Origin: Bacteroidota bacterium
GTDB taxonomy: Bacteria > Bacteroidota > Bacteroidia > UKL13-3
Direction of reading: 5' to 3'
DNA length: 64,000 nt
Assembly (NCBI GenBank): GCA_947464275.1
Contig: CANHVU010000015.1
Span: 1 to 64,000, forward strand
Shown here: piece by piece, positions 1-64,000 of the stretch
Layout of the letters: each line of letters opens with the position of its first letter
How positions within the stretch are numbered: the first letter of the stretch is position 1
Position numbers and translations under genes: made by a program
Notes under the pieces: model-generated
Seen by the model: the letters and a program-made list of their open reading frames with translations, nothing else
Told to the model about the DNA's origin: nothing
The model's database searches: none

Positions 1-849
1 GGAGCTAATACTTTAAAATATTCAACAGGCTACAATCTAACTCATTTAATGATTGGTAGCGAAGGTACGTTAGGTGTTATTACCAAAATGGTATTGAAAT
101 TAATTCCCTTCCCAACTCAAACTTTATTAATGTTAGCTCCATTTAGCTCACCCGAAAAAGCTTGTGAGGCAGTAGGAGCCATATTTAGAGCAGGTTGTAA
201 TCCATCGGTTTGCGAGTTTGTAGAACCAGATGGTTTTAAACTTTCGGCCGCTTTGCTCAATATTAATTTTGATATTCCGCTACATATTGGAGCTTATTTG
301 TTAATTGAAGTAGATGGTAATAATTTAGATACCATGATGCTAGAGTGCGAAGCCATTAGCAATGTACTTTACGCACATGAATGCGATGAAGTATTGTTTG
401 CAGAGAGTTCAGAGCAAAAAGAATATTTCTGGAAATTGCGCAGAAGCATTGGCGAAGCTACCAAACATAACAACACTTATAAAGAAGAAGATACCGTAGT
501 GCCAAGAGCTGAGTTACCTATTTTATTTAAAGGCGTTAAAGAAATAGGAGCAAGGTATAAATTCAGAACCATTTGTTATGGTCATGCAGGCGATGGAAAC
601 TTGCATGTTAATATTTTAAAAGACGACTTAAGCGATGAATATTGGAATAATAATATTACGCCCGGCATTGTTGAAATATTTGAACTTTGTAAAAAACTAG
701 GAGGAGCTATTAGTGGTGAACATGGAATTGGTTATGTACAAAAAAAGTTCATGCCCATTATGTTTAGTGAAAACCATTTAAACCTGATGCGCCAAATAAA
801 ACTAGCTTTTGACCCCAATATGATTTTGAATCCAGGGAAAATATTTTAA
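1..849 (+). CDS. FAD-linked oxidase, GlcD/D-lactate dehydrogenase type (5' truncated by window)
   Basis: C-terminal part of an FAD-dependent oxidase of the GlcD/D-lactate dehydrogenase family, which oxidises 2-hydroxy acids such as glycolate or D-lactate to 2-oxo acids. The frame is open from base 1 (GANTLKYSTGYN...), so the true start lies outside the window and the ATG at 49 is internal. The end of the FAD-binding domain is marked by IGSEGTLGVIT. The FAD_oxidase_C domain follows, with GHAGDGNLHVN at about visible residue 194 and SGEHGIGYVQKKF near 237, and the protein ends LNPGKIF as is usual for the family. The exact substrate cannot be told. It converges on the next gene with no spacer. 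Confidence 0.85.
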   Translation, partial: GANTLKYSTGYNLTHLMIGSEGTLGVITKMVLKLIPFPTQTLLMLAPFSSPEKACEAVGAIFRAGCNPSVCEFVEPDGFKLSAALLNINFDIPLHIGAYLLIEVDGNNLDTMMLECEAISNVLYAHECDEVLFAESSEQKEYFWKLRRSIGEATKHNNTYKEEDTVVPRAELPILFKGVKEIGARYKFRTICYGHAGDGNLHVNILKDDLSDEYWNNNITPGIVEIFELCKKLGGAISGEHGIGYVQKKFMPIMFSENHLNLMRQIKLAFDPNMILNPGKIF

Positions 850-1422
850 CTAGAATCTATTAATGGTTAGGTAAATAGATACAATAAAAATGATAAAGGA
901 GGTTGAGTAGATATAGGTGTTTTGTTTAATTTTTAGTAATTTAACCAAAATAAAGGCTATCAAAAGAAAAACCCCAACCACTATCAATTGTGCTATTTCT
1001 ATACCAATATTGAAACTAAAAAGTGGTAAAATAATAGACTCCTTATCTAGCATTTGAATAAGCAAATTAGAAAAACCAATACCATGAATAACTCCAAAAA
1101 ATAAGGTTATTAAGTATATTATTATTGCATTACTTTCGGTTTTTTTGTGTGTAGTTATAATATTTTGAATACTTGTAAAAGCAATTGTTAAGGGAATTAA
1201 AAATTCAATAATATTACTATCTAGGGAAATTATTTTTAACACGCTCAAGGCTAAACTGATGCTATGACCAATAGTAAAAGCTGTAATGTTTATCAAAATT
1301 TTTTTCCATTCAGAAATATTATAAATGCAGGTTAAAGCCCCAATAAATAGCAGGTGGTCTAATGCCTCTATACTTAGAATATGTTTAATACCTATTTGAA
1401 TCCAGAAATATGAATTATTCAA
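850..1422 (-). CDS. HupE/UreJ-type membrane protein
   Basis: A 190-residue integral membrane protein with about six hydrophobic segments. It carries the hallmarks of the HupE/UreJ_2 family: LDHLLFIGAL near residue 22, TAFTIGHSISLAL near 48, FFGVIHGIGFSNLL near 112 and FNIGIEIAQL near 137. The conserved His and Asp residues in membrane segments suggest metal binding or transport, by analogy with HupE/UreJ nickel permeases, but the metal is not shown here. Translation appears to start at TTG (1422); no in-frame ATG lies between it and the upstream stop. It is divergent from the DUF6702 gene, a common partner of this family in Bacteroidota. Confidence 0.75.
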   Translation of the reverse strand: MNNSYFWIQIGIKHILSIEALDHLLFIGALTCIYNISEWKKILINITAFTIGHSISLALSVLKIISLDSNIIEFLIPLTIAFTSIQNIITTHKKTESNAIIIYLITLFFGVIHGIGFSNLLIQMLDKESIILPLFSFNIGIEIAQLIVVGVFLLIAFILVKLLKIKQNTYIYSTSFIIFIVSIYLTINRF

Positions 1423-1503
1423 TTTGATTTTAGTTTTTGCAATTCTAAAAGTAATTAATTAAATAGCAATGATTAAAAATAAAAGTAAGTAAAATTTTGT
1501 TTG

Positions 1504-2013
1504 ATGAAAAAGTATAAAAGTTTAGTTTTATTAGTAGTTGTTTTGATATGCTCTTTTGCGCCAGCGCATAAATTTTACTTTAGTTTAACATCAATAAAAG
1601 TTAATAATGGCAATAAAAGTGCAGCAATTAGTTGTAAACTATTTACAGAAGATTTAGAGGAAATACTTTATTTAAAAACGAAAGTAAAATTTGATTTAAG
1701 TAAATCTTTAGAGAGTAAAACCGCAAACGATGCAATTTTTAATTATGTAAATGAACATTTACTTATTTTACAACAAAATAAAAAAATGCCACTACAATTT
1801 GTCGGCTTTGAATTAGAAGGGGATGTTACATGGGTATATATTGAGGCTCCAATGAATAGTTCAAAAATAAAAACATTGACAATTACCAATACTTTACTTT
1901 GCGACTTAACTCAAGAACAAACTAATTTGATGCAAATAAACTGGAACGGTAAAGACTTTTCTGAAAAGTTAAACTGCTCAAATAATAGATTTGAATTAAA
2001 GGCCACTAAATAA
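1504..2013 (+). CDS. DUF6702 family secreted protein
   Basis: A 169-residue protein with an N-terminal signal peptide (MKKYKSLVLLVVVLICSFA) followed by APAHKFYFSLTSIKVN, which matches the start of the DUF6702 family of Bacteroidota. A TTG lies one codon upstream, but the ATG at 1504 is preferred. The mature part looks beta-rich with no catalytic motif. Function is unknown. The family is often found beside HupE/UreJ-like membrane proteins, and here it is divergent from one, which suggests a shared role at the envelope; that is inference. Confidence 0.7.
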   Translation: MKKYKSLVLLVVVLICSFAPAHKFYFSLTSIKVNNGNKSAAISCKLFTEDLEEILYLKTKVKFDLSKSLESKTANDAIFNYVNEHLLILQQNKKMPLQFVGFELEGDVTWVYIEAPMNSSKIKTLTITNTLLCDLTQEQTNLMQINWNGKDFSEKLNCSNNRFELKATK

Positions 2014-2079
2014 TTAAATTTATTCTCGTCCTTTTGATTATTCATCTTATCGAAGTTTGTAATTATATTGTGCCTCTTT

Positions 2080-4206
2080 ATGCACGAAACAGATTTTATA
2101 GCCATTATTGCGCAGCAACTTGGTATTCAGGCCAGGCAAGTAGCATCTACCATTAAATTATTAAACGAAGGCAGCACCGTTCCTTTTATATCGCGTTACA
2201 GAAAGGAACTTACACAGGCTTTAGACGAAGTACATATTGAAAACATCAGGTTATTAAATTTAAAATATACCGAGTTAGTTAAGCGCAAACTCACCATAAT
2301 AGATACCATAAAAGAGCAAGGAAAATTAACGCCTGCTTTAGAAAAAAGTATTGTAGATTGTTGGGATACCAACTTGCTGGAGGATATATATTTGCCTTAT
2401 AAACCTAAGCGTAAAACCAAGGCCAGTATAGCCCGCGAAAAAGGTTTGGAGCCTTTGGCGTTATGGTTATTGAAAGAAAATAACAACAGTGCAGAAATAG
2501 AGGCATCACGTTATTTAAAAAATGGGGTGCAAACCGAAGACGAAGCATTGCAAGGCGCTAGAGATATTATAGCCGAAATGGTAAACGAAGATCCCAAAGC
2601 GCGTAACTTGGTGCGTAATCAGTTTGAAAAACATGCCGTTGTTTATACCAAAGTGGCTAAAGGCAAAGAAACAGAAGGCAGTAAATACCAAGATTATTTT
2701 AAATACGATGAACCATTGAATCGTTGTCCATCGCATAGGCTTTTGGCAGTGTTTAGAGGCGAAGAGGAAGGTTATTTAAAATTGAATATAGAGCCTGATG
2801 AAGACATAGCTGTTCAAAAACTAGAGTTTCAGTTTATAAAACGCAATAACGATAGCAGTTATCAAATAGAATTAGCATTGAAAGATGCTTACAAACGTTT
2901 GTTGGCACCTTCTATGGAAACTGAGTTTAGAAACTTAGCCAAAGCCAAAGCCGATGAAGAAGCCATTAGGGTTTTTGCCGAAAATTTAAAGCAATTATTA
3001 CTGTCGGCACCTTTGGGTAGCAAGCGTATTTTAGCCATCGACCCAGGTTTTAGGTCAGGCTGTAAAGTGGTATGCTTAAACGAAGAAGGAAAGTTATTAG
3101 CCGATGATATTATTTATCCTCACGAGCCGCAACGCGATGCGCAACAAGCTGTATCTAAGCTTATATTTTTGGTTGAAAAATACAATATAGAAGCCATTGC
3201 TATAGGCAACGGAACTGCGGGCCGCGAAACAGAAGATTTGGTAAGAGGCATTAATTTTAAAAACGAGCCACAATTGTTTATGGTGAACGAAAATGGTGCT
3301 TCGGTTTACTCAGCTAGCGAGGTAGCAAGAGATGAATTTCCTGATAAAGATGTAACAGTGCGCGGAGCAGTATCTATTGGTCGTAGGCTTGCCGATCCAT
3401 TAGCTGAATTAGTAAAAATTGATGCCAAGTCGATAGGTGTGGGGCAGTACCAACACGATGTGGATCAAAATAAATTGAAACAAAGTTTGGATGTGGTGGT
3501 ACAAAGTTGTGTAAACCAAGTGGGTGTTAACCTAAATACTGCTAGTAAAAGTTTACTTACTTATGTATCGGGTTTAAGTGCGCAAACGGCTCAAAATATT
3601 ATTAATTTCAGGAACGAACATGGGGCGTTTACCTCACGCAGTCAGTTAAAAAAAATACCGCGTTTGGGCGAAAAAACATTTGAACAATGTGCAGCTTTTT
3701 TACGTATTCCTAATGCTAAAAATGTGTTAGATAACAGTGCAGTGCATCCTGAAAGTTATGGCATAGTGGAGCAAATGGCCAAACAAAACGGCTGTAAGGT
3801 AGAAGATTTGGTAAAGAATGAAGTGATAAGAAAGGCCATAAAGCCCGAAAATTATATAACCCAAACAGCAGGTTTATTAACCATCAACGATATTTTAAAA
3901 GAGTTAGCCAAACCTGGTCGCGACCCAAGGGAAACGCTTAAACCATTTACTTTTGCCAATGTTAAAAAACCAGAGGATTTATATGAAGGCATGATATTGC
4001 CGGGCATTGTAACCAATATAACCAAGTTTGGTTGTTTTGTAGATATAGGGGTAAAACAAGATGGTATGGTTCATATATCACAATTGGCCGATAAGTATAT
4101 TTCGGATCCTAACCAAGTAGTAAAACTACAACAACATGTTCAAGTAAAAGTAATGGAAGTTGATTTGGCAAGGAAAAGAATTAGTTTAAGTATGAAGGGG
4201 GTTTAG
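2080..4206 (+). CDS. tex: Tex family transcription accessory / RNA-binding protein
   Basis: Full-length Tex-like protein (708 residues from the ATG at 2080; a TTG at 2068 is in frame but less likely). Tex binds nucleic acid and affects transcription. The N-terminal helical domain has VPFISRYRKELT near residue 33. A YqgF/RNase H-like domain is marked by ILAIDPGFRSGCKV near 320 and IAIGNGTAGRETE near 374. Helix-hairpin-helix repeats follow (LLTYVSGLSAQTAQNI, LGEKTFEQCAAFLRI). The C-terminal S1 domain covers about residues 630-705 (GMILPGIVTNITKFGCFVDIG). All expected domains are present. Confidence 0.95.
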   Translation: MHETDFIAIIAQQLGIQARQVASTIKLLNEGSTVPFISRYRKELTQALDEVHIENIRLLNLKYTELVKRKLTIIDTIKEQGKLTPALEKSIVDCWDTNLLEDIYLPYKPKRKTKASIAREKGLEPLALWLLKENNNSAEIEASRYLKNGVQTEDEALQGARDIIAEMVNEDPKARNLVRNQFEKHAVVYTKVAKGKETEGSKYQDYFKYDEPLNRCPSHRLLAVFRGEEEGYLKLNIEPDEDIAVQKLEFQFIKRNNDSSYQIELALKDAYKRLLAPSMETEFRNLAKAKADEEAIRVFAENLKQLLLSAPLGSKRILAIDPGFRSGCKVVCLNEEGKLLADDIIYPHEPQRDAQQAVSKLIFLVEKYNIEAIAIGNGTAGRETEDLVRGINFKNEPQLFMVNENGASVYSASEVARDEFPDKDVTVRGAVSIGRRLADPLAELVKIDAKSIGVGQYQHDVDQNKLKQSLDVVVQSCVNQVGVNLNTASKSLLTYVSGLSAQTAQNIINFRNEHGAFTSRSQLKKIPRLGEKTFEQCAAFLRIPNAKNVLDNSAVHPESYGIVEQMAKQNGCKVEDLVKNEVIRKAIKPENYITQTAGLLTINDILKELAKPGRDPRETLKPFTFANVKKPEDLYEGMILPGIVTNITKFGCFVDIGVKQDGMVHISQLADKYISDPNQVVKLQQHVQVKVMEVDLARKRISLSMKGV

Positions 4207-4224
4207 AAAATTTGTTGATTTGGA

Positions 4225-4256
<32 letters not shown>

Positions 4257-4310
4257 TCACGCAAGGCGTGATTGGATTGTTGGATTGTTTTCACTTCATG
4301 CCGTAGGCAT
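4257..4310. repeat. Two short hairpins downstream of tex
   Basis: TCACGC-aag-GCGTGA (4257-4271) and ATGCC-gta-GGCAT (4298-4310) are small perfect stem-loops with 3-base loops. Neither has a T-tract, so they are weak terminator candidates. They resemble the short-loop hairpins of the array that follows. Confidence 0.6.
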
Positions 4311-4380
4311 ATTCCTTACAAACAAATACTTTTCCATTAGCTTTGTTGCTGTGTTTAACTTTGTCAAAGTTTCAAACTTT

Positions 4381-5014
4381 CGCCCTTGTCGGTGTTTAGC
4401 GAAGCGTCACCAACGAGAAAATAGTATCGCCTCTACGAGGCTTTTGGATGGAGTTAGTTATGCTTGTTACAATAATGTCGCTCCTATGGAGCTTTTGATT
4501 GGTGTTATGAATAAATGAATCGTGTGGGAGGCATTATGCTGAGGAAGATGCTTTGCCCTTGGTAGTTTTAGCGAAGCGTCACCAACGAGAAATAAGTGTT
4601 GCCTCTACTAGGCTTTTGTATTGAGGTAGCATAAGTTGTTTGCCCTTGTTGGTGTTTAGCGAAGCGTCACCAACAAGAAAATAGTATCGCCTCTACGAGG
4701 CTTTTGGATGGAGTTAGTTATGCTTGTTACAATAATGTCGCTCCTATGGAGCTTTTGATTGGTGTTATGAATAAATGAATCGTGTGGGAGGCGTTATGCT
4801 GAGGAAGATTCTTTGCCCTTGGTAGTATTAGCGGAGCGTCACCAACGAGAAATAAGTGTTGCCTCTACTAGGCTTTTGTATTGAGGTAGCATGCGTTTTG
4901 CCCATGTTGTTGTTTAGCGAAGCGTCACCAACAAGAAAATAGTATCGCCTCTACGAGGCTTTTTGTATTGAGGTAGCATGCCTTTTACCTTCATGTCGCT
5001 CCTATGGAGCTTTT
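4381..5014. repeat. Mosaic array of hairpin elements with a ~260 bp higher-order unit
   Basis: Gene-free array built from three alternating elements. (A) GCGAAGCGTCAC with flanking GTTTA/CAAC, five copies starting at 4399, 4571, 4659, 4831 (one change) and 4917. (B) GCCTC-tac-GAGGC or GCCT-ctact-AGGC hairpins, five copies at 4429, 4601, 4689, 4861 and 4947. (C) GCTCC-tat-GGAGC hairpins, three copies at 4480, 4740 and 4998. Each B and C hairpin is followed by CTTTT or TTTTT. The A elements are spaced 172, 88, 172 and 86 bases, giving a ~260 bp compound unit present about 2.4 times. A 77-codon open frame at 4285-4518 runs through the first unit and is not believed to be a gene. Confidence 0.9.
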
Positions 5015-5042
5015 TATTATTTTATGATTGTGTATTCAGTAT

Positions 5043-5126
5043 TTCAAAATTCATAACTCCGAAATCTTGTTACTCCGCATTCCAAACTCAATTATCATTT
5101 AAAATCCAACATTCAAAATTCCCTCC
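5043..5126. repeat. Degenerate heptanucleotide tandem repeat (12 units)
   Basis: Read in steps of seven from 5043 the sequence gives ttcaaaa, ttcataa, ctccgaa, atcttgt, tactccg, cattcca, aactcaa, ttatcat, ttaaaat, ccaacat, tcaaaat, tccctcc. The units are diverged but keep register. The array ends about 90 bases before the start of the next gene. Similar arrays occur elsewhere in this window. Confidence 0.6.
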
Positions 5127-5215
5127 GTAATTGTAATTTTTTTGTTTAAGTATAAATTAAGTATGTTTAGTTAAGTAAAATTTGTAAATTGCTCAGCATT
5201 AACGGTTAAACTTTG

Positions 5216-8200
5216 GTGCTAACTCTACTAAATAAGTCAATTGATAAAACTATAAATGCTTTACTTAAAAGCTTACTAATAGTGCTGTTATTGAGCAGTT
5301 TTAGTGTTGCTTCTTGGGCAATAGGTGATACCAAATTTCAAATAAAATTTATTGAAAATAAAGGTCAATGGACACCTGAAGTTTTATTCAAAGCCGATAT
5401 TCCCGGAGGGCATTTATTTGTATCGAAAAACTGTTTAACTTACTACTTAATTGATAAAAAAGCCGTTCACGACCATCAGCATGGACATAAAATTAAACAA
5501 GCCAATGCTCAGGTGGTGAAAGTGTTTTTTGAAAAAGCAACCATAAATGACATTGAAGTTTCGAAACATTTACCGTTTGAAGAGTACTACAATTTTTTTA
5601 TTGGCAGCCAAAATAATTGGCAGAGTAAAGTGAGGGCTTATGGACAAATAGTTTTAAAAAACATATATAAAGGAATTGACTTGGAAATAAACAGTAATGG
5701 TTACTATGCCAAATCAAATTTTATAGTGAAACCAAATGCTGATCCCAATCAAATAAAATTAAGGTATGAAGGTGCTGATTCTATTTTTAAAGAAAACGAG
5801 GATTTGGTGGTTAAAACTTGGGTTGGAACCATTGTAGAACAAAAGCCAGAATCGTTTCAACGTTTAAGTAATGTTTCAACAAGTATTTATTCATCATATA
5901 AATTTGAAAAAAATGTTTTAAGCTTCAATATAGGTGAATACCAAAAAGACAGAGAACTTATTATAGACCCTACTTTAATATTTGGAACTTATGTAGGTTC
6001 TGTTTCCGATAATTTTGGTTTTTGTTCAGCATTTGATTTAAATGGAAATGCCTTTGCAGGTGGAACTGTTTATGGTGCTAATTTCCCGAAAACAACTGGT
6101 CGATTTCAAGCCACATTTGCCGGAGGATTTGGAGGAGGAAATGAATATGCAAGGGATTGTATAGTTGCTAAGTTTTCACCAGATGGAACAACCATGCTTT
6201 GGGCTTCTTATTTAGGTGGTTCTAGTAATGAACAGCCTCATAGTATGAGTGCAAACAGTGTTGGAGATTTGGTTGTAATGGGCTCTACTTATTCTAGTAA
6301 TTTTCCAGTTAATGCAAATGGTTTTGATAATTCGTTTAATGGCGTTTCTGATATTTTTATCAGTAAATTAAGTGGTGATGGAACTACATTAAATGGTTCT
6401 ACCTTTTTGGGTGGTGCTGCTCGTGATGGAATTTCTGGAAATGAAGAACTTGGTTATCCAGCCTCTAATGGTATATTATGTTACAATTATTCTGATTGGT
6501 ACAGAGGTGAAGTAATTTTAGATAGGTTTGATAATATTTATATATCGAGTGTAACCTCATCAAAAAATGCCGACTTAATGCCTTTGCCTAATGCCTTTCA
6601 ACCAACTTATGGTGGTGGAAATATAGATGGATTGATTGCCAAATTTAATACTAACCTTACTAATTTGAATTTTTGTACCTATGTTGGTGGTTCTGGCGAG
6701 GATGCTTGTTATGCAATAATAATTGATGTATTAAATAATTTATATGTAACAGGTGGAACTACTTCAAGTAATTTGCCGGGTGCTTCAATTACTTATCCAT
6801 ACAATGCCGATGTTGATGGTTATATTTTAAAAACCAATACCAGTGGTTTTGGCACGCCAACTACTGTTTATGTTGGTACTTCCTCTTACGATCAATCATT
6901 TTTAATTCAGGTAAATGATAGGGGTGATGTTTATGTAATTGGTCAAACTACTGGTAATATCAACGTATCTCCAGGAGTTTATAATGTTCCAAATGGCAAA
7001 CAATTTATTAAAGGATTTGATAGAAGTTTATCAACTGAGATAGTATCAACTACATTTGGTAAACCTGCGGCTTTTCCTAGTTTGTCCCCAACTGCTTTTG
7101 TTATTGATAAGTGTGATAGGCTTTATTTTAGTGGTTGGGGTGGAAATGTTAATTTAATAAATAATCCAAATTTAGATAATACCAATGGATTGCCAACCAC
7201 TACCAATGCATTCCAACGTACTACAGACGGTAGCGATTTTTATTTGATGATTTTAGGTGATGGCTTAAAGGAACTTTCTTATGCGAGTTTTTATGGTGGA
7301 AACAAAAGTGCCGAACATGTAGATGGAGGAACAAGCCATTTTGATAAAAATTTTATTATTTACCAAACAGTATGTGCAGGTTGTTGGGGGAATAGCGATT
7401 TTCCTACTACTACTGGTGCTTGGAGCAATGTTAATCCGGGTAGAAACAATAAGTATATAGGCAGCGCTGGATGTAATATTGGGGTGTTTAAATTTAATTT
7501 AGATGCGTCTATTTATCCACCAGAATTTAGAGATACCATTTTGTATGTGAATGCAGGTGATACACTCGATTTTTTAGCCAATATTTTTGATAAAGACAAC
7601 GATTCTATTTCGGTGTTAGCCACTGGGAAAATATTAATGCCAGGCATTAATCCAGCTATTTTTACTGTTGAAAGTAGATCAAAAGGTTTAACCCAAGCTA
7701 GGTTAAAATGGGCAACTTTATGTAAAGACTTTGTGAGTGATACTTTTTTAGTAGATTTAAGTTTAGTGGATGATGCTTGCCCTGTTTCAAAAACAGGTTC
7801 TGGTAAAATAAAAATTATAGTATTGTCTCCTCCCATTCCAAGTCCATTTTTAGCTTGTCTCTCCTCTGTTGATGATAATACTGTGAATATAAAATGGAAT
7901 GCTTACGCTACTAAGCCTGCTACATTTGGCCATTTAAAATTATTAAAAAGTATAAATAATGGGCCATTTGTGGTGATTGATACTATTGCTAACTGGCAAA
8001 CTATTAATAGATTAGATCTAAATGCGTTAAATCATAAGATTTTACAAACTCAGTACAAACTAGTTAGTGTAAATAATTGCGGCATTATTGGTGATACAAG
8101 TAGAATAATTAGCAGTATTTACATAGGCGATACCATCAATAATCCTAGCTTTTTAGATGTTGCCGATACGGTTATTAATATCATTCAAACCGATACTTTA

Positions 8201-9601
8201 GACGCTCAATTTTTAGTTTCTTCTATCGATCCAAAAGATTCAATGTTTTTATCACTTTCGGGATCTTTATTGGATTTTGGTAATATAACTTTTACCCAAT
8301 TAAATGGTTTAGGACAAGCTATAGTTGGTTTTAAAATGATTACAGATTGTAATACTGAGTTGAAATCATATGTATTATATTTTAAAGTTAGAGATAATCA
8401 ATGTCCTCAACCACGTGAGAAAACAAAGGTAATTACTGTCAATATTTTGCCAATTAGTAGTTTGCCTGTGCCTGATATTAACTGTCCAATAAGAATTAAT
8501 AATCAATCTGTAAAAGTAACTTTACCACAATTTAGTAGTACTAAGTATTTTAAAAAATTGAAATTAGTAAGGTATAACGAAAGCAACTTTGCAACCTTAG
8601 TAGGTGAGTATCCTACCTTGCCAACCGACTTAATTATTACCGACAATAATGCTACCAATAATAGAGTCATCAATTATTGTTATCAAACCATAAGTTATGA
8701 TGTGTGCGATCGTCCTGTTGATAGTTCTAATAGAGCTTGTATGCAAATAACCGATGGTAATTATCCTCAAAAATTAACATGGTATACCGTAACTGTTAAG
8801 GATGATAAAGAGGTGAAATTAGTTTGGAATAAATCGAAAAACGATAGTAAAGCATTTTTAAATTATTCAATTTATAAAATGCAAGATAGAAATGGAAACG
8901 GTTTTAACTTTATTGGTAGTGTTAATAATATTAGCGATACGTTTTTTATTGATAAGGATGTAAAAGTTGATGACCATTCGTATTGCTATAAAGTAACCAA
9001 TTCAAACGCGTGCGGAATTGAAAGTATTGGTAATGATTCGGCTTGTAGTATTCTGTTAAAAGGTATTTCGGAAAAATTAGCTCATACACTTGAGTGGCAA
9101 GACTATAATTATTGGACATTAGGCGCTCAAAAATTTGATTTATTGCGTTCCAATGCTTACTACCCAACTTTTATTAATGTTTTACCTAATAGTACCAAAC
9201 AATTGGTAGTTCAAGATACCAAGTTAGATTACAATGTAGGTTTATATTATTACCAAACTGTGGCGCATCAAAATCCTAATATTGGTAATGCAACCAGCGA
9301 ATCAAATATCATTGAATTGATACAAGCACCTTATGTATACGCACCAAATGCCTACACTGCCAATGGCGATAACCTAAATGATGTTTGGAAAGTATCGCAT
9401 GCTTTTGTAAAAGAATATAATTTAAAAATATTTAACCGTTGGGGTCAATTAATTTTTGAAACCAATGATAAAAACAAACCATTTAATTTAAATATTGGCA
9501 CTCAAATTATAGCAAATGATGTATATGTTTATTTAATTGAATACAATGGATGGAATGGCGAAAGCAATACTTTAAAAGGAAATTTTACTGTTTTGAAGTA
9601 A
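5216..9601 (+). CDS. Large T9SS type B (gliding motility-associated C-terminal) surface protein with SBBP repeats
   Basis: About 1461 residues. A signal peptide (LLIVLLLSSFSVASWA) is followed by a DUF7948-like N-terminal domain (KFIENKGQWTPEVLF). SBBP-type beta-propeller repeats span roughly residues 250-720, with repeats of the type DCIVAKFSPDGTTMLWASYL and FISKLSGDG. Several Ig/fibronectin-like segments follow. The last ~85 residues are a gliding motility-associated C-terminal domain (APNAYTANGDNLNDVW, LKIFNRWGQLIFET), the signal for export by the type IX system and surface attachment or release. No ATG exists near the N-terminus: an in-frame TAA at 5207 leaves only TTG 5213 or GTG 5216. 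Likely adhesin or surface-layer-type protein; ligand unknown. It ends 3 bases from a convergent gene. Confidence 0.85.
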   Translation: MLTLLNKSIDKTINALLKSLLIVLLLSSFSVASWAIGDTKFQIKFIENKGQWTPEVLFKADIPGGHLFVSKNCLTYYLIDKKAVHDHQHGHKIKQANAQVVKVFFEKATINDIEVSKHLPFEEYYNFFIGSQNNWQSKVRAYGQIVLKNIYKGIDLEINSNGYYAKSNFIVKPNADPNQIKLRYEGADSIFKENEDLVVKTWVGTIVEQKPESFQRLSNVSTSIYSSYKFEKNVLSFNIGEYQKDRELIIDPTLIFGTYVGSVSDNFGFCSAFDLNGNAFAGGTVYGANFPKTTGRFQATFAGGFGGGNEYARDCIVAKFSPDGTTMLWASYLGGSSNEQPHSMSANSVGDLVVMGSTYSSNFPVNANGFDNSFNGVSDIFISKLSGDGTTLNGSTFLGGAARDGISGNEELGYPASNGILCYNYSDWYRGEVILDRFDNIYISSVTSSKNADLMPLPNAFQPTYGGGNIDGLIAKFNTNLTNLNFCTYVGGSGEDACYAIIIDVLNNLYVTGGTTSSNLPGASITYPYNADVDGYILKTNTSGFGTPTTVYVGTSSYDQSFLIQVNDRGDVYVIGQTTGNINVSPGVYNVPNGKQFIKGFDRSLSTEIVSTTFGKPAAFPSLSPTAFVIDKCDRLYFSGWGGNVNLINNPNLDNTNGLPTTTNAFQRTTDGSDFYLMILGDGLKELSYASFYGGNKSAEHVDGGTSHFDKNFIIYQTVCAGCWGNSDFPTTTGAWSNVNPGRNNKYIGSAGCNIGVFKFNLDASIYPPEFRDTILYVNAGDTLDFLANIFDKDNDSISVLATGKILMPGINPAIFTVESRSKGLTQARLKWATLCKDFVSDTFLVDLSLVDDACPVSKTGSGKIKIIVLSPPIPSPFLACLSSVDDNTVNIKWNAYATKPATFGHLKLLKSINNGPFVVIDTIANWQTINRLDLNALNHKILQTQYKLVSVNNCGIIGDTSRIISSIYIGDTINNPSFLDVADTVINIIQTDTLDAQFLVSSIDPKDSMFLSLSGSLLDFGNITFTQLNGLGQAIVGFKMITDCNTELKSYVLYFKVRDNQCPQPREKTKVITVNILPISSLPVPDINCPIRINNQSVKVTLPQFSSTKYFKKLKLVRYNESNFATLVGEYPTLPTDLIITDNNATNNRVINYCYQTISYDVCDRPVDSSNRACMQITDGNYPQKLTWYTVTVKDDKEVKLVWNKSKNDSKAFLNYSIYKMQDRNGNGFNFIGSVNNISDTFFIDKDVKVDDHSYCYKVTNSNACGIESIGNDSACSILLKGISEKLAHTLEWQDYNYWTLGAQKFDLLRSNAYYPTFINVLPNSTKQLVVQDTKLDYNVGLYYYQTVAHQNPNIGNATSESNIIELIQAPYVYAPNAYTANGDNLNDVWKVSHAFVKEYNLKIFNRWGQLIFETNDKNKPFNLNIGTQIIANDVYVYLIEYNGWNGESNTLKGNFTVLK

Positions 9602-9604
9602 TTT

Positions 9605-10393
9605 TTAGAAGTTCAGAATTAATCCAATAGAATAAACTCCTAAATCGGTATCGGTATATTTATTTTGATAAGATTTTAGATTTCCGAAGCTATCAAATTC
9701 AATAGTTTTTGGATCAACTACTTTTGAGTAATTGCCAAAATTTTTGAGGTAACGTAATTCCATTTTTATACCTTTTGATAAATTCCATTTGATACCACCT
9801 CCATAACCATAAATTTGTGTTGCATCTCCTTCCAAGTTTTTAGTATTGGTTTGTTTATTATTTTGTGCATCATAGAAGGTAATATTTTGGCGAGTGTAAA
9901 AGAATCTTCCACCCCAAAATGCAGTCCCAAAAATTGTTATTGGCCAATTAGGGCCTAATTCCAAATCGGCATAAGGATACCAACCGTATGCATTGCTGTT
10001 AATGGCTACATCCACATTGTTTGCTTGACTAATTTTTTTACCCCCAAAATATAAGTAATCAAAACCTAAACCGGTATAAAGTGCAATAGGTGCATCTTTT
10101 ATTAAGTTAAATCCTAATTTGATACCAAAACCAAAACCATTTTCCATGATATCACTTTGGTTTAAAGTGGTACCATAGTTTAATGAGGCTCCTAGTTGAA
10201 TACTGTTGTTGTCATCAACAGAAATAGGAGGTACTGCTTGGTTAGATGATGATACAGCAGAGTTTGTTTTGTTGTTAATGCTTGTATCGCTTTTGTAATT
10301 AGGGTTTATTTTGCCAGCATTGGTGTTAGGGTTGCGCTGTGCAAATAACCCTATAATGATTAAGTTAAAAAAAACTATTATTAAAAGTCTCAT
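9605..10393 (-). CDS. Outer-membrane beta-barrel protein
   Basis: A 262-residue protein with a signal peptide (MRLLIIVFFNLIIIGLFAQ). A low-complexity N/S/T-rich linker (residues 20-65) is followed by alternating hydrophobic strands with glycines (GFGFGIKLGFNL, LYTGLGFDYLYFGG) and a final strand ending in F (YSIGLILNF), as expected of an outer-membrane barrel. Start taken at ATG 10393; a TTG one codon upstream is less likely. It is followed on the same strand by nothing, as the gene converges on the T9SS cargo gene. Specific function unknown. Confidence 0.7.
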   Translation of the reverse strand: MRLLIIVFFNLIIIGLFAQRNPNTNAGKINPNYKSDTSINNKTNSAVSSSNQAVPPISVDDNNSIQLGASLNYGTTLNQSDIMENGFGFGIKLGFNLIKDAPIALYTGLGFDYLYFGGKKISQANNVDVAINSNAYGWYPYADLELGPNWPITIFGTAFWGGRFFYTRQNITFYDAQNNKQTNTKNLEGDATQIYGYGGGIKWNLSKGIKMELRYLKNFGNYSKVVDPKTIEFDSFGNLKSYQNKYTDTDLGVYSIGLILNF

Positions 10394-10436
10394 CAATTTA
10401 TTTTTTTTAAATGCCTATCTAAAACTATACCACAAA

Positions 10437-11558
10437 TTAAAACCAAATTGTAATATTGGTGATTAGTAAATTACTTGTATTGCTTGGCTTACTATCAGCA
10501 TTTATATAAACATTGTTTTCCGATAAGTAATTTCGGGCTTCCAATCTAAACAATGCATTTTGACTAACCTTTTTAGTGAAACAAATAGCCGAACTAAAAG
10601 TGCTAAAACCCTTAACGCCAGTAATTGGTTTGATCATCACCTCGTTATCATCTTTAAAATATTCTACTCTTCCCGCAAAAAATGCGTTTTTATTATACTT
10701 AACTTTTGCTATAAAATTAGCTTGCCACCAGTTATTAAAATATTTATTTCCAGTTATGGAATCATTGCATTGTTGATAGCCGAAATAAACACAGCTGGTA
10801 AACGAAAACTTACCATCAGGATTATAAATGGCATATAAATCGGTAAAATACCTGTTACCATAATTTGGATTTAACTTGGAGCTTTCATCTCCCACATAAG
10901 TGTTCCAATTAAGTAAAAGTTTATTATTTGGTCGGTATTCAATTTGAGTTCCAAATGAAAGAGGATTGTTAACATCCGATATTTGTTGCCAACCATTTAG
11001 TAAGTAAAAATAAGCAATTATTTTTTTTCCAAAAGGAACTGAAACTTTGGCACCAGATAGGTAATAAGGCACAAACTCAGGGGCAAAAGAACGTGTGTAC
11101 ATGAAATGATCTTTTGAAATAGCCGACTCATTAGTATAAGGTGAACCAATTACGCCTGCATCAACCCAAATTTCTTTATTCTTAAATAATTTTAAACCTA
11201 CATTGGCTTCTATCAAATTTTTCAAAGAACCACTTTCACTTAAATAATTTGAATTAACATAACTACCAAAACCAGGAATTATTCTTGCCCTAACCTTATC
11301 GTTTTTATACTTTAAATCAACATAAACCAAGTTAATATTCACCTCGTTATGCCTTGATGATGAAACGGCATAATCTCTATCAAAGGTCTTTGGTTGGTTA
11401 AAATCAAAGCCATAATATACATCTACATAGCCCGAAACATTTAACTTTCCGTTTTCGGTACTATCCATTTGTTCTACCATACCTGTATTGCTTACTTGTG
11501 CATAGTTTTTTAAACCAATAGCTATAAACACAATGGTGAGGAGTAAACTTTTTTTCAT
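10437..11558 (-). CDS. Porin, OmpL-like BBP2 family
   Basis: A 373-residue protein with a signal peptide (MKKSLLLTIVFIAIGLKNYAQ) and many amphipathic beta strands. Features typical of the BBP2/OmpL-like porins of Bacteroidota are GYVDVYYGFDFNQP near residue 43, FGSYVNSNYL near 102, EIWVDAGVIGSPYTNESA near 134 and YYLSGAKVSVPFGKK near 163. The last strand ends ITIWF. The likely role is passive diffusion of solutes across the outer membrane; the solute is unknown. The next gene downstream on this strand is 43 bases away and may be co-transcribed. Confidence 0.75.
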   Translation of the reverse strand: MKKSLLLTIVFIAIGLKNYAQVSNTGMVEQMDSTENGKLNVSGYVDVYYGFDFNQPKTFDRDYAVSSSRHNEVNINLVYVDLKYKNDKVRARIIPGFGSYVNSNYLSESGSLKNLIEANVGLKLFKNKEIWVDAGVIGSPYTNESAISKDHFMYTRSFAPEFVPYYLSGAKVSVPFGKKIIAYFYLLNGWQQISDVNNPLSFGTQIEYRPNNKLLLNWNTYVGDESSKLNPNYGNRYFTDLYAIYNPDGKFSFTSCVYFGYQQCNDSITGNKYFNNWWQANFIAKVKYNKNAFFAGRVEYFKDDNEVMIKPITGVKGFSTFSSAICFTKKVSQNALFRLEARNYLSENNVYINADSKPSNTSNLLITNITIWF

Positions 11559-11589
11559 GTCAATTAATTATAGGGTTTCTATAAAACAC

Positions 11590-11618
11590 AAAAAGCGACC
11601 TTTAACCAGTCGCTTTTT
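11590..11618 (-). terminator. Rho-independent terminator after the OmpA-family gene
   Basis: Ten-base-pair stem AAAAAGCGAC (11590-11599) / GTCGCTTTTT (11609-11618) with a 9-base loop. Read on the minus strand it lies 27 bases after the OmpA-type gene and ends in a T-run. It separates that gene from the porin gene. Confidence 0.85.
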
Positions 11619-11645
11619 GTAAGTAAAATATATTTTATCAATCAA

Positions 11646-13208
11646 TTATTGTTCAAATTCAACTTTGAATTCAACCCTACGATTTTTAGTTTTTCCTTCT
11701 TTTGTAGCATTATCATAAGCAGGTTTTGTATCTCCAAAACCTTCAGAGCGCACTCTTTCAGTTTTTACACCTTTGCTTTCTAAGTATTTTTCAACAGCTG
11801 CCGCTCTATCTTGCGATAATTTTAGGTTTTTGGCTACATCACCAACGTTATCGGTATGACCTAAAATGTATAGTTTATAAGTTGGATTTTCTGCCATTAT
11901 TTTGGCTACATTGTTTAAAATAGCAAATGAATTAGGTTTAATTACTGATTTTCCGGTTTCGAACTGAACACCTTGTAATGCTTTTTCAAATAATTGTTTA
12001 ACTGCAGCTTTAATTTCCGGGCAACCATTATTTGCAGCTACACCTGCTACTCTAGGGCAATTATCTAACTTATCTTCAATGCCATCGTTATCAGTATCAG
12101 GACAACCTTTGAATGCTGCAATACCAGCAACGGCAGGACAAGCATCTTCGCTATCTTGAATTCCATCATTATCAGAATCAGGGCAACCTTTGAATGCTGC
12201 AATACCAGCAACGGTAGGACAAGCATCTTCGCTATCTTGGATACCATCATTATCTGTATCAGGGCAACCTTTAAATTTAGCAACACCCGCAACAGTTGGA
12301 CATTTGTCTTCACTATCTTGAACTCCATCATTATCAGAATCAGGGCAGCCTTTAAAATTAGCTACACCAGCTACTAATGGACAAGCATCTTTATTATCAG
12401 CTATTCCATCTTTATCACTATCAATTGAACAACCAGTGGTTGGGTTAACTAAATCACCAGCAGGTGTGTTTGGACACTTATCTCTTTTGTCACCAACTCT
12501 GTCACCGTCTGTATCGATAACTTTACCTAAATTCATGGTTACACCAATAGTATGAAACCAAGCTTGGTCATATGTTAATTGTTCATATAATGGTAAACCT
12601 TCTACTTTATCGTTATTGGTCCACATGTAATTTGATTGGATATTCATGCCAAATTTTTCAGTTAATTTAACATTCACCCCTAAACCTGCCGGAACAGTAA
12701 ATTCATATAAACCATCTTTGTCTGTACCAAAAATCCCAAAATCTTCCATTCTAGTTTTTGGCATGTTTATTCTTCTTGCGCCTAAACCTAAAGTAACATA
12801 AGGAGTAAACATAGCATTATCTTTTTCTAAAAATTTCCAACGAGGGGTAACTTCAAATCCTAAAGTTTGACGGTAGAAATTACCTATTGTAGTGCTACCT
12901 ATTACGTTAAGTTTGTCAAAATATCCCCATTCTCCAAGATATCCTCTTGCCGAAATATCAAATTGGTTGCTTAAATACCTGGTTATCGTTAAATAACCAA
13001 TACCTGGTGTGTTTTCTGTTTTACCACCACCATTATTCGACACGTTGTGTGGAGTTAAATCAAACTTAAAAAAACCATTACCTAAATCGCCTGAGTATTC
13101 GGAAATACCAACACCAAGACCAATTTGCCACGGCATATCTTTGGTTTGAGCCTGACCATATTGGCCAAAACAAGTTACTAATAGTGCACCTAATAAAAGT
13201 TTCTTCAT
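11646..13208 (-). CDS. OmpA family protein with thrombospondin type 3 repeats
   Basis: A 520-residue outer-membrane protein in three parts. Signal peptide and beta barrel, about residues 1-225. Five to six calcium-binding thrombospondin type 3 repeats, about 230-395, with units such as DSDNDGIQDSEDACP and a 27-residue period. A C-terminal OmpA-like peptidoglycan-binding domain, about 400-520 (LYILGHTDNVGD, NLKLSQDRAAAV, NRRVEFKVEF). The family anchors the outer membrane to the cell wall. At DNA level the repeats between about 12096 and 12340 are near-identical 81-base copies, which points to recent expansion or gene conversion. It has its own terminator and a 287-base divergent upstream region. 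Confidence 0.92.
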   Translation of the reverse strand: MKKLLLGALLVTCFGQYGQAQTKDMPWQIGLGVGISEYSGDLGNGFFKFDLTPHNVSNNGGGKTENTPGIGYLTITRYLSNQFDISARGYLGEWGYFDKLNVIGSTTIGNFYRQTLGFEVTPRWKFLEKDNAMFTPYVTLGLGARRINMPKTRMEDFGIFGTDKDGLYEFTVPAGLGVNVKLTEKFGMNIQSNYMWTNNDKVEGLPLYEQLTYDQAWFHTIGVTMNLGKVIDTDGDRVGDKRDKCPNTPAGDLVNPTTGCSIDSDKDGIADNKDACPLVAGVANFKGCPDSDNDGVQDSEDKCPTVAGVAKFKGCPDTDNDGIQDSEDACPTVAGIAAFKGCPDSDNDGIQDSEDACPAVAGIAAFKGCPDTDNDGIEDKLDNCPRVAGVAANNGCPEIKAAVKQLFEKALQGVQFETGKSVIKPNSFAILNNVAKIMAENPTYKLYILGHTDNVGDVAKNLKLSQDRAAAVEKYLESKGVKTERVRSEGFGDTKPAYDNATKEGKTKNRRVEFKVEFEQ

Positions 13209-13495
13209 ATTACTTATTCATTATTTAAGGTGCAATATAGTTTACAAAATCAAACAAAAACAGTATTTGAAATTTTTTAATACCATAAAATTGAAAATAA
13301 TGGAGTATTTGAATTACCGTTTATTTACGGTTATTAAATTTTAAAAAATTTATCGAACACGCAAAAAAATAATAATCAGCACATTAGTGAGTAGCGTTTT
13401 GTTTTAATGTTAAAAAAATAAATAACCATCAAATCTGTTATTGCATTAGGCTTTTTTTAGCTTGATTTGAAAAAAAATATTTTTCATTTTAATTT

Positions 13496-14269
13496 ATGAT
13501 GCAAGTAATTATTTTAGGTAGTGGAAATATGGCATTTGCTATTTTAACTTCATGTTTGAATACAGATGTTGAAATTGTAGGAATATTTTCAAAAACCAAA
13601 GAAAATAGTATTGCTTTGGCAAATAATTTTAATGTAAAAGTCTTTCAGAGTATAAGTGAAATACCCACCAATGCCGATTTATACCTGCTTTGTATAAACG
13701 ATGATTCAATTAATGAGGTGGCCAATAATTTGCCAATAGTTGATGGTTTAGTGGTGCACTGCTCAGGTTTAAAACCAATATCAGAACTCAATAAACAAAT
13801 TAATCAAGCTGTTTTTTGGCCAATTGAAAGCATTAATAAAACATCATTTAGCAATTTTAAAAACACACCCATTTGTATTGAGGCTAATAATGAAGAAAAT
13901 TACAGAATAATAGAGGCATTTGCCGATAGACTTTCGAAAAATGTAAAAAAAATATCAAGTACAGAGCGTCAATATTTGCATTTGGCAGCTACTATCACCA
14001 ATAATTTTAGTAATCACTTAATTGCTTTGGCAAAACAAGAATTAGATTTACAGCAATTGGATTATTCCATTTTGCAGCATTTGTTAACTAAAGCTATCAA
14101 TAATTCGTTTAACTTTGAGCCTAGTAAAATTCAAACAGGGCCAGCAATTAGAAACGATATAAGCACCATGCAAAAACACTTAAGTTTATTACAAAATACT
14201 AACACAAAAGATTTGTATGAATTAATGAGTAAAAGTATATTCGAATTAAAAGAAAACAATCATGCGTAA
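13496..14269 (+). CDS. Rossmann-like and DUF2520 domain protein
   Basis: A 257-residue NAD(P)-binding protein. The N-terminal Rossmann-like domain begins with VIILGSGNMAFAI (G-x-G-x-M/x-A) and runs to about residue 115; a helical DUF2520 domain follows, with YLHLAATITNNFSNHLIALA near 160 and a C-terminal segment IQTGPAIRNDISTMQKHL. The family resembles 6-phosphogluconate/pyrroline-5-carboxylate dehydrogenases, but no substrate has been assigned from sequence. Two ATGs (13496, 13499) are possible. It overlaps the next gene by 8 bases, so the two are probably translated together. Confidence 0.8.
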   Translation: MMQVIILGSGNMAFAILTSCLNTDVEIVGIFSKTKENSIALANNFNVKVFQSISEIPTNADLYLLCINDDSINEVANNLPIVDGLVVHCSGLKPISELNKQINQAVFWPIESINKTSFSNFKNTPICIEANNEENYRIIEAFADRLSKNVKKISSTERQYLHLAATITNNFSNHLIALAKQELDLQQLDYSILQHLLTKAINNSFNFEPSKIQTGPAIRNDISTMQKHLSLLQNTNTKDLYELMSKSIFELKENNHA

Positions 14270-15518
14270 ACTATTTATTATACTATTCCTATTTTGTTCC
14301 TTATCTAGTTTTGCCAGTAGAATTTTAATTCCGATGGATGAAGGACAAAAAAATCATTTGAAGGCATACGGATTGGCATTTTGGATTTTACAAAAAGACA
14401 TTGAAGTGGATTGGCTTTTAAACTATAAAGCAGGCAGTTTTATGTTTGGTTACGACCAAGTTTATGAACGAGAATTAAAGATTAGAGGCATTAGTTATGA
14501 AATTATTAGTGAAGCTCAAGTTTCAGAAATATTATTACAAATAGCCAAACCTGATGTTAATATGGAGTTGGTGAAATTATATAAAGCTCCTAAAATTGCT
14601 GTTTATTCTCCCAAAACTAAACAACCTTGGGATGATGCAGTAACCATGGTTTTAACTTATGCAGAAATTCCTTACGAAGTTGTTTTTGATGATGAATTAT
14701 TGAGCGATAAATTAGTAAAGTACGACTGGCTTCACTTGCATCATGAAGATTTTACTGGCCAATATGGTAAGTTTTATGCGCAGTTTGCCAACACTGCTTG
14801 GTATCAGGCTGAAGTTAAAGAAAATGAATCTATGGCAGCCAAACATGGTTTTAAAAAAGTATCAGAACTTAAATTAGCAGTAGCAAAAAAAATAAGAGAT
14901 TTTACCTTAGGTGGCGGATTTTTATTTGCTATGTGCAGCGCTACAGATACCTATGATATTGCCATGGCAGCAGACGGAATTGATATTTGCGAAAGTATTT
15001 TTGATGGCGATCCAGCTGACCATGACGCTAATGCTAAACTTGATTTTAGCAAAACGATTGCCTTTAAAGATTTTAACTTAGTTATGAATCCTTATGAGTA
15101 CGAGTATTCATACATTGATGCAACACCAGATACCAGACCTGTAAATGAAGAAAACGATGTATTTTCTTTATTTGAGTTTTCAGCAAAATGGGATTTAGTA
15201 CCAACTATGTTATGCCAAAACCATACCAGCACAGTTAAAGGTTTTATGGGACAAACTACTGCTTTTAGAAAACAGTTTATTAAAAGTGATGTATTGATTT
15301 TGGGTGAAAGTAAACAACTGAAAGAAGCAAAATATATACATGGCAGTTTAGGTAAAGGTACTTGGACTTTTTATGGAGGACATGACCCTGAAGATTATCA
15401 GCATATGGTTGGCGAACCACCAACCGATTTAAACTTACATCCAAACTCGCCAGGTTACAGACTTATTTTAAATAATATATTGTTCCCAAGTGCTAAAAAG
15501 AAAAAGTTAAAAACGTAG
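14262..15518 (+). CDS. Conserved Bacteroidota periplasmic protein (often labelled asparagine synthetase B)
   Basis: A 418-residue protein with a signal peptide (MRKLFIILFLFCSLSSFAS). It contains strongly conserved blocks such as ILIPMDEGQKNHLKAYG, YDWLHLHHEDFTGQYGKFY near residue 152, GGGFLFAMCSATDTYDIA near 217, MLCQNHTSTVKGFMGQTTAF near 315 and YGGHDPEDYQHMVG near 368. I recall orthologs in Bacteroidota databases named asparagine synthetase B, but I see neither an N-terminal nucleophile Cys after Met nor an ATP-pyrophosphatase loop, so that name is doubtful. The fold looks glutamine amidotransferase-like at best (inference). Translationally coupled to the DUF2520 gene. Confidence 0.6.
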   Translation: MRKLFIILFLFCSLSSFASRILIPMDEGQKNHLKAYGLAFWILQKDIEVDWLLNYKAGSFMFGYDQVYERELKIRGISYEIISEAQVSEILLQIAKPDVNMELVKLYKAPKIAVYSPKTKQPWDDAVTMVLTYAEIPYEVVFDDELLSDKLVKYDWLHLHHEDFTGQYGKFYAQFANTAWYQAEVKENESMAAKHGFKKVSELKLAVAKKIRDFTLGGGFLFAMCSATDTYDIAMAADGIDICESIFDGDPADHDANAKLDFSKTIAFKDFNLVMNPYEYEYSYIDATPDTRPVNEENDVFSLFEFSAKWDLVPTMLCQNHTSTVKGFMGQTTAFRKQFIKSDVLILGESKQLKEAKYIHGSLGKGTWTFYGGHDPEDYQHMVGEPPTDLNLHPNSPGYRLILNNILFPSAKKKKLKT

Positions 15519-15524
15519 TATAAT

Positions 15525-15911
15525 TTGATTATTAATAAAATACATCATATCGCTATTATTTGTAGTAATTACGCTGTTTCAAGGCAGTTTTATACCGAGG
15601 CTATTGGCTTAGAAATTTTAAATGAAACTTACAGGGCAGAGGGTGATTCCTATAAGCTTGATTTGGCTTTAAACGGAAATTATGTAATTGAACTTTTTTC
15701 GTTTCCTAATCCTCCAAAAAGACCAAGCCGACCAGAAGCCACCGGACTAAGGCATTTAGCTTTCGAAGTAAATAATTTAGAGGAAGTAGTTTTTAAAATG
15801 AATTCCCTTAACATTGATATTGAACCTATAAGAATAGATGAGTTTACAGGTAAAAAATTCACTTTCATAGCCGACCCAGATGGTTTACCCATTGAGTTTT
15901 ATGAAAAGTAA
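15525..15911 (+). CDS. VOC family (glyoxalase I-like) protein
   Basis: A 128-residue single-domain vicinal-oxygen-chelate protein with metal-ligand motifs of the YaeR/SMU1112c type: INKIHHIAIICSNY (His ligand), IELFSFPNPPKRPSRPEA, GLRHLAFEV (second His) and FIADPDGLPIEFYE (Glu). These enzymes use a divalent metal for isomerisation, lyase or dioxygenase chemistry; the substrate is unknown. Start must be the TTG at 15525: the upstream in-frame codon at 15516 is the stop of the previous gene, and the next ATG is far inside the domain. The 6-base gap suggests an operon with the two genes before it. Confidence 0.8.
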   Translation: MIINKIHHIAIICSNYAVSRQFYTEAIGLEILNETYRAEGDSYKLDLALNGNYVIELFSFPNPPKRPSRPEATGLRHLAFEVNNLEEVVFKMNSLNIDIEPIRIDEFTGKKFTFIADPDGLPIEFYEK

Positions 15912-15920
15912 ACTTAAAAA

Positions 15921-17033
15921 TTAATAAGAAAATGCAAATACAGCATTGATATCTTTTAACTCAATGGTAGTGGTTCCGTTGCTAACATTACATGTAAATA
16001 ATACCTTTACTTTAATTGTTTTTTTACCGGTAACCATGTCTTTGTAATTAGTAATTTCCTGGATAACAAAACCCGTAAACTGCTCTAAATACTTTGAAGA
16101 ATAATAAGTTCCATCAGGGGCAGTATAATCAATAATTACCTTATTAAACTGAAGTGTATCGCGAATAGGTATTAAACTATACGAAAAATTTGAAACACAA
16201 TTCGTATTAGCGGCAGTAGCTAAATTTTTTGATACAAGTGTTGTATCATTTGTACTTTTATTTATGGCCAATAAATCTACTTTATATACCCCTTCATTAG
16301 CAAATGCAGGTAAATCAAAATAATTGCCTTTTGGAAATGAATTGGTTTGATTTAAATATTGCCAAACAAATTTATGTGTGCTTGAATCTGCGTTAATTAC
16401 ATTGCATCTAAATACATTATTACCTATGTTTTGATAAGAATAGTCGATATAGCCATTTAAATTGTTACCATCTATATATACAGGTGTTTCAATGGTTGAA
16501 GAGCAATTAACATCTTTAAAATCTGCCGTTAGTTTAATGTTTTTCTTACCATCCGTTTTAAATATAAATTCAGGATCAGTTGATAAACTGCCAAACCCAT
16601 CACCAAAATCCCATTTATAATCTACATTACCAACACCTTTGGATTCATTTTTTAATACAATTTTATAGGCACTTGGAGGCAATTCATCTTTGTAATAACT
16701 ATAAATAATGCCTTGCTTAAATACTGAATCTAAAAGCCAATTGCTAGTATTTCCAATTTCAAAATTACGAACAGTAATACTCAATTTTTCCTTGCAATTA
16801 GCACATGTGCTAACCAATGTACCTGTGTATGTATTTATATTTAAACTGTCTTTTCCATTATCAGTTTGCATAATGAAATTATTGTTGCCAGCTTCAATTA
16901 AAACAGATTTATTATTGATTATTCCTTTGGCATAAAACTCCGCAGTGCCAATATAACCTATTGGATCTTCATTGGTTTTACAACCTGTTGTTATAATAGC
17001 AAAACTGATAATGAAATATATTATTGAACGCAT
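15921..17033 (-). CDS. Lipoprotein with PKD domain
   Basis: A 370-residue secreted lipoprotein. The signal peptide ends in a lipobox (ITTGC, Cys 18), so it should be lipid-anchored. A PKD-type immunoglobulin-like domain is visible around residues 140-190 (YKWDFGDGFGSLSTDPEF). The remainder is beta-rich with paired cysteines (CANC, CSST, CNV). It is the last gene of a three-gene unit after an ECF sigma factor and a membrane/barrel protein, 6 bases downstream of the latter. The role is unknown; a surface-exposed target or sensor of that sigma system is an inference. Confidence 0.7.
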   Translation of the reverse strand: MRSIIYFIISFAIITTGCKTNEDPIGYIGTAEFYAKGIINNKSVLIEAGNNNFIMQTDNGKDSLNINTYTGTLVSTCANCKEKLSITVRNFEIGNTSNWLLDSVFKQGIIYSYYKDELPPSAYKIVLKNESKGVGNVDYKWDFGDGFGSLSTDPEFIFKTDGKKNIKLTADFKDVNCSSTIETPVYIDGNNLNGYIDYSYQNIGNNVFRCNVINADSSTHKFVWQYLNQTNSFPKGNYFDLPAFANEGVYKVDLLAINKSTNDTTLVSKNLATAANTNCVSNFSYSLIPIRDTLQFNKVIIDYTAPDGTYYSSKYLEQFTGFVIQEITNYKDMVTGKKTIKVKVLFTCNVSNGTTTIELKDINAVFAFSY

Positions 17034-17039
17034 GAAAGA

Positions 17040-18248
17040 TTATTTTATAATGTATTGTAAACCTAATTTAACTCCTCTGTTTTTATAATTAGCCGTTTCA
17101 TTGGTTGAAACATCATTTAATCCATAAAAGTAGGTAGCATTTACAGCTAAATGTTTGGCAAATCTATATTGGTAATTTAAAGTAAATTGAATATCAGATT
17201 TATTTATACCATTACTGTAGTTATTGGTACTTTTATTTGTGATGGTATTGTTTTCTAAATTTTGGGTTGTAAACAAATCATTGGTTTTAATTAATTGAGC
17301 ATATTGAAAACCCATGCCAATACTATGGTTTTTATATACAGGGTACATAGCATTTAACCCAATGATTGCATAATCAATAGATTGGTTTTTAATAGAAGTT
17401 TTGGTGGTGTTTGATGTAAAATCGTAAGTTTTATTTATAATTTCACGAGGAGCTAAATTTTGATTTATATTTTCGTAATGCAAATTGGTATTTAGCGAGA
17501 ATTTACCGATATCAAAATACAATCTACCTCCAACATAATAACCAAATGAATTTGTCGAAAATGTATTATTAAACGAATTGGTTCCTGCTTCCAAACTTGC
17601 GTTAAAATAACTGTTTAATTTTAAACTGTTTTTATAATTAATTGGCGATTTAATAAAATCAATTTGAGTAAAATCGAAAGATGGAGCTAATAAATTTAAG
17701 CTGATTTTTTGTGCGTTTTTACCTTGCAAAAGATCCACCATAACTTCGTTGTTAATAACAATATTTTCAGTGGTTATAGCTTCATTTTTAATTATTAAAT
17801 CATTACCTAAAATAGGTCCAATGTTTTGTAATTTATTTTTAGCTGTTCTTATAATTTTAGTATCGTTATTTGATTCAACATTAGTTGAATTTTCTTTGTT
17901 ATTAATACTATTTGATTTAACAGACAATTTAGATTCAGATGCTTTAGGTTGACTTGATATAGCTGAACTGTTTAATTCAATTTGCGGCATTTGAGAATTT
18001 TCAGTATTGCCATTTAAAGCTGTTTTAGGAGAAGTAATTTTATTATTTTCTACTAAAAACCATCCCATTAATGCAAAAACGGTAGCTACAGCAACATAAA
18101 ATGCCGACTTATACCAAACCAATTTTTTGGTTTCAAAACGTTGTGCATCAATCATCTTTTCGGCCTGTTGCCAATAAGAATCTTCATACTCAAAAGTTTG
18201 GTTATTGAGTTTGTTTTTAATTAAATTATCTAATTCGTTGTCTGTCAT
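17040..18248 (-). CDS. Single-pass membrane protein with C-terminal beta-barrel-like region, sigma-factor linked
   Basis: A 402-residue protein. Residues 1-43 are cytoplasmic-looking and charged (TDNELDNLIKNKLNNQTFEY); one membrane helix lies at about 46-64 (YKSAFYVAVATVFALMGWFL). A long N/S/K-rich linker (65-190) leads to a region of alternating strands (about 215-402) ending LGLQYIIK that looks like an outer-membrane barrel. It overlaps the ECF sigma gene by 4 bases (ATGA), the usual position of an anti-sigma factor. An anti-sigma-like N-terminus joined to a barrel-like C-terminus is a known Bacteroidota pattern in automatic annotation, but its topology is odd, because a barrel and an inner-membrane helix sit in one chain. 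Confidence 0.6.
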   Translation of the reverse strand: MTDNELDNLIKNKLNNQTFEYEDSYWQQAEKMIDAQRFETKKLVWYKSAFYVAVATVFALMGWFLVENNKITSPKTALNGNTENSQMPQIELNSSAISSQPKASESKLSVKSNSINNKENSTNVESNNDTKIIRTAKNKLQNIGPILGNDLIIKNEAITTENIVINNEVMVDLLQGKNAQKISLNLLAPSFDFTQIDFIKSPINYKNSLKLNSYFNASLEAGTNSFNNTFSTNSFGYYVGGRLYFDIGKFSLNTNLHYENINQNLAPREIINKTYDFTSNTTKTSIKNQSIDYAIIGLNAMYPVYKNHSIGMGFQYAQLIKTNDLFTTQNLENNTITNKSTNNYSNGINKSDIQFTLNYQYRFAKHLAVNATYFYGLNDVSTNETANYKNRGVKLGLQYIIK

Positions 18249-18823
18249 GCTTGTTTTTCCCTTTCCTTAAGTTGAGGAAACATTTCAATCAGTTTTTTCT
18301 TTAATATTTTTCTAGCATTATTTAAATGCCATTTGCTTGTTCCTTCATTAATTCCTAGCATTTCACCAATTTCTTTGTGGTTATAACCATCAACTGTAAA
18401 AAGGTTAAATACCATTTTACTCGATTCAGGTAACTGCTGAATATGAATCTGAATATCGGCAGCAGTTAGTTTAGCTTCGGCCTCGTTTAGATTGAATGGA
18501 TGGAAATCAAGGTCCACTAGTTCATTGTTGTTATCAATAAACAAGGCGTTACGTTTTTTATTTACCCTAAATTCATCAATAATAGTATTTACCATTATTG
18601 TTTTTATCCACGCATCAAACGATTTATTGCCATCAAAACTGCTTAAATTATTCAATATTTTTAAAAACGCTTTATTTATTTGTGCTAATGTATCGTCTTT
18701 ACTTTTATAATACTTATGGCAAATAGGCATAAGCTTAGTAAAACAATATTTATACAAAGCACTTTCGGCCTTGCGATCTTGTTTTAAACATAAACTTATA
18801 AGCTGATCTAGCTCTATTTTCAT
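18245..18823 (-). CDS. ECF-type RNA polymerase sigma factor
   Basis: A 192-residue sigma-70 family factor of the extracytoplasmic-function type. Region 2 lies at about residues 20-95 (LYKYCFTKLMPICHKYY, FDAWIKTIMVNTIIDEFRV) and region 4 at about 125-180 (LPESSKMVFNLFTVDGYNH, EIGEMLGINEGTSKWHLNNA). It directs transcription of a specific regulon, probably including its own operon. The stop overlaps the start of the downstream membrane protein gene, so the two are translationally coupled and the partner may act as its anti-sigma factor. Confidence 0.9.
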   Translation of the reverse strand: MKIELDQLISLCLKQDRKAESALYKYCFTKLMPICHKYYKSKDDTLAQINKAFLKILNNLSSFDGNKSFDAWIKTIMVNTIIDEFRVNKKRNALFIDNNNELVDLDFHPFNLNEAEAKLTAADIQIHIQQLPESSKMVFNLFTVDGYNHKEIGEMLGINEGTSKWHLNNARKILKKKLIEMFPQLKEREKQA

Positions 18824-18978
18824 TAAAGTTAAGTAAATTTATTTTCGTTAGGCAATTAAATAATGAGTTATTTTTTACCTTAATACGATGGTATATGACA
18901 ATGGTTGGGTAAAAATAAATTTTTAATATTGCTTTTGCATAATTAATGCTAAATATTGCAAATTAAAATATTGTTTAA

Positions 18979-19752
18979 ATGAAAACTAAAAAAGATATTG
19001 TAAATGATTGGCTTCCTCGCTATACTGGTGTGGAGCTTGATAAATTTGGCGAATACATTCTACTTACCAATTTTTTTAACTATGTGGAAATTTTCGCACA
19101 AAAATTTAATGTAAATATTATGGGTACCGACAAGCCTATGCAGTCGGCTACTGCCGAGAATATTACCATAATTAATTTTGGAATGGGTAGTGCTATGGCT
19201 GCTACCATTATGGATTTACTTTCGGCCATCACTCCAAAAGCAGTTTTATTTTTAGGTAAATGTGGAGGCTTAAAAAAGATAACTAAACTAGGCGATTTAA
19301 TTTTACCCATTGCTGCAATAAGAGGCGAAGGCACTAGTAACGATTATATAATGCCTGAAATTCCAGCTTTACCTTCGTTTAGAATGCAAAAAGCTGTTTC
19401 CACAACCATTGTTAAACACGATGTTGACTATTGGACCGGAACTGTTTATACTACTAACAGAAGGGTTTGGGAGCATGATGATGAATTTAAGGATTACCTA
19501 AAGAAAACCAGGGCCATGGCTATTGATATGGAAACGGCTACTATTTTTATTGTAGGTTTCGTGAATAGCATTCCCAAAGGAGCTTTGCTTTTGGTAAGTG
19601 ATAACCCAATGACACCTGATGGTGTAAAAACATCAAAAAGCGATAGTGCAGTTACAGCTCAATATGTAAAACGACATATTGAAATTGGAATTGATGCCTT
19701 AATAGAATTGCGTGATTCTGGCGAATCAGTTAAACATTTACGATTTGAGTAA
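18979..19752 (+). CDS. amn: AMP nucleosidase, short Bacteroidota form
   Basis: A 257-residue enzyme of the phosphorylase/nucleosidase fold that hydrolyses AMP to adenine and ribose 5-phosphate. Signatures: NFGMGSAMAATIMDLL near residue 73 and LFLGKCGGLKKITKLGDLIL near 93, the purine-binding GTSNDYIMPEIPALPS near 120, AMAIDMETATIFIVG near 175 and LLLVSDNPMTPDGVK near 200. It is shorter than the ~480-residue enterobacterial enzyme because it lacks the N-terminal regulatory domain, as is usual in this phylum. It stands alone and converges on a kinase gene. Confidence 0.88.
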   Translation: MKTKKDIVNDWLPRYTGVELDKFGEYILLTNFFNYVEIFAQKFNVNIMGTDKPMQSATAENITIINFGMGSAMAATIMDLLSAITPKAVLFLGKCGGLKKITKLGDLILPIAAIRGEGTSNDYIMPEIPALPSFRMQKAVSTTIVKHDVDYWTGTVYTTNRRVWEHDDEFKDYLKKTRAMAIDMETATIFIVGFVNSIPKGALLLVSDNPMTPDGVKTSKSDSAVTAQYVKRHIEIGIDALIELRDSGESVKHLRFE

Positions 19753-19760
19753 TTGTTTGA

Positions 19761-21857
19761 CTAATTTTTAAAATAGATAATAAAAGTTGTTCCAACATCC
19801 AACTTACTACTAACCTCTATTTTACCTTTCATGGCTTCAATTTGATTTTTTGTGATAAACAAACCAATGCCTTTTGCATCGCTATTGCCATTAAAAGTTT
19901 TATACATTCCAAATAACTTACCTCCATTTTTTTCTAGGTCTATTCCTATTCCATTATCTTCAATGATTAGAATAGTAGAATCTTTTTCTACCCTGCTCGA
20001 AATTTTTATAATGGGTGTTCTGTTTGTTGCTCTATATTTTATGGCATTGGTTATTAAATTTAATATAATGCTATCAAAATAAGCTGGGATAGAATTGATT
20101 ACTATATTAGGTGAAATATTATTTTCAATTAATACATGATGTTCTAGTATGCTAAAGTTTTGCGATTTAATGGTTTTATCAATTTCTGTTTTTAAATTGA
20201 TTGTTTCTATAGGCAGTGAATTATTGGATTGAATGGTAATAATTTCATTTAAATTATCTATAGTTTCAGATAGTTTAATACTACTCGAATTTAAATATTC
20301 AAAATATAGTTTCTTTTCGTCCTCATTTTTAGCATCTTTTATAATTTCAAGTAAACCACTAAAATTAGCTGCATGCGACCTGATATTATGCGAAACTATA
20401 TGTGCAAAATTTTGCAAACGATTATTTTTATCAATGGTATCAACCATCAATTCATTCATTTTTTGTTCAGATTTTTTTCGCTCGGTAATATCTCTTGTAA
20501 TGGCTAAAAGTGAAATGATTTTTCCTGAGTTATCTTTCATTGGTACTGAATGAGTTTCTAACCATTTATGCTCACCTTTTAAACCAATTATTTCAAACTC
20601 TATTACTCCACTTTTACCATTAAAAACATTTTCGGTTTGTTTTTTAAAAGCATCTTGGTATTCATTTTTAACAATACCTATAACACTTTTTCCTAACACT
20701 TGTTCTAAATTATCTGCACCTATCATTTCAAGCCCTGCAGGATTCATATCTAAAAGTATCATTTCTCTACTGAGTAATTTTATACATTCTGGCTCAGAAT
20801 CTAAAATAGCTTTTAAGTGATTTTTTGTAGCAATAAGATTTTGTTCTGCTTTTTTTCTCTCCGAAATATCCCTAACAAATGCACAGTTAATCTCTTGTCC
20901 GTTAAAAAAAATATAGTTTGCATTTACTTCGGTTGGAATAATCCTTCCATCTTTAGTAAGATGCTTACTATGAAATGTCATTGATTTTTTTTCTTTTAAT
21001 TCTTCCCAATGCTTTGGCCACATTTCCTTATTATAATCTGGGTCAATTTCAGGAACAGATAAGTTCATGAGTTCTTTGTATGTATATCCTAAAATATTAT
21101 GTGCTGATTTATTCAATTCTAAAAAAGTACCATCTTTTTTTACCCAATATACTGCATCTAAGGTATTGTTTACAGCATACTGAACTAGCTGTGCATTATT
21201 TTCTACCTTTTCTCTTTCTCCTATTAATCGCTGATTTACCAAAAAGGTAAATCCAAAAGTTGAAATGATACCAACTATGATGGAGAATAAATAAATTACA
21301 ATGAAAATAGGGGAGTTTAGGTTGGTATTTATGCCATTAATTAAAATAGAAATTGATTGTAATAAGAATACACTTGCATAGGTGAAAAATAGTATACCTA
21401 TAAAATTGGTAGTTCTTTTTATGGTTGGAATTTTTGCGCACCATAAGGTGGCTACAATTTGAAAGCAAATGATTGATTTTATGAGGGAAAGAAATATTTT
21501 TTCTATAAGTAATAAATCATTAAGGTATAGAGTAGCAATAATAACCAGTACTAAGGTTGCCGAAATTAGATGAAAAGTATTATTGTACCTTGCAGAAATA
21601 AAGTAGTTGATACCAACTAAAACTATGGAGAATCCGAAAACAATGGATAAGTCGGAAAATAAAGGGGTGAACTTATGTGGAGGAAAAACAAATTCTAATG
21701 TAATTATTTGCGATAAGGCAATAAAGCCAAAACCAGCAATCCAATGAAGAATGCCTTTATATTCTTTGTTAGATAAATACTGAATAAATAAAATACATAA
21801 ATTTAAAATATTTATTAAACATAATACTAATTTAAGTGTAGCTATATCTATTTGCAT
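19761..21857 (-). CDS. Membrane sensor histidine kinase with two PAS domains
   Basis: A 698-residue hybrid of about seven membrane helices (residues 5-212), PAS domain 1 (about 222-335), PAS/PAC domain 2 (about 345-465), a dimerisation segment with the phospho-acceptor in AHIVSHNIRSHAANFSGLL near 490, and a HATPase domain (about 580-698) with NLITNAIKYR (N box), IEDNGIGIDL (G1) and GIGLFITKNQIEAMKG (G2). The H-N-I-R form of the acceptor motif is common in Bacteroidota PAS kinases. No response regulator lies next to it, so it is an orphan kinase. The signal sensed by the membrane region is unknown. Confidence 0.88.
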   Translation of the reverse strand: MQIDIATLKLVLCLINILNLCILFIQYLSNKEYKGILHWIAGFGFIALSQIITLEFVFPPHKFTPLFSDLSIVFGFSIVLVGINYFISARYNNTFHLISATLVLVIIATLYLNDLLLIEKIFLSLIKSIICFQIVATLWCAKIPTIKRTTNFIGILFFTYASVFLLQSISILINGINTNLNSPIFIVIYLFSIIVGIISTFGFTFLVNQRLIGEREKVENNAQLVQYAVNNTLDAVYWVKKDGTFLELNKSAHNILGYTYKELMNLSVPEIDPDYNKEMWPKHWEELKEKKSMTFHSKHLTKDGRIIPTEVNANYIFFNGQEINCAFVRDISERKKAEQNLIATKNHLKAILDSEPECIKLLSREMILLDMNPAGLEMIGADNLEQVLGKSVIGIVKNEYQDAFKKQTENVFNGKSGVIEFEIIGLKGEHKWLETHSVPMKDNSGKIISLLAITRDITERKKSEQKMNELMVDTIDKNNRLQNFAHIVSHNIRSHAANFSGLLEIIKDAKNEDEKKLYFEYLNSSSIKLSETIDNLNEIITIQSNNSLPIETINLKTEIDKTIKSQNFSILEHHVLIENNISPNIVINSIPAYFDSIILNLITNAIKYRATNRTPIIKISSRVEKDSTILIIEDNGIGIDLEKNGGKLFGMYKTFNGNSDAKGIGLFITKNQIEAMKGKIEVSSKLDVGTTFIIYFKN

Positions 21858-21908
21858 TTTTAAATTTTTTGGTAGTTCAATATTAAGCTATTTTATACTA
21901 TATTTAAA

Positions 21909-22247
21909 TCATTTTAAATTTATTATTTCATCATAATTTATACCCATATGTGTTTCAGTATAAATACACTCCCCATTTTTTATAACCAATACTTGAGGCG
22001 ATTGATGTTCAATATTCCATTTCTTGGCTATCTCGTTCGAAACATCGCGATGAGCAATTAAATCAAGGTAATATGGCTTAACTTTAGCATCATCTTGTTC
22101 GTTTTTCCAATTGCGCTCTACCCTATTTATTGCACTTGAACTAATACTGCAACGGGTGCTATGTTTAAAAATCATAATGGGAGCATCAAACGAATTTTTA
22201 TTTATTTCTTCTAATTGTTCTATAGCAGTTAATTTATTCCATTCCAT
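21909..22247 (-). CDS. ytxJ: Bacillithiol system redox-active protein YtxJ
   Basis: A 112-residue thioredoxin-fold protein (DUF2847). The single-cysteine active site appears in IFKHSTRCSISSSAINR, with the cis-proline region in HQSPQVLVIKNGECIY. The family is thought to act as a monothiol bacilliredoxin-like protein in organisms that make bacillithiol. Length and motifs match the family. It is preceded by an oxygenase gene on the same strand, but a strong terminator lies between them, so it is probably transcribed from its own promoter. Confidence 0.85.
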   Translation of the reverse strand: MEWNKLTAIEQLEEINKNSFDAPIMIFKHSTRCSISSSAINRVERNWKNEQDDAKVKPYYLDLIAHRDVSNEIAKKWNIEHQSPQVLVIKNGECIYTETHMGINYDEIINLK

Positions 22248-22300
22248 AACTTTACAAACTTATAAAAACAAAAAGTGTTTTATTGTAAAGTTTACCAACA

Positions 22301-22331
22301 AAAAAGCTGGTGTAAAATACACCAGCTTTTT
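22301..22331 (-). terminator. Rho-independent terminator after the 2OG oxygenase gene
   Basis: Perfect 14-base-pair stem AAAAAGCTGGTGTA (22301-22314) / TACACCAGCTTTTT (22318-22331) with a 3-base loop. It lies 18 bases beyond the stop of the oxygenase gene on the minus strand and upstream of ytxJ. A-rich and T-rich arms would let it work in both directions. Confidence 0.9.
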
Positions 22332-22349
22332 ATATTAACTTCTTAATTA

Positions 22350-23120
22350 TTAATGTTTAGCAGTATTGCTTTTCAAAAACATACTTTTTAGTTTTACTGC
22401 TGGAACCCAAATTTTTGATAAAGCATATTTTATTGGATTGTCTTTTTTAACATGCCAAACAGTGGTTCGTGGAGCTTCAAAATTATTTTCATGAACCGTA
22501 TATGCATAAGCCGCTATGGAAGTGCGAGCAGTTCCTTTTGGAAAATTAATTGGATCATAACCATGTAAGGTGTAAGACCTGCAATGCATGATAGCCAAAC
22601 GGTTAAAGGGAACTCCAACTTCGGTTTTTACTCCATTGCGTTCATCTTCCAAACGCAAATGCCCGCCATAGTTTTCTTGCCAATCTTTATTGATATAAAG
22701 CAATAAGTTTAAATTACGATACCAAGTTTCAACCAATGGATGGTAATTAAAATCAGCATGCATATCTAAAAAGCTGCCTTCACGCCCTTGGTGAATGCCT
22801 CCACCATAAAAAGTATCATCAATAAAAACATCTTCGTTGGTAATATACGAAATCCAAGTTTTAAACCTTACACTGATTAAATCATTGTAAAGTTCTTCAA
22901 ATACACCACCTAATTCCTTAAACTTTGATTTTTCGAACTTGTTTTTCGCAAATACGTAATCAGCACTAGCAGTTTCAATTTCAGGAATACTGTTGTATAA
23001 TTCGGTTAATTTTGCTTCATCGCAAAGTCCATCAATGGCAATATGAGGAAATGGTTTTGCAGTTAAAAATTGCTCACGGTACTTTTCTTTATTGGCTTCT
23101 ATAAAATCAAAACGTATCAT
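22350..23120 (-). CDS. 2-oxoglutarate/Fe(II)-dependent oxygenase, prolyl hydroxylase-like
   Basis: A 256-residue cytoplasmic enzyme of the 2OG-Fe(II) oxygenase superfamily. The iron ligands are visible as H-x-D in DMHADFNYHP near residue 122 and a distal His in CRSYTLHGYDPINFP near 180; the 2-oxoglutarate-binding Arg is in GTARTSIAAYAYT near 195. The double-stranded beta-helix core also shows LNLLLYINKDWQENYGGHL. The substrate, protein or small molecule, is not known. Close relatives in other phyla are found in sugar or glycopeptide clusters, but no such context is seen here. Confidence 0.8.
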   Translation of the reverse strand: MIRFDFIEANKEKYREQFLTAKPFPHIAIDGLCDEAKLTELYNSIPEIETASADYVFAKNKFEKSKFKELGGVFEELYNDLISVRFKTWISYITNEDVFIDDTFYGGGIHQGREGSFLDMHADFNYHPLVETWYRNLNLLLYINKDWQENYGGHLRLEDERNGVKTEVGVPFNRLAIMHCRSYTLHGYDPINFPKGTARTSIAAYAYTVHENNFEAPRTTVWHVKKDNPIKYALSKIWVPAVKLKSMFLKSNTAKH

Positions 23121-23207
23121 AATACATGTAATTTATTAAGGTGCAAATTGAATTTTTTGGTTTTTATAAAACATGACGCCACTCAATAAAAAAACTATTT
23201 GTAGGCA

Positions 23208-23711
23208 TTAATATATCCACTCCAATTTAATGGATTGGTGTTTTTCGCCTTCTTCCAAATAATACTCTTTAAAGGTTAACTCAATTTTTTGTAAAACCTT
23301 AACTGAAGCTGTATTTTCAATAGCAGCTCTACCAATAATATTTGGTATTTTATTTTTAACTCCTAATTCTAAAACTGCTTTTGCTGCTTCGGTGGCATAA
23401 CCATTACCCCAATATTTTTGTCTAAATCTGTACCCTAAATCTACTTCTTTACCAACTTTTTTAAGTCCACACCAACCAATAAATTCGTTGTTTTCAATTA
23501 AATGACAAGCCCAACGACCAATACCAAACTCATATTGAGGCACTAATGCTTCTGCAATAATTTTTTCAACTATTTCTATGCTATCCCAAGGTATTGGGTC
23601 GCCAGTGTATTGAGTTATAGCGGGGTCTTGATGCATTTGATACAAAATTTCTGCATCTGCCAAAGTAAACTCGCGCATGTATAATCTTGCAGTTTGCAGT
23701 TTAATTTCCAT
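23208..23711 (-). CDS. GNAT family N-acetyltransferase, RimJ/RimL type
   Basis: A 167-residue acetyltransferase. The N-terminus (LQTARLYMREFTLADAEILY) is typical of the RimJ/RimL branch. The acetyl-CoA-binding loop is RFRQKYWGNGYATEAAKAVL near residue 97 (Q/R-x-x-G-x-G/A), and the C-terminal NTASVKVLQKIELTFKEYYL matches the usual N-x-x-S-x-x-V-L-x-K-x-G/L-F. These enzymes acetylate protein N-termini or small amines; the target is unknown. Confidence 0.85.
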   Translation of the reverse strand: MEIKLQTARLYMREFTLADAEILYQMHQDPAITQYTGDPIPWDSIEIVEKIIAEALVPQYEFGIGRWACHLIENNEFIGWCGLKKVGKEVDLGYRFRQKYWGNGYATEAAKAVLELGVKNKIPNIIGRAAIENTASVKVLQKIELTFKEYYLEEGEKHQSIKLEWIY

Positions 23712-23763
23712 TCGTTCAAATGTACAATTTCGTTATAATTGAAAACTATTTTATTCCTCAATT

Positions 23764-24210
23764 ATGAAAAAATTACTTTTATTGATAGTGCTAATTGCTC
23801 CCAATTGGATTTTTGCTCAGATACACGAAAGAAATATCAAACAAACTATTTTGTTGTTTTTTGAAGGAATGCAAAAAAGCGACACCAATATTATTAACAA
23901 TTGCTTGCATAAAACTGCAAGATTTCAAACGGCTCTTTTAAATAATAAAACTAATGTTACATCACTTGAAAATGAACCCATAGATAGTTTTTTATTGCAA
24001 GTGTTAACCATAAAAAAACGCAACTTACAGATAGAAGAACGCATTACTCAATTTGATATAAAAGTAGATTACCCCATGGCAAGTGTTTGGGCAGATTATG
24101 AATTTTACGTAAATGGCAAATTCTCGCATAAAGGTGTAGATGCTTTTCAACTATTTTATGAAAATAATTCATGGAAAATTATTCAAGTTTGTGATACTAG
24201 GAAAAGATAG
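23764..24210 (+). CDS. Secreted nuclear transport factor 2-like protein
   Basis: A 148-residue protein with a signal peptide (MKKLLLLIVLIAPNWIFAQ). The mature domain has an NTF2/SnoaL-like pattern: IKQTILLFFEGMQKSDTNII, DYPMASVWADYEFYVNGKF and AFQLFYENNSWKIIQVCDTR. Such cone-shaped folds bind small ligands, and Bacteroidota secrete many copies. No catalytic assignment is possible. It stands alone between two minus-strand genes. Confidence 0.7.
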   Translation: MKKLLLLIVLIAPNWIFAQIHERNIKQTILLFFEGMQKSDTNIINNCLHKTARFQTALLNNKTNVTSLENEPIDSFLLQVLTIKKRNLQIEERITQFDIKVDYPMASVWADYEFYVNGKFSHKGVDAFQLFYENNSWKIIQVCDTRKR

Positions 24211-24236
24211 AACTTTGCTAAGTTATATTTATATGG

Positions 24237-24695
24237 TTAATTAGATATACTTCTTTCTGTTATTATTTTTGAACGAATGGTATGTTTTAATAATTCAAAA
24301 TCATCAAAATCTTTTTCATTGAGGTTTATTGATAATTTGTCTCCAAACTCAAGTTCAATAATAGTAAAACTCTTCTCGTTAGTGATGGTATTTGTGCTGA
24401 TATTGCTTTTGAATTTGGTTATTTCGGAAAACCCAAAACAATATTTCCTTTTAAAAAATGTGTTTGAAAAAACTATATTATTTGGGGTAATGGTAATTTT
24501 ATTATAACTATTGTAATTGGAAATATAAGCACCAATAAATCCACCAATACAAACAGGAATAAAAAGTCCTCTATCTATAAAATTGAATAATAAACTACCG
24601 ATTCCACCAACTATTAATAGAATTGCTAAACCTATAATTAAATTGAATTTACTTTTAACTGATTTATTGGTAAATGATAAATTTTCTTCAAGCAT
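24237..24695 (-). CDS. Small membrane protein with two membrane helices and a PH-like tail
   Basis: A 152-residue protein of unknown function. Two adjacent hydrophobic segments lie at about residues 18-38 (FNLIIGLAILLIVGGIGSLL) and 44-60 (GLFIPVCIGGFIGAYI). The soluble C-terminal part (65-150) has strands reminiscent of bacterial PH-like or YcxB-type domains (ITITPNNIVFSNTFFKRKY, FGFSEITKF), but this is weak. No neighbour suggests a role. Confidence 0.5.
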   Translation of the reverse strand: MLEENLSFTNKSVKSKFNLIIGLAILLIVGGIGSLLFNFIDRGLFIPVCIGGFIGAYISNYNSYNKITITPNNIVFSNTFFKRKYCFGFSEITKFKSNISTNTITNEKSFTIIELEFGDKLSINLNEKDFDDFELLKHTIRSKIITERSISN

Positions 24696-24832
24696 AATTT
24701 TTTAAATCACAATTCAATAATAATAGAAAATTTTTAATTTTTTTGTAATGGCTATTACAATTCCAATAAATTTATTTCAATATTTTATAGAAAAATCGCG
24801 GTTGCAATGCAACATTGATTGATTCTGCTGCC

Positions 24833-24860
24833 GTAGAGACGTTTAATTAAACGTCTTTAC
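24833..24860. repeat. REP-like palindrome 3' of the RAYT gene
   Basis: A 28-base palindrome with arms GTAGAGACGT / ACGTCTTTAC around TTAATTAA, one mismatch between outer arms. It directly abuts the stop codon of the RAYT-like transposase (24861). The same arm sequence recurs at 25097, 25483, about 25516 and 29271. Confidence 0.8.
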
Positions 24861-25421
24861 CTATAAGTAATATTCATCTGTTATCCAATTTTTGGGATTA
24901 TTAATGATGTATTTTTTTATATTCTCAAATGATTGTGCATCACGAATTATATGATCGTGAAAGCGCTGTTGCCAAGCGAAATTGGGGTTGATTTTTCGGG
25001 ATTCTGTTGTCACAACAGTTTTAAATGCCCTAATAATTGTAGACAATGATTTTGCAGGCGCTGATAATTTTTGAAAATGCGGATTTTTTTGCATTTGTAG
25101 AGTCGTATAATTATACGTCTCTACGGATGTCCGTTCAATTTCAATTTTTTCATTTATACAAACAATTCCATGAATATGATTAGGCATAATTGTAAATTCA
25201 TCTAACGAAACATTTGGAAAATGTGTTGGAATTGCTAACCAACAATCTTCTGCCAATTTACCCAAATCATTTAACAACATGATTCCATCATTACATTCTC
25301 CGAAAAAATTTGTTCTGTTTTTGGTGCAAATGGTTACATAATATAGACCTTCATTTCTGTAATCATATCCTTCTAATCTAGCAGATTTGATTCGGTATTT
25401 ATCATTAAATTTATCAGACAT
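24861..25421 (-). CDS. REP-associated tyrosine transposase-like protein (RAYT, Y1 transposase)
   Basis: A 186-residue member of the IS200-like Y1 transposase family that processes REP palindromes. It has LYYVTICTKNRTNFFGE near residue 28, the HUH metal motif in TIMPNHIHGIV near 77 (His-Ile-His), WQQRFHDHIIRD near 147 and the candidate nucleophile Tyr in FENIKKYIINNPKNW near 163. The start is taken at ATG 25421; the frame is open further but is not conserved in style. Palindromes of one family flank the gene on both sides and one lies inside its variable linker (25097-25124). The gene seems intact and may still act on those palindromes in trans. Confidence 0.85.
   Translation of the reverse strand: MSDKFNDKYRIKSARLEGYDYRNEGLYYVTICTKNRTNFFGECNDGIMLLNDLGKLAEDCWLAIPTHFPNVSLDEFTIMPNHIHGIVCINEKIEIERTSVETYNYTTLQMQKNPHFQKLSAPAKSLSTIIRAFKTVVTTESRKINPNFAWQQRFHDHIIRDAQSFENIKKYIINNPKNWITDEYYL
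25097..25124. repeat. REP-like palindrome inside the RAYT coding sequence
   Basis: A 28-base palindrome, GTAGAGTCGT / ACGTCTCTAC arms around an ATAATTAT centre. It stays in frame and encodes the linker residues around VETYNYTTL, between the HUH motif and the C-terminal helices. Confidence 0.75.
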
Positions 25422-25482
25422 GGTATACAAAAATAGAAATATTTCGTAAATTTTAACCATTTTCATAATTTACGATAATGCT

Positions 25483-25545
25483 GTAGAGACGTTGCATACA
25501 ACGTCTTTTATTATTGAAGACGTAGCGTGCTAAGTCTCTACGTGT
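25483..25545. repeat. Pair of REP-like palindromes 5' of the RAYT gene
   Basis: Two copies side by side: GTAGAGACGT-tgcatac-ACGTC (25483-25505), then a second, diverged copy from about 25516 to 25542 whose minus strand reads GTAGAGACtt...ACGTCTTC. Together with the 24833 copy they bracket the transposase gene, the usual arrangement of RAYT loci. Confidence 0.75.
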
Positions 25546-25564
25546 GAAATGAAATTTGTACTTT

Positions 25565-26062
25565 TTAATACAACCAATTTAAATCTTGTTCTGGGGAATT
25601 TATTTGTATTGCTTTTTTCTTCCATTTCTTTGATTGTTCTAAATTCCCCTCTTCAAGCAAGACATAACCATATGAATAATATAAAGAGACTAAAATAGGT
25701 TGGGTAATATCTTCCTTTAACATAATATTAAATAATTTATTTTTTCCGTCTAAAGTCTCCATAAGATTTTTAACCAATGGTTTTAATTTAATAAGATTTT
25801 TTTCATTGAAATAAATCATAGCTAAATATACTTTTGCCAGAATATTATGATTATCCTGATAAATTATTTTATCAATTTTTGTTTTTGCATCAATGTAATT
25901 ACCTTGAAAATAATATTTAATTACATCATCAATTAAATAATCAGGATCATCAGGATTAGCTTTTTTATTATTTTCTCTGATTTTACTTTTAGAAAATCTA
26001 AAAAACCCTAACACTAAATAGAAAACAAATGCTGCACAGCACATCGCTAAAATTTTTTCCAT
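25565..26062 (-). CDS. Small membrane-anchored TPR-like protein
   Basis: A 165-residue protein with an N-terminal membrane segment (ILAMCCAAFVFYLVLGFF, residues 4-21), a charged linker and a helical tail that looks like two to three tetratricopeptide-type repeats (DDVIKYYFQGNYIDAKTKID, ILAKVYLAMIYFNEKNL, LYYSYGYVLLEEGNLEQSKK). Such proteins act as adaptors. No partner is evident; its neighbours are a transposase and icmF. Confidence 0.5.
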   Translation of the reverse strand: MEKILAMCCAAFVFYLVLGFFRFSKSKIRENNKKANPDDPDYLIDDVIKYYFQGNYIDAKTKIDKIIYQDNHNILAKVYLAMIYFNEKNLIKLKPLVKNLMETLDGKNKLFNIMLKEDITQPILVSLYYSYGYVLLEEGNLEQSKKWKKKAIQINSPEQDLNWLY

Positions 26063-26363
26063 AAACTTGTATATTTAATAGTTAATTTGTCTTAATTTTA
26101 TTATCAATAGCAATGATAATTTATTCAAAAGACAATTCCAATTAATAATTAAATCTTCTAAATATTTACTATTTACATTTGAAACTCATCAACCCTTTTA
26201 TATTTTAAATGAATGATTTGTTTTGATAAATATTCAATTAGTTTTTCTCATCAATTTTTTATAGATAACAATTTGTATGGTTTTTTTCTTGTGTAATCAT
26301 ATATTATCTGCCTCTGTACTGCTTGCCTATTTCAATAAGATATTAGTAATTCATCCTATTTTA

Positions 26364-26400
26364 AAACCAATGCCATCGCTTCAAGCGATGGCATCGGTTT
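26364..26400. terminator. Long palindrome downstream of icmF, possible terminator
   Basis: An imperfect 37-base palindrome with an 11-base perfect core, TGCCATCGCTT (26371-26381) / AAGCGATGGCA (26383-26393), and outer arms AAACC/GGTTT. On the minus strand it lies about 70 bases after the icmF stop and has an adenine-rich end rather than a clean T-tract, so it may be a repeat element rather than a terminator. Confidence 0.5.
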
Positions 26401-26433
26401 GTGAATCATTTATGCTTCGACAAGCTCCGCAAC

Positions 26434-26468
26434 CATCATTCAAAAATCATCATTCAAAAATCACAAAT
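26434..26468. repeat. Heptanucleotide repeat abutting the icmF stop codon
   Basis: Five units of seven: catcatt, caaaaat, catcatt, caaaaat, cacaaat. The array ends two bases from the icmF stop codon (minus strand, 26471-26473). Confidence 0.75.
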
Positions 26469-26470
26469 CC

Positions 26471-29400
26471 TTACATGTTTCTTCTATACTGTCCGCCAAC
26501 TTCAAATAAGGCGTTGGTAATTTGTCCTAATGAGCAGTATTTAACTGTTTCCATTAAGGCTTCAAATATATTTCCGTTATGAATTGCTACTTGCTGAATT
26601 TTAGCCAACATTTCTTGTCCTTTTTCAATGTTTCCAGCTTTTAATTCATTCAACATCGTAATTTGGAATTCTTTTTCTTCGGTGGTTGACCTAATTACTT
26701 CTTGCGGAATAACAGTTGGTGAACCTTTAGAACTTAAGAATGTATTTACTCCAATAATTGGATATTCGCCCGTATGTTTTAACATTTCGTAATACATACT
26801 TTCTTCCTGAATTTTATTACGTTGGTACATGGTTTCCATTGCACCTAACACACCGCCACGCTCGTTAATTTTGTCAAATTCGGCTAACACGGCTTCTTCT
26901 ACCAAATCAGTTAATTCTTCTATGATAAACGAACCTTGCAATGGATTTTCATTTTTGGCCAAACCTAACTCACGGTTGATGATTAATTGAATAGCCATTG
27001 CCCTGCGCACCGACTCTTCAGTTGGTGTTGTGATGGCTTCATCATACGCATTGGTGTGTAATGAATTACAATTATCGTAAATGGCATAAAGTGCTTGTAA
27101 AGTTGTACGAATATCGTTGAAATCAATTTCTTGTGCATGCAAACTTCTACCACTGGTTTGAATATGGTATTTCATCATTTGGCTGCGTTCGTTTCCACCA
27201 TATTTTAGCTTCATGGCTTTTGCCCAAATTCTGCGACTAACCCTTCCAATTACTGAATATTCAGGGTCTATTCCATTGCTAAAGAAGAATGATAAGTTTG
27301 GTGCAAAATCATCAATATTCATTCCACGGCTTAAGTAATATTCCACAAAAGTAAATCCGTTTGAAAGTGTTAAAGCCAATTGCGTAATTGGGTTTGCACC
27401 AGCCTCTGCAATGTGGTAACCACTTATAGAAACTGAATAAAAATTTCGTACTGCATTATTGATAAAATATTGCTGTACATCGCCCATTACACGCAATGAA
27501 AACTCAGTTGAAAATATACATGTATTTTGCGCTTGGTCTTCTTTTAAAATATCTGCCTGAACTGTACCGCGAACTTGTTTTAAGGTTTCAACTTTAATTT
27601 TTTCATATACATCGGCAGGTAAAACCATATCGCCCGTAACGCCCAAAAGCATCAATCCAAGTCCATCATTTCCTTCTGGAATTTCTTCGTTGTAAGTTGG
27701 TCTAGCTGTTCCTCTTGCTTTAAAAATGGCTTCTAATTTTTTGTTTACTTCATCTTCCAAACCATTTTGTTTGATGTAAATTTCGCATTGTTGGTCAATG
27801 GCAGCATTCATAAAAAAAGCACAAATAATTGCCGCAGGCCCATTAATGGTCATGGATACCGAAGTTTTAGGATCGGCAAGATTAAAACCAGAATACAATT
27901 TTTTTGCTGCATCTAAACTCCAAACACTCACACCTGAATTACCCACTTTTCCGTAAATATCTGGTCTGTGGTCAGGGTCTTGTCCGTATAAAGTTACTGA
28001 ATCAAAGGCAGTACTTAAACGCTTAGCTGGCATGCCTTTGCTCACATAATGAAAACGTTTGTTGGTTCTTTCTGGTCCACCTTCTCCAGCAAACATCCTA
28101 GTTGGATCTTCACCCTCACGTTTAAATGGATAAATTCCAGCTGTGTATGGAAATTCTCCAGGGAAATTTTCCTGCAACGACCAACGTAAAATATCGCCCC
28201 AACCTTTAAATTTAGGTACAGCAACTTTTGGTATTTGCAAATGCGATAACGATTCAGAATGTGTTTTAATTTTGATTTCTTTATCGCGCACTTTAAAAAT
28301 ATAAAACTCGTTTTGATATTGAGCAATTTTTTCGCTCCAAGTTTCAAGTAATATTTTATTACGAGGATCTAAATCTAAATTTACTGTTTGATAAGCTTCT
28401 TCCAAGCCTTTTAACAAACGGTCTTTGTCATCCATTTTAGAAGCCGATATGGTTTCGATAGATGATTTTAAACCAAATAATTTATCAGCAATTTCAGCTT
28501 GCTTGGTTACCCATTTATCGTAGTTTCTATTGTTTTCCGAAATTTCAGAAAGGTAACGAATGCGAGCAGGCGGAATGATGTAAATTTTTTCGCTCATTTC
28601 CTGGCTAATGTGGTAATCAGATTTCAAATCAGCACCCGTTTTTTCAACCAATTTATTCATGATAGATTTGTACAATCTATTCATTCCAGGGTCGTTAAAC
28701 TGCGAAGCAATAGTACCAAAAACAGGCATATCATCAGGGTTTTTATCAAACAACTGATGGTTACGTTGGTATTGTTTTTTTACATCTCTCAATGCATCTA
28801 ACGAACCTTTTTTATCAAATTTATTTAACGCAATAATGTCCGCAAAATCCAACATATCAATTTTTTCAAGCTGCGTAGCTGCACCATATTCTGGTGTCAT
28901 TACATACAAACTCATATCGCTGTGTTCAATTATTTCAGTATCGCTTTGGCCAATGCCCGATGTTTCCAAAATAATCAAATCAAATTTTGCAGCTTTAATG
29001 ATATCAATGGCTTCTTTTACGTATTTTGATAATGCCAAATTACTTTGACGAGTAGCCAACGAACGCATGTAAACACGAGGATTTTTAATGGCATTCATCC
29101 TGATTCTATCGCCTAACAAAGCACCACCAGTTTTACGTTTACTTGGATCAACTGAAATAATGGCAATGGTTTTATCTTCAAAATCCATCAAAAATCTACG
29201 CACCAATTCATCCACCAATGATGATTTTCCTGCACCACCGGTTCCGGTAATTCCTAGAATTGGGGTTTGTGTAGACGTTGCATGCAACGTCTCTACATTG
29301 AAAACTTTGTGAAATTCGTCAGGGAAATTTTCGGCTGCGGAAATTAATTTGGCAATTGATTTATAATCTTGTTCTTTAACTTTTTGGTTAATTTCATTTG

Positions 29401-29863
29401 CATCGGCCAGTAAATTTGCGCCCGTGGCAAAATCAGATTGTTTTAGCATATCGTTAATCATGCCTTGCAAACCCATTGCACGTCCGTCATCAGGAGAGTA
29501 AATTCTCGAAATTCCGTAAGCATGTAATTCAGCTATTTCGGTAGGTAAAATTACACCGCCTCCACCGCCAAATATTTTTATATGACCACAACCTTTTTCT
29601 TGTAGTAAATCGTGCATAAATTTAAAATACTCCACATGTCCACCTTGGTAGCTAGTCATGGCTATTGCATTAGCATCTTCCTGAATAGCAGTGTCAACCA
29701 CTTCTTCAGCACTTCTGTCGTGTCCCAAATGTATAACCTCAGCACCAGTTGATTGAATAATTCTGCGCATAATATTAATGGCAGCATCATGCCCATCGAA
29801 CAAAGCAGCAGCAGTAACAATTCTAATTTTATTTACAGGAGTATATTTTTCTACAATTTCCAT
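26471..29863 (-). CDS. icmF: Fused isobutyryl-CoA mutase IcmF (B12-binding, G-protein chaperone and mutase in one chain)
   Basis: An 1130-residue adenosylcobalamin enzyme that interconverts isobutyryl-CoA and n-butyryl-CoA and may also act on related acyl-CoAs. Domains in order: B12-binding domain, residues 12-150, with [13 protein letters not shown] carrying the cobalt-ligand His; MeaB-like G-protein domain, about 200-420, with [27 protein letters not shown] and NKFD; linker; mutase TIM-barrel, about 560-1110, with [20 protein letters not shown] and [20 protein letters not shown]. These motifs fit IcmF rather than methylmalonyl-CoA mutase. A REP-like palindrome is built into the linker before the P-loop (residues about 190-198). 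It is monocistronic here. Confidence 0.92.
29271..29296. repeat. REP-like palindrome inside the icmF reading frame
   Basis: A 26-base palindrome (perfect core ACGTTGCATGCAACGT at 29275-29290) with one full GTAGAGACGT-type arm and one arm two bases shorter (GTAG-ACGT). It belongs to the family around the RAYT gene. It is translated in frame as VETLHATST, between the B12-binding and G-protein domains. Confidence 0.85.
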
Positions 29864-29960
29864 ATTTGCACTATTATTGATATTGGGCGAAAATAAGAGA
29901 TTTTACTAAAAACCATATACTAATTTAGTTCAGTAAAGTTAAAACTTTTGACTTAAACAA

Positions 29961-30025
29961 TTTTGGGATAAATGGTTAATCAATTATGCAAAAATTATAA
30001 TTAATTGCAATATGCTAAAACGAAT
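29961..30025 (+). repeat. Duplicated leader, copy 1
   Basis: About 65 bases covering the 5' region and first codons of the gene at 30012. It shares GGATAAATGGTTAAT and TTATAATTAATTGCAATATG plus the first coding bases CTAAAACGAAT with copy 2 at 30971-31033. The identical start (MLKRI) falls inside the repeat. Confidence 0.85.
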
Positions 30026-30902
30026 TTTTTTCTTGTTTTTATGTTTAATTTTCGTGCAATTAGTTTTTGCGCAAAAGCCTTGGCGGGCAAAACTATTTAT
30101 TCACTTTTTAGATAGCAATAATAAATTAGTGACCGATACTATTTGGTTTGGGTTAGATAGCCTAGGCGATGAAGGGTACCAAGAAGGACTTGATGTGATT
30201 GATACCGTAGGCAGTGTAAATAAAATACTTAGCCATGATAGTTTGGTACAAAACCAATTTAATACCGACTGCGGTAATTTAAAATACAACATAAAAAAAA
30301 TGAAATATGGCGAAACTAGGTTTGATTTTTATGCCATTGGTGGAAGTATTTCTATGAGTTGGGATACCTCAGATTTTTTATATGAAGATACATTAAACAA
30401 ATATTTTGCATCAAACTGTATTCTTAGAGCCTATAATGGATATATTGGAGGTATAGATAGAGTGCAATTTTTTTTAATGGCCGCGGAGAAAAATAAAATT
30501 TACTTTAGTAAAAGAGATTCTATTGAGGCATTTGGAGAATCTCCTTTATCTAATTGCAACAGGCAATTTAATGTTTTTGCTTTTTCACTTACAGTTGCTT
30601 TTTTTGACAAACTTAGGAATTTAAGCGTAAAGCAAACAGAAGAAACCAATTTTTTAATTAGCCCTAATCCTTTTAAGGGCAAAGTAAATATAAGTTTCAA
30701 AAATGAAGCCTTTCATAATAAGTTAAACTTAAAACTGCATAGCATAACTGGTAAATTAGTGAAAGAAACATATTTATCTATTAATGGTAATGTTGCTAAT
30801 ATTGATTTAGTTGACTTAGAAGAAGGTATATATATCTTATCAATTGAAAATGAAACAAACCACAAAGTTTCCTACCATAAAATAATAAAATCAAACTTTT
30901 AA
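30012..30902 (+). CDS. Secreted protein with T9SS type A sorting domain
   Basis: A 296-residue protein with a signal peptide (MLKRIFFLFLCLIFVQLVFAQ) and a C-terminal type A sorting domain from about residue 213 (NFLISPNPFKGKVNISF, LHSITGKLVKETYL, LEEGIYILSIEN), so it should be exported by the type IX system. The central 190 residues (KPWRAKLFIHFLDSNNKL onwards) are not recognised; they contain four cysteines and no obvious catalytic motif. The 5' leader and first five codons are duplicated before the next gene. Confidence 0.75.
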   Translation: MLKRIFFLFLCLIFVQLVFAQKPWRAKLFIHFLDSNNKLVTDTIWFGLDSLGDEGYQEGLDVIDTVGSVNKILSHDSLVQNQFNTDCGNLKYNIKKMKYGETRFDFYAIGGSISMSWDTSDFLYEDTLNKYFASNCILRAYNGYIGGIDRVQFFLMAAEKNKIYFSKRDSIEAFGESPLSNCNRQFNVFAFSLTVAFFDKLRNLSVKQTEETNFLISPNPFKGKVNISFKNEAFHNKLNLKLHSITGKLVKETYLSINGNVANIDLVDLEEGIYILSIENETNHKVSYHKIIKSNF

Positions 30903-30970
30903 AATAAAACAACTGTACTTAACAAGTTAACTAAACTAAGAAATAATATTTTGTAAATCACCAAATATTA

Positions 30971-31033
30971 TTTGGATAAATGGTTAATTACAATCCAAAT
31001 TTTTATAATTAATTGCAATATGCTAAAACGAAT
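30971..31033 (+). repeat. Duplicated leader, copy 2
   Basis: Second copy of the leader described at 29961, preceding the gene that starts at 31020. The two copies agree closely at both ends and differ in the middle (caattatgcaaaaa versus tacaatccaaattt), so the block probably carries a shared promoter or translation-control site. Confidence 0.85.
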
Positions 31034-31709
31034 CATTTTACCTTTATATATAATTGTATTTACACAAATACTTACTGCTCAAAATGTTATCAAGCAAGGA
31101 AAAATTTATTATGAAATGGATTTTCCAGATATACCCGCAGAACAAAAAAAATTGATGGCTAGTATGTTGCCTAAAGATGCTACCGCATACTTTAAAGAAA
31201 GTAAAACCAGAATAGAAACTCCAACTCCTTTTGGCAAAATGATTATCATAAGAGATATTCAAAAAAAAGAATTTGTATTTGCCTTCAACAATATTGAAAA
31301 AAAGAAAAAAGTTGCCTTTAAAAAAACGGACGAAGAGGTAAAAAATGCACTTGCTGATACCAATAAAGTAAAAATAAATGTAGAAATTACCAAAGAAACC
31401 AAAATGATAACTGGTTATAAAGGTACCAAAGCAATTGTTACTTCTATTTTAAATGGAAAATCATCTGTAAGTGAATATTGGTTCAATAGCGAAATACCAA
31501 AAATAAACATGGGAAATGAGCAAGATGAAATATTTTCTAAATTAGATGGAGGACTTTTAGAATACACCGTAAATCAAGGTGAAATGCGAATTACCATGCG
31601 TGTTCGACAAATAGTGAAAGAAGAAATGAGTGATAAACTATTTGAAATAGGTGCTGCGTATAAAATGGTAAAAGATGAAGAAGAATTAGCCAATGAAATG
31701 ATGAAGTAG
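31020..31709 (+). CDS. Secreted DUF4412/GLPGLI-like protein
   Basis: A 229-residue protein with a signal peptide (MLKRIILPLYIIVFTQILTAQ). The mature part starts VIKQGKIYYEMDFP and has repeated strands (TAYFKESKTRIETPTPFGKM, ITGYKGTKAIVTSILNGKS, SVSEYWFNSEIPKINMGN) like DUF4412 or GLPGLI-family periplasmic proteins of Bacteroidota. Function unknown. The ATG at 31020 is preferred over the TTG at 30972 because it gives a clean signal peptide and matches the duplicated leader of the previous gene. Confidence 0.65.
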   Translation: MLKRIILPLYIIVFTQILTAQNVIKQGKIYYEMDFPDIPAEQKKLMASMLPKDATAYFKESKTRIETPTPFGKMIIIRDIQKKEFVFAFNNIEKKKKVAFKKTDEEVKNALADTNKVKINVEITKETKMITGYKGTKAIVTSILNGKSSVSEYWFNSEIPKINMGNEQDEIFSKLDGGLLEYTVNQGEMRITMRVRQIVKEEMSDKLFEIGAAYKMVKDEEELANEMMK

Positions 31710-31749
31710 GTTATTGGTAATTTTTATTGTTGCCTAATGCTATGTTTAA

Positions 31750-31784
31750 TCAAAATTCAGCGTTCAAAATCCAAAATTTACGAT
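31750..31784. repeat. Heptanucleotide repeat abutting a -7 element
   Basis: Five units of seven: tcaaaat, tcagcgt, tcaaaat, ccaaaat, ttacgat. The array ends exactly at the TACATTTG motif before the ABC-F gene. Confidence 0.65.
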
Positions 31785-31792
31785 TACATTTG
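31785..31792 (+). promoter_or_regulatory. Candidate -7 element of the ABC-F gene
   Basis: TACATTTG matches the Bacteroidota -7 consensus TAnnTTTG and lies 23 bases before the ATG at 31816. No clear TTG -33 box was found at the expected distance. Confidence 0.35.
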
Positions 31793-31815
31793 CGGCCTTT
31801 AAAAAGTAAAAATAA

Positions 31816-33447
<1,632 letters not shown>

Positions 33448-33498
33448 ATTTTACTCAAGTGGATTCTTGGAAATTTTTAGAAAGGTTAATTTTAAAAT

Positions 33499-34131
33499 AT
33501 GAAGGTAGAAATTTGGAGTGATGTAATGTGTCCGTTTTGCTACATTGGCAAACGTAAATTTGAAAAAGCTTTAGCTAATTTTGAACACAAAGATCAGGTA
33601 ATTGTTGAATGGAAAAGTTTTCAATTAAATCCTAATTTGGAAACCAATCCAAGTAAAAATACCATTGAGCATTTGGCTGAAAGTAAAGGTTGGACCCTAG
33701 ATTACACCAAGCAAACAACCGAGCATGTAAGCAATATTGCTAAAGAACAAGGTTTAGATTTTAACTTTGAAAAAGCGGTTGTTGCCAATTCGTTTGATGC
33801 GCATCGGTTATTGCATTTATCCAAAAAACATAATCTTCAAAATGAATGCGAGGAAAAGCTATTTAAAGCTTATTTTGTTGAAGGTAAAAATACTGCTGAC
33901 CACCAAGTTTTAACCAATATTGGATTGGAAATTGGTTTAAACCAAATTGATATTACGGAATTGCTTAAAAGTAATTTGTATGCAAATGAGGTGAATAATG
34001 ATATTTTACAAGCACAGCAAATAGGGGTGAGGGGAGTGCCATTTTTTGTTTTTGGAAATAAATACGCTGTATCAGGTGCACAAGAACCCGAAACTTTTTT
34101 AGGAGCACTAAAGCAAGCTTCTAGTCTATAG
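33499..34131 (+). CDS. DsbA family oxidoreductase, FrnE-like
   Basis: A 210-residue thioredoxin-fold protein without a signal peptide. The active site is DVMCPFCYIGKRKFEKAL near residue 8 (Cys-Pro-Phe-Cys), followed by the helical insertion typical of FrnE/DsbA-like proteins, the segment NSFDAHRLLHLSKKHNL near 97 and the cis-Pro loop GVRGVPFFVFGNKYAVSGAQ near 175. It probably acts as a cytoplasmic disulfide isomerase or oxidoreductase. It follows the ABC-F gene by 51 bases and may share its transcript. Confidence 0.88.
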   Translation: MKVEIWSDVMCPFCYIGKRKFEKALANFEHKDQVIVEWKSFQLNPNLETNPSKNTIEHLAESKGWTLDYTKQTTEHVSNIAKEQGLDFNFEKAVVANSFDAHRLLHLSKKHNLQNECEEKLFKAYFVEGKNTADHQVLTNIGLEIGLNQIDITELLKSNLYANEVNNDILQAQQIGVRGVPFFVFGNKYAVSGAQEPETFLGALKQASSL

Positions 34132-34206
34132 CTGCTGGCCTCTGGTAATAATAGCTTTTTGTTTATTGCCAATTGCCCATTGATTTTCTTACTGTTCATT
34201 TTTGTC

Positions 34207-34269
34207 ACTCCGCATTCCGCATTTCCTCCTAAGTTTTCTAACAAACATCATTCATAAGCTTCGCAAATA
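34207..34269. repeat. Degenerate heptanucleotide repeat upstream of lpd
   Basis: Steps of seven give actccgc, attccgc, atttcct, cctaagt, tttctaa, caaacat, cattcat, aagcttc, gcaaata. Early units are clearly related; later ones are diverged. The array stops four bases before a TAATTTTG -7 element. Confidence 0.45.
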
Positions 34270-34273
34270 AGTT

Positions 34274-34281
34274 TAATTTTG
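34274..34281 (+). promoter_or_regulatory. Candidate -7 element of lpd
   Basis: TAATTTTG matches TAnnTTTG and lies 30 bases before the lpd start at 34312. No good -33 TTG is visible. Confidence 0.35.
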
Positions 34282-34311
34282 CTAACATAATATTACAATA
34301 AAAATAACTTT

Positions 34312-35706
34312 ATGAAATACGATATAACCATTATTGGTTCTGGCCCCGGAGGATATGTTGCTGCTATTCGTTGTGCGCAATTAGGTTTTAAAACAGCCAT
34401 TATTGAAAAATACAGTACCCTAGGCGGAACGTGTTTAAATGTAGGTTGTATTCCATCAAAAGCCTTATTAGATTCAAGCGAGCATTACCATAATGCTACC
34501 CATACTTTTGCTACGCATGGTATTGATGTAAAAGATGTAAAAGTAAATTTAAAACAAATGATTGAGCGCAAAGCAGGTGTGGTTAAAACTACTTGCGAAG
34601 GCATTGATTATTTGATGAAAAAAAATAAAATTGATGTTTATAAAGGTATTGGCTCATTTGTAACTAAAAACCAAATAAAAATTACTGGTGAAACTGAACA
34701 AGTAATTGATACCGATAAAGTAATTATAGCTACAGGTTCAAAACCAGCAAGTTTGCCAGGTTTAGAAATTGATAAAAAACGCATTATTACCAGTACCGAA
34801 GCATTAAATATGACCGAAGTGCCAAAGCATTTAGTAATTATTGGTGGTGGAGTAATTGGTTTAGAATTAGGTTCGGTTTACGCACGATTAGGTGCTAAGG
34901 TTTCGGTTATTGAATATACCAATGCCATTATACCAACTATGGACGGAACTTTGGGTAAAGAATTACAACGCAGCTTACGCAAATTAGGCTTTGAGTTTTT
35001 CTTTAGCCATAAAGTAAAATCGGCAAAAGCTAAAGGCAAAGAAGTAACCATTATAGCCGATAACGAAAAAGGCGAAGAAGTTACATTTACTGGCGATTAT
35101 TGCTTGGTTTCTGTAGGTCGTAAAGCTTATACCGAAGGTTTAGGTTTAGAAAATATTGGTTTAAAAACCGATGAACGCGGACGTATAGAAACTGATGCGC
35201 ATTTAGAAACTGCCATTAAAGGAATTTACGCCATTGGCGATGTAGTTAAAGGTGCTATGTTGGCTCATAAAGCCGAAGAAGAAGGTGTATTTGTGGCTGA
35301 AACCATTGCAGGTCAAAAACCACATATCAATTATAACTTAATTCCCGGTGTGGTTTATACTTGGCCCGAAGTAGCTGGTGTAGGTGCTACCGAAGAAGAA
35401 TTGAAAAAAGCAGGAACCAAATACAAAGTTGGAAGTTTCCCAATGCGCGCTTTAGGCCGTGCCAGAGCAAGTATGGATATTGATGGATTGGTAAAAGTAT
35501 TAGCCGATGCCACCACCGATGAAATTTTAGGAATGCACATGATTGGTCCACGTGTGGCTGATTTAATAGCCGAAGCAGTAGTAGCTATGGAGTTTAGAGC
35601 AAGTGCAGAAGATGTGGCAAGAATGAGCCATGCGCACCCAACCTATGCAGAAGCAGTGAAAGAAGCATGTTTGGCCGCTACTGACAACAGAGCCATGCAC
35701 GTTTAA
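34312..35706 (+). CDS. lpdA: Dihydrolipoyl dehydrogenase (E3)
   Basis: A 464-residue flavoprotein disulfide reductase that reoxidises dihydrolipoamide in the 2-oxo acid dehydrogenase and glycine cleavage complexes. FAD-binding GSGPGGYVAAIRCAQLG near residue 8, redox-active disulfide GGTCLNVGCIPSKALL near 38 (Cys-x4-Cys), NAD-binding IGGGVIGLELGSVYARLGAK near 178, second FAD motif GIYAIGDVVKGAMLAHKAEE near 305 and the catalytic HAHPTYAEAV near 443. All key residues are present. It is not adjacent to E1 or E2 genes and has its own terminator. Confidence 0.95.
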   Translation: MKYDITIIGSGPGGYVAAIRCAQLGFKTAIIEKYSTLGGTCLNVGCIPSKALLDSSEHYHNATHTFATHGIDVKDVKVNLKQMIERKAGVVKTTCEGIDYLMKKNKIDVYKGIGSFVTKNQIKITGETEQVIDTDKVIIATGSKPASLPGLEIDKKRIITSTEALNMTEVPKHLVIIGGGVIGLELGSVYARLGAKVSVIEYTNAIIPTMDGTLGKELQRSLRKLGFEFFFSHKVKSAKAKGKEVTIIADNEKGEEVTFTGDYCLVSVGRKAYTEGLGLENIGLKTDERGRIETDAHLETAIKGIYAIGDVVKGAMLAHKAEEEGVFVAETIAGQKPHINYNLIPGVVYTWPEVAGVGATEEELKKAGTKYKVGSFPMRALGRARASMDIDGLVKVLADATTDEILGMHMIGPRVADLIAEAVVAMEFRASAEDVARMSHAHPTYAEAVKEACLAATDNRAMHV

Positions 35707-35763
35707 TTAATTAAAAGATTCCAAAAATTAGAAAATTAAAAGATTTTTGAATCTAATATTTGA

Positions 35764-35795
35764 AAATCCGTTACAGTTGGTAACGGATTTTTTTT
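35764..35795 (+). terminator. Rho-independent terminator of lpdA
   Basis: Eleven-base-pair stem AAATCCGTTAC (35764-35774) / GTAACGGATTT (35780-35790) with a 5-base loop, followed by TTTTT. It lies 58 bases after the stop codon. Confidence 0.9.
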
Positions 35796-35874
35796 GGAAT
35801 AAAAAACAAGAAACACATGTAAAGCAACTTTAATTTCACTTTATTTGACAATGAATTAAAGAAATAATTTAGTA

Positions 35875-36624
35875 ATGAAAAAAATATTACTTTTACTCTG
35901 TTTTATTCCATTTTATACAAGTGTAATGGCTCAGGAAATGATGCTTTCGGGTGGATTAACCACGCCTTTAAGTCCATATTCAGCCCAAGATATATTAGAT
36001 AATACAAGTGGACATGCGCTTAATGGATATAATTTTAAACTCGATTATATTATTTTAAAACAGAGTAGCCTAAACTTTAGTCTAGGTTTTGTTTATTTCA
36101 CCAATCCTTTTGATGTAGAAAATATCCAAAAGCAAAACAATACTGCCTTTAACCAAAAATCAGTTTATACTAGTTTAAAACCTTATACTGGTTTAGGATT
36201 TGGCGCTAGTATTTTGTATTATTTTACACCATTAAATAATAAAGTAAAGGGATATTCGAAAATTACATTAGGCCAATTGTTTGTAAACTCGCCTGAATAT
36301 AGTAAAACGGATAGTGGCGAATATGTAAAAATATTGAGTAATGATGCAAATAGTATTTACTTGGGTATAGGAGCCGGTATTGAATATGCACTTTCCGCTG
36401 AAATTTCGCTGATTGGTTATGCTGAATATTTATACTCAAAAGTAGATTTTGGAAATATTAAAATAGCCAATGCTGCGGGGCAAACGCAAACAATTCCTTC
36501 CAATAAAATTAATGAACAAACCCTTGGAATGCTTAACTTTAACTTAGGATTGAGCTATAAATTTTACAAACAAACCGATAACCTAAAAAGGAAAAAACCA
36601 ACCAGTGTAACACCTAGTTTTTAA
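35875..36624 (+). CDS. Outer-membrane beta-barrel-like protein
   Basis: A 249-residue protein with a signal peptide (MKKILLLLCFIPFYTSVMAQ) and alternating amphipathic strands (LNFSLGFVYFTNPFD, LKPYTGLGFGASILYYF, SIYLGIGAGIEYALSAEISL, LNFNLGLSYKFYKQ). The pattern fits a small eight-to-ten-strand barrel, but the protein ends with a short basic tail (KRKKPTSVTPSF) after the last strand. Function unknown. It converges on the sirtuin gene with a 4-base gap. Confidence 0.6.
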   Translation: MKKILLLLCFIPFYTSVMAQEMMLSGGLTTPLSPYSAQDILDNTSGHALNGYNFKLDYIILKQSSLNFSLGFVYFTNPFDVENIQKQNNTAFNQKSVYTSLKPYTGLGFGASILYYFTPLNNKVKGYSKITLGQLFVNSPEYSKTDSGEYVKILSNDANSIYLGIGAGIEYALSAEISLIGYAEYLYSKVDFGNIKIANAAGQTQTIPSNKINEQTLGMLNFNLGLSYKFYKQTDNLKRKKPTSVTPSF

Positions 36625-36628
36625 ACTA

Positions 36629-37318
36629 TTATTTTGTTAAAATTTCAACCAACTGCTCCATGCCATCACTGGCTGTTGATTCTATAAAGCTAATATTTTG
36701 AGAACGCGTTACAGGCACTTTTTTAGGGTCAATAACATATAATGGTTTAGCATTACTTAAATATTGAATCAAACCTGCCGCAGGATAAACTTGCAAACTA
36801 GTGCCAATCACCAACATTAAATCAGCTTCTTGTACCAATTTTATAGCAGGTTCAATATTGGGTACAGCCTCTCCAAACCATACTATATTGGGTCTAAGTT
36901 GTGAACCATACTCACACCTATCGCCCATTTTCATTTCCCAACCATTTATTTCATAAATCAAACTTTCGTCATAAGTACTTTTGGCTTGTGTAATAATTCC
37001 GTGCAAATGCAATATTTTGCTACTGCCAGCCCTTTCATGTAAGTTGTCTACATTTTGTGTGATGATTTGAATATCAAATTTATCCTCTAGCTGTTTTACT
37101 AAATAATGTGCTTTATTTGGTTCTGCTTCTAGAACATTTTTTCTACGCATATTGTAAAAATCAAGCACCATTTGCATATCGGCTTGCCAAGCAGCCAAAG
37201 TTGCTACATCTTCTACTCTATAACCTTCCCAAAGTCCATCACTATCTCTAAAAGTTTTTAAACCACTTTCAGCACTTATTCCAGCACCACTTAAAATTAC
37301 CAGTTTTTGTTTTTGCAT
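36629..37318 (-). CDS. cobB: NAD-dependent protein deacylase, sirtuin (CobB/SIRT5-like) lacking the zinc cysteines
   Basis: A 229-residue Sir2 enzyme that removes acyl groups from lysine using NAD. NAD motifs LSGAGISAESGLKTFRDSDG (residue 9) and ITQNVDNLHERAG, the catalytic HLHG near 120, LRPNIVWFGE and LMLVIGTSLQVYPAAGLI are all visible. A YxxR motif (FYNMRR near residue 57) marks the class III group that prefers malonyl or succinyl lysine. The small domain where four zinc-binding cysteines are expected shows only one Cys (GDRCEYGSQL), so the structural zinc is probably absent. It lies 21 bases after a lipocalin-like gene on the same strand. Confidence 0.9.
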   Translation of the reverse strand: MQKQKLVILSGAGISAESGLKTFRDSDGLWEGYRVEDVATLAAWQADMQMVLDFYNMRRKNVLEAEPNKAHYLVKQLEDKFDIQIITQNVDNLHERAGSSKILHLHGIITQAKSTYDESLIYEINGWEMKMGDRCEYGSQLRPNIVWFGEAVPNIEPAIKLVQEADLMLVIGTSLQVYPAAGLIQYLSNAKPLYVIDPKKVPVTRSQNISFIESTASDGMEQLVEILTK

Positions 37319-37339
37319 TAGATTTTTATAATTAATTAT

Positions 37340-37762
37340 TTAGTGCTTAATTACTTTAGTTAGTTTAAAGCAATCTTCTTTGATTTTAAAATCTTTTGGA
37401 CGGCTTATCCCTTCGGTACTTAAACATATTTGTAATTTACTATCATCTGTAAAGTTAAAAATAGCAAGCATACGCCTGAGTTCTTTTTTAGTTTGATAAT
37501 CAAATAATATTAAATCCAATTGATAAGGTTTAGTGGATAGATTGGTGCTGTATTTCATATAGTATTTATTACCATCCATCAAAAACATTTCGCCTCCAAT
37601 AGTCTCGCCTTCGGCTTTCATGGAAGCATAGCCAAGTGAATCAAAGTTGAATACAATTTCTTCATTGTTAATTATGCTTTTCCATGAACCTATCAGACTT
37701 TGTGCTTTGCTAGCTAAACAAAATATAATTGTAAAAAATAAAATTGAAATGCCTCTTTTCAT
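37340..37762 (-). CDS. Secreted lipocalin-like protein
   Basis: A 140-residue protein with a signal peptide (MKRGISILFFTIIFCLASKAQ) and a lipocalin-like start (SLIGSWKSIINNEEIVFNFD) followed by a set of short strands with two cysteines near the C-terminus. Similar small periplasmic proteins of Bacteroidota are unassigned. It is upstream of the sirtuin gene with a 21-base gap, so the two may share a transcript, though one is exported and the other cytoplasmic. Confidence 0.55.
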   Translation of the reverse strand: MKRGISILFFTIIFCLASKAQSLIGSWKSIINNEEIVFNFDSLGYASMKAEGETIGGEMFLMDGNKYYMKYSTNLSTKPYQLDLILFDYQTKKELRRMLAIFNFTDDSKLQICLSTEGISRPKDFKIKEDCFKLTKVIKH

Positions 37763-37882
37763 AAGTTTACAATAGTAGAAAAATAACTATTCATTTTAAT
37801 AAAACAGAAAGTTGATTTTACAAATAATTTCGTAATAAATTTATTATATTTATTTGCAGTGTACAAAGTAAATCGAAATAAC

Positions 37883-39814
37883 ATGGGAGAATTTTTAGCT
37901 AATTATTGGTGGGTAATTTTATTTATTGTAAGCTTAGTGCTGTATAAAATTATTCTTAGATTTTTATTTGGAATGGTAATAGTTCCAGAAGATAAAATTG
38001 GTTTAGTAACTAAGAAGTTTGTGCTATTTGGAACTGATAAAGAACTTCCAGATGGACGCATTATTGCCACCAAAGGCGAAGCAGGTTTTCAAGCAAAAAC
38101 ACTTGCTCCAGGTTTATATTTTTGGATGTGGGTTTGGCAATATGATGTTACAATGGAAAGTTTTACCATTATTCCTGAAGGTAAAATTGGTTTGGTATTG
38201 GCTAAAGATGGGTCTGAAATTCCTACAGGTAATATTTTAGGGCAAAGAGCTGAATGCGATAATTTTCAAGATGCTGAAAAGTTTTTGAATAATGGAGGTC
38301 AACGAGGTAGGCAAACCGTTTATATTACTGCTGGTTCTTATCGTATCAACACTTTTATTTTTCAAGTATCCATTACCGATATGATACGCATACAAGAAAG
38401 CATGGTTGGTATTGTTACTACTTTAGATGGTTTGCCAATTGAAGCTGGACAAATTGCAGGTAAATTAGTGGATGGACATAATAATTTCCAAGATTTTGAT
38501 ACCTTTTTGAAACAAGGTGGAAACAGAGGTTTGCAGCCACAAGTTATTTTAGCAGGTTCTTACAATTTAAATCCTTGGGCGGTTCAGTTAGAAGAAATTC
38601 CAATGACCGAAATCCCAATTGGATATGTGGGTGTGGTAATTTCATATATTGGTCAAGAAGGAAGTGATTTAATAGGTTCAGAGTTTAAACATGGCAATAT
38701 AGTCGAAAAAGGATTTAAAGGCGTGTGGCTTGAACCTCTTGGTCCGGGTAAATTTCCGGTTAATAAATATATAATGAAAGTGGAGTTGGTACCGACTACT
38801 AACTTGGTTTTAAATTGGGCAGCAGCGCGCAGCGAAGCTCATAATTTAGATAAAAATCTTTCAACCATTACAGTGCGTTCAAAAGATGGTTTTCCTTTTA
38901 ATTTGGATGTGGCGCAAATTATTCATGTGCCTACAACCGAGGCTCCAAAAGTAATAGCTAGGTTTGGAAACATGGTTAATTTGGTTTCGCAAGTATTAGA
39001 ACCAACCATTGGTAACTATTTTAGAAACTCTGCACAAGACAGCGATGTAATTGCCTTTTTAAGCACACGTAAAGAACGCCAAGAATCGGCCAAAGGCCAT
39101 ATCAAAAAAGTATTAGATGAGTACAATGTAAATGCTGTTGATACTTTGATTGGAGATATTGTTCCGCTAGAATCGTTAATGAAAACCTTAACCGATAGAA
39201 AAATTGCAGAAGAACAAAAAGTAACTTACAATACGCAAAAACAAGCGCAAGAAACACGCCAAGGAATGGAGAAAGAAACTGCCATTGCCGATATGCAAAA
39301 GGATATTGTAAAAGCGCAACAAAGTGTTGAAATAGCTGAACGTACAGCTAATGCAACCGTTAAAAAATCGGAAGGTGATGCTGCTAGTGTTAAACTTGCT
39401 GTAAGTGCCGAAGCCGAAGCAACTAAGTTAAGAGCGTTTGCCGAAGCTGAGGCTACCAAAGCCAGAGCACAAGCAGAATCGGAAGCTATTAAACTAAAAG
39501 CGTCAGCTCAGGCTGAACAAATTGCTTTAACCGGAGATGCGGAAGCGGGTAAAATTTTAGCAGTGGGTAAATCTACTGCTGAAGCTTATGAATTAGCTGT
39601 AAAAGCTTTAGGTGGCGAAAACTTTACCCGTTATAAAATTACTGAAGAGTTATCGAAAGGAAACATTAAACTGATACCTGATGTATTGATTGGCGGAAAC
39701 AATAATGGAAGCGGCAATGCCATGGATGGTTTGTTAGGATTAAAGTTAATGGAAATGATGAACCCAGAGAAAAAGGATAATCCAATAACTGAAACTAAAC
39801 CTAACGAAGAATAA
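37883..39814 (+). CDS. SPFH/band 7 (flotillin-like) membrane protein
   Basis: About 643 residues. An N-terminal membrane helix (WWVILFIVSLVLYKIILRFLF) is followed by a long region with repeated PEG-K-IGLV-type segments (VPEDKIGLVTKKFVLFG, IIPEGKIGLVLAKDGSEIP), an SPFH/band 7 domain (about 300-430, ITVRSKDGFPFNLDVAQIIH), and a coiled coil rich in A, E and K (about 440-560, AEAEATKLRAFAEAEATKAR). A Gly/Asn-rich tail ends in EE. Flotillin-like proteins organise membrane microdomains. It is longer than typical flotillins because of the N-terminal repeated segments. Start set at ATG 37883 rather than GTG 37859. Confidence 0.85.
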   Translation: MGEFLANYWWVILFIVSLVLYKIILRFLFGMVIVPEDKIGLVTKKFVLFGTDKELPDGRIIATKGEAGFQAKTLAPGLYFWMWVWQYDVTMESFTIIPEGKIGLVLAKDGSEIPTGNILGQRAECDNFQDAEKFLNNGGQRGRQTVYITAGSYRINTFIFQVSITDMIRIQESMVGIVTTLDGLPIEAGQIAGKLVDGHNNFQDFDTFLKQGGNRGLQPQVILAGSYNLNPWAVQLEEIPMTEIPIGYVGVVISYIGQEGSDLIGSEFKHGNIVEKGFKGVWLEPLGPGKFPVNKYIMKVELVPTTNLVLNWAAARSEAHNLDKNLSTITVRSKDGFPFNLDVAQIIHVPTTEAPKVIARFGNMVNLVSQVLEPTIGNYFRNSAQDSDVIAFLSTRKERQESAKGHIKKVLDEYNVNAVDTLIGDIVPLESLMKTLTDRKIAEEQKVTYNTQKQAQETRQGMEKETAIADMQKDIVKAQQSVEIAERTANATVKKSEGDAASVKLAVSAEAEATKLRAFAEAEATKARAQAESEAIKLKASAQAEQIALTGDAEAGKILAVGKSTAEAYELAVKALGGENFTRYKITEELSKGNIKLIPDVLIGGNNNGSGNAMDGLLGLKLMEMMNPEKKDNPITETKPNEE

Positions 39815-39840
39815 ATAATATCTAACTCAATCATTAATTT

Positions 39841-39877
39841 AAAAGCGCTTCTTTAAAAATAAGGAAGCGCTTTTTTT
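39841..39877 (+). terminator. Rho-independent terminator of the SPFH gene
   Basis: Stem AAAAGCGCTTC (39841-39851) / GAAGCGCTTTT (39864-39874) and a T-run to 39877. It cleanly separates the SPFH gene from the paralog array that follows. Confidence 0.9.
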
Positions 39878-39910
39878 AGGTTTTTTCATTTGCTTAAATA
39901 TATTTGTTAT

Positions 39911-40426
39911 ATGCTAAAATATGTAATGTTATGGTTGTTTTGTGTTGGTTTTATAAATGCCAATGCTCAACAAGTTGTTTCTTTCCTTAATAAATCAAAA
40001 AGCAGAGTTCATAAATATAGCTTGCCTCAAAAAGTAACTTTAAAATCAAACATTGGAGAAATACGGGAGGCTATACTTATAAATGTGAATGGAGATACTT
40101 TGTATTTTACAAGTTTAAAAAACAAGAAAATTGAATATAGCATGATGTACAATCAATTAAAATATATAAAATTTCATCACAATGCTGAAGCACCACTTTA
40201 TATTGGTAAATATGCATTTATTGCGCTAGGAACTGGTTTAACTTTTATAGGAACTATATCTTTACTTCACGGATATTCAGATGTGATATCAGCTAGGGTA
40301 TACCGTGAATTTGGTACATCACTTTTATTTGGGGGACTTGGTTCTTTTATAGTTAGCTCTATATTTAACAGTGGCTTGCCTAAAGAATTTAATTTTAAAA
40401 ATAATGATTTAATAATTAACAATTAA
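39911..40426 (+). CDS. Paralog array member 1: signal peptide, beta domain, hydrophobic tail
   Basis: First of six tandem relatives. About 171 residues: signal peptide MLKYVMLWLFCVGFINANAQ, then a beta-rich domain (about 22-90) with the family pattern Y-x-LP-x-KVT-x-K, GDTLYF and YNQLKYIKFH, then two hydrophobic segments (about 97-115 and 133-150) and a short tail NSGLPKEFNFKNND. The family motif resembles short SH3/LSm-like beta domains, but I cannot name it. An exact TATATTTG -7-like motif sits at 39899-39906, very close to the ATG, so a start at ATG 39926 is also possible. Function unknown. Confidence 0.65.
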   Translation: MLKYVMLWLFCVGFINANAQQVVSFLNKSKSRVHKYSLPQKVTLKSNIGEIREAILINVNGDTLYFTSLKNKKIEYSMMYNQLKYIKFHHNAEAPLYIGKYAFIALGTGLTFIGTISLLHGYSDVISARVYREFGTSLLFGGLGSFIVSSIFNSGLPKEFNFKNNDLIINN

Positions 40427-40428
40427 TT

Positions 40429-40932
40429 ATGTATAAAGTAAGTTTATTGCTGTTTATCGTGTTTTGCATTATATCAAATTTGCACTCTCAACAAAAAGTA
40501 GGTTTTGAAAAGATGGGTTTGAGTAGACATAAAAATATCAAATTATTTAAGTTACCATCCAAGTTTAAATTTGAAACCAATACACATAACGAATTCAAGG
40601 CAATGCTTGTTAAAGTAGAAAATGACTCTCTATATTTTAAATCTAAAACAGGAGTTGCATATGTTTATCATTTAAATGAAATAAATAATATAAAGAAATT
40701 GTCTATTTTGAATGGTATTCAAACAGTACTTTCCGGCACTTTATTAGCCATTACTACAGGTTTTTTTTCTGGAGTGGTAGTGAAAATTGTGGATGGTCCA
40801 AGTCATAACGTAAAAGAAATTGCAGGTCTTAGTGCTTTAACTGCCGTGTTTTCTGGAATAAGTTGGGCATCTATATCTTTTCAAAACAGAACTAAAAAAT
40901 TATCAAAATATAAAATAATAATTTTTGAATAG
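40429..40932 (+). CDS. Paralog array member 2 (diverged)
   Basis: A 167-residue member, 2 bases after member 1. Signal peptide MYKVSLLLFIVFCIISNLHS then QQKVGFEKMG. The beta domain keeps LFKLPSKFKFETN and VENDSLYFKSK but has HLNEINNIKKL in place of the usual YNxLKYIKFH. Hydrophobic segments lie at about 103-121 and 135-153. It lacks the N-S-x-LP motif of the tail. It is one of the two most diverged copies. Confidence 0.62.
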   Translation: MYKVSLLLFIVFCIISNLHSQQKVGFEKMGLSRHKNIKLFKLPSKFKFETNTHNEFKAMLVKVENDSLYFKSKTGVAYVYHLNEINNIKKLSILNGIQTVLSGTLLAITTGFFSGVVVKIVDGPSHNVKEIAGLSALTAVFSGISWASISFQNRTKKLSKYKIIIFE

Positions 40933-40937
40933 TAAAT

Positions 40938-41456
40938 ATGTTATTGAAACTAAAAATATTAATTATACTCAATATGTGTTTTTGTTTGGCTAACGCTCAA
41001 AAAGTGATAACTTTTTTTACCAATAAAAAGCAAACGGAAACTATTGATTACACTTTACCTCATAAAGTAACTTGTAAAACCAATGAAGGTAAAAGGTTAC
41101 AGTTAATACTTGAAAAGGTAAATAACGATTCTTTTTATTTTTCGAGTTTGCAAAATTCTGAAATGAAATACACAACGCATTATAATGATTTGAAATTTAT
41201 TAAGTTTTATAAAAAGGGAGAAATACCTTTGAAATTTGGCAAATATTCATTTATAGCAATTGGTACATACTTTACTGCATTTTCAGGGTTTCTGATTACT
41301 CGTTCATTTATTGTTCCTGAATGGACTAAATTAAATAGAGAAGTTGGTTTGGCTTTGTTACTTCCTGCTTCATTAAGTTTTATAATTTCCACAAGTTTCA
41401 ATAGTAGTTTACCTCTTAAACTCAAATTCGTTAAAAATAAATATATTGTAAAATGA
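40938..41456 (+). CDS. Paralog array member 3
   Basis: A 172-residue member, 5 bases after member 2. Signal peptide MLLKLKILIILNMCFCLANA then QKVITFF. It has the full family pattern: YTLPHKVTCKTNEGKRLQL, VNNDSFYFSSLQN, HYNDLKFIKFYKKGEIPL, hydrophobic segments at about 106-123 and 138-155 and the tail NSSLPLKLKFVKN. It is the closest relative of member 1 (GKYSFIAIGTYFT versus GKYAFIALGTGLT). Its stop overlaps the start of member 4 (ATGA). Confidence 0.65.
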   Translation: MLLKLKILIILNMCFCLANAQKVITFFTNKKQTETIDYTLPHKVTCKTNEGKRLQLILEKVNNDSFYFSSLQNSEMKYTTHYNDLKFIKFYKKGEIPLKFGKYSFIAIGTYFTAFSGFLITRSFIVPEWTKLNREVGLALLLPASLSFIISTSFNSSLPLKLKFVKNKYIVK

Positions 41457-41917
41457 AAATATTTAAGAATCTAGTTTTATTGGCGCTACTATTTTGTTAC
41501 AGCATGGTTAATGCACAACAAATTGTATTGAAAAAAAATGGAACTCTAAATAGATATACAATTGATATGCCTAATAAGCTAAAGATTAAATATTTTACAG
41601 ATTCAAGTATAAATAATTTTAAAGCAAAAGTAATTGCTTATGAGTTCCCAAATATGACGGTTCGTGTAAAGAAAGATACTATTATTATTGATGTAAGAAA
41701 AATTACAGAGGTGAAATATACTTCAGATGCAGTAGTTTTTTATTATGGCACTTCAGCTGTTATTTCAATTTTGTTTTTGCCCATGTTTTTTATCTCTATT
41801 CACGAAAAAATTTATGAAGCAGTACTAACTTCTGCTGGTGTACTTACAGGTGCTTACTTTTTAGCCAAACAAGGCAAAAGAACATTTAATACAAAAAATG
41901 AATGGCGATTTGAATAA
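41453..41917 (+). CDS. Paralog array member 4 (diverged, short)
   Basis: A 154-residue member with a 4-base overlap with member 3. Signal peptide MKIFKNLVLLALLFCYSMVNA then QQIVLKKNG. The beta domain is shortened and diverged (YTIDMPNKLKIKYFTDS, IDVRKITEVKYTSD). Two hydrophobic segments follow (about 100-117 and 124-138). The family GDTLYF motif is replaced by NMTVRVKKD. Assigned to the family from position, architecture and the MP-x-KLKIK block; weaker than the others. Confidence 0.55.
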   Translation: MKIFKNLVLLALLFCYSMVNAQQIVLKKNGTLNRYTIDMPNKLKIKYFTDSSINNFKAKVIAYEFPNMTVRVKKDTIIIDVRKITEVKYTSDAVVFYYGTSAVISILFLPMFFISIHEKIYEAVLTSAGVLTGAYFLAKQGKRTFNTKNEWRFE

Positions 41918-41930
41918 ACATAATTTAACC

Positions 41931-42410
41931 ATGAAAAAAACGTATCAGTTTATAATTTTTATTTTTGTGTTTATTACTAGCAAAGCTCAGCAGCGGATAA
42001 TTTTATTTGAAAAAAATGATAGATTAATGCACAAAACATACACCTATAATTTACCAATGGATGTAACTGTTTATCTGAAAAATGGCCAGGTATATGAACG
42101 TGTTTTAACCGAAGTGATTGGAGAAAAACTATTTTTTAAAGATTCAATTAAAATTCAAATTGACTATAAAAAGTTGAAGTATATAAGTTTTCACTCTAAA
42201 AGTGAACGAAGTTATAAAAAGGCTAAAAAATTAACAAGACTTGGCGGACTTTCATTATTTTTCATAGGTATAATGCCAAACAAAAATAATAGTTTTATTC
42301 CTGCTGTATTCCTTACAAGTGGAATTACGCTTTTCTTGTATTCTTATTCTTTCAATTCAAAAATCTCTCAAAAAATAAAAACAAGTAAATGGGAAATTCA
42401 ACCACTTTAA
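41931..42410 (+). CDS. Paralog array member 5
   Basis: About 159 residues from ATG 41931, which gives a clean signal peptide (MKKTYQFIIFIFVFITSKAQ). The frame is open back to an ATG at 41898 overlapping member 4, but that start would add a hydrophilic leader. Beta domain: TYNLPMDVTVYLKNGQVYER, VIGEKLFFKD, DYKKLKYISFHSKSE; then hydrophobic segments at about 100-115 and 122-138 and FNSKISQKIKTSKWEI. Conserved architecture; function unknown. Confidence 0.62.
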   Translation: MKKTYQFIIFIFVFITSKAQQRIILFEKNDRLMHKTYTYNLPMDVTVYLKNGQVYERVLTEVIGEKLFFKDSIKIQIDYKKLKYISFHSKSERSYKKAKKLTRLGGLSLFFIGIMPNKNNSFIPAVFLTSGITLFLYSYSFNSKISQKIKTSKWEIQPL

Positions 42411-42418
42411 TTTATAAA

Positions 42419-42937
42419 ATGATGCTTCATAAAATATTTTTTGCACTTATTGTTTTAATTACCTTAAGCGTTAAAAGTCAACAGCGTATATTTTTTGTTA
42501 ATAAAGAAGAACCTTATGATAAAGTGGCTATTTATAAACTACCGCAACATGTTACTTGCACATTTAACAATGGTGAAAAACAATCACTTGTTCTAGAAAA
42601 AGTGATTGGCGATACCTTAATTTTTGAGCCATTTCAATACAGTTCTGAGCATCCAACTTATTTATTTAGTAATTTGAAAAAAGTATATTTTCATAAAAAA
42701 GGTGAGTATGTGTTAAAGGTAATAACTTTGGGTTTTGCGGGTGTTTCTGTAGCATCCGTGGTCAGTTTTTTTATAGCGGCAAATCAATACAGCCAGCCTA
42801 GTGAAAATGGAGGTAATATTGCATTACTTTTTTTTCCACCATTCGCATTGATTACAGGCACTATAGCTGGTTTGGTTTACACTACTTTACCTAAAAGTTA
42901 TAAGAGTAAAAATTATCAAATTTTTATAAAACAATAA
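42419..42937 (+). CDS. Paralog array member 6
   Basis: About 172 residues from ATG 42419 (42422 is also possible); signal peptide MMLHKIFFALIVLITLSVKS then QQRIFFVNK. Beta domain: YKLPQHVTCTFNNGEKQSL, VLEKVIGDTLIFEPF, YLFSNLKKVYFHKKGEYVL, then two hydrophobic segments (about 104-122 and 138-158) and a tail TTLPKSYKSKNYQI. It is the last of the array; the next gene is an unrelated helicase 47 bases on. Confidence 0.63.
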   Translation: MMLHKIFFALIVLITLSVKSQQRIFFVNKEEPYDKVAIYKLPQHVTCTFNNGEKQSLVLEKVIGDTLIFEPFQYSSEHPTYLFSNLKKVYFHKKGEYVLKVITLGFAGVSVASVVSFFIAANQYSQPSENGGNIALLFFPPFALITGTIAGLVYTTLPKSYKSKNYQIFIKQ

Positions 42938-42941
42938 AAAA

Positions 42942-42976
42942 ATTCCTTTATTCAAATCCCAAATTTCATCCTTAAT
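42942..42976. repeat. Degenerate heptanucleotide repeat before the helicase gene
   Basis: Five units: attcctt, tattcaa, atcccaa, atttcat, ccttaat. Diverged but similar to the arrays at 5043 and 31750. The following bases (ATTGCCTAATG) lead straight into the helicase start. Confidence 0.4.
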
Positions 42977-42984
42977 ATTGCCTA

Positions 42985-45900
42985 ATGGCACAAACTAAAA
43001 TTCCATTTATAGATTTACTCAATCAATTAAATACAAAACAGCGCGAAGCTGTTGAACAAATTGATGGTCCAATGTTGGTTATTGCTGGCCCTGGAACTGG
43101 TAAAACACAAATATTAGCCACAAGAATTGCTAATATTTTAACCCAAACCGATACCACTGCCGAAAGTATTTTATGCTTAACTTATACCGATGCAGGCACC
43201 ATTGCCATGCGTAAACGTTTGTTAGATATAATTGGAACAGATGCTTACAGAATCGACATTTTTACCTTTCACGCTTTTAGTAATTCGGTAATTCAACAAA
43301 ACTTGGATTATTTTGGCATACGAAGTTTAGATGCTGTTAGTGAGTTAGAGCAAATAAAAATAGTACATGAAATTATTGATAATTTTACTGCCGAAAACCC
43401 TTTAAAACGTTATACAGGCGATATTTATTACGAAACCAGCAGGTTACTTAATTTGTATCAAGCTATGAAACGCGAAAACTGGAATGCCACTTTAATTAGC
43501 AATAAAATTGATGTTTACTTAGAAGACATAAAAACCCGCGAAGAGTTTGTTTATAAACGTAAATACAAAGAGTTTAATGCAGGCGATTTAAAACAAGCTG
43601 CTTACGATAAAGAAGTACAAAAAATGCAGTCGTTAAGAGCAGCTGCTGTTACTTTTGACAGCTACCAAGAAAAGTTAAAGCAAACCAATAGATACGATTT
43701 TGCCGATATGATTCTTTGGGTGATTGAAGCCTTTAATCAAAAGCCAGATATGTTAGCGCAATACCAAGAAAAATATTTATACTTTTTGGTAGATGAATAT
43801 CAAGATACAAGTGGAGCTCAAAACGATTTGTTATTTCAACTTTTAAAAAATAACGATAAGCCTAATGTTTTTGCCGTTGGCGATGATGATCAATCTATTT
43901 ACAGGTTTCAAGGAGCCAACATTGAAAACATCAATTTATACATCAATAAATACCACAATCAGGATTTAACTACCATTTCATTAGAACAAAATTACCGCAG
44001 TAGTCAAGTTATTTTAGATGCTAGTAAAGCCTTAATTGGGCAAAATACAAGCCGACTTAATAGCGATAAAACTTTATTGGCTAGCAATGCTCAATTTGCG
44101 CATTTAGGCGTTGCTCCGCAAATATTTGCTTACCAAAATGAGGCACATCAAAGTACGCATATTGCTATGCAAATAGCCGAATTGCACAAACAATGTGTTC
44201 CTTTAAATGAAATAGCAGTTTTATTTCATAACCATAAACAAGCTGAAGATTTAATTACCTGGCTACAGCAAAATAATATCAATATCAATACACGTAAACG
44301 TGCCAATGCTTTTGACGAAATGTTGGTTAAAAAAATGGTAACCATTTTACGTTATTTAAATGCTGAATTGACTAGGCCACATAGTGGCGAGTATCTTTTA
44401 TTCGAAATTTTGCATTACCATTTTTTCAATTTACCAAGTATTGAATTGGCTCGTTTTGCTAATAAAATGAACGATTTAAACAATAAAATAGATGTGGCTT
44501 GGGAAAAAGTTGGTTGGCGCGAAGCACTTAAACAAAACTTTGTCGAACCTAAGCCAAGTATTTTTATTGTAGATGAAAAAGTAAATCAATTATTTGTTAA
44601 TGCTTCGCAATTGATTGAAAAATGGATTAAAGATGCTACCAATTTAACATTACAGCATTTAATTAAAGAAATAATAAACGATAGTGGTTTATTGTTTGAA
44701 GCATTGCAAAGCGAAGAAAGAACTTATAACATGCAATTATTGCATACCTTTTTCGATTTTATAAAAAATGAATGTGCTCGCAATACCAAAACAGCTTTAA
44801 GGCATTTAATTCAAACCATTGATACCATGGAACAAGAAGGAATTCAGCTGCCTTCGCAACGTTTGATTTATAATACCGATGGTGTTAATTTTATTACTAC
44901 TCACTCTTCAAAAGGATTGGAGTTTGAGCATGTTTTTATAATTGGTTGTAATGCCAATGTTTGGGAAAAAGCACGTAAACACAGCAGTTATACATTGCCC
45001 GATACGTTATTTGAAATAAACAAAGAAAGCGAAATTGAAGAAAAAAGAAGGTTGTTTTATGTAGGCATGACTCGTGCTAAAAAGCAATTATACATAAGCT
45101 ATTTAACCCACGATAACAATAGCAAAGAGTTAGAAAAAAGCCAGTTTGTGGCCGAGTTAGAAGAATTTGCTAAACTAAAAACAAGTGATTATGCTGTTAA
45201 CGATATTGATTTAACCCAATTTGATTTAACTGTTTGGCAAACTCAAAAACATTTACCTCAAAACACTTTGTTTAATAATGATTTTGTAAATGAGTTATTA
45301 GAAAAATATACATTAAGCGTAACTCATTTAAGCTCGTATTTAAAATGCCCAACAGCGTTTTATTTTAACAGTTTAATTAAAGTTCCTGCTCCCTTAAGTG
45401 CCAGCATGACCTTTGGTAGCGCGGTTCATTATGCTTTAGAAAAACTATTTAAAAACATGAATAGTAGCGATGAAAAAGCTTTTGCCTCAACCGAAGAAAT
45501 GATAAAAGATTTTGCTTGGTTTATGCGTAGAAATGAGCAAAATTTTACACCACAAGAGTTTAAGTTACGAATGGAATATGGCGAACAATTTTTGCCCAAA
45601 TATTATAATAAATACATTAACGATTGGAACAAAATTACCAGTGTAGAGCGTAGTTTAAAAAATGTGGTGGTTAACAATGTGCCATTAAATGGAAAATTGG
45701 ATAAGTTAGAGTTTGATGGAAATATTGTGAATGTGGTAGATTATAAAACTGGAAGTGTAGATAATGCCCGCGAAAAGTTTAAAATACCAAATCCTGAAAA
45801 TGCCGCAAAAGACGAAGCAGAGCAAAAAGAACCTAAGTTTGAAGATAAATTTGGTGGAGATTATTGGCGCCAAGCAGTGTTTTATAAAATACTAATGGAT

Positions 45901-46191
45901 TACGATAAAGACCCAAAAACACAAAAATGGGAAATGCGTACTTGTGAGTTTGATTTTGTAGAACCCGAAAAAAAAACGGGAGAGTTTACCAAAGTTAGAG
46001 TGCCAATTTCGCCCAATGATGTAAAAATAGTTTTAGGCCAAATAGATTATGCCTACGCAAAAATTAAAGCCAAAGAATTTAGCAATGGCTGCAGCAAAGA
46101 AGATTGCCATTGGTGCGAGTTTACCAAAAACTATTATGCAAGCAATAATTTTAAAATTGAAATGGATAAAGTAGGCGAGGAGGAAGAATAG
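42985..46191 (+). CDS. UvrD/Rep-like helicase fused to a PD-(D/E)XK nuclease
   Basis: A 1068-residue superfamily 1A helicase. Motif I VIAGPGTGKTQILATR near residue 33, Ia LCLTYTDAGTIAM, II FLVDEYQDTSGAQND near 270, III VGDDDQSIYRFQGA near 302, V THSSKGLEFEHVFIIGC near 640 and VI RRLFYVGMTRAKKQLYISY near 688. The C-terminal 250 residues form a PD-(D/E)XK nuclease domain (GKLDKLEFDGNIVNVVDYKT), with cysteines spaced as in AddB/Cas4-type iron-sulfur nucleases: one in SYLKCPTAFYFN and three in GCSKEDCHWCEF. The likely role is double-strand-break repair or DNA end processing. No AddA/AddB-type partner lies next to it. Confidence 0.88.
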   Translation: MAQTKIPFIDLLNQLNTKQREAVEQIDGPMLVIAGPGTGKTQILATRIANILTQTDTTAESILCLTYTDAGTIAMRKRLLDIIGTDAYRIDIFTFHAFSNSVIQQNLDYFGIRSLDAVSELEQIKIVHEIIDNFTAENPLKRYTGDIYYETSRLLNLYQAMKRENWNATLISNKIDVYLEDIKTREEFVYKRKYKEFNAGDLKQAAYDKEVQKMQSLRAAAVTFDSYQEKLKQTNRYDFADMILWVIEAFNQKPDMLAQYQEKYLYFLVDEYQDTSGAQNDLLFQLLKNNDKPNVFAVGDDDQSIYRFQGANIENINLYINKYHNQDLTTISLEQNYRSSQVILDASKALIGQNTSRLNSDKTLLASNAQFAHLGVAPQIFAYQNEAHQSTHIAMQIAELHKQCVPLNEIAVLFHNHKQAEDLITWLQQNNININTRKRANAFDEMLVKKMVTILRYLNAELTRPHSGEYLLFEILHYHFFNLPSIELARFANKMNDLNNKIDVAWEKVGWREALKQNFVEPKPSIFIVDEKVNQLFVNASQLIEKWIKDATNLTLQHLIKEIINDSGLLFEALQSEERTYNMQLLHTFFDFIKNECARNTKTALRHLIQTIDTMEQEGIQLPSQRLIYNTDGVNFITTHSSKGLEFEHVFIIGCNANVWEKARKHSSYTLPDTLFEINKESEIEEKRRLFYVGMTRAKKQLYISYLTHDNNSKELEKSQFVAELEEFAKLKTSDYAVNDIDLTQFDLTVWQTQKHLPQNTLFNNDFVNELLEKYTLSVTHLSSYLKCPTAFYFNSLIKVPAPLSASMTFGSAVHYALEKLFKNMNSSDEKAFASTEEMIKDFAWFMRRNEQNFTPQEFKLRMEYGEQFLPKYYNKYINDWNKITSVERSLKNVVVNNVPLNGKLDKLEFDGNIVNVVDYKTGSVDNAREKFKIPNPENAAKDEAEQKEPKFEDKFGGDYWRQAVFYKILMDYDKDPKTQKWEMRTCEFDFVEPEKKTGEFTKVRVPISPNDVKIVLGQIDYAYAKIKAKEFSNGCSKEDCHWCEFTKNYYASNNFKIEMDKVGEEEE

Positions 46192-46231
46192 TGGAGTATC
46201 TCATATATTAATTAATTGAATTAAACAAAAA

Positions 46232-46251
46232 AGGCATTGTTACCAATGCCT
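46232..46251. terminator. Bidirectional terminator between helicase and cphA
   Basis: Eight-base-pair stem AGGCATTG (46232-46239) / CAATGCCT (46244-46251) with a 4-base loop, flanked by AAAAA on the left and CTTTT on the right. It sits between convergent genes and suits both. Confidence 0.8.
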
Positions 46252-46269
46252 CTTTTGTAATTTGTTTAT

Positions 46270-48903
46270 TTAAACTCCTAATTCTATATGGCCTAAATCT
46301 TCTTCTTCTTTCAGTTTCATTATTTGGTCTAATGCATCAGGAACCACATCGCTACAAATGGTTATAAAACTGCCTTTTTTAGCATGTTTTATAGCATATT
46401 CTATGGCTTCTTTTTCCTTTTTAATAGTAGTAACCTTTTTGTTAGCATCTATTTGGCTAATACCTGTAGTCATTAAATCAATAATTTCTTCTTCAGTACG
46501 TCCACGTAGGTTTTTATCTTGTCTAATAATAATTTCATCAAACATTTTAGCAGCTACTTTTCCTAAGTTAATGGTGTCTTCATCGCGTCTATCGCCCACA
46601 CCTGCTATTACGCCCACTTTTTCAGTTGCATCTACTTTACCTAGCATTTCTGCTATGGCTTCAAAACCCGCAGTATTGTGGGCATAGTCAACCATTACAT
46701 CAAAGTTTTTAAAGCGGAAAATATTCATGCGTCCAGGAGTTTGTGCTGGGCCAGGAATAAAAGTAGCCAATGCCAAACGCATATCTTCTATTTTATAATT
46801 GCGTATAAATCCAGCTAAAACTACTGGCAAAATATTGGCAATATTATAAGTAGCTTTTCCTCCAAAAGTTAACGGCACATTTACTGCTTTTTCAACCCTA
46901 ATTTTCCATGTTCCTTTGCAAATAGTTATGAAATCGTTTTCATAAATAGCGGCCAATCCACCCGCAGCGGTATGTGCTTTTATGATTGGATTATTTTCGT
47001 CCATACTAAAAAATGCATGTTTGCAACGCAAATCTTTGGTCATGGCTGCGGTGTATTTATTATCAGCATTTAATATGGCATAACCACCTGGCAATACACT
47101 TTCGGGCACCACGGCTTTTACTCTAGCCAATTGCTCAATGGTATCAATATCGCCCAAACCTAAATGGTCTTCGGCCACATTGGTAACAATGGCTATATCG
47201 CAATTATGGAATCCTAAACCTGAACGTAAAATACCACCACGCGCACATTCTAAAACTGCAAAATCAACAGTTGGATCTTTTAACACAAACTCAGCACTTA
47301 CTGGTCCTGTGCAGTCGCCACGCATCATTAATTGGTTTTGAATATAAACACCATCGGTAGTGGTATAACCCACTTTGTGTCCCATGGTTTTTACCATGTG
47401 TGCCATTAAGCGAGTAGTAGTAGTTTTTCCATTGGTTCCCGATACGGCTATAATTGGAATACGTGCCGAGGTTCCTGGGGGATACAACATATCAATAACA
47501 GGTTCTGCTATATTGCGTGGCAATCCTTCTGCCGGATCAATATGCATACGGAAACCTGGTGCAGCATTTACTTCAATAACACCTCCACCTGATTCGGCTA
47601 CAGGTTCTGAAAGTGTATTAGCCATAATATCAATACCACAAATATCTAATCCAATAATGCGAGCAATGCGCTCACACATAAAAATATTATCAGGATGAAC
47701 CAAATCGGTTACATCAGTAGCTGTTCCACCTGTTGAAAGATTAGCAGTTGGCTTTAACCAAAGTTCTTCACCTGCAGGTAAAACAGTATCTAAAGTATAA
47801 TTATGTTTTTCTAAAATGTCTAAAGTAAATTGATCAATTTTGATACTGGTTAAAGTTTTTTCATGACCATATCCTCTTCGTGGGTCTTGGTTGGTTATAT
47901 CAATTAACTCTTCAATGGTATGTTTGCCATCGCCTGTTACAGCAGCTGGCTTGCGAATAGCAGCAGCTACAAACTTGTAGTTAATAACCAATACACGGTG
48001 GTCTAAACCAGTAATAAATTTTTCTACAATAACTCCGCGTGAATATTTTTTTGCTGCTTCCAAACCCTTTACCGCATCTTCCCAATTATTAATATTGGTG
48101 GTAGCACCTTTACCATGATTGCCATCTACAGGTTTGGTAACAATTGGATATTTTATACTTTCAATAGCTGCTTGTAGGCCTTCTTCACCATATACTATTC
48201 TACCTTTTGGAACAGGAATTTCGGCTGCGCCTAATAAGTTTTTAGTTTCTTCTTTATCGCAAGCTATATCTACAGCTATGCTTCCTGTGGTACTTGCTAT
48301 AGTAGCTCTTATACGTCTTTGGTTAACACCATAACCTAATTGTACCAAAGAGTTGCGGTTTAACCTAATGTATGGAATACCTCTTGCCACTGCTTCGTCT
48401 ACTATACAACCTGTGCTTGGTCCAAGGCGTTCGTCTTCGCGTATTTCACGTAATTCTTGAATGTCGGCAGCTAAGTCGTATTCGTTACCAAGTATCAAAG
48501 CCTCAGCTATTCTAACTGCTGCGCGTGCAGCAAATACGCCAGCCTTTTCTTCCATGTAGCTAAACACAACATTGTAAATTCCTTCTTTACCTGTAGAACG
48601 GGTTCGGCCAAAGCCTGTTTCCATTCCTGCCAAAGTTTGAATTTCTAATGCTATATGTTCAATTACGTGACCCATCCATGTTCCATCTTTTACTCTGCTA
48701 AAAAAACCTCCAGGTTGTCCAACAGAACATCTATGACTAAACATAGTAGGAAACATTTTTTCCAAACGCTCACTAAAACCATCAATTTTATTGGTTGGCT
48801 TTTGTTCTAAATCTTCTAAATCTAGACGCATTTGAATCAGTTTATGTCTACGAACACTCCAATAGTTTGGTCCGCGCATGGTTTTAATGTCAAGTATTTT
48901 CAT
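46270..48903 (-). CDS. cphA: Cyanophycin synthetase
   Basis: An 877-residue enzyme that polymerises Asp and Arg into cyanophycin, a nitrogen-storage polymer. The N-terminal domain (1-160, MKILDIKTMRGPNYWSVRRH, GHVIEHIALEIQTLAGM) is typical of CphA1. The ATP-grasp domain (about 215-475) has YPIVTKPVDGNHGKGATTNI and GGGVIEVNAAPGFRMH. The Mur ligase-like domain (about 480-870) has IIAVSGTNGKTTTTRLMAHM and VDYAHNTAGFEAIAEML. Length and motifs are normal. No cyanophycinase or isoaspartyl dipeptidase gene was seen in the window, so degradation genes must be elsewhere. Confidence 0.94.
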   Translation of the reverse strand: MKILDIKTMRGPNYWSVRRHKLIQMRLDLEDLEQKPTNKIDGFSERLEKMFPTMFSHRCSVGQPGGFFSRVKDGTWMGHVIEHIALEIQTLAGMETGFGRTRSTGKEGIYNVVFSYMEEKAGVFAARAAVRIAEALILGNEYDLAADIQELREIREDERLGPSTGCIVDEAVARGIPYIRLNRNSLVQLGYGVNQRRIRATIASTTGSIAVDIACDKEETKNLLGAAEIPVPKGRIVYGEEGLQAAIESIKYPIVTKPVDGNHGKGATTNINNWEDAVKGLEAAKKYSRGVIVEKFITGLDHRVLVINYKFVAAAIRKPAAVTGDGKHTIEELIDITNQDPRRGYGHEKTLTSIKIDQFTLDILEKHNYTLDTVLPAGEELWLKPTANLSTGGTATDVTDLVHPDNIFMCERIARIIGLDICGIDIMANTLSEPVAESGGGVIEVNAAPGFRMHIDPAEGLPRNIAEPVIDMLYPPGTSARIPIIAVSGTNGKTTTTRLMAHMVKTMGHKVGYTTTDGVYIQNQLMMRGDCTGPVSAEFVLKDPTVDFAVLECARGGILRSGLGFHNCDIAIVTNVAEDHLGLGDIDTIEQLARVKAVVPESVLPGGYAILNADNKYTAAMTKDLRCKHAFFSMDENNPIIKAHTAAGGLAAIYENDFITICKGTWKIRVEKAVNVPLTFGGKATYNIANILPVVLAGFIRNYKIEDMRLALATFIPGPAQTPGRMNIFRFKNFDVMVDYAHNTAGFEAIAEMLGKVDATEKVGVIAGVGDRRDEDTINLGKVAAKMFDEIIIRQDKNLRGRTEEEIIDLMTTGISQIDANKKVTTIKKEKEAIEYAIKHAKKGSFITICSDVVPDALDQIMKLKEEEDLGHIELGV

Positions 48904-49079
48904 ATAGCTAATTATATTTTTTTGTAATTATAGTAATTGTTTTTATAAAATGGATAAAAAGATTATTTTTATTAAATGAAAATAAATTGTTTTTGCTAAA
49001 AATAATTCATGGTTAATTAAACCAAACCAAGAAAATACTTGTCAATGTAATAAAATTTGAATTGAATCGTTTTAAAAAA

Positions 49080-50552
49080 ATGGAGAGAATTTTTACAGTA
49101 ATTATTTTAAGTTTTATGTTTTTAAAATTGCAAGCCCAAGCGGTTTTGCAGTTAAAACAATTGCCAAGCAATACACCTCGCGATGCCCGTTTTTCTATTA
49201 TATGTGAGCAAAATAATTGGAATGCTACTGCTGATAGTGCTTATTATTTTAAAAAAGTGAAAAATACTTGGGTTTTAAATTTACCTACCATTTCCGATAC
49301 TTTTTATTTTAAAATTACTAGATGTTCAAATTTAGGTATAGAGGCTGATTCAGCCTTTAACGAAATAGAGAACAGAATAATTTATCCGAAACAAGTTGGT
49401 AAAATAGACTTAAAAATAAGCAATTGGATTGACTTTAAAAAGGAACATTCAGCTACCGATAATGTGGAGGTGGTAACAGATAGTTTTTATTCAAAAAATT
49501 TAGGTTATAGTAAAAAAATATGGATTTATTTACCAAACGATTATTACAAGGATAAACTCAAACGTTTTCCAGTTATTTATGCTTTGCAAGGTCAAAATGC
49601 TTTTGATAATTATACAGCCGATGCCACTGAATGGCGCATAGATGAAACTTTAAGAAGCTTACAATTTAAAAACGATAACGGCTGCATGGTAGTAGCAATT
49701 GAAAATAATAAAAAGTTAGCCGATCGTGAGACTGATTATTTTTATAAGGGTTTTTTGAAAAGTGATACTTCATTAGCATTGGATTTTGAATATTTTATTG
49801 TAAATGAGTTAAAAAATTATATTGACTCAGCATATAAAACAAAAAAGTACAGAGATTATAACGCAATTATTGGTGCAGGTAAATATGCATCATTTGCTTT
49901 GGCTGTGGCCTTAAGCAATCAGTTTAGTTTTAGTAAAGTGGGTATGTTTTCGCCTATTTTTACTAATAAAGATTCGCTGTTTTCATTGTATGTTGATGAA
50001 AAAAGAAATTGGTCGATGAAAGTTTTTATTACTATTGGAAGTAATGATACTATAGGGAAGCCCGAAGTGGTAGATGATTTAGTAAGCCATTTACTTGAAA
50101 ATTGTGATTTTTTTGATTCAGAAGTAAATATTGTTCCTAAAGCCAAAGGAAATCACAATGAAACCTTTTGGGCTGGTATGTTTAAACCAGCCTATTTATG
50201 GCTTTTTGAAGGTTCTAATTATCCTAAATCAAATGATAAATTTAATAATTTTAATAGCTTTGATCGTGAAATTACAGCTAAGGTTTATCCTAATCCTGCC
50301 ACCACTAATATTTCTATTGAAACAGATGCACCTACTATAAAAATAATTGATGAACATGGTAATTTTATTAAAGATGTTCCAATTGCTTTACCTAATAGAA
50401 TAAGTTTTGCTAATAAAGGTATAACCATAAACAAAGTGGAAGTAAAAAAAGTGGATTTAAATATCAGCGACTTGAAAAGAGGAAATTATTATGTGGTATT
50501 TACTGATAACAGCATCAAAAAGTCAATTAGTAGAACTTTAATTGTTCAATAA
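49080..50552 (+). CDS. Esterase-like secreted protein with T9SS type A domain, no nucleophile serine
   Basis: About 490 residues from ATG 49080. Signal peptide MERIFTVIILSFMFLKLQAQ; an N-terminal beta module (about 21-110, FSIICEQNNWNATADSAYYF) reminiscent of starch-binding or E-set domains; an esterase D/Fes-like alpha/beta-hydrolase domain (about 130-385) with KKIWIYLPNDYYKDKLKRFP and VIYALQGQNAFDNYTAD; and a C-terminal T9SS type A domain (VYPNPATTNISIETD, LNISDLKRGNYYVVFTDN). Where the family has G-x-S-x-G, this protein reads AIIGAGKYASFALAV, so the nucleophile is not in place. A HNETFW motif may hold the His. Possibly a binding protein rather than an enzyme. Confidence 0.72.
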   Translation: MERIFTVIILSFMFLKLQAQAVLQLKQLPSNTPRDARFSIICEQNNWNATADSAYYFKKVKNTWVLNLPTISDTFYFKITRCSNLGIEADSAFNEIENRIIYPKQVGKIDLKISNWIDFKKEHSATDNVEVVTDSFYSKNLGYSKKIWIYLPNDYYKDKLKRFPVIYALQGQNAFDNYTADATEWRIDETLRSLQFKNDNGCMVVAIENNKKLADRETDYFYKGFLKSDTSLALDFEYFIVNELKNYIDSAYKTKKYRDYNAIIGAGKYASFALAVALSNQFSFSKVGMFSPIFTNKDSLFSLYVDEKRNWSMKVFITIGSNDTIGKPEVVDDLVSHLLENCDFFDSEVNIVPKAKGNHNETFWAGMFKPAYLWLFEGSNYPKSNDKFNNFNSFDREITAKVYPNPATTNISIETDAPTIKIIDEHGNFIKDVPIALPNRISFANKGITINKVEVKKVDLNISDLKRGNYYVVFTDNSIKKSISRTLIVQ

Positions 50553-50558
50553 AATTAA

Positions 50559-50588
50559 TTGTAATTTACCATAATTGGGTTATTTTTG
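50559..50588 (+). promoter_or_regulatory. Candidate Bacteroidota promoter of ald
   Basis: TTG (50559-50561), 19 bases, then TATTTTTG (50581-50588), matching the Bacteroidota pattern TTG-N19-21-TAnnTTTG. The -7 element ends 21 bases before the ATG at 50610. Confidence 0.5.
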
Positions 50589-50609
50589 AACTATTGCCCA
50601 AAACTCATT

Positions 50610-51830
50610 ATGGATCAACATTTCGGATTTTCAGAACTTGCCAAACAAGCATCATTACAGCCTAAAGAAGCATTGCTTGAAAAGCATAATCCAAACCATG
50701 TTTTATATATTGGTGTGCCTAAAGAAACTACCTTGCAAGAAGGTAGAATTCCATTAACGCCTTCATCTATTCAGCTCTTAGTAAATAATGGCAATGAAGT
50801 TTGGATTGAAACAGGTGCGGGTAAAAATGCACATTTTACCGATAAAGATTTTAGTGAAGTAGGTGCAAAAATTTGCTTTAGTAAAGAAGAGGTTTTTAAA
50901 GCAAATATTATTTTAAAAGTTGAACCACCTACCGAAGAGGAAATAAATTTACTTACACCACAACATTTGTTAATTTCAGCATTGCAGCATGCTAGTAAAA
51001 GTGAAACTTTTATGAAACAATTGATGCAAAAAAAGTTAACTGCTTTAGCTTACGAAAACTTGAAAGATAGTGATGGTTTATTCCCAGTAATAAGAAGTTT
51101 AAGTGAAATTGCAGGTACTACTTCTATAAGTATTGCCGATGAATTATTGAGTTCAACTTATGGTGGAAAAGGTGAAATGCTTGGAGGTGCCACTGGCATA
51201 CCACCAACCGAAATTGTAATTATAGGAGCAGGAACAGTAGGGGAGTATGCTGCCAAATCCGCAATAGGCAAAGGAGTTACCGTTAAAGTGTTTGATTATT
51301 CATTGTCAAAATTACGCAGAATCCAAGATAATTTACGCAGTAGCATTTTTACTAGTTTGTTACATCCAAAAATAATTTGCAAAGCATTACAAACTGCTGA
51401 TGTAGTAATTGGTTGTATGCGCAGCGAAGATGGCAGAAGCCCAATAATAGTAACCGAAGAAATGGTTAGTCAAATGAAACCAATGTCGGTTATTATAGAT
51501 ATCAGCATAGATCAAGGTGGTATTTTTGAAACAAGTGAAACGACCACTTTGAAAAATCCAACTTTTATAAAACACGATGTAATTCATTATTGTGTTCCAA
51601 ATATTACCAGTCGTGTTTGCCGCACTGCCAGTTATGCTTTAAGTAATGTATTTACACCATTGCTACTCAAATTAGCCGATGCCAAAGATATTCCTACTTT
51701 TTTATACAATAATGCAGGTGTGAGAAATGGTGTTTATGTATACAGAGGCAATTTAACCAATAAGCATATTGGTAAGCGCTTAAATATTTACCATAAAGAC
51801 ATTGATTTATTACTTTCGGCACACATTTAA
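50610..51830 (+). CDS. ald: Alanine dehydrogenase
   Basis: About 406 residues from ATG 50610. NAD-dependent oxidative deamination of L-alanine to pyruvate and ammonia. The N-terminal catalytic domain has YIGVPKETTLQEGRIPLTPS near residue 33 and the NAD-binding Rossmann region IVIIGAGTVGEYAAKSAI near 206; IDISIDQGGIFETSETTT and VPNITSRVCRTASYALSN are typical of the family. An N-terminal extension of about 30 residues beyond the usual ~370-residue enzymes is common in Bacteroidota. The stop codon is followed at once by the ATG of a Rieske protein. Confidence 0.9.
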   Translation: MDQHFGFSELAKQASLQPKEALLEKHNPNHVLYIGVPKETTLQEGRIPLTPSSIQLLVNNGNEVWIETGAGKNAHFTDKDFSEVGAKICFSKEEVFKANIILKVEPPTEEEINLLTPQHLLISALQHASKSETFMKQLMQKKLTALAYENLKDSDGLFPVIRSLSEIAGTTSISIADELLSSTYGGKGEMLGGATGIPPTEIVIIGAGTVGEYAAKSAIGKGVTVKVFDYSLSKLRRIQDNLRSSIFTSLLHPKIICKALQTADVVIGCMRSEDGRSPIIVTEEMVSQMKPMSVIIDISIDQGGIFETSETTTLKNPTFIKHDVIHYCVPNITSRVCRTASYALSNVFTPLLLKLADAKDIPTFLYNNAGVRNGVYVYRGNLTNKHIGKRLNIYHKDIDLLLSAHI

Positions 51831-52184
51831 ATGGCTACACAATTTTATAAAATTTACGATTTTAAATTAGATGGCCCTGAACCACAAGCCATCAACTCAG
51901 TAAGAACAATTGATATAGAAGGTAAACGTATTTGTTTAACTCGTTTGCACGATGGTTACTTTGCTATGGACGATAAATGTCCGCATGCTGGTGCTCCGCT
52001 TGGTGGTGGCAAATGTGATGAAAACGAACAAGTAGTTTGTCCTATTCATCGTTATAAATACAATCCGCGCACAGGTAAAGGAAACGGCACACAAGGTGAT
52101 TATGTTCAAACTTATCCCACAGAATTAAGGAAAGATGGAGTTTATGTTGGCTTAACTGTTAAGTGGTGGAAAAAGTATATTTAA
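51831..52184 (+). CDS. Rieske [2Fe-2S] protein
   Basis: A 117-residue soluble Rieske ferredoxin. Cluster ligands are seen in KCPHAGAPLGGGKCD and CPIHRYKYNP (Cys-x-His ... Cys-x2-His). It has no membrane segment, so it is a soluble electron carrier or the small subunit of a non-haem oxygenase or reductase. It starts directly after the ald stop codon, so the two are co-transcribed; the functional link to alanine oxidation is not established. Confidence 0.85.
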   Translation: MATQFYKIYDFKLDGPEPQAINSVRTIDIEGKRICLTRLHDGYFAMDDKCPHAGAPLGGGKCDENEQVVCPIHRYKYNPRTGKGNGTQGDYVQTYPTELRKDGVYVGLTVKWWKKYI

Positions 52185-52239
52185 CACACCTTATTTTAAG
52201 ATTTAACTGAATATTAGAAACATTTTCTATTAAAGAAAT

Positions 52240-52866
52240 CTAAACGACATTTTCTTTTATTTCTTCCAAAATTGATTTAGCAATTTCATCGGCTATTTGG
52301 TTTTGTTGTTCTTCGGTTAGAGATTGGTGGTAAAGAAATTCCAGATTTTTTTGTCCTTTTATTGAAGAAATTTGAATTGAATATTTATAATGTGAAAAAT
52401 AAAAATAAATATGTTTAGATAAATCAAATGAATTGATGCCATTATTTTTATATCCTTTGTAAATAAAATGAAAATAAAAATCATTAATGCTATCACCTTC
52501 AACCAGCCTCGATAAAAGTAGTTTTATAGCGCTCTGTTTATTTATTATTAAAAAAGCCCCATGAAATGATAGGCCTTTATTTATGCCCAAATGAATCTCG
52601 TTTGACATAAATAAATCATTGAATTTATTTACTTTTTCGAATACTTTATCAGTCAATAAATCAATGTTAATTGTAATGAGTTCATATAAAATAGAATTAT
52701 CTTTTTGAACTTCCACACTCTCTTGCTTCCTATTTCTTTTTAAAAGTTCTATTTCTTTGTCCAGATCATCAGGTTCTTCCAAGCTTTCATTATTGGCTGC
52801 TTTTATTTGCAGTTGTAAACTCCATTTCAATTGTTCAGTAATATAATCTACAGAAGCCTTTATATC
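52240..52866 (-). pseudogene. C-terminal part of a Fic gene, separated by an in-frame TGA
   Basis: Reading on in the same frame past the TGA at 52867-52869 gives DIKASVDYITEQLKWSLQLQ and then a 196-codon continuation (EEPDDLDKEIELLKRNRKQE onwards). The Fic family usually continues with A-G-D-x-x-x-F-V-x-Y-I-A-E-Q-L-x-W-S-L after the NKAD motif, so this is the missing C-terminal part. A GGA (Gly) to TGA change is the simplest cause. Without readthrough it has no ATG start of its own near the break. It could instead be a real re-initiated product, which I think unlikely. Confidence 0.8.
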
Positions 52867-53577
52867 TCATGTGTCTGCCTTATTTAAAGCCAATAAATAG
52901 TTGGCTTTGTCCGCGCTTTTTATAATTACTGGTGGCAAATTATGTTTCAACAAAACATAGTTCATAAGCAAACGAGCCACTCTACCATTGCCATCATCAA
53001 AAGGATGAATTCTAACAAAGCGATAATGTAAATAAGCCGCTAAATCTTCAGGGGAAAGTTCATTTTCGTTATTATACCAATTCACCAATTCTTCCATTTT
53101 TGCGGCTACCTCTTCAGGCTTTGCATAATGAAACATTTCTCCATTTTGTAACCTAACAGAGTTCGGAAATTTTTTATATTGTCCTGTTTCAATGAGTCTT
53201 CTGGTATTTTGTCCATCAATAGTTTGGGCTTCTTTATAAAATGGCCTCACTAAAATAATTTCGTTTAGTTCTCTTATAAAATTTTCAGTTAAAGGCTTTT
53301 GTTTGTTGTTGGCTTCATCTTGAACAAATTTAATTGCTACATCATGCGCTTTCATCTCTTCATACTCACGCATATCCTTTTCACCCGTAGCTTTATCAAA
53401 AAAAAGTAATAGCTCAGTTTGTCCATAAGTAAGCGTATTCCCTTCAATGTGATTACTATTATAATTCCATTCTAGTCTGAATTTCTTCCAAATTTTTTCC
53501 TTTTGCTCACCAGATAATTCAGGTAATTTATTTAGTTCAGCTTTTAAAGAAGTGATAGAATTAATTAGATTGTTCAT
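52867..53577 (-). CDS. Fic family protein (AMP transferase), C-terminally truncated by an in-frame stop
   Basis: A 236-residue product with the Fic core, which transfers AMP from ATP to target proteins. The inhibitory motif SNHIEGN near residue 41 precedes the core (class II arrangement, (S/T)xxxE(G/N)). The catalytic motif HPFDDGNGRVAR lies at 191-202 with the catalytic His first. Translation ends after NKADT at a TGA, but the reading frame continues for 208 more codons with family-like sequence. The catalytic core is intact, so the short product may still be active; the C-terminal domain, often winged-helix-like and used for partner or DNA binding, is lost. Confidence 0.82.
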   Translation of the reverse strand: MNNLINSITSLKAELNKLPELSGEQKEKIWKKFRLEWNYNSNHIEGNTLTYGQTELLLFFDKATGEKDMREYEEMKAHDVAIKFVQDEANNKQKPLTENFIRELNEIILVRPFYKEAQTIDGQNTRRLIETGQYKKFPNSVRLQNGEMFHYAKPEEVAAKMEELVNWYNNENELSPEDLAAYLHYRFVRIHPFDDGNGRVARLLMNYVLLKHNLPPVIIKSADKANYLLALNKADT

Positions 53578-53753
53578 AAAGATTTTTTTACTGCTATTGC
53601 AAATAAAAGCATTTTAATTGCAAAATTAGTTCAAGAGTTTTTTTTCAAAGATTGATTGATTATTTATATACGATATACAGCAAACATTTTATTGATAATT
53701 TTGCCAATTATTTTTCCTTAAACTTGCACTCATTTTATAAGTAAAAATAAACC

Positions 53754-56240
53754 TTGCAGTTCAATCCATTCCAATATAATTTACCTGTTGCCGATATTAT
53801 TAACGAGGTAAAAAACCATTTAAACAACTCCAATACTTTAATAGTTAATGCGCCTCCGGGAGCAGGAAAAAGTACGCTTTTGCCTTTAACTTTATTGGAA
53901 GAAACTTGGTTAGCTGGCAAAAAAATTATTATGTTGGAGCCTCGCAGGTTGGCGGCTAAAAGCATAGCAAGCCGTATGGCTGAACTTTGGGGCGATAAAG
54001 TGGGTGAAACCATTGGTTACCGCATTCGATTTGAAAACAGAATTAGTGCACAAACAAAAATTGAAGTAGTAACAGAAGGTATTTTAACCCGCATGTTACA
54101 TTCCGATAATGCTCTAGAAAATGTGGGTTTGGTTATTTTTGACGAGTTCCATGAACGCAGTTTGTTTGCCGATGTAGCTTTAGCTTTGTGCCGCGAAGCA
54201 CAACAAATTTTAAGGCCTGACTTGCGCATTATGGTGATGTCGGCTACTTTGAATATGCCTCAATTAACTGCTTTGTTAAACTGTCCTGTGGCTGTGAGTG
54301 AAGGAAAACAATATCCTGTTGAAATAAAATATGTAGGTGAGCAAGATCCGTTTTTGTTGCCCGAAACTACTTCACAAACCATTATAAAAGCAGTAAATGA
54401 AAACCCCGGAGATGTTTTGGTATTTTTACCAGGCGAAGGAGAAATTAGAAAATGCGCTGAATTATTAAAAGGAAAATTATTGGACTTTGCCATTCATCCG
54501 TTATATGGCCAATTGCCACAACGGGAACAATATGCAGCCATTATGCCCAATAAAAACGGCAAACGAAAAGTGGTTTTAGCTACTTCTATAGCCGAAACAA
54601 GTTTGACCATTGAAGGAGTTAAAATTGTGATTGATACTGGCTTTGCACGAGTTTCTAAATTTGACCCAAAATCAGGTTTATCTCGCTTGGAAACTGTTTC
54701 AATCACCAAAGATTCAGCAGACCAAAGAGCTGGCCGAGCAGGAAGGTTAAGCCCAGGTGTTTGCTACCGAATGTGGACCAAAGCTACTCACGAACGATTG
54801 ACTGAACACCGAACTCCAGAAATAATGGAAGCTGATTTAGCTGCATTGGTTTTAGACATGGCCAAATGGGGTATTGGTAATATTGAAAACTTAACTTGGC
54901 TAACTTCTCCACCTAAAGCTGCTGTATCGCAAGCTGAAGAAGTGCTAACCAATTTAAATGCTTTAGATGCCAATAAACGCATTACAGAACATGGAAAAGA
55001 AATTCATCAATTGCCGTGCCATCCGCGCATTGCACACATGCTTTTAAAAGCCAAACAAGATGATGCTATTGCTTTAGCTACCGACATTGCCGCCATTTTA
55101 GAAGAACGTGATCCATTGCCAAAAGACAGTGGAATTGACATAAACCTTCGTATTGAAGCATTGCGCAGAGGCCGTAAAAATAATAGTTTAGGAAATAGAT
55201 TTAGCCGTATTGAAAAAGTTGCTGAATCATACCGAAAAATGTTGAACCAAGAAGTAGAAAATACTCCAGTTGATGATTTTGAAACGGGTTTACTTTTGGC
55301 TTATACTTATCCGGAACGCATCGCATTTGCAAGACCTGGCAATAATGCACAATTTCAATTAGCTAATGGAAAAATAGCTACCGCTGGTCATAGAGATAAT
55401 TTAGCAAACGAACCTTGGCTTGCTGTTGCGCATATTGATACACGAGATGGTTTGGGTAAAATATTTATGGCATCGCCATTGAATCCAAAGGATTTGTTAC
55501 CAATGGTAAAAGAGCGAGAAGTGATAACTTGGGATACCCGCAAAGGCGGACTAATTGCCACAAAAGATTTACGTATTGGAAGCATTGTTTTACAATCAAA
55601 ACCATTGCCTGCACCAAGTGCCGAACATTTGATAAATGCCATTTGCAATGCCATAAAAACTGAAGGAGAAACTTTGTTAAACTTCGATGAAACTTTTGTT
55701 CAGTTACAAAACAGAATATTGAGTTTACGCAAATGGAATGGAAACGAATGGCCTGATGTAACTACCAATAACTTATTACAAACCAATAACGAATGGTTAG
55801 CACCTTATTTAACTCAAGTGAAAAAGCCTGAAGATTTAAAGAAAATAAATATAGCTGAAGCGCTGAAAAACAGTTTAAATTGGGAGTTACAACAATCCCT
55901 AGATAACCTTGCGCCAAGTAAAATAAATGTTCCTAGTGGCTCGAACATCACTATTGAATATTTGCCAAATGGTGATAGTCCTATTCTATCAGTTCGCTTG
56001 CAAGAAGTATTTGGCATGGCCGATACACCCACTCTTAATAATGGAAAAGTAAAATTGGTAATGCATTTATTATCTCCAGGATTTAAGCCTGTGCAAGTAA
56101 CTTCCGACTTAAAAAGTTTTTGGAACAACATTTATTTTGAAGTAAAAAAAGAATTGAAACGTAGGTATCCAAAACACGCTTGGCCCGATGATCCTTGGAC
56201 TGAAAAAGCTGTAGCTAAAGGCGGGCCGAGGAGGTTTTGA
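53754..56240 (+). CDS. hrpB: ATP-dependent helicase HrpB
   Basis: An 828-residue DEAH-type RNA helicase-like protein. Motif [16 protein letters not shown] near residue 32, II VIFDEFHERS near 127 (DEFH), III MSATLN near 164, V ATSIAETSLTIEGVK near 281, VI DQRAGRAGRLSPGVCYRM near 327. The HrpB-specific C-terminal domain ends with YFEVKKELKRRYPKHAWPDD. Start must be TTG 53754, because an in-frame TAA lies six bases upstream and the next ATG is downstream of the Walker A motif. The cellular role of HrpB is not settled. Confidence 0.9.
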   Translation: MQFNPFQYNLPVADIINEVKNHLNNSNTLIVNAPPGAGKSTLLPLTLLEETWLAGKKIIMLEPRRLAAKSIASRMAELWGDKVGETIGYRIRFENRISAQTKIEVVTEGILTRMLHSDNALENVGLVIFDEFHERSLFADVALALCREAQQILRPDLRIMVMSATLNMPQLTALLNCPVAVSEGKQYPVEIKYVGEQDPFLLPETTSQTIIKAVNENPGDVLVFLPGEGEIRKCAELLKGKLLDFAIHPLYGQLPQREQYAAIMPNKNGKRKVVLATSIAETSLTIEGVKIVIDTGFARVSKFDPKSGLSRLETVSITKDSADQRAGRAGRLSPGVCYRMWTKATHERLTEHRTPEIMEADLAALVLDMAKWGIGNIENLTWLTSPPKAAVSQAEEVLTNLNALDANKRITEHGKEIHQLPCHPRIAHMLLKAKQDDAIALATDIAAILEERDPLPKDSGIDINLRIEALRRGRKNNSLGNRFSRIEKVAESYRKMLNQEVENTPVDDFETGLLLAYTYPERIAFARPGNNAQFQLANGKIATAGHRDNLANEPWLAVAHIDTRDGLGKIFMASPLNPKDLLPMVKEREVITWDTRKGGLIATKDLRIGSIVLQSKPLPAPSAEHLINAICNAIKTEGETLLNFDETFVQLQNRILSLRKWNGNEWPDVTTNNLLQTNNEWLAPYLTQVKKPEDLKKINIAEALKNSLNWELQQSLDNLAPSKINVPSGSNITIEYLPNGDSPILSVRLQEVFGMADTPTLNNGKVKLVMHLLSPGFKPVQVTSDLKSFWNNIYFEVKKELKRRYPKHAWPDDPWTEKAVAKGGPRRF

Positions 56241-56461
56241 ATTTTAGCCACAGATTACACAGAAATTTTAACCACAGAGGCTTGCACAGAGAGCACAATG
56301 GGATTAGTAACTTACAAGGAATTTTACAAAACAAAAAATAAAAGTTAATTCAAAGAGGAAAAATCTGCTAGTATCTGCGAAATCTGCGGGCAAAATTGTT
56401 ATTGTTTCGCTTTGCTATAAAACCAACAACAGCAAAATAATTGACTCAAGGAAGTTTTAGT

Positions 56462-56962
56462 TTAAGAGTTAGGAATTAAACGGAAATTTTTCCTTTTTAT
56501 TTTTTTAGGTAATTTACTTTTAAAAATAGAATAAATAATCAAAGGTGGAACTGAGAAAGCTAAACCAATTGTTCCCATTAATTTTAATTGAGGTTCACCA
56601 ACAGTAACAGCAAACAAAGAAAAAAATGAAGTTGTGAAACCTAAAGCACCAAATATAATGGCTCCAACTTGATTTAAATTTTGATTGTAAGCATTGAATT
56701 TTAAGTAATTAATTTGGGAATAGTTTACTTTATATTTCTTTCCATTTTTTAGATTCTCAAAGTAAAAAGTATCATTCTTTACAGCATTTAGTTTCAATTC
56801 TTTTTGTTCACCAGTATTAAGCTTACAATAAACTTTATGTGGAATAAAATAATGCAAAGTGTCTTCTTTATCATCAATAAATGCTATTACTTGTTGAGCA
56901 TGTATTGATTTTACGCATAATAACAAAATAACAAAAGCCGTCAATTTAAACTTACTTCTCAT
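56462..56962 (-). CDS. Seventh member of the paralog family, away from the array
   Basis: A 166-residue relative of the genes at 39.9-42.9 kb, alone and on the other strand. Signal peptide MRSKFKLTAFVILLLCVKSIHA then QQVIAFIDD. Family pattern is complete: YFIPHKVYCKLNTGEQKEL, VKNDTFYFENLKNGKKY, NYSQINYLKFNAYNQ, two hydrophobic segments (about 100-120 and 128-148) and a basic tail KSKLPKKIKRKNFRLI. It resembles members 1 and 3 most. The dispersed copy shows that the family is not only a local duplication. Confidence 0.65.
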   Translation of the reverse strand: MRSKFKLTAFVILLLCVKSIHAQQVIAFIDDKEDTLHYFIPHKVYCKLNTGEQKELKLNAVKNDTFYFENLKNGKKYKVNYSQINYLKFNAYNQNLNQVGAIIFGALGFTTSFFSLFAVTVGEPQLKLMGTIGLAFSVPPLIIYSIFKSKLPKKIKRKNFRLIPNS

Positions 56963-57173
56963 CCATTTATTATTATTTTTCTTTAATTATATGTCGTAAA
57001 AATAAAAAAGATATTCTAAACATTCAAAAATAAAATTACTGTATTATTAACAGTGTAAAATACAACTTACATTAATATTTATTTTGTTGAAAGCACACAA
57101 TTAATTGAAAATTTATTTTACTGTTTTATAAAAAACAATATTTTGTAATTCAATTTTTTATATTTTGCCATAA

Positions 57174-58103
57174 GTGAAAAACATACTTTTATATATTATC
57201 ATTTTTACTTTAATCACTTCATGTAATTTAAGGAAAAAGAGTTATTGGTATTGCGGAATGGGAGGTGATTATATTTATCCTGAATTTAACTTACAAAATT
57301 TCAATGGCTTTATTAACCCTAAAACAAATACTCCATTTGATACGGTTTTTGCAAATTCCAATAGAATTTATGATAATGAAGGGAAATATTATTTTGAATA
57401 CAAATCAACTAATGAAAAAAAGGATAAAATTTATTCACTAAAAAATTCAGATGGAAATGAAATTTGCGAATTAATTGATATTGACTTTGACAAAGATCCA
57501 ATTTGGCTTAATGATTGTGTAATTATTGATAAATCTGTCAATAAAAAATATGGCAAATATGTAATTGACTTAAAAACTGTGAAACCAAAATTTTATGAAG
57601 TTAAGGAATCATTTTTATCTATTGGGCAAGATAGTAATTTAGCTTATTTTATATCCAATTATGGTTTAAATAAAATAGGTAAATTAAAAGTAAAAAGTAG
57701 ACATTCAATAATTGCTATTTCAAATGAAGGAATAAAATTGGAATTGGATAATAAAAGTTATAAAACTAAATGTCTAATTCGAAATCATCAACGATGGCAT
57801 TGGAGATGGCAGTATACAGCAATTGATAAAGACACAGTAAATTTAAACTTATTTTACAACAACAATTTGCATATAAAGGATAAAGAAATAAATAAAGTTG
57901 AATTGTATAACACCGACTTTATTTTCAAAAACAAACCATATAAAATACAAAGTGTTTATGAGAATGTTTCTTATAAAACTAACTATAGAAAATTCCAAAA
58001 TTCAATTTATATTAGGCTTCAAAACGATCATATTTATAAACTTGATAGTAATGGTTTAAGTATGGCTATTGCATTTAAAATACTAGCCATTCCAGGTGAA
58101 TAA
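57174..58103 (+). CDS. Lipoprotein of unknown function, ended by an in-frame TAA
   Basis: A 309-residue lipoprotein (GTG start at 57174, directly after an in-frame TAA; lipobox LITSC). The mature part is beta-rich with a cysteine pair near the start (YWYCGMGGDY) and no known domain. The phrase KYVIDLKTVKPKFYEV near residue 130 is echoed by VDLKTTEVFYPKI in the frame beyond the stop. Translation stops at the TAA at 58101, but the same frame is open for 63 more codons. So this is probably a truncated version of a longer protein. Confidence 0.6.
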   Translation: MKNILLYIIIFTLITSCNLRKKSYWYCGMGGDYIYPEFNLQNFNGFINPKTNTPFDTVFANSNRIYDNEGKYYFEYKSTNEKKDKIYSLKNSDGNEICELIDIDFDKDPIWLNDCVIIDKSVNKKYGKYVIDLKTVKPKFYEVKESFLSIGQDSNLAYFISNYGLNKIGKLKVKSRHSIIAISNEGIKLELDNKSYKTKCLIRNHQRWHWRWQYTAIDKDTVNLNLFYNNNLHIKDKEINKVELYNTDFIFKNKPYKIQSVYENVSYKTNYRKFQNSIYIRLQNDHIYKLDSNGLSMAIAFKILAIPGE

Positions 58104-58295
58104 ATTGATTACAAAATTGAAGGAAACTACTTGATATTTAAAACCTATGTTGATATTGAAATGGATGAACCAAAGACAACTAGTTGGATAAATCAAAATG
58201 GTTTTGAAATTAAATACGACCGTTCAGGTTACGATTTTATTGGAATTGTTGACTTAAAAACTACGGAGGTTTTTTATCCTAAAATTATTCAATAA
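58104..58295 (+). pseudogene. Continuation of the 57174 lipoprotein frame beyond an in-frame TAA
   Basis: Sixty-three sense codons in the same frame as the upstream lipoprotein, beginning IDYKIEGNYLIFKTYVDIEM and ending VFYPKIIQ before a TAA at 58293, which lies immediately before a terminator hairpin. The position of the terminator just after this second stop supports the longer frame as the original gene end. Confidence 0.7.
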
Positions 58296-58297
58296 AA

Positions 58298-58323
58298 AAA
58301 AGCCACTTTTTAGGGTGGCTTTT
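58298..58323. terminator. Bidirectional terminator between convergent genes
   Basis: Stem AAAAGCCAC (58298-58306) / GTGGCTTTT (58315-58323) with an 8-base loop, between the lipoprotein gene and the minus-strand NmrA-like gene. Confidence 0.85.
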
Positions 58324-58341
58324 AAATTGGTTTATGGTAAA

Positions 58342-59229
58342 TTAAGCATGGTAAGCTGCTTCAAATTCTTTAGCAAAATCAGCTAATTTTATTTTTCCTA
58401 ATATAGGTTTGTTCTTCCAATAATCGGCTTGTAATAAACCCTCACGAATTGATTTTCCCATTTCTACATAACCATCGGCATTGGTTTTAGGTAAACCGGA
58501 TTGTAACATACCATTTAAAGCATCTTCATCGCTAAATGTAATCCACGGTGTATTGGGTTTATTAGCTGCGTTTGAAAGTGCTTCAGCAATTTCAGTTATT
58601 GAACATTCATCGCAGGCTATGTATTGAACTGTTTTTCCAGTAAAGTTTAAATTTAACAAGTTTTCAGTTACTGCTTCTGCAATTTCGCTGGTATGTACCA
58701 ATACCAATTTTTCGTTGGTATTACCAAAATTACTGCCCATTATGCCTGCATTTTTAATTAAACCAATCATACCAAATAAGTTATAAAAGAAATAAGATGG
58801 ACGTAACATTTTAACATTTACATCAGCTAATTTTTCAAGTTCAGTTTCTAAGTAAGCTAAACCATCAATTGGGCCAGCACCTTGGCGCAAATGAGCACCA
58901 ATACTACTTAATTGCACCACATTTTTTACACCATTTAATTTAATAGCTTCTACATAAATATTGGCTACTTGCTGTTGATATTCCATTAAATTGGTGGTAG
59001 CAAAATTGGGCGGAATCATTAAATAAACCGCATCAGCTCCACTAAAAGTTTGGTTGATAAATGCTGCATCAGATACACTTCCAATGGCTGCAATTGCGCC
59101 TAAAGCTTCAATTTCGACTTTCTTGTTTTCGTTACTACTGATTACTACCACTTGGTGGTGAGCGGCTACTAAATTTTTTACTACGGGTTGGCTAATATGG
59201 CCTAACGACCCTGTGATTACGTATTTCAT
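58342..59229 (-). CDS. NAD(P)-binding NmrA-like reductase
   Basis: About 295 residues from ATG 59229. The N-terminal Rossmann motif YVITGSLGHISQPVVKNLV (G-x-x-G-x-x, atypical at the last position) and the central VKNVVQLSSIGAHLRQGAGP and MLRPSYFFYNLF place it in the atypical short-chain dehydrogenase/NmrA group, which includes quinone and azo reductases and NAD(P) sensors. It is divergent from an HxlR regulator, a common pairing in which the regulator responds to electrophiles or redox stress. Enzymatic activity is not proven. Confidence 0.8.
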   Translation of the reverse strand: MKYVITGSLGHISQPVVKNLVAAHHQVVVISSNENKKVEIEALGAIAAIGSVSDAAFINQTFSGADAVYLMIPPNFATTNLMEYQQQVANIYVEAIKLNGVKNVVQLSSIGAHLRQGAGPIDGLAYLETELEKLADVNVKMLRPSYFFYNLFGMIGLIKNAGIMGSNFGNTNEKLVLVHTSEIAEAVTENLLNLNFTGKTVQYIACDECSITEIAEALSNAANKPNTPWITFSDEDALNGMLQSGLPKTNADGYVEMGKSIREGLLQADYWKNKPILGKIKLADFAKEFEAAYHA

Positions 59230-59269
59230 TTTTTTATTTATTGCTTTATTGCGGAGCAAACATATATTT

Positions 59270-59304
59270 GTACTTACTTTTTTACTAGTACTTACTAAAA
59301 AGTA
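59270..59304. promoter_or_regulatory. Candidate HxlR operator in the divergent promoter region
   Basis: Direct repeats GTACTTACT at 59270-59278 and 59288-59296, 18 bases apart, nested with an inverted pair TACTTTTT (59275-59282) / AAAAAGTA (59297-59304). The site covers both divergent promoters and is a plausible binding site of the adjacent HxlR protein. HxlR proteins bind as dimers to such repeats; direct evidence is lacking here. Confidence 0.5.
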
Positions 59305-59314
59305 TGTTTAAATT

Positions 59315-59671
59315 ATGAATACAAGAAAAACCACTTCGAGCAATTACGAAAACGAATTAGAAATAAATAAATGCCCTGTAACTTTTACTTTAAAACTAAT
59401 TGGTGGGCGTTGGAAACCATTAATTTTATGGCAATTATCAACAGGCACTAAACGATACAATGAGCTAAAAAAAGCGCTTCCAAAAATTTCAGAAAAAATG
59501 CTGATTGAAAAACTTAAGGAACTTGAAAGTGATAATTTGGTAATAAGAAAAGCCAAGCCTGTGGTTCCTCCTTATGTTGATTATCAGTTAAGTGAACTAG
59601 GAAATTCATTAACACCAATACTCAAATCTATGGCCAAATGGGGCTTAAACGAAATGGACAAGGAGAATTAA
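59315..59671 (+). CDS. HxlR family transcriptional regulator
   Basis: A 118-residue winged-helix DNA-binding protein. The HxlR pattern is clear: CPVTFTLKLIGGRWKPLILW (with the conserved N-terminal Cys), KRYNELKKALPKISEKMLIE, LKELESDNLVIRKAKPVVPP and VDYQLSELGNSLTPILKSM. The Cys near residue 20 is a redox or electrophile sensor in several relatives (YodB/HypR type). It is divergent from an NmrA-like reductase gene, which it probably controls. Confidence 0.9.
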   Translation: MNTRKTTSSNYENELEINKCPVTFTLKLIGGRWKPLILWQLSTGTKRYNELKKALPKISEKMLIEKLKELESDNLVIRKAKPVVPPYVDYQLSELGNSLTPILKSMAKWGLNEMDKEN

Positions 59672-59888
59672 CTTGTTCTTTAATTTTAGTTGACCGATGT
59701 TTTAATAAATTTACTTTTTTCACATTTAAGATTTCATCTATATTAGAACTAATGATAATATTCAAAAATTTACTAATCAATTATTTGTAGGATGCAATCA
59801 GTTAATAAGGAAAATAGAAAATAGTATCAAAGTATATAGAATTAAGGATAATATAACAATAAGTTAAATTTCTAGAGGATTGGTAAAT

Positions 59889-59896
59889 TATGTTTG
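59889..59896 (+). promoter_or_regulatory. Candidate -7 element of the CsgG operon
   Basis: TATGTTTG matches TAnnTTTG and lies 70 bases upstream of the first gene of the operon. No convincing -33 box. A closer TTTGTATTTGTA stretch at about 59914 is an alternative. Confidence 0.3.
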
Positions 59897-59966
59897 CAAA
59901 GTGATTATGATTAATTTGTATTTGTAAAGATTAAAATTGATTATTGTACAATAAAATACAAATGAA

Positions 59967-60902
59967 ATGAAAAAAATAATTTTAGTTTGTTTTGGATTAT
60001 CTGTTTTACTTAATGGATACGGTCAACAAAAAGTTGTTAACCCACAATCTGAGGTAAAAGCTGTTCAAAATGATGGTAATTTTTTAAAAAGGAAAGTGGC
60101 AATTGGCCGTTTTACCAATGAAACACAGTACGCTAAGGGTTTATTCTACACCAAAGCAAATGATCCAATTTTAAAGCAAGCTTATGATATTTTAAGTACT
60201 AAATTAACTTCTTCTGGTAAGTTTATGCTTTTAGAAAGAGGTGATTTAGATAAAATTCAAGACGAATTTAAAATTACTGGAGACTCCTCCGCAAATCAAA
60301 AGGTAGGAGCGGATTATATTATTATAGGTTCTGTTACCGAGTTTGGAAGAAAAGAACTAGGCCAAAATAAAGTTTTTTCAACAGCAAAAACACAAACAGT
60401 ACAAGCAGGAGTTAGCTTGAGATTGGTTGAGGTTTCAACTGGATTAGTTATTTATTCAGAAGAGGGTAAAGGAGAAGCAACTACAACCGCTAAAACTACT
60501 TTAGGATTAGGTGCTACCGCTGATTACGATGCTACATTAAGCGATAAGGCTATTTCGATGGCAATTTCTAAATTAGTAGAAAATATTGTTCAAAATTGCT
60601 CAGATAGGCCTTGGAAATCATATTTCTTAGCATATGACGAGAACGGTATCATTGTTTCTGGTGGCAAAAGCCAAGGGTTAAAAGTTGGTAACACATTTTT
60701 AGTTTGCGAAAAAGGCCGAAAGGTAAAAAACCCACAAACAGGAATGGTGCTTGAGTTACCTGGTAAAGTAGTAGGTAAAGTAAAAATTGATTCTTTTGCT
60801 GGAGATACTCCTGAGAGTGAGTTTGCAATTGTAACGATGATAGAAGGTACAATTAATAAAGACAAATTAGATAACTATTTTATTAAGGAGGACAAAAAAT
60901 GA
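59967..60902 (+). CDS. CsgG/HfaB-like outer-membrane assembly protein
   Basis: A 311-residue protein with a signal peptide (MKKIILVCFGLSVLLNGYGQ) and the CsgG fold pattern: KRKVAIGRFTNETQYAKGL near residue 41, ILSTKLTSSGKFMLLERGDL near 73, VGADYIIIGSVTEFGRKE near 111 and VSLRLVEVSTGLVIYSEEGK near 148. CsgG forms an outer-membrane secretion channel for curli; in this operon it is joined to DUF4810 and DUF799 genes, not to csgA/B/E/F, so a different envelope role is likely. No lipobox Cys follows the signal peptide, unlike CsgG. Confidence 0.85.
   Translation: MKKIILVCFGLSVLLNGYGQQKVVNPQSEVKAVQNDGNFLKRKVAIGRFTNETQYAKGLFYTKANDPILKQAYDILSTKLTSSGKFMLLERGDLDKIQDEFKITGDSSANQKVGADYIIIGSVTEFGRKELGQNKVFSTAKTQTVQAGVSLRLVEVSTGLVIYSEEGKGEATTTAKTTLGLGATADYDATLSDKAISMAISKLVENIVQNCSDRPWKSYFLAYDENGIIVSGGKSQGLKVGNTFLVCEKGRKVKNPQTGMVLELPGKVVGKVKIDSFAGDTPESEFAIVTMIEGTINKDKLDNYFIKEDKK
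60885..60891 (+). promoter_or_regulatory. Strong Shine-Dalgarno of the small lipoprotein gene
   Basis: AAGGAGG lies inside the end of the CsgG-like gene, 7 bases before the ATG at 60899. Strong SD sequences are uncommon in Bacteroidota, so this suggests deliberate translation of the overlapped gene. Confidence 0.6.
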
Positions 60903-61240
60903 GAAATAATTATTTTAAAGTAATTCTGTGTATAGCAATTAGTATTATAATAAATAGTTGCGCCCAAGTTAGAACTTATTCAACTGGTTTAAGTAACGAT
61001 GCGGTGCTTGAATTCGTTGGAAATCCTAAAAAATTTAAAGGTGGTGTTGATGTAGAAATAGATAATAACTTAAAGTTTAAAGCACTTGTAAAAAAAGATT
61101 ATGCTGAAAAACCAACTGGTTATGTATACACAATTTCCAAAGGAACCCATTCTATTGTAGTATCCTACAATGGAACTAAACTATACAGCAATCAAATTTT
61201 TGTATCACCTCAAGAAACTAAAAAGATAGTTCTACAATGA
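60899..61240 (+). CDS. Small lipoprotein of the CsgG/DUF4810/DUF799 operon
   Basis: A 113-residue lipoprotein (lipobox IINSC, Cys 21). The mature part is beta-rich (VGNPKKFKGGVDVEIDNNLK, TYTISKGTHSIVVSYNGTKL-like strands near the end) and ends with ETKKIVLQ. It overlaps the CsgG-like gene by 4 bases and the next gene by 4. I do not recognise a family; it may be the Bacteroidota-specific extra subunit of the complex. Confidence 0.65.
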   Translation: MRNNYFKVILCIAISIIINSCAQVRTYSTGLSNDAVLEFVGNPKKFKGGVDVEIDNNLKFKALVKKDYAEKPTGYVYTISKGTHSIVVSYNGTKLYSNQIFVSPQETKKIVLQ

Positions 61241-61605
61241 AAAAAATATTATTCTTAGCAGTAACTGCTATTATGTTGGCTTCTTGCCAAACAGCAAACA
61301 AACCATTATATAGTTGGAGCAAATATGAATCCGTATCATACGCTTATTTGAAAAGTAAGAATGATAAAAGTACAAAAGCTTTGTTAGAGGATTATAAAAA
61401 GATTGTAGCAAAACAAAATGGTTCAAGAAAACAAGTTCCTCCTGGTGTTTATGCCGACTATGGTTTTTTACTAATTCAAAATGGTAGAACGACTGAAGGC
61501 AGGGCCTTTTTGAAAAAGGAAATTGCCTTATATCCAGAATCAAAAATTTTTATAGACAGAATATTATTAATGACAGAGCAAGAAAAAGATGAAAAAACTA
61601 AATAA
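61237..61605 (+). CDS. DUF4810 family lipoprotein
   Basis: A 122-residue lipoprotein (LASC lipobox, Cys 17) with the DUF4810 pattern KPLYSWSKYESVSYAYLKS near residue 23, VPPGVYADYGFLLIQNGRTT near 68 and FLKKEIALYPESKIFIDRIL near 88. The sequence has helix pairs like a tetratricopeptide repeat. DUF4810 genes usually lie between a CsgG-like and a DUF799 gene, for example in Neisseria, as here. Overlaps both neighbours. Confidence 0.85.
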   Translation: MKKILFLAVTAIMLASCQTANKPLYSWSKYESVSYAYLKSKNDKSTKALLEDYKKIVAKQNGSRKQVPPGVYADYGFLLIQNGRTTEGRAFLKKEIALYPESKIFIDRILLMTEQEKDEKTK

Positions 61606-62281
61606 TTACCTATACATCACTTTAATAATAACCGTTATTAGTAGTTGTGCTAAACCTATTTTAAAATCAGAGGCTTATAAAAAACTGTATAAAGAAGAGC
61701 CCAAAACAGTTTTAATTATGCCCCCAATTAACAAAACTACAAACGTAGAAGCTAAAGAGTATTTCCACTCTACACTTTCTGTACCATTAAGCAATATGGG
61801 CTACTATGTTATCCCTCCATTTTTATCGATGGAAATACTTAAAAAAGAAAGTGCTTACAACTCGGAATTATTTCTTGATGCCCCATTATCTAACTTTGGC
61901 GATATATTTGGAGCAAATGCCGTTTTATTTACTATTATTCATAAATGGAATAAAAATGTTCTTTTTGCAAAAGTAACCGTTGAAATAGAATATATTCTTA
62001 AATCAACAAAAACCAACGAAATTCTATATACAAGAAGAGGTGTTATTGAGTACAGTACTTCTTCAAATACTGGTGGAAATTCAAGTTTAATGGGATTGGC
62101 AGCAGCAGCAGCTACATCGGCTATAAAAACTGCAGCTACAGATTATACAATGTTAGCTCGTAAATGCAATAGCTATACCTTGAGTGATTTACCTTTTGGA
62201 AAGTACAGTCCAAAATACAAATTGGATGGTAAAGAGCGTGCGGGAAAAAAATCATTTAAAGTAAGCATTGGTAGTAGATAA
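61589..62281 (+). CDS. DUF799 family (GNA1162-like) lipoprotein
   Basis: A 230-residue lipoprotein (lipobox VISSC). DUF799 pattern: EEPKTVLIMPPINKTTNVEA near residue 36, YFHSTLSVPLSNMGYYVIPP near 58, FGANAVLFTIIHKWNK near 107 and VTVEIEYILKSTKTNEILYT near 130. GNA1162 of Neisseria has a TolB N-terminal-like fold and sits in the same type of operon. It overlaps the DUF4810 gene by 17 bases and is the last gene before a strong terminator. Confidence 0.88.
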   Translation: MKKLNNYLYITLIITVISSCAKPILKSEAYKKLYKEEPKTVLIMPPINKTTNVEAKEYFHSTLSVPLSNMGYYVIPPFLSMEILKKESAYNSELFLDAPLSNFGDIFGANAVLFTIIHKWNKNVLFAKVTVEIEYILKSTKTNEILYTRRGVIEYSTSSNTGGNSSLMGLAAAAATSAIKTAATDYTMLARKCNSYTLSDLPFGKYSPKYKLDGKERAGKKSFKVSIGSR

Positions 62282-62345
62282 TATTATTAAGGTTATTTAT
62301 ACCAATATCAGTTATATTAAAATTTATAACTAGCCTTTACTAACC

Positions 62346-62378
62346 AAAAACAGCATCAAATTTTTTGATGCTGTTTTT
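62346..62378 (+). terminator. Rho-independent terminator of the CsgG operon
   Basis: Perfect 15-base stem AAAAACAGCATCAAA (62346-62360) / TTTGATGCTGTTTTT (from 62364) with a 3-base loop, followed by a T-run. It lies 65 bases after the last gene. Confidence 0.92.
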
Positions 62379-62484
62379 TTTGTAAGAGATTAAACTAAAA
62401 AACAAGAAAAATCTAGTATCTAATATGGTTTGAGAAATAACTTTTCAAATTACTCCAATGTAATTAAGAATATCACTTTCAAAG

Positions 62485-63222
62485 CTATTCAAAACTCACT
62501 TCACCTAAATTTACCATAATAATTCCAGCGCTATCGGTTATCATTTGAGGGGTAACTGGCAATAATTTATACCTAAAGAATTTGCCATTTTTATAGAGTA
62601 TTGAAGGGATTTTATTTGCGAATTTTGCTTCTTTGAGCACATTCTCTACATTATAAACAGCTCCATGATTAAGGGTATAAAAATGATGGTTTATAATAGT
62701 ATCAGTTACAAATTCTCGTAGTGATTCTTTGTTATAACTTTCCACATAATCACTATCAGTAATGCTAGGAAACAAATCTTCATAAGTTTTAAATTTTTTA
62801 GCCATTGCCTCTTCGCTTGCAAATTCTTCCATTTCTTCAGGTTTGTATTTTTGCATTACCGTTTGAAATGTTTTAAAGTAAACCTTATAATTGTTTCCGT
62901 CATTAGGTAAACTCATATTGGCTTTATAACCATATTTAAGTTCTCGCTCAAAGCATAGTGGTTTATTTGCCATTTCGAAAAAGAAATTAGCAAATACACA
63001 AACCCAAAAAGATATAGAAATAATGAAATACCATTCTGTTTTAAAATAAAAAAACAAGCTAAGTACTATTATTAAAATGCTCAAACCTAACCAAAGAAAT
63101 GGCGCTATTTCAAACCATTCAATAGATTGATTTAACCATATTTCTTTTATATTAAAATAACACATAAATAGCCCAATGAGGAGGCTAAATATCAATGAAA
63201 TTATGTTACGTTTTCTTTTCAA
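62485..63222 (-). CDS. Membrane protein of unknown function
   Basis: A 245-residue protein with three N-terminal membrane helices (about residues 8-25, 40-58 and 65-85; ISLIFSLLIGLFMCYFNI, FLWLGLSILIIVLSLFFYF, FIISISFWVCVFANFFF) and a soluble C-terminal domain (about 95-245) rich in acidic residues (PEEMEEFASEEAMAKKF). No known family. Its 5' end lies next to the heptamer repeat region. Confidence 0.55.
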   Translation of the reverse strand: MKRKRNIISLIFSLLIGLFMCYFNIKEIWLNQSIEWFEIAPFLWLGLSILIIVLSLFFYFKTEWYFIISISFWVCVFANFFFEMANKPLCFERELKYGYKANMSLPNDGNNYKVYFKTFQTVMQKYKPEEMEEFASEEAMAKKFKTYEDLFPSITDSDYVESYNKESLREFVTDTIINHHFYTLNHGAVYNVENVLKEAKFANKIPSILYKNGKFFRYKLLPVTPQMITDSAGIIMVNLGEVSFE

Positions 63223-63225
63223 TTG

Positions 63226-63316
63226 GTTGTTCGTTTGTCGTTGTTCGTTGACCGTTGTTCGATATTCGTTTTTCGATGTTCGTTATTCGATGTTTGTTAT
63301 TCGTTGTTCGTTAATT
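63226..63316. repeat. Heptanucleotide tandem repeat, 13 units of the type GTTNTTC
   Basis: Thirteen consecutive units of seven starting at 63226: gttgttc, gtttgtc, gttgttc, gttgacc, gttgttc, gatattc, gtttttc, gatgttc, gttattc, gatgttt, gttattc, gttgttc, gttaatt. Register is exact through 91 bases. It begins four bases before the start codon of the adjacent minus-strand membrane protein gene, so it covers that gene's promoter region. Confidence 0.9.
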
Positions 63317-63327
63317 AAATCCCCCTT

Positions 63328-63343
63328 GCCGAAAGCTTTCGGC
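63328..63343. repeat. Perfect 16-base palindrome
   Basis: GCCGAAAGCTTTCGGC, a perfect palindrome, placed between two heptamer arrays. It could be a protein-binding site or a remnant of a palindromic element. Confidence 0.7.
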
Positions 63344-63413
63344 ACCCTTCGCTCATACTAAGGCCTAGCGCAAGTGAGAATACTTCCCGCTCGCTTTTCG
63401 AATTTCTTTTTTT

Positions 63414-63441
63414 CGAATTTCGATATTCGATATTCGATATT
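63414..63441. repeat. Heptanucleotide repeat CGATATT
   Basis: cgaattt followed by three perfect cgatatt units. Confidence 0.85.
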
Positions 63442-63444
63442 GTT

Positions 63445-63523
63445 TTAACAGTCTAACGCCTTACCATAGCAAACCGTTACGCAATCCTCTGACTGTATAT
63501 GCTTCGAATTTCGAATTTCTTTT
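63445..63523. repeat. 79-base direct repeat with internal stem, copy 1
   Basis: First of two copies 113 bases apart. Key segment: ACAGTC (63448-63453) and GACTGT (63491-63496), inverted to each other, with AACG/CGTT inside, then TATATGCTTCGAATTT. The 44-base loop has differences of only a few bases between copies. Confidence 0.8.
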
Positions 63524-63557
63524 TTTCGAATTTCTTTTTAATTAATTCGATATTGGT

Positions 63558-63636
63558 TTAACAGTCTTACGCCTTGCCATCGCAAACCGTTACGCAATCC
63601 TCTGACTGTATATGCTTCGAATTTTGAATTTCTTTT
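63558..63636. repeat. 79-base direct repeat with internal stem, copy 2
   Basis: Second copy of the repeat at 63445; ACAGTC at 63561-63566 and GACTGT at 63604-63609. It differs mainly by four or five single bases, some in the inner segment (TTACGCCTTGCCATCG versus TAACGCCTTACCATAG). Confidence 0.8.
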
Positions 63637-63647
63637 CCGTTGGCTAC

Positions 63648-63667
63648 ACTTCGACAAGCTCAGTGAC
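63648..63667. repeat. Dispersed motif CTTCGACAAGCTCAGTGACC
   Basis: Its first 13 bases recur at 26417-26429, next to another heptamer repeat. It is a short dispersed element of unknown function. Confidence 0.45.
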
Positions 63668-63699
63668 CACGAACGGCTATTCATAATTTCCCTCAACAT

Positions 63700-63797
63700 T
63701 CGTTATTCCTTATTCTTTATTTGATATTTTTTCTTTCAAATTTCTAAAAACTAAGAACTAAGAACTAAGAACTTCGAACTATGAACTAAGAACTACT
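63700..63797. repeat. Two further heptanucleotide arrays, the second overlapping the GH13 stop codon
   Basis: 63700-63727: tcgttat, tccttat, tctttat, ttgatat. 63749-63797: aactaag three times, aacttcg, aactatg, aactaag, aactact. The second array runs through the stop codon (63793-63795, minus strand) of the glycosidase gene. Confidence 0.85.
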
Positions 63798-64000
63798 CCG
63801 CTAATTCAAAAATCCTAATGGTATCTGGTTCTATTTGCAAGGTTTTATCGCTTAAATTCAAAGTATTATCGGTTATAATATCTTTGGCTTTGGTAAATTT
63901 ATTCAGTATTTCATTATACTTTTTAAACACAACAGTTTGTGTCTTTACATTGCGATTTATCATAACCATCACTGTTTTTTTATCAGTGTATCTAAAATAT
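63793..64000 (-). CDS. C-terminus of a GH13 glycosidase (cyclomaltodextrinase type), truncated by the window
   Basis: The last 68 residues of a gene that begins beyond the window. The translated end includes YFRYTDKKTVMVMINRNVKT, a poorly conserved stretch and LQIEPDTIRIFELAE. This matches the all-beta C-terminal domain of cyclomaltodextrinase or neopullulanase-like family 13 enzymes of Bacteroidota (starch use). Only this domain is seen, so the catalytic part cannot be judged. Confidence 0.65.
   Translation of the reverse strand, partial: YFRYTDKKTVMVMINRNVKTQTVVFKKYNEILNKFTKAKDIITDNTLNLSDKTLQIEPDTIRIFELAE

Follow-up and report, generated by a model that had tools for sequence, protein, structure and literature searches.

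Do tandem genes for small exported proteins encode the parts of one assembly, or a set of proteins that each act alone? The question is raised by six head-to-tail genes, g1 to g6, in the window, by which we mean the whole 64,000-nucleotide stretch of Bacteroidota DNA analysed here. An earlier note on this DNA had described six genes with their sizes and spacings, a terminator in front and a helicase gene behind, and all of these are found: the genes are open reading frames at 39911-42937 (+), separated in order by 2, 5, -4, 13 and 8 nt, and the flanks are a hairpin and a UvrD-type gene. The seventh copy that it counted, g7, is real, and two more copies, paired on a different contig of this genome, could not have been seen from the window. 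The features are as follows.

39841-39874, + strand: intrinsic terminator 5' of the array, with a 15-pair stem, a 4-nt loop and a T run
39911-40426, + strand: g1, type I, 171 aa; predicted signal peptide, small barrel and transmembrane hairpin
40429-40932, + strand: g2, diverged type I-like, 167 aa; 45 bits against the profile from other genomes
40938-41456, + strand: g3, type I, 172 aa; AlphaFold2 mean pLDDT 88.7
41453-41917, + strand: g4, type II, 154 aa; 4-nt overlap with the g3 stop; AlphaFold2 mean pLDDT 86.4
41931-42410, + strand: g5, diverged type I-like, 159 aa
42419-42937, + strand: g6, type I, 172 aa
42985-46191: UvrD helicase with a PD-(D/E)XK domain, 3' of the array
56462-56962, - strand: g7, the seventh copy, type I, 166 aa; adjoins an HrpB-like helicase
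L071:7999-8604 and 8927-9442: further family pair on contig C18 of the window's genome

For g5 the start is placed at an internal ATG, from which a normal signal peptide is read. Upstream of the array there is a Band_7/SPFH gene, and the array shows no instance of the Bacteroidetes promoter motif TTTG-N-TAnnTTTG.

Paralogy, rearrangement and distribution

A profile made solely from family members of other genomes scores all nine copies in the window's genome at 31-137 bits, and g1 to g7 at 45-137 bits, whereas the best of the 2682 shuffled copies that were scored reaches 12.6 bits. By this measure of sequence g1 to g6 are strongly diverged paralogs, as had been proposed; an alignment of all seven copies is too divergent to yield a pattern for scanning. 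The motif string offered as common to them fits g1, g3, g6 and g7 best without being universal: both GDTLYF and YNxLKYI are absent from g4, and YNxLKYI from g2. The NSxLP tail is exact in g1 and g3 but only in those two, with a similar KSKLP in g7.

Ortholog pairs between genomes give dN/dS of ~0.1-0.4 (0.23-0.36 for the g7 orthologs in two sister genomes), and these are therefore maintained protein-coding genes whose orthologs, judged by these ratios, are under purifying selection. Together with an architecture that points to an inner-membrane anchor and not to the cell surface, this speaks against the surface-diversity role that had been suggested. As a separate observation, single copies do decay, as in sister genome G009 where a g7 ortholog (L030:12223-12729) is broken by an in-frame TAA.

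In the tree, g4 and seven relatives form a clade, type II, with support of 96/99; the deep order among the long branches is unresolved, and g2 and g5 have long terminal branches. The idea of an old duplication holds for some copies, as the type II clade and the triplet recur in more than one species, but it does not hold for all, since g1 and g3 split less deeply, as sisters with 41% identity, and recombination has reshaped the array either in a sister genome or in the window's genome. In sister genome G003 a gene at L028:9526-10041, 85% identical to g3, consists of the upstream region and signal peptide of g1 fused to the mature part of g3, with a clean switch just past the signal-peptide codons. 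This event could be a loss in G003 or a gain in the window's genome. Beside the helicase gene that flanks the array, three members are found in G001, G005, G007 and G009, as against six in the window, and one member plus a truncated copy in G003. Within the G003 interval, adjoining the truncated member, there is also a DRT3 reverse-transcriptase defence pair (L028:10367-13992; Drt3b of 712 aa and Drt3a of 494 aa), which marks this as a variable spot.

Within the window's taxonomic family, matches occur in 17 of 64 genomes at E <=0.01 (15 of 64 at E 0.001), and the carriers span six of the 14 genera; the order-level genome set consists of the same 64 genomes. G008, a sister genome of the same genus, has no member. 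Occurrence in few genera of one family, and the lack of any member in G008, mean that the function is dispensable, which counts against the assembly proposed below. A contig scan with the g7 orthologs returned solely contig G009:C17. Across the phylum the full-length profile gives 38 matches in 395 genomes; nearly all of these span the signal peptide alone (positions 1 to ~45), those inspected are unrelated, and we do not count them as relatives. A profile of the mature part gives just three weak matches beyond the window's genome, in a scoring of nine first-look candidates per genome that may miss deep relatives. One of the three, in G194:C31 (E 1e-5), shows a barrel followed by a hairpin and is possibly related at a distance. 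On these searches the family is restricted to close relatives, and it is absent from the four libraries consulted: Pfam, NCBIfam, PHROGs and PADLOC gave no acceptable model. The earlier statements that the family is not a recognised one and that no enzyme motif is seen are both borne out by those libraries.

Exported proteins with a predicted small barrel and membrane hairpin

All members have an N-terminal hydrophobic segment, and Gln stands at +1 in 32 of 32 aligned members (alignment A2). Gln at +1 of the signal peptidase I (SPase I) cleavage site is the Bacteroidetes Q-rule, and the A|Q site common to every member matches it (PMC5837995; PMC10653852), so that the proteins are taken to be exported SPase I substrates and not lipoproteins. 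The (A/S)QQ end of the signal peptide, once listed as a hallmark of the array, is thus present but is no family trait, the Q-rule being a targeting feature of most exported proteins. By 19-residue hydropathy 27 of 33 members have three hydrophobic segments, namely the signal peptide, H1 and H2; those that fall short are five type II proteins and g5, whose first segment after the barrel lies under the threshold.

AlphaFold2 models were made, as single chains, of g3 as a typical copy and g4 as the most divergent one. The two agree in architecture and in one order of elements: the signal-peptide helix, two short strands, a five-strand barrel, a helix hairpin and two short C-terminal strands. The shared beta domain and two hydrophobic segments described earlier are thereby refined to a predicted Sm/SH3-like small barrel and membrane helix hairpin, and the unrelated folds against which the family was to be checked do not appear in these two copies. 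The g3 barrel aligns with Gemin6/7 at Z 8.2 (53 residues, 1.5 A) and with many Hfq chains at Z 7.4-8.1. For g4 the best Sm-like match reaches only Z 4.8; its top structural matches are generic helix pairs, to which we give no weight. Confidence is good in the predictions of export, barrel and hairpin, and the models place the domain securely in the small-barrel class at large. Descent of the g3 barrel from Sm proteins in particular is not secure, because Z scores near 8 are common and no sequence profile matches.

The likeness to Sm, LSm and Hfq proteins lies in the five-strand, strongly bent barrel, over which the g3 model aligns 53-60 residues at Z 7.4-8.2. However, in those proteins an N-terminal alpha helix sits on the barrel, whereas in the models strands 23-27 and 35-39 precede the barrel and no N-terminal helix is present apart from the signal peptide. 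The array proteins are moreover exported and membrane-anchored, which makes an RNA role unlikely, and none of the seven copies matches an LSM or Hfq profile at E up to 1. A sequence search of solved structures returned nothing below E 0.3, and the viral fold library nothing below E 1e-3. The literature searched contained no relevant membrane-anchored small barrels, and we did not find an exported Sm-like barrel with a hairpin, in type I/II pairs, described there.

Pairing of the two types and a possible assembly

In eight of eight cases the first 4-11 nt of the type II gene overlap the end of a type I gene. Such pairs occur at several genomic locations, some beside the helicase and others at a second locus, found in two genomes behind a pyruvate-dehydrogenase-like E1 gene; the type II gene of L035 likewise has its type I partner. 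Overlaps of this kind usually indicate translational coupling, often of subunits of one complex. The constant overlapping order, which is the chief evidence on this point and an indirect one, suggests that type I and type II proteins assemble together.

We propose that these are inner-membrane-anchored periplasmic small-barrel proteins, co-translated and probably forming mixed oligomers whose partner is a periplasmic or outer-membrane component, and we hold this proposal with middling confidence; the anatomy is well supported, and the choice of membrane, the topology, the assembly and the partner are inferred. In this model, a Sec/SPase I signal peptide directs export, and Q-rule cleavage should expose an N-terminal Gln. 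The mature protein is predicted to begin with the Sm/SH3-like barrel, followed by the hydrophobic helix hairpin and, at the end, short strands; the hairpin would be embedded in the inner membrane, and the barrel and the C-terminus would both face the periplasm. The array genes would form one transcription unit, with co-translation of type I and type II subunits, which would associate through barrel edges and hairpins. The resulting oligomers could act in the periplasm as a platform for binding or scaffolding, without enzymatic activity; an outer-membrane beta-barrel protein is a possible partner. Duplication and recombination in the array would have altered how many subunits, and of which kinds, each species has.

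Other explanations need to be weighed against this proposal. It is rather unlikely, though the long terminal branches of g2 and g5 would fit, that the proteins are independent envelope-stress or lipoprotein-like barrels, each working alone, with the array providing dosage while copies drift. YgdI/YgdR lipoproteins (DUF903, PF06004) are small exported barrel proteins of unknown function, and would share the general fold class. They are, however, held by a lipid anchor on Cys, in place of which the array proteins have a Q-rule SPase I site and a helix hairpin; there is no lipobox Cys, Gln being at +1 throughout, and the PF06004 profile finds no match at E up to 1. Nor would the overlapping type I-II order in all eight cases be expected of independent units.

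A copy number that varies beside a fixed flanking gene, together with the recombination and truncated copy in G003 and a Drt3a/Drt3b pair showing that the spot accepts conflict genes, could instead suggest a variable cassette of periplasmic immunity or other conflict proteins: a diverged, membrane-anchored, antitoxin-like array with one protein per incoming toxin. Yet no toxin gene is recognised next to any member, ortholog selection is purifying and not diversifying, every type II gene is coupled to a type I gene, and g1, g3 and g4 have no PADLOC match; VipB/TssC likewise has no match in the genome, which is a weak test for a Bacteroidota-type T6SS. We regard this explanation as decidedly improbable. 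That the genes are two-component spanins or other phage-derived lysis proteins is almost certainly wrong. The NCBIfam spanin2 model NF037951 does pick out g2 (E 5e-5) and g4 (E 1e-3), but the scores of 23.3 and 19 bits, where the curated cut-off is 100, contradict that identity; there is no lipobox, viral contigs (searched with g6), phages and plasmids (both searched with g3) yield no match, and chromosomal orthologs are retained across species.

Mixed oligomers of the kind favoured here could in the extreme take the form of one membrane-anchored periplasmic heteromeric Sm-fold ring with the array genes, with or without g7, as its subunits. Such a ring would be an extracytoplasmic bacterial counterpart of the eukaryotic Sm heteroheptamer, its hairpins making a membrane bundle or pore, and with six or seven subunits it would be striking. 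We consider it very unlikely; copy number is not conserved (1 to 6 at the helicase locus), and such variation speaks against a ring whose composition is fixed and obligatory. If the copies do co-assemble, they offer a natural system for the passage from homomeric to heteromeric small-barrel assemblies after gene duplication; if they do not, this is an ordinary lineage-specific expansion of envelope proteins of unknown role. The family, which none of the libraries searched describes, is an expansion within one lineage, and its small envelope proteins belong to a fold class that is already known.

Neighbouring genes of outer-membrane type

Pfam OMP_b-brl genes neighbour the family at three other loci, in G016, in G027 and, beside g7, in G003. 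The G016 gene lies directly upstream and overlaps, its match being under the Pfam cut-off, and the G027 gene is divergent; the array in the window has no outer-membrane gene neighbour. The window's genome has only five OMP_b-brl_2 genes, which makes the adjacency suggestive, although it was spotted post hoc. At the h1 locus a gene of 235-240 aa, of outer-membrane type by eye, is divergent to a family member, an arrangement conserved in two genera (L071:7253-8604 and L114:5156-6492, with outer-membrane-like genes 64% identical).

Two further gene groups were seen in passing. Two species, represented by G004 and G006, share a four-gene operon (L038:8849-11072 and L118:5512-7728) encoding a small lipoprotein-like protein, an exported protein of ~222 aa and two diverged family-like proteins. 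In the window itself, four small genes for exported proteins or lipoproteins form an operon at 59967-62281 that resembles the CsgG/DUF4810/DUF799 type by eye only.
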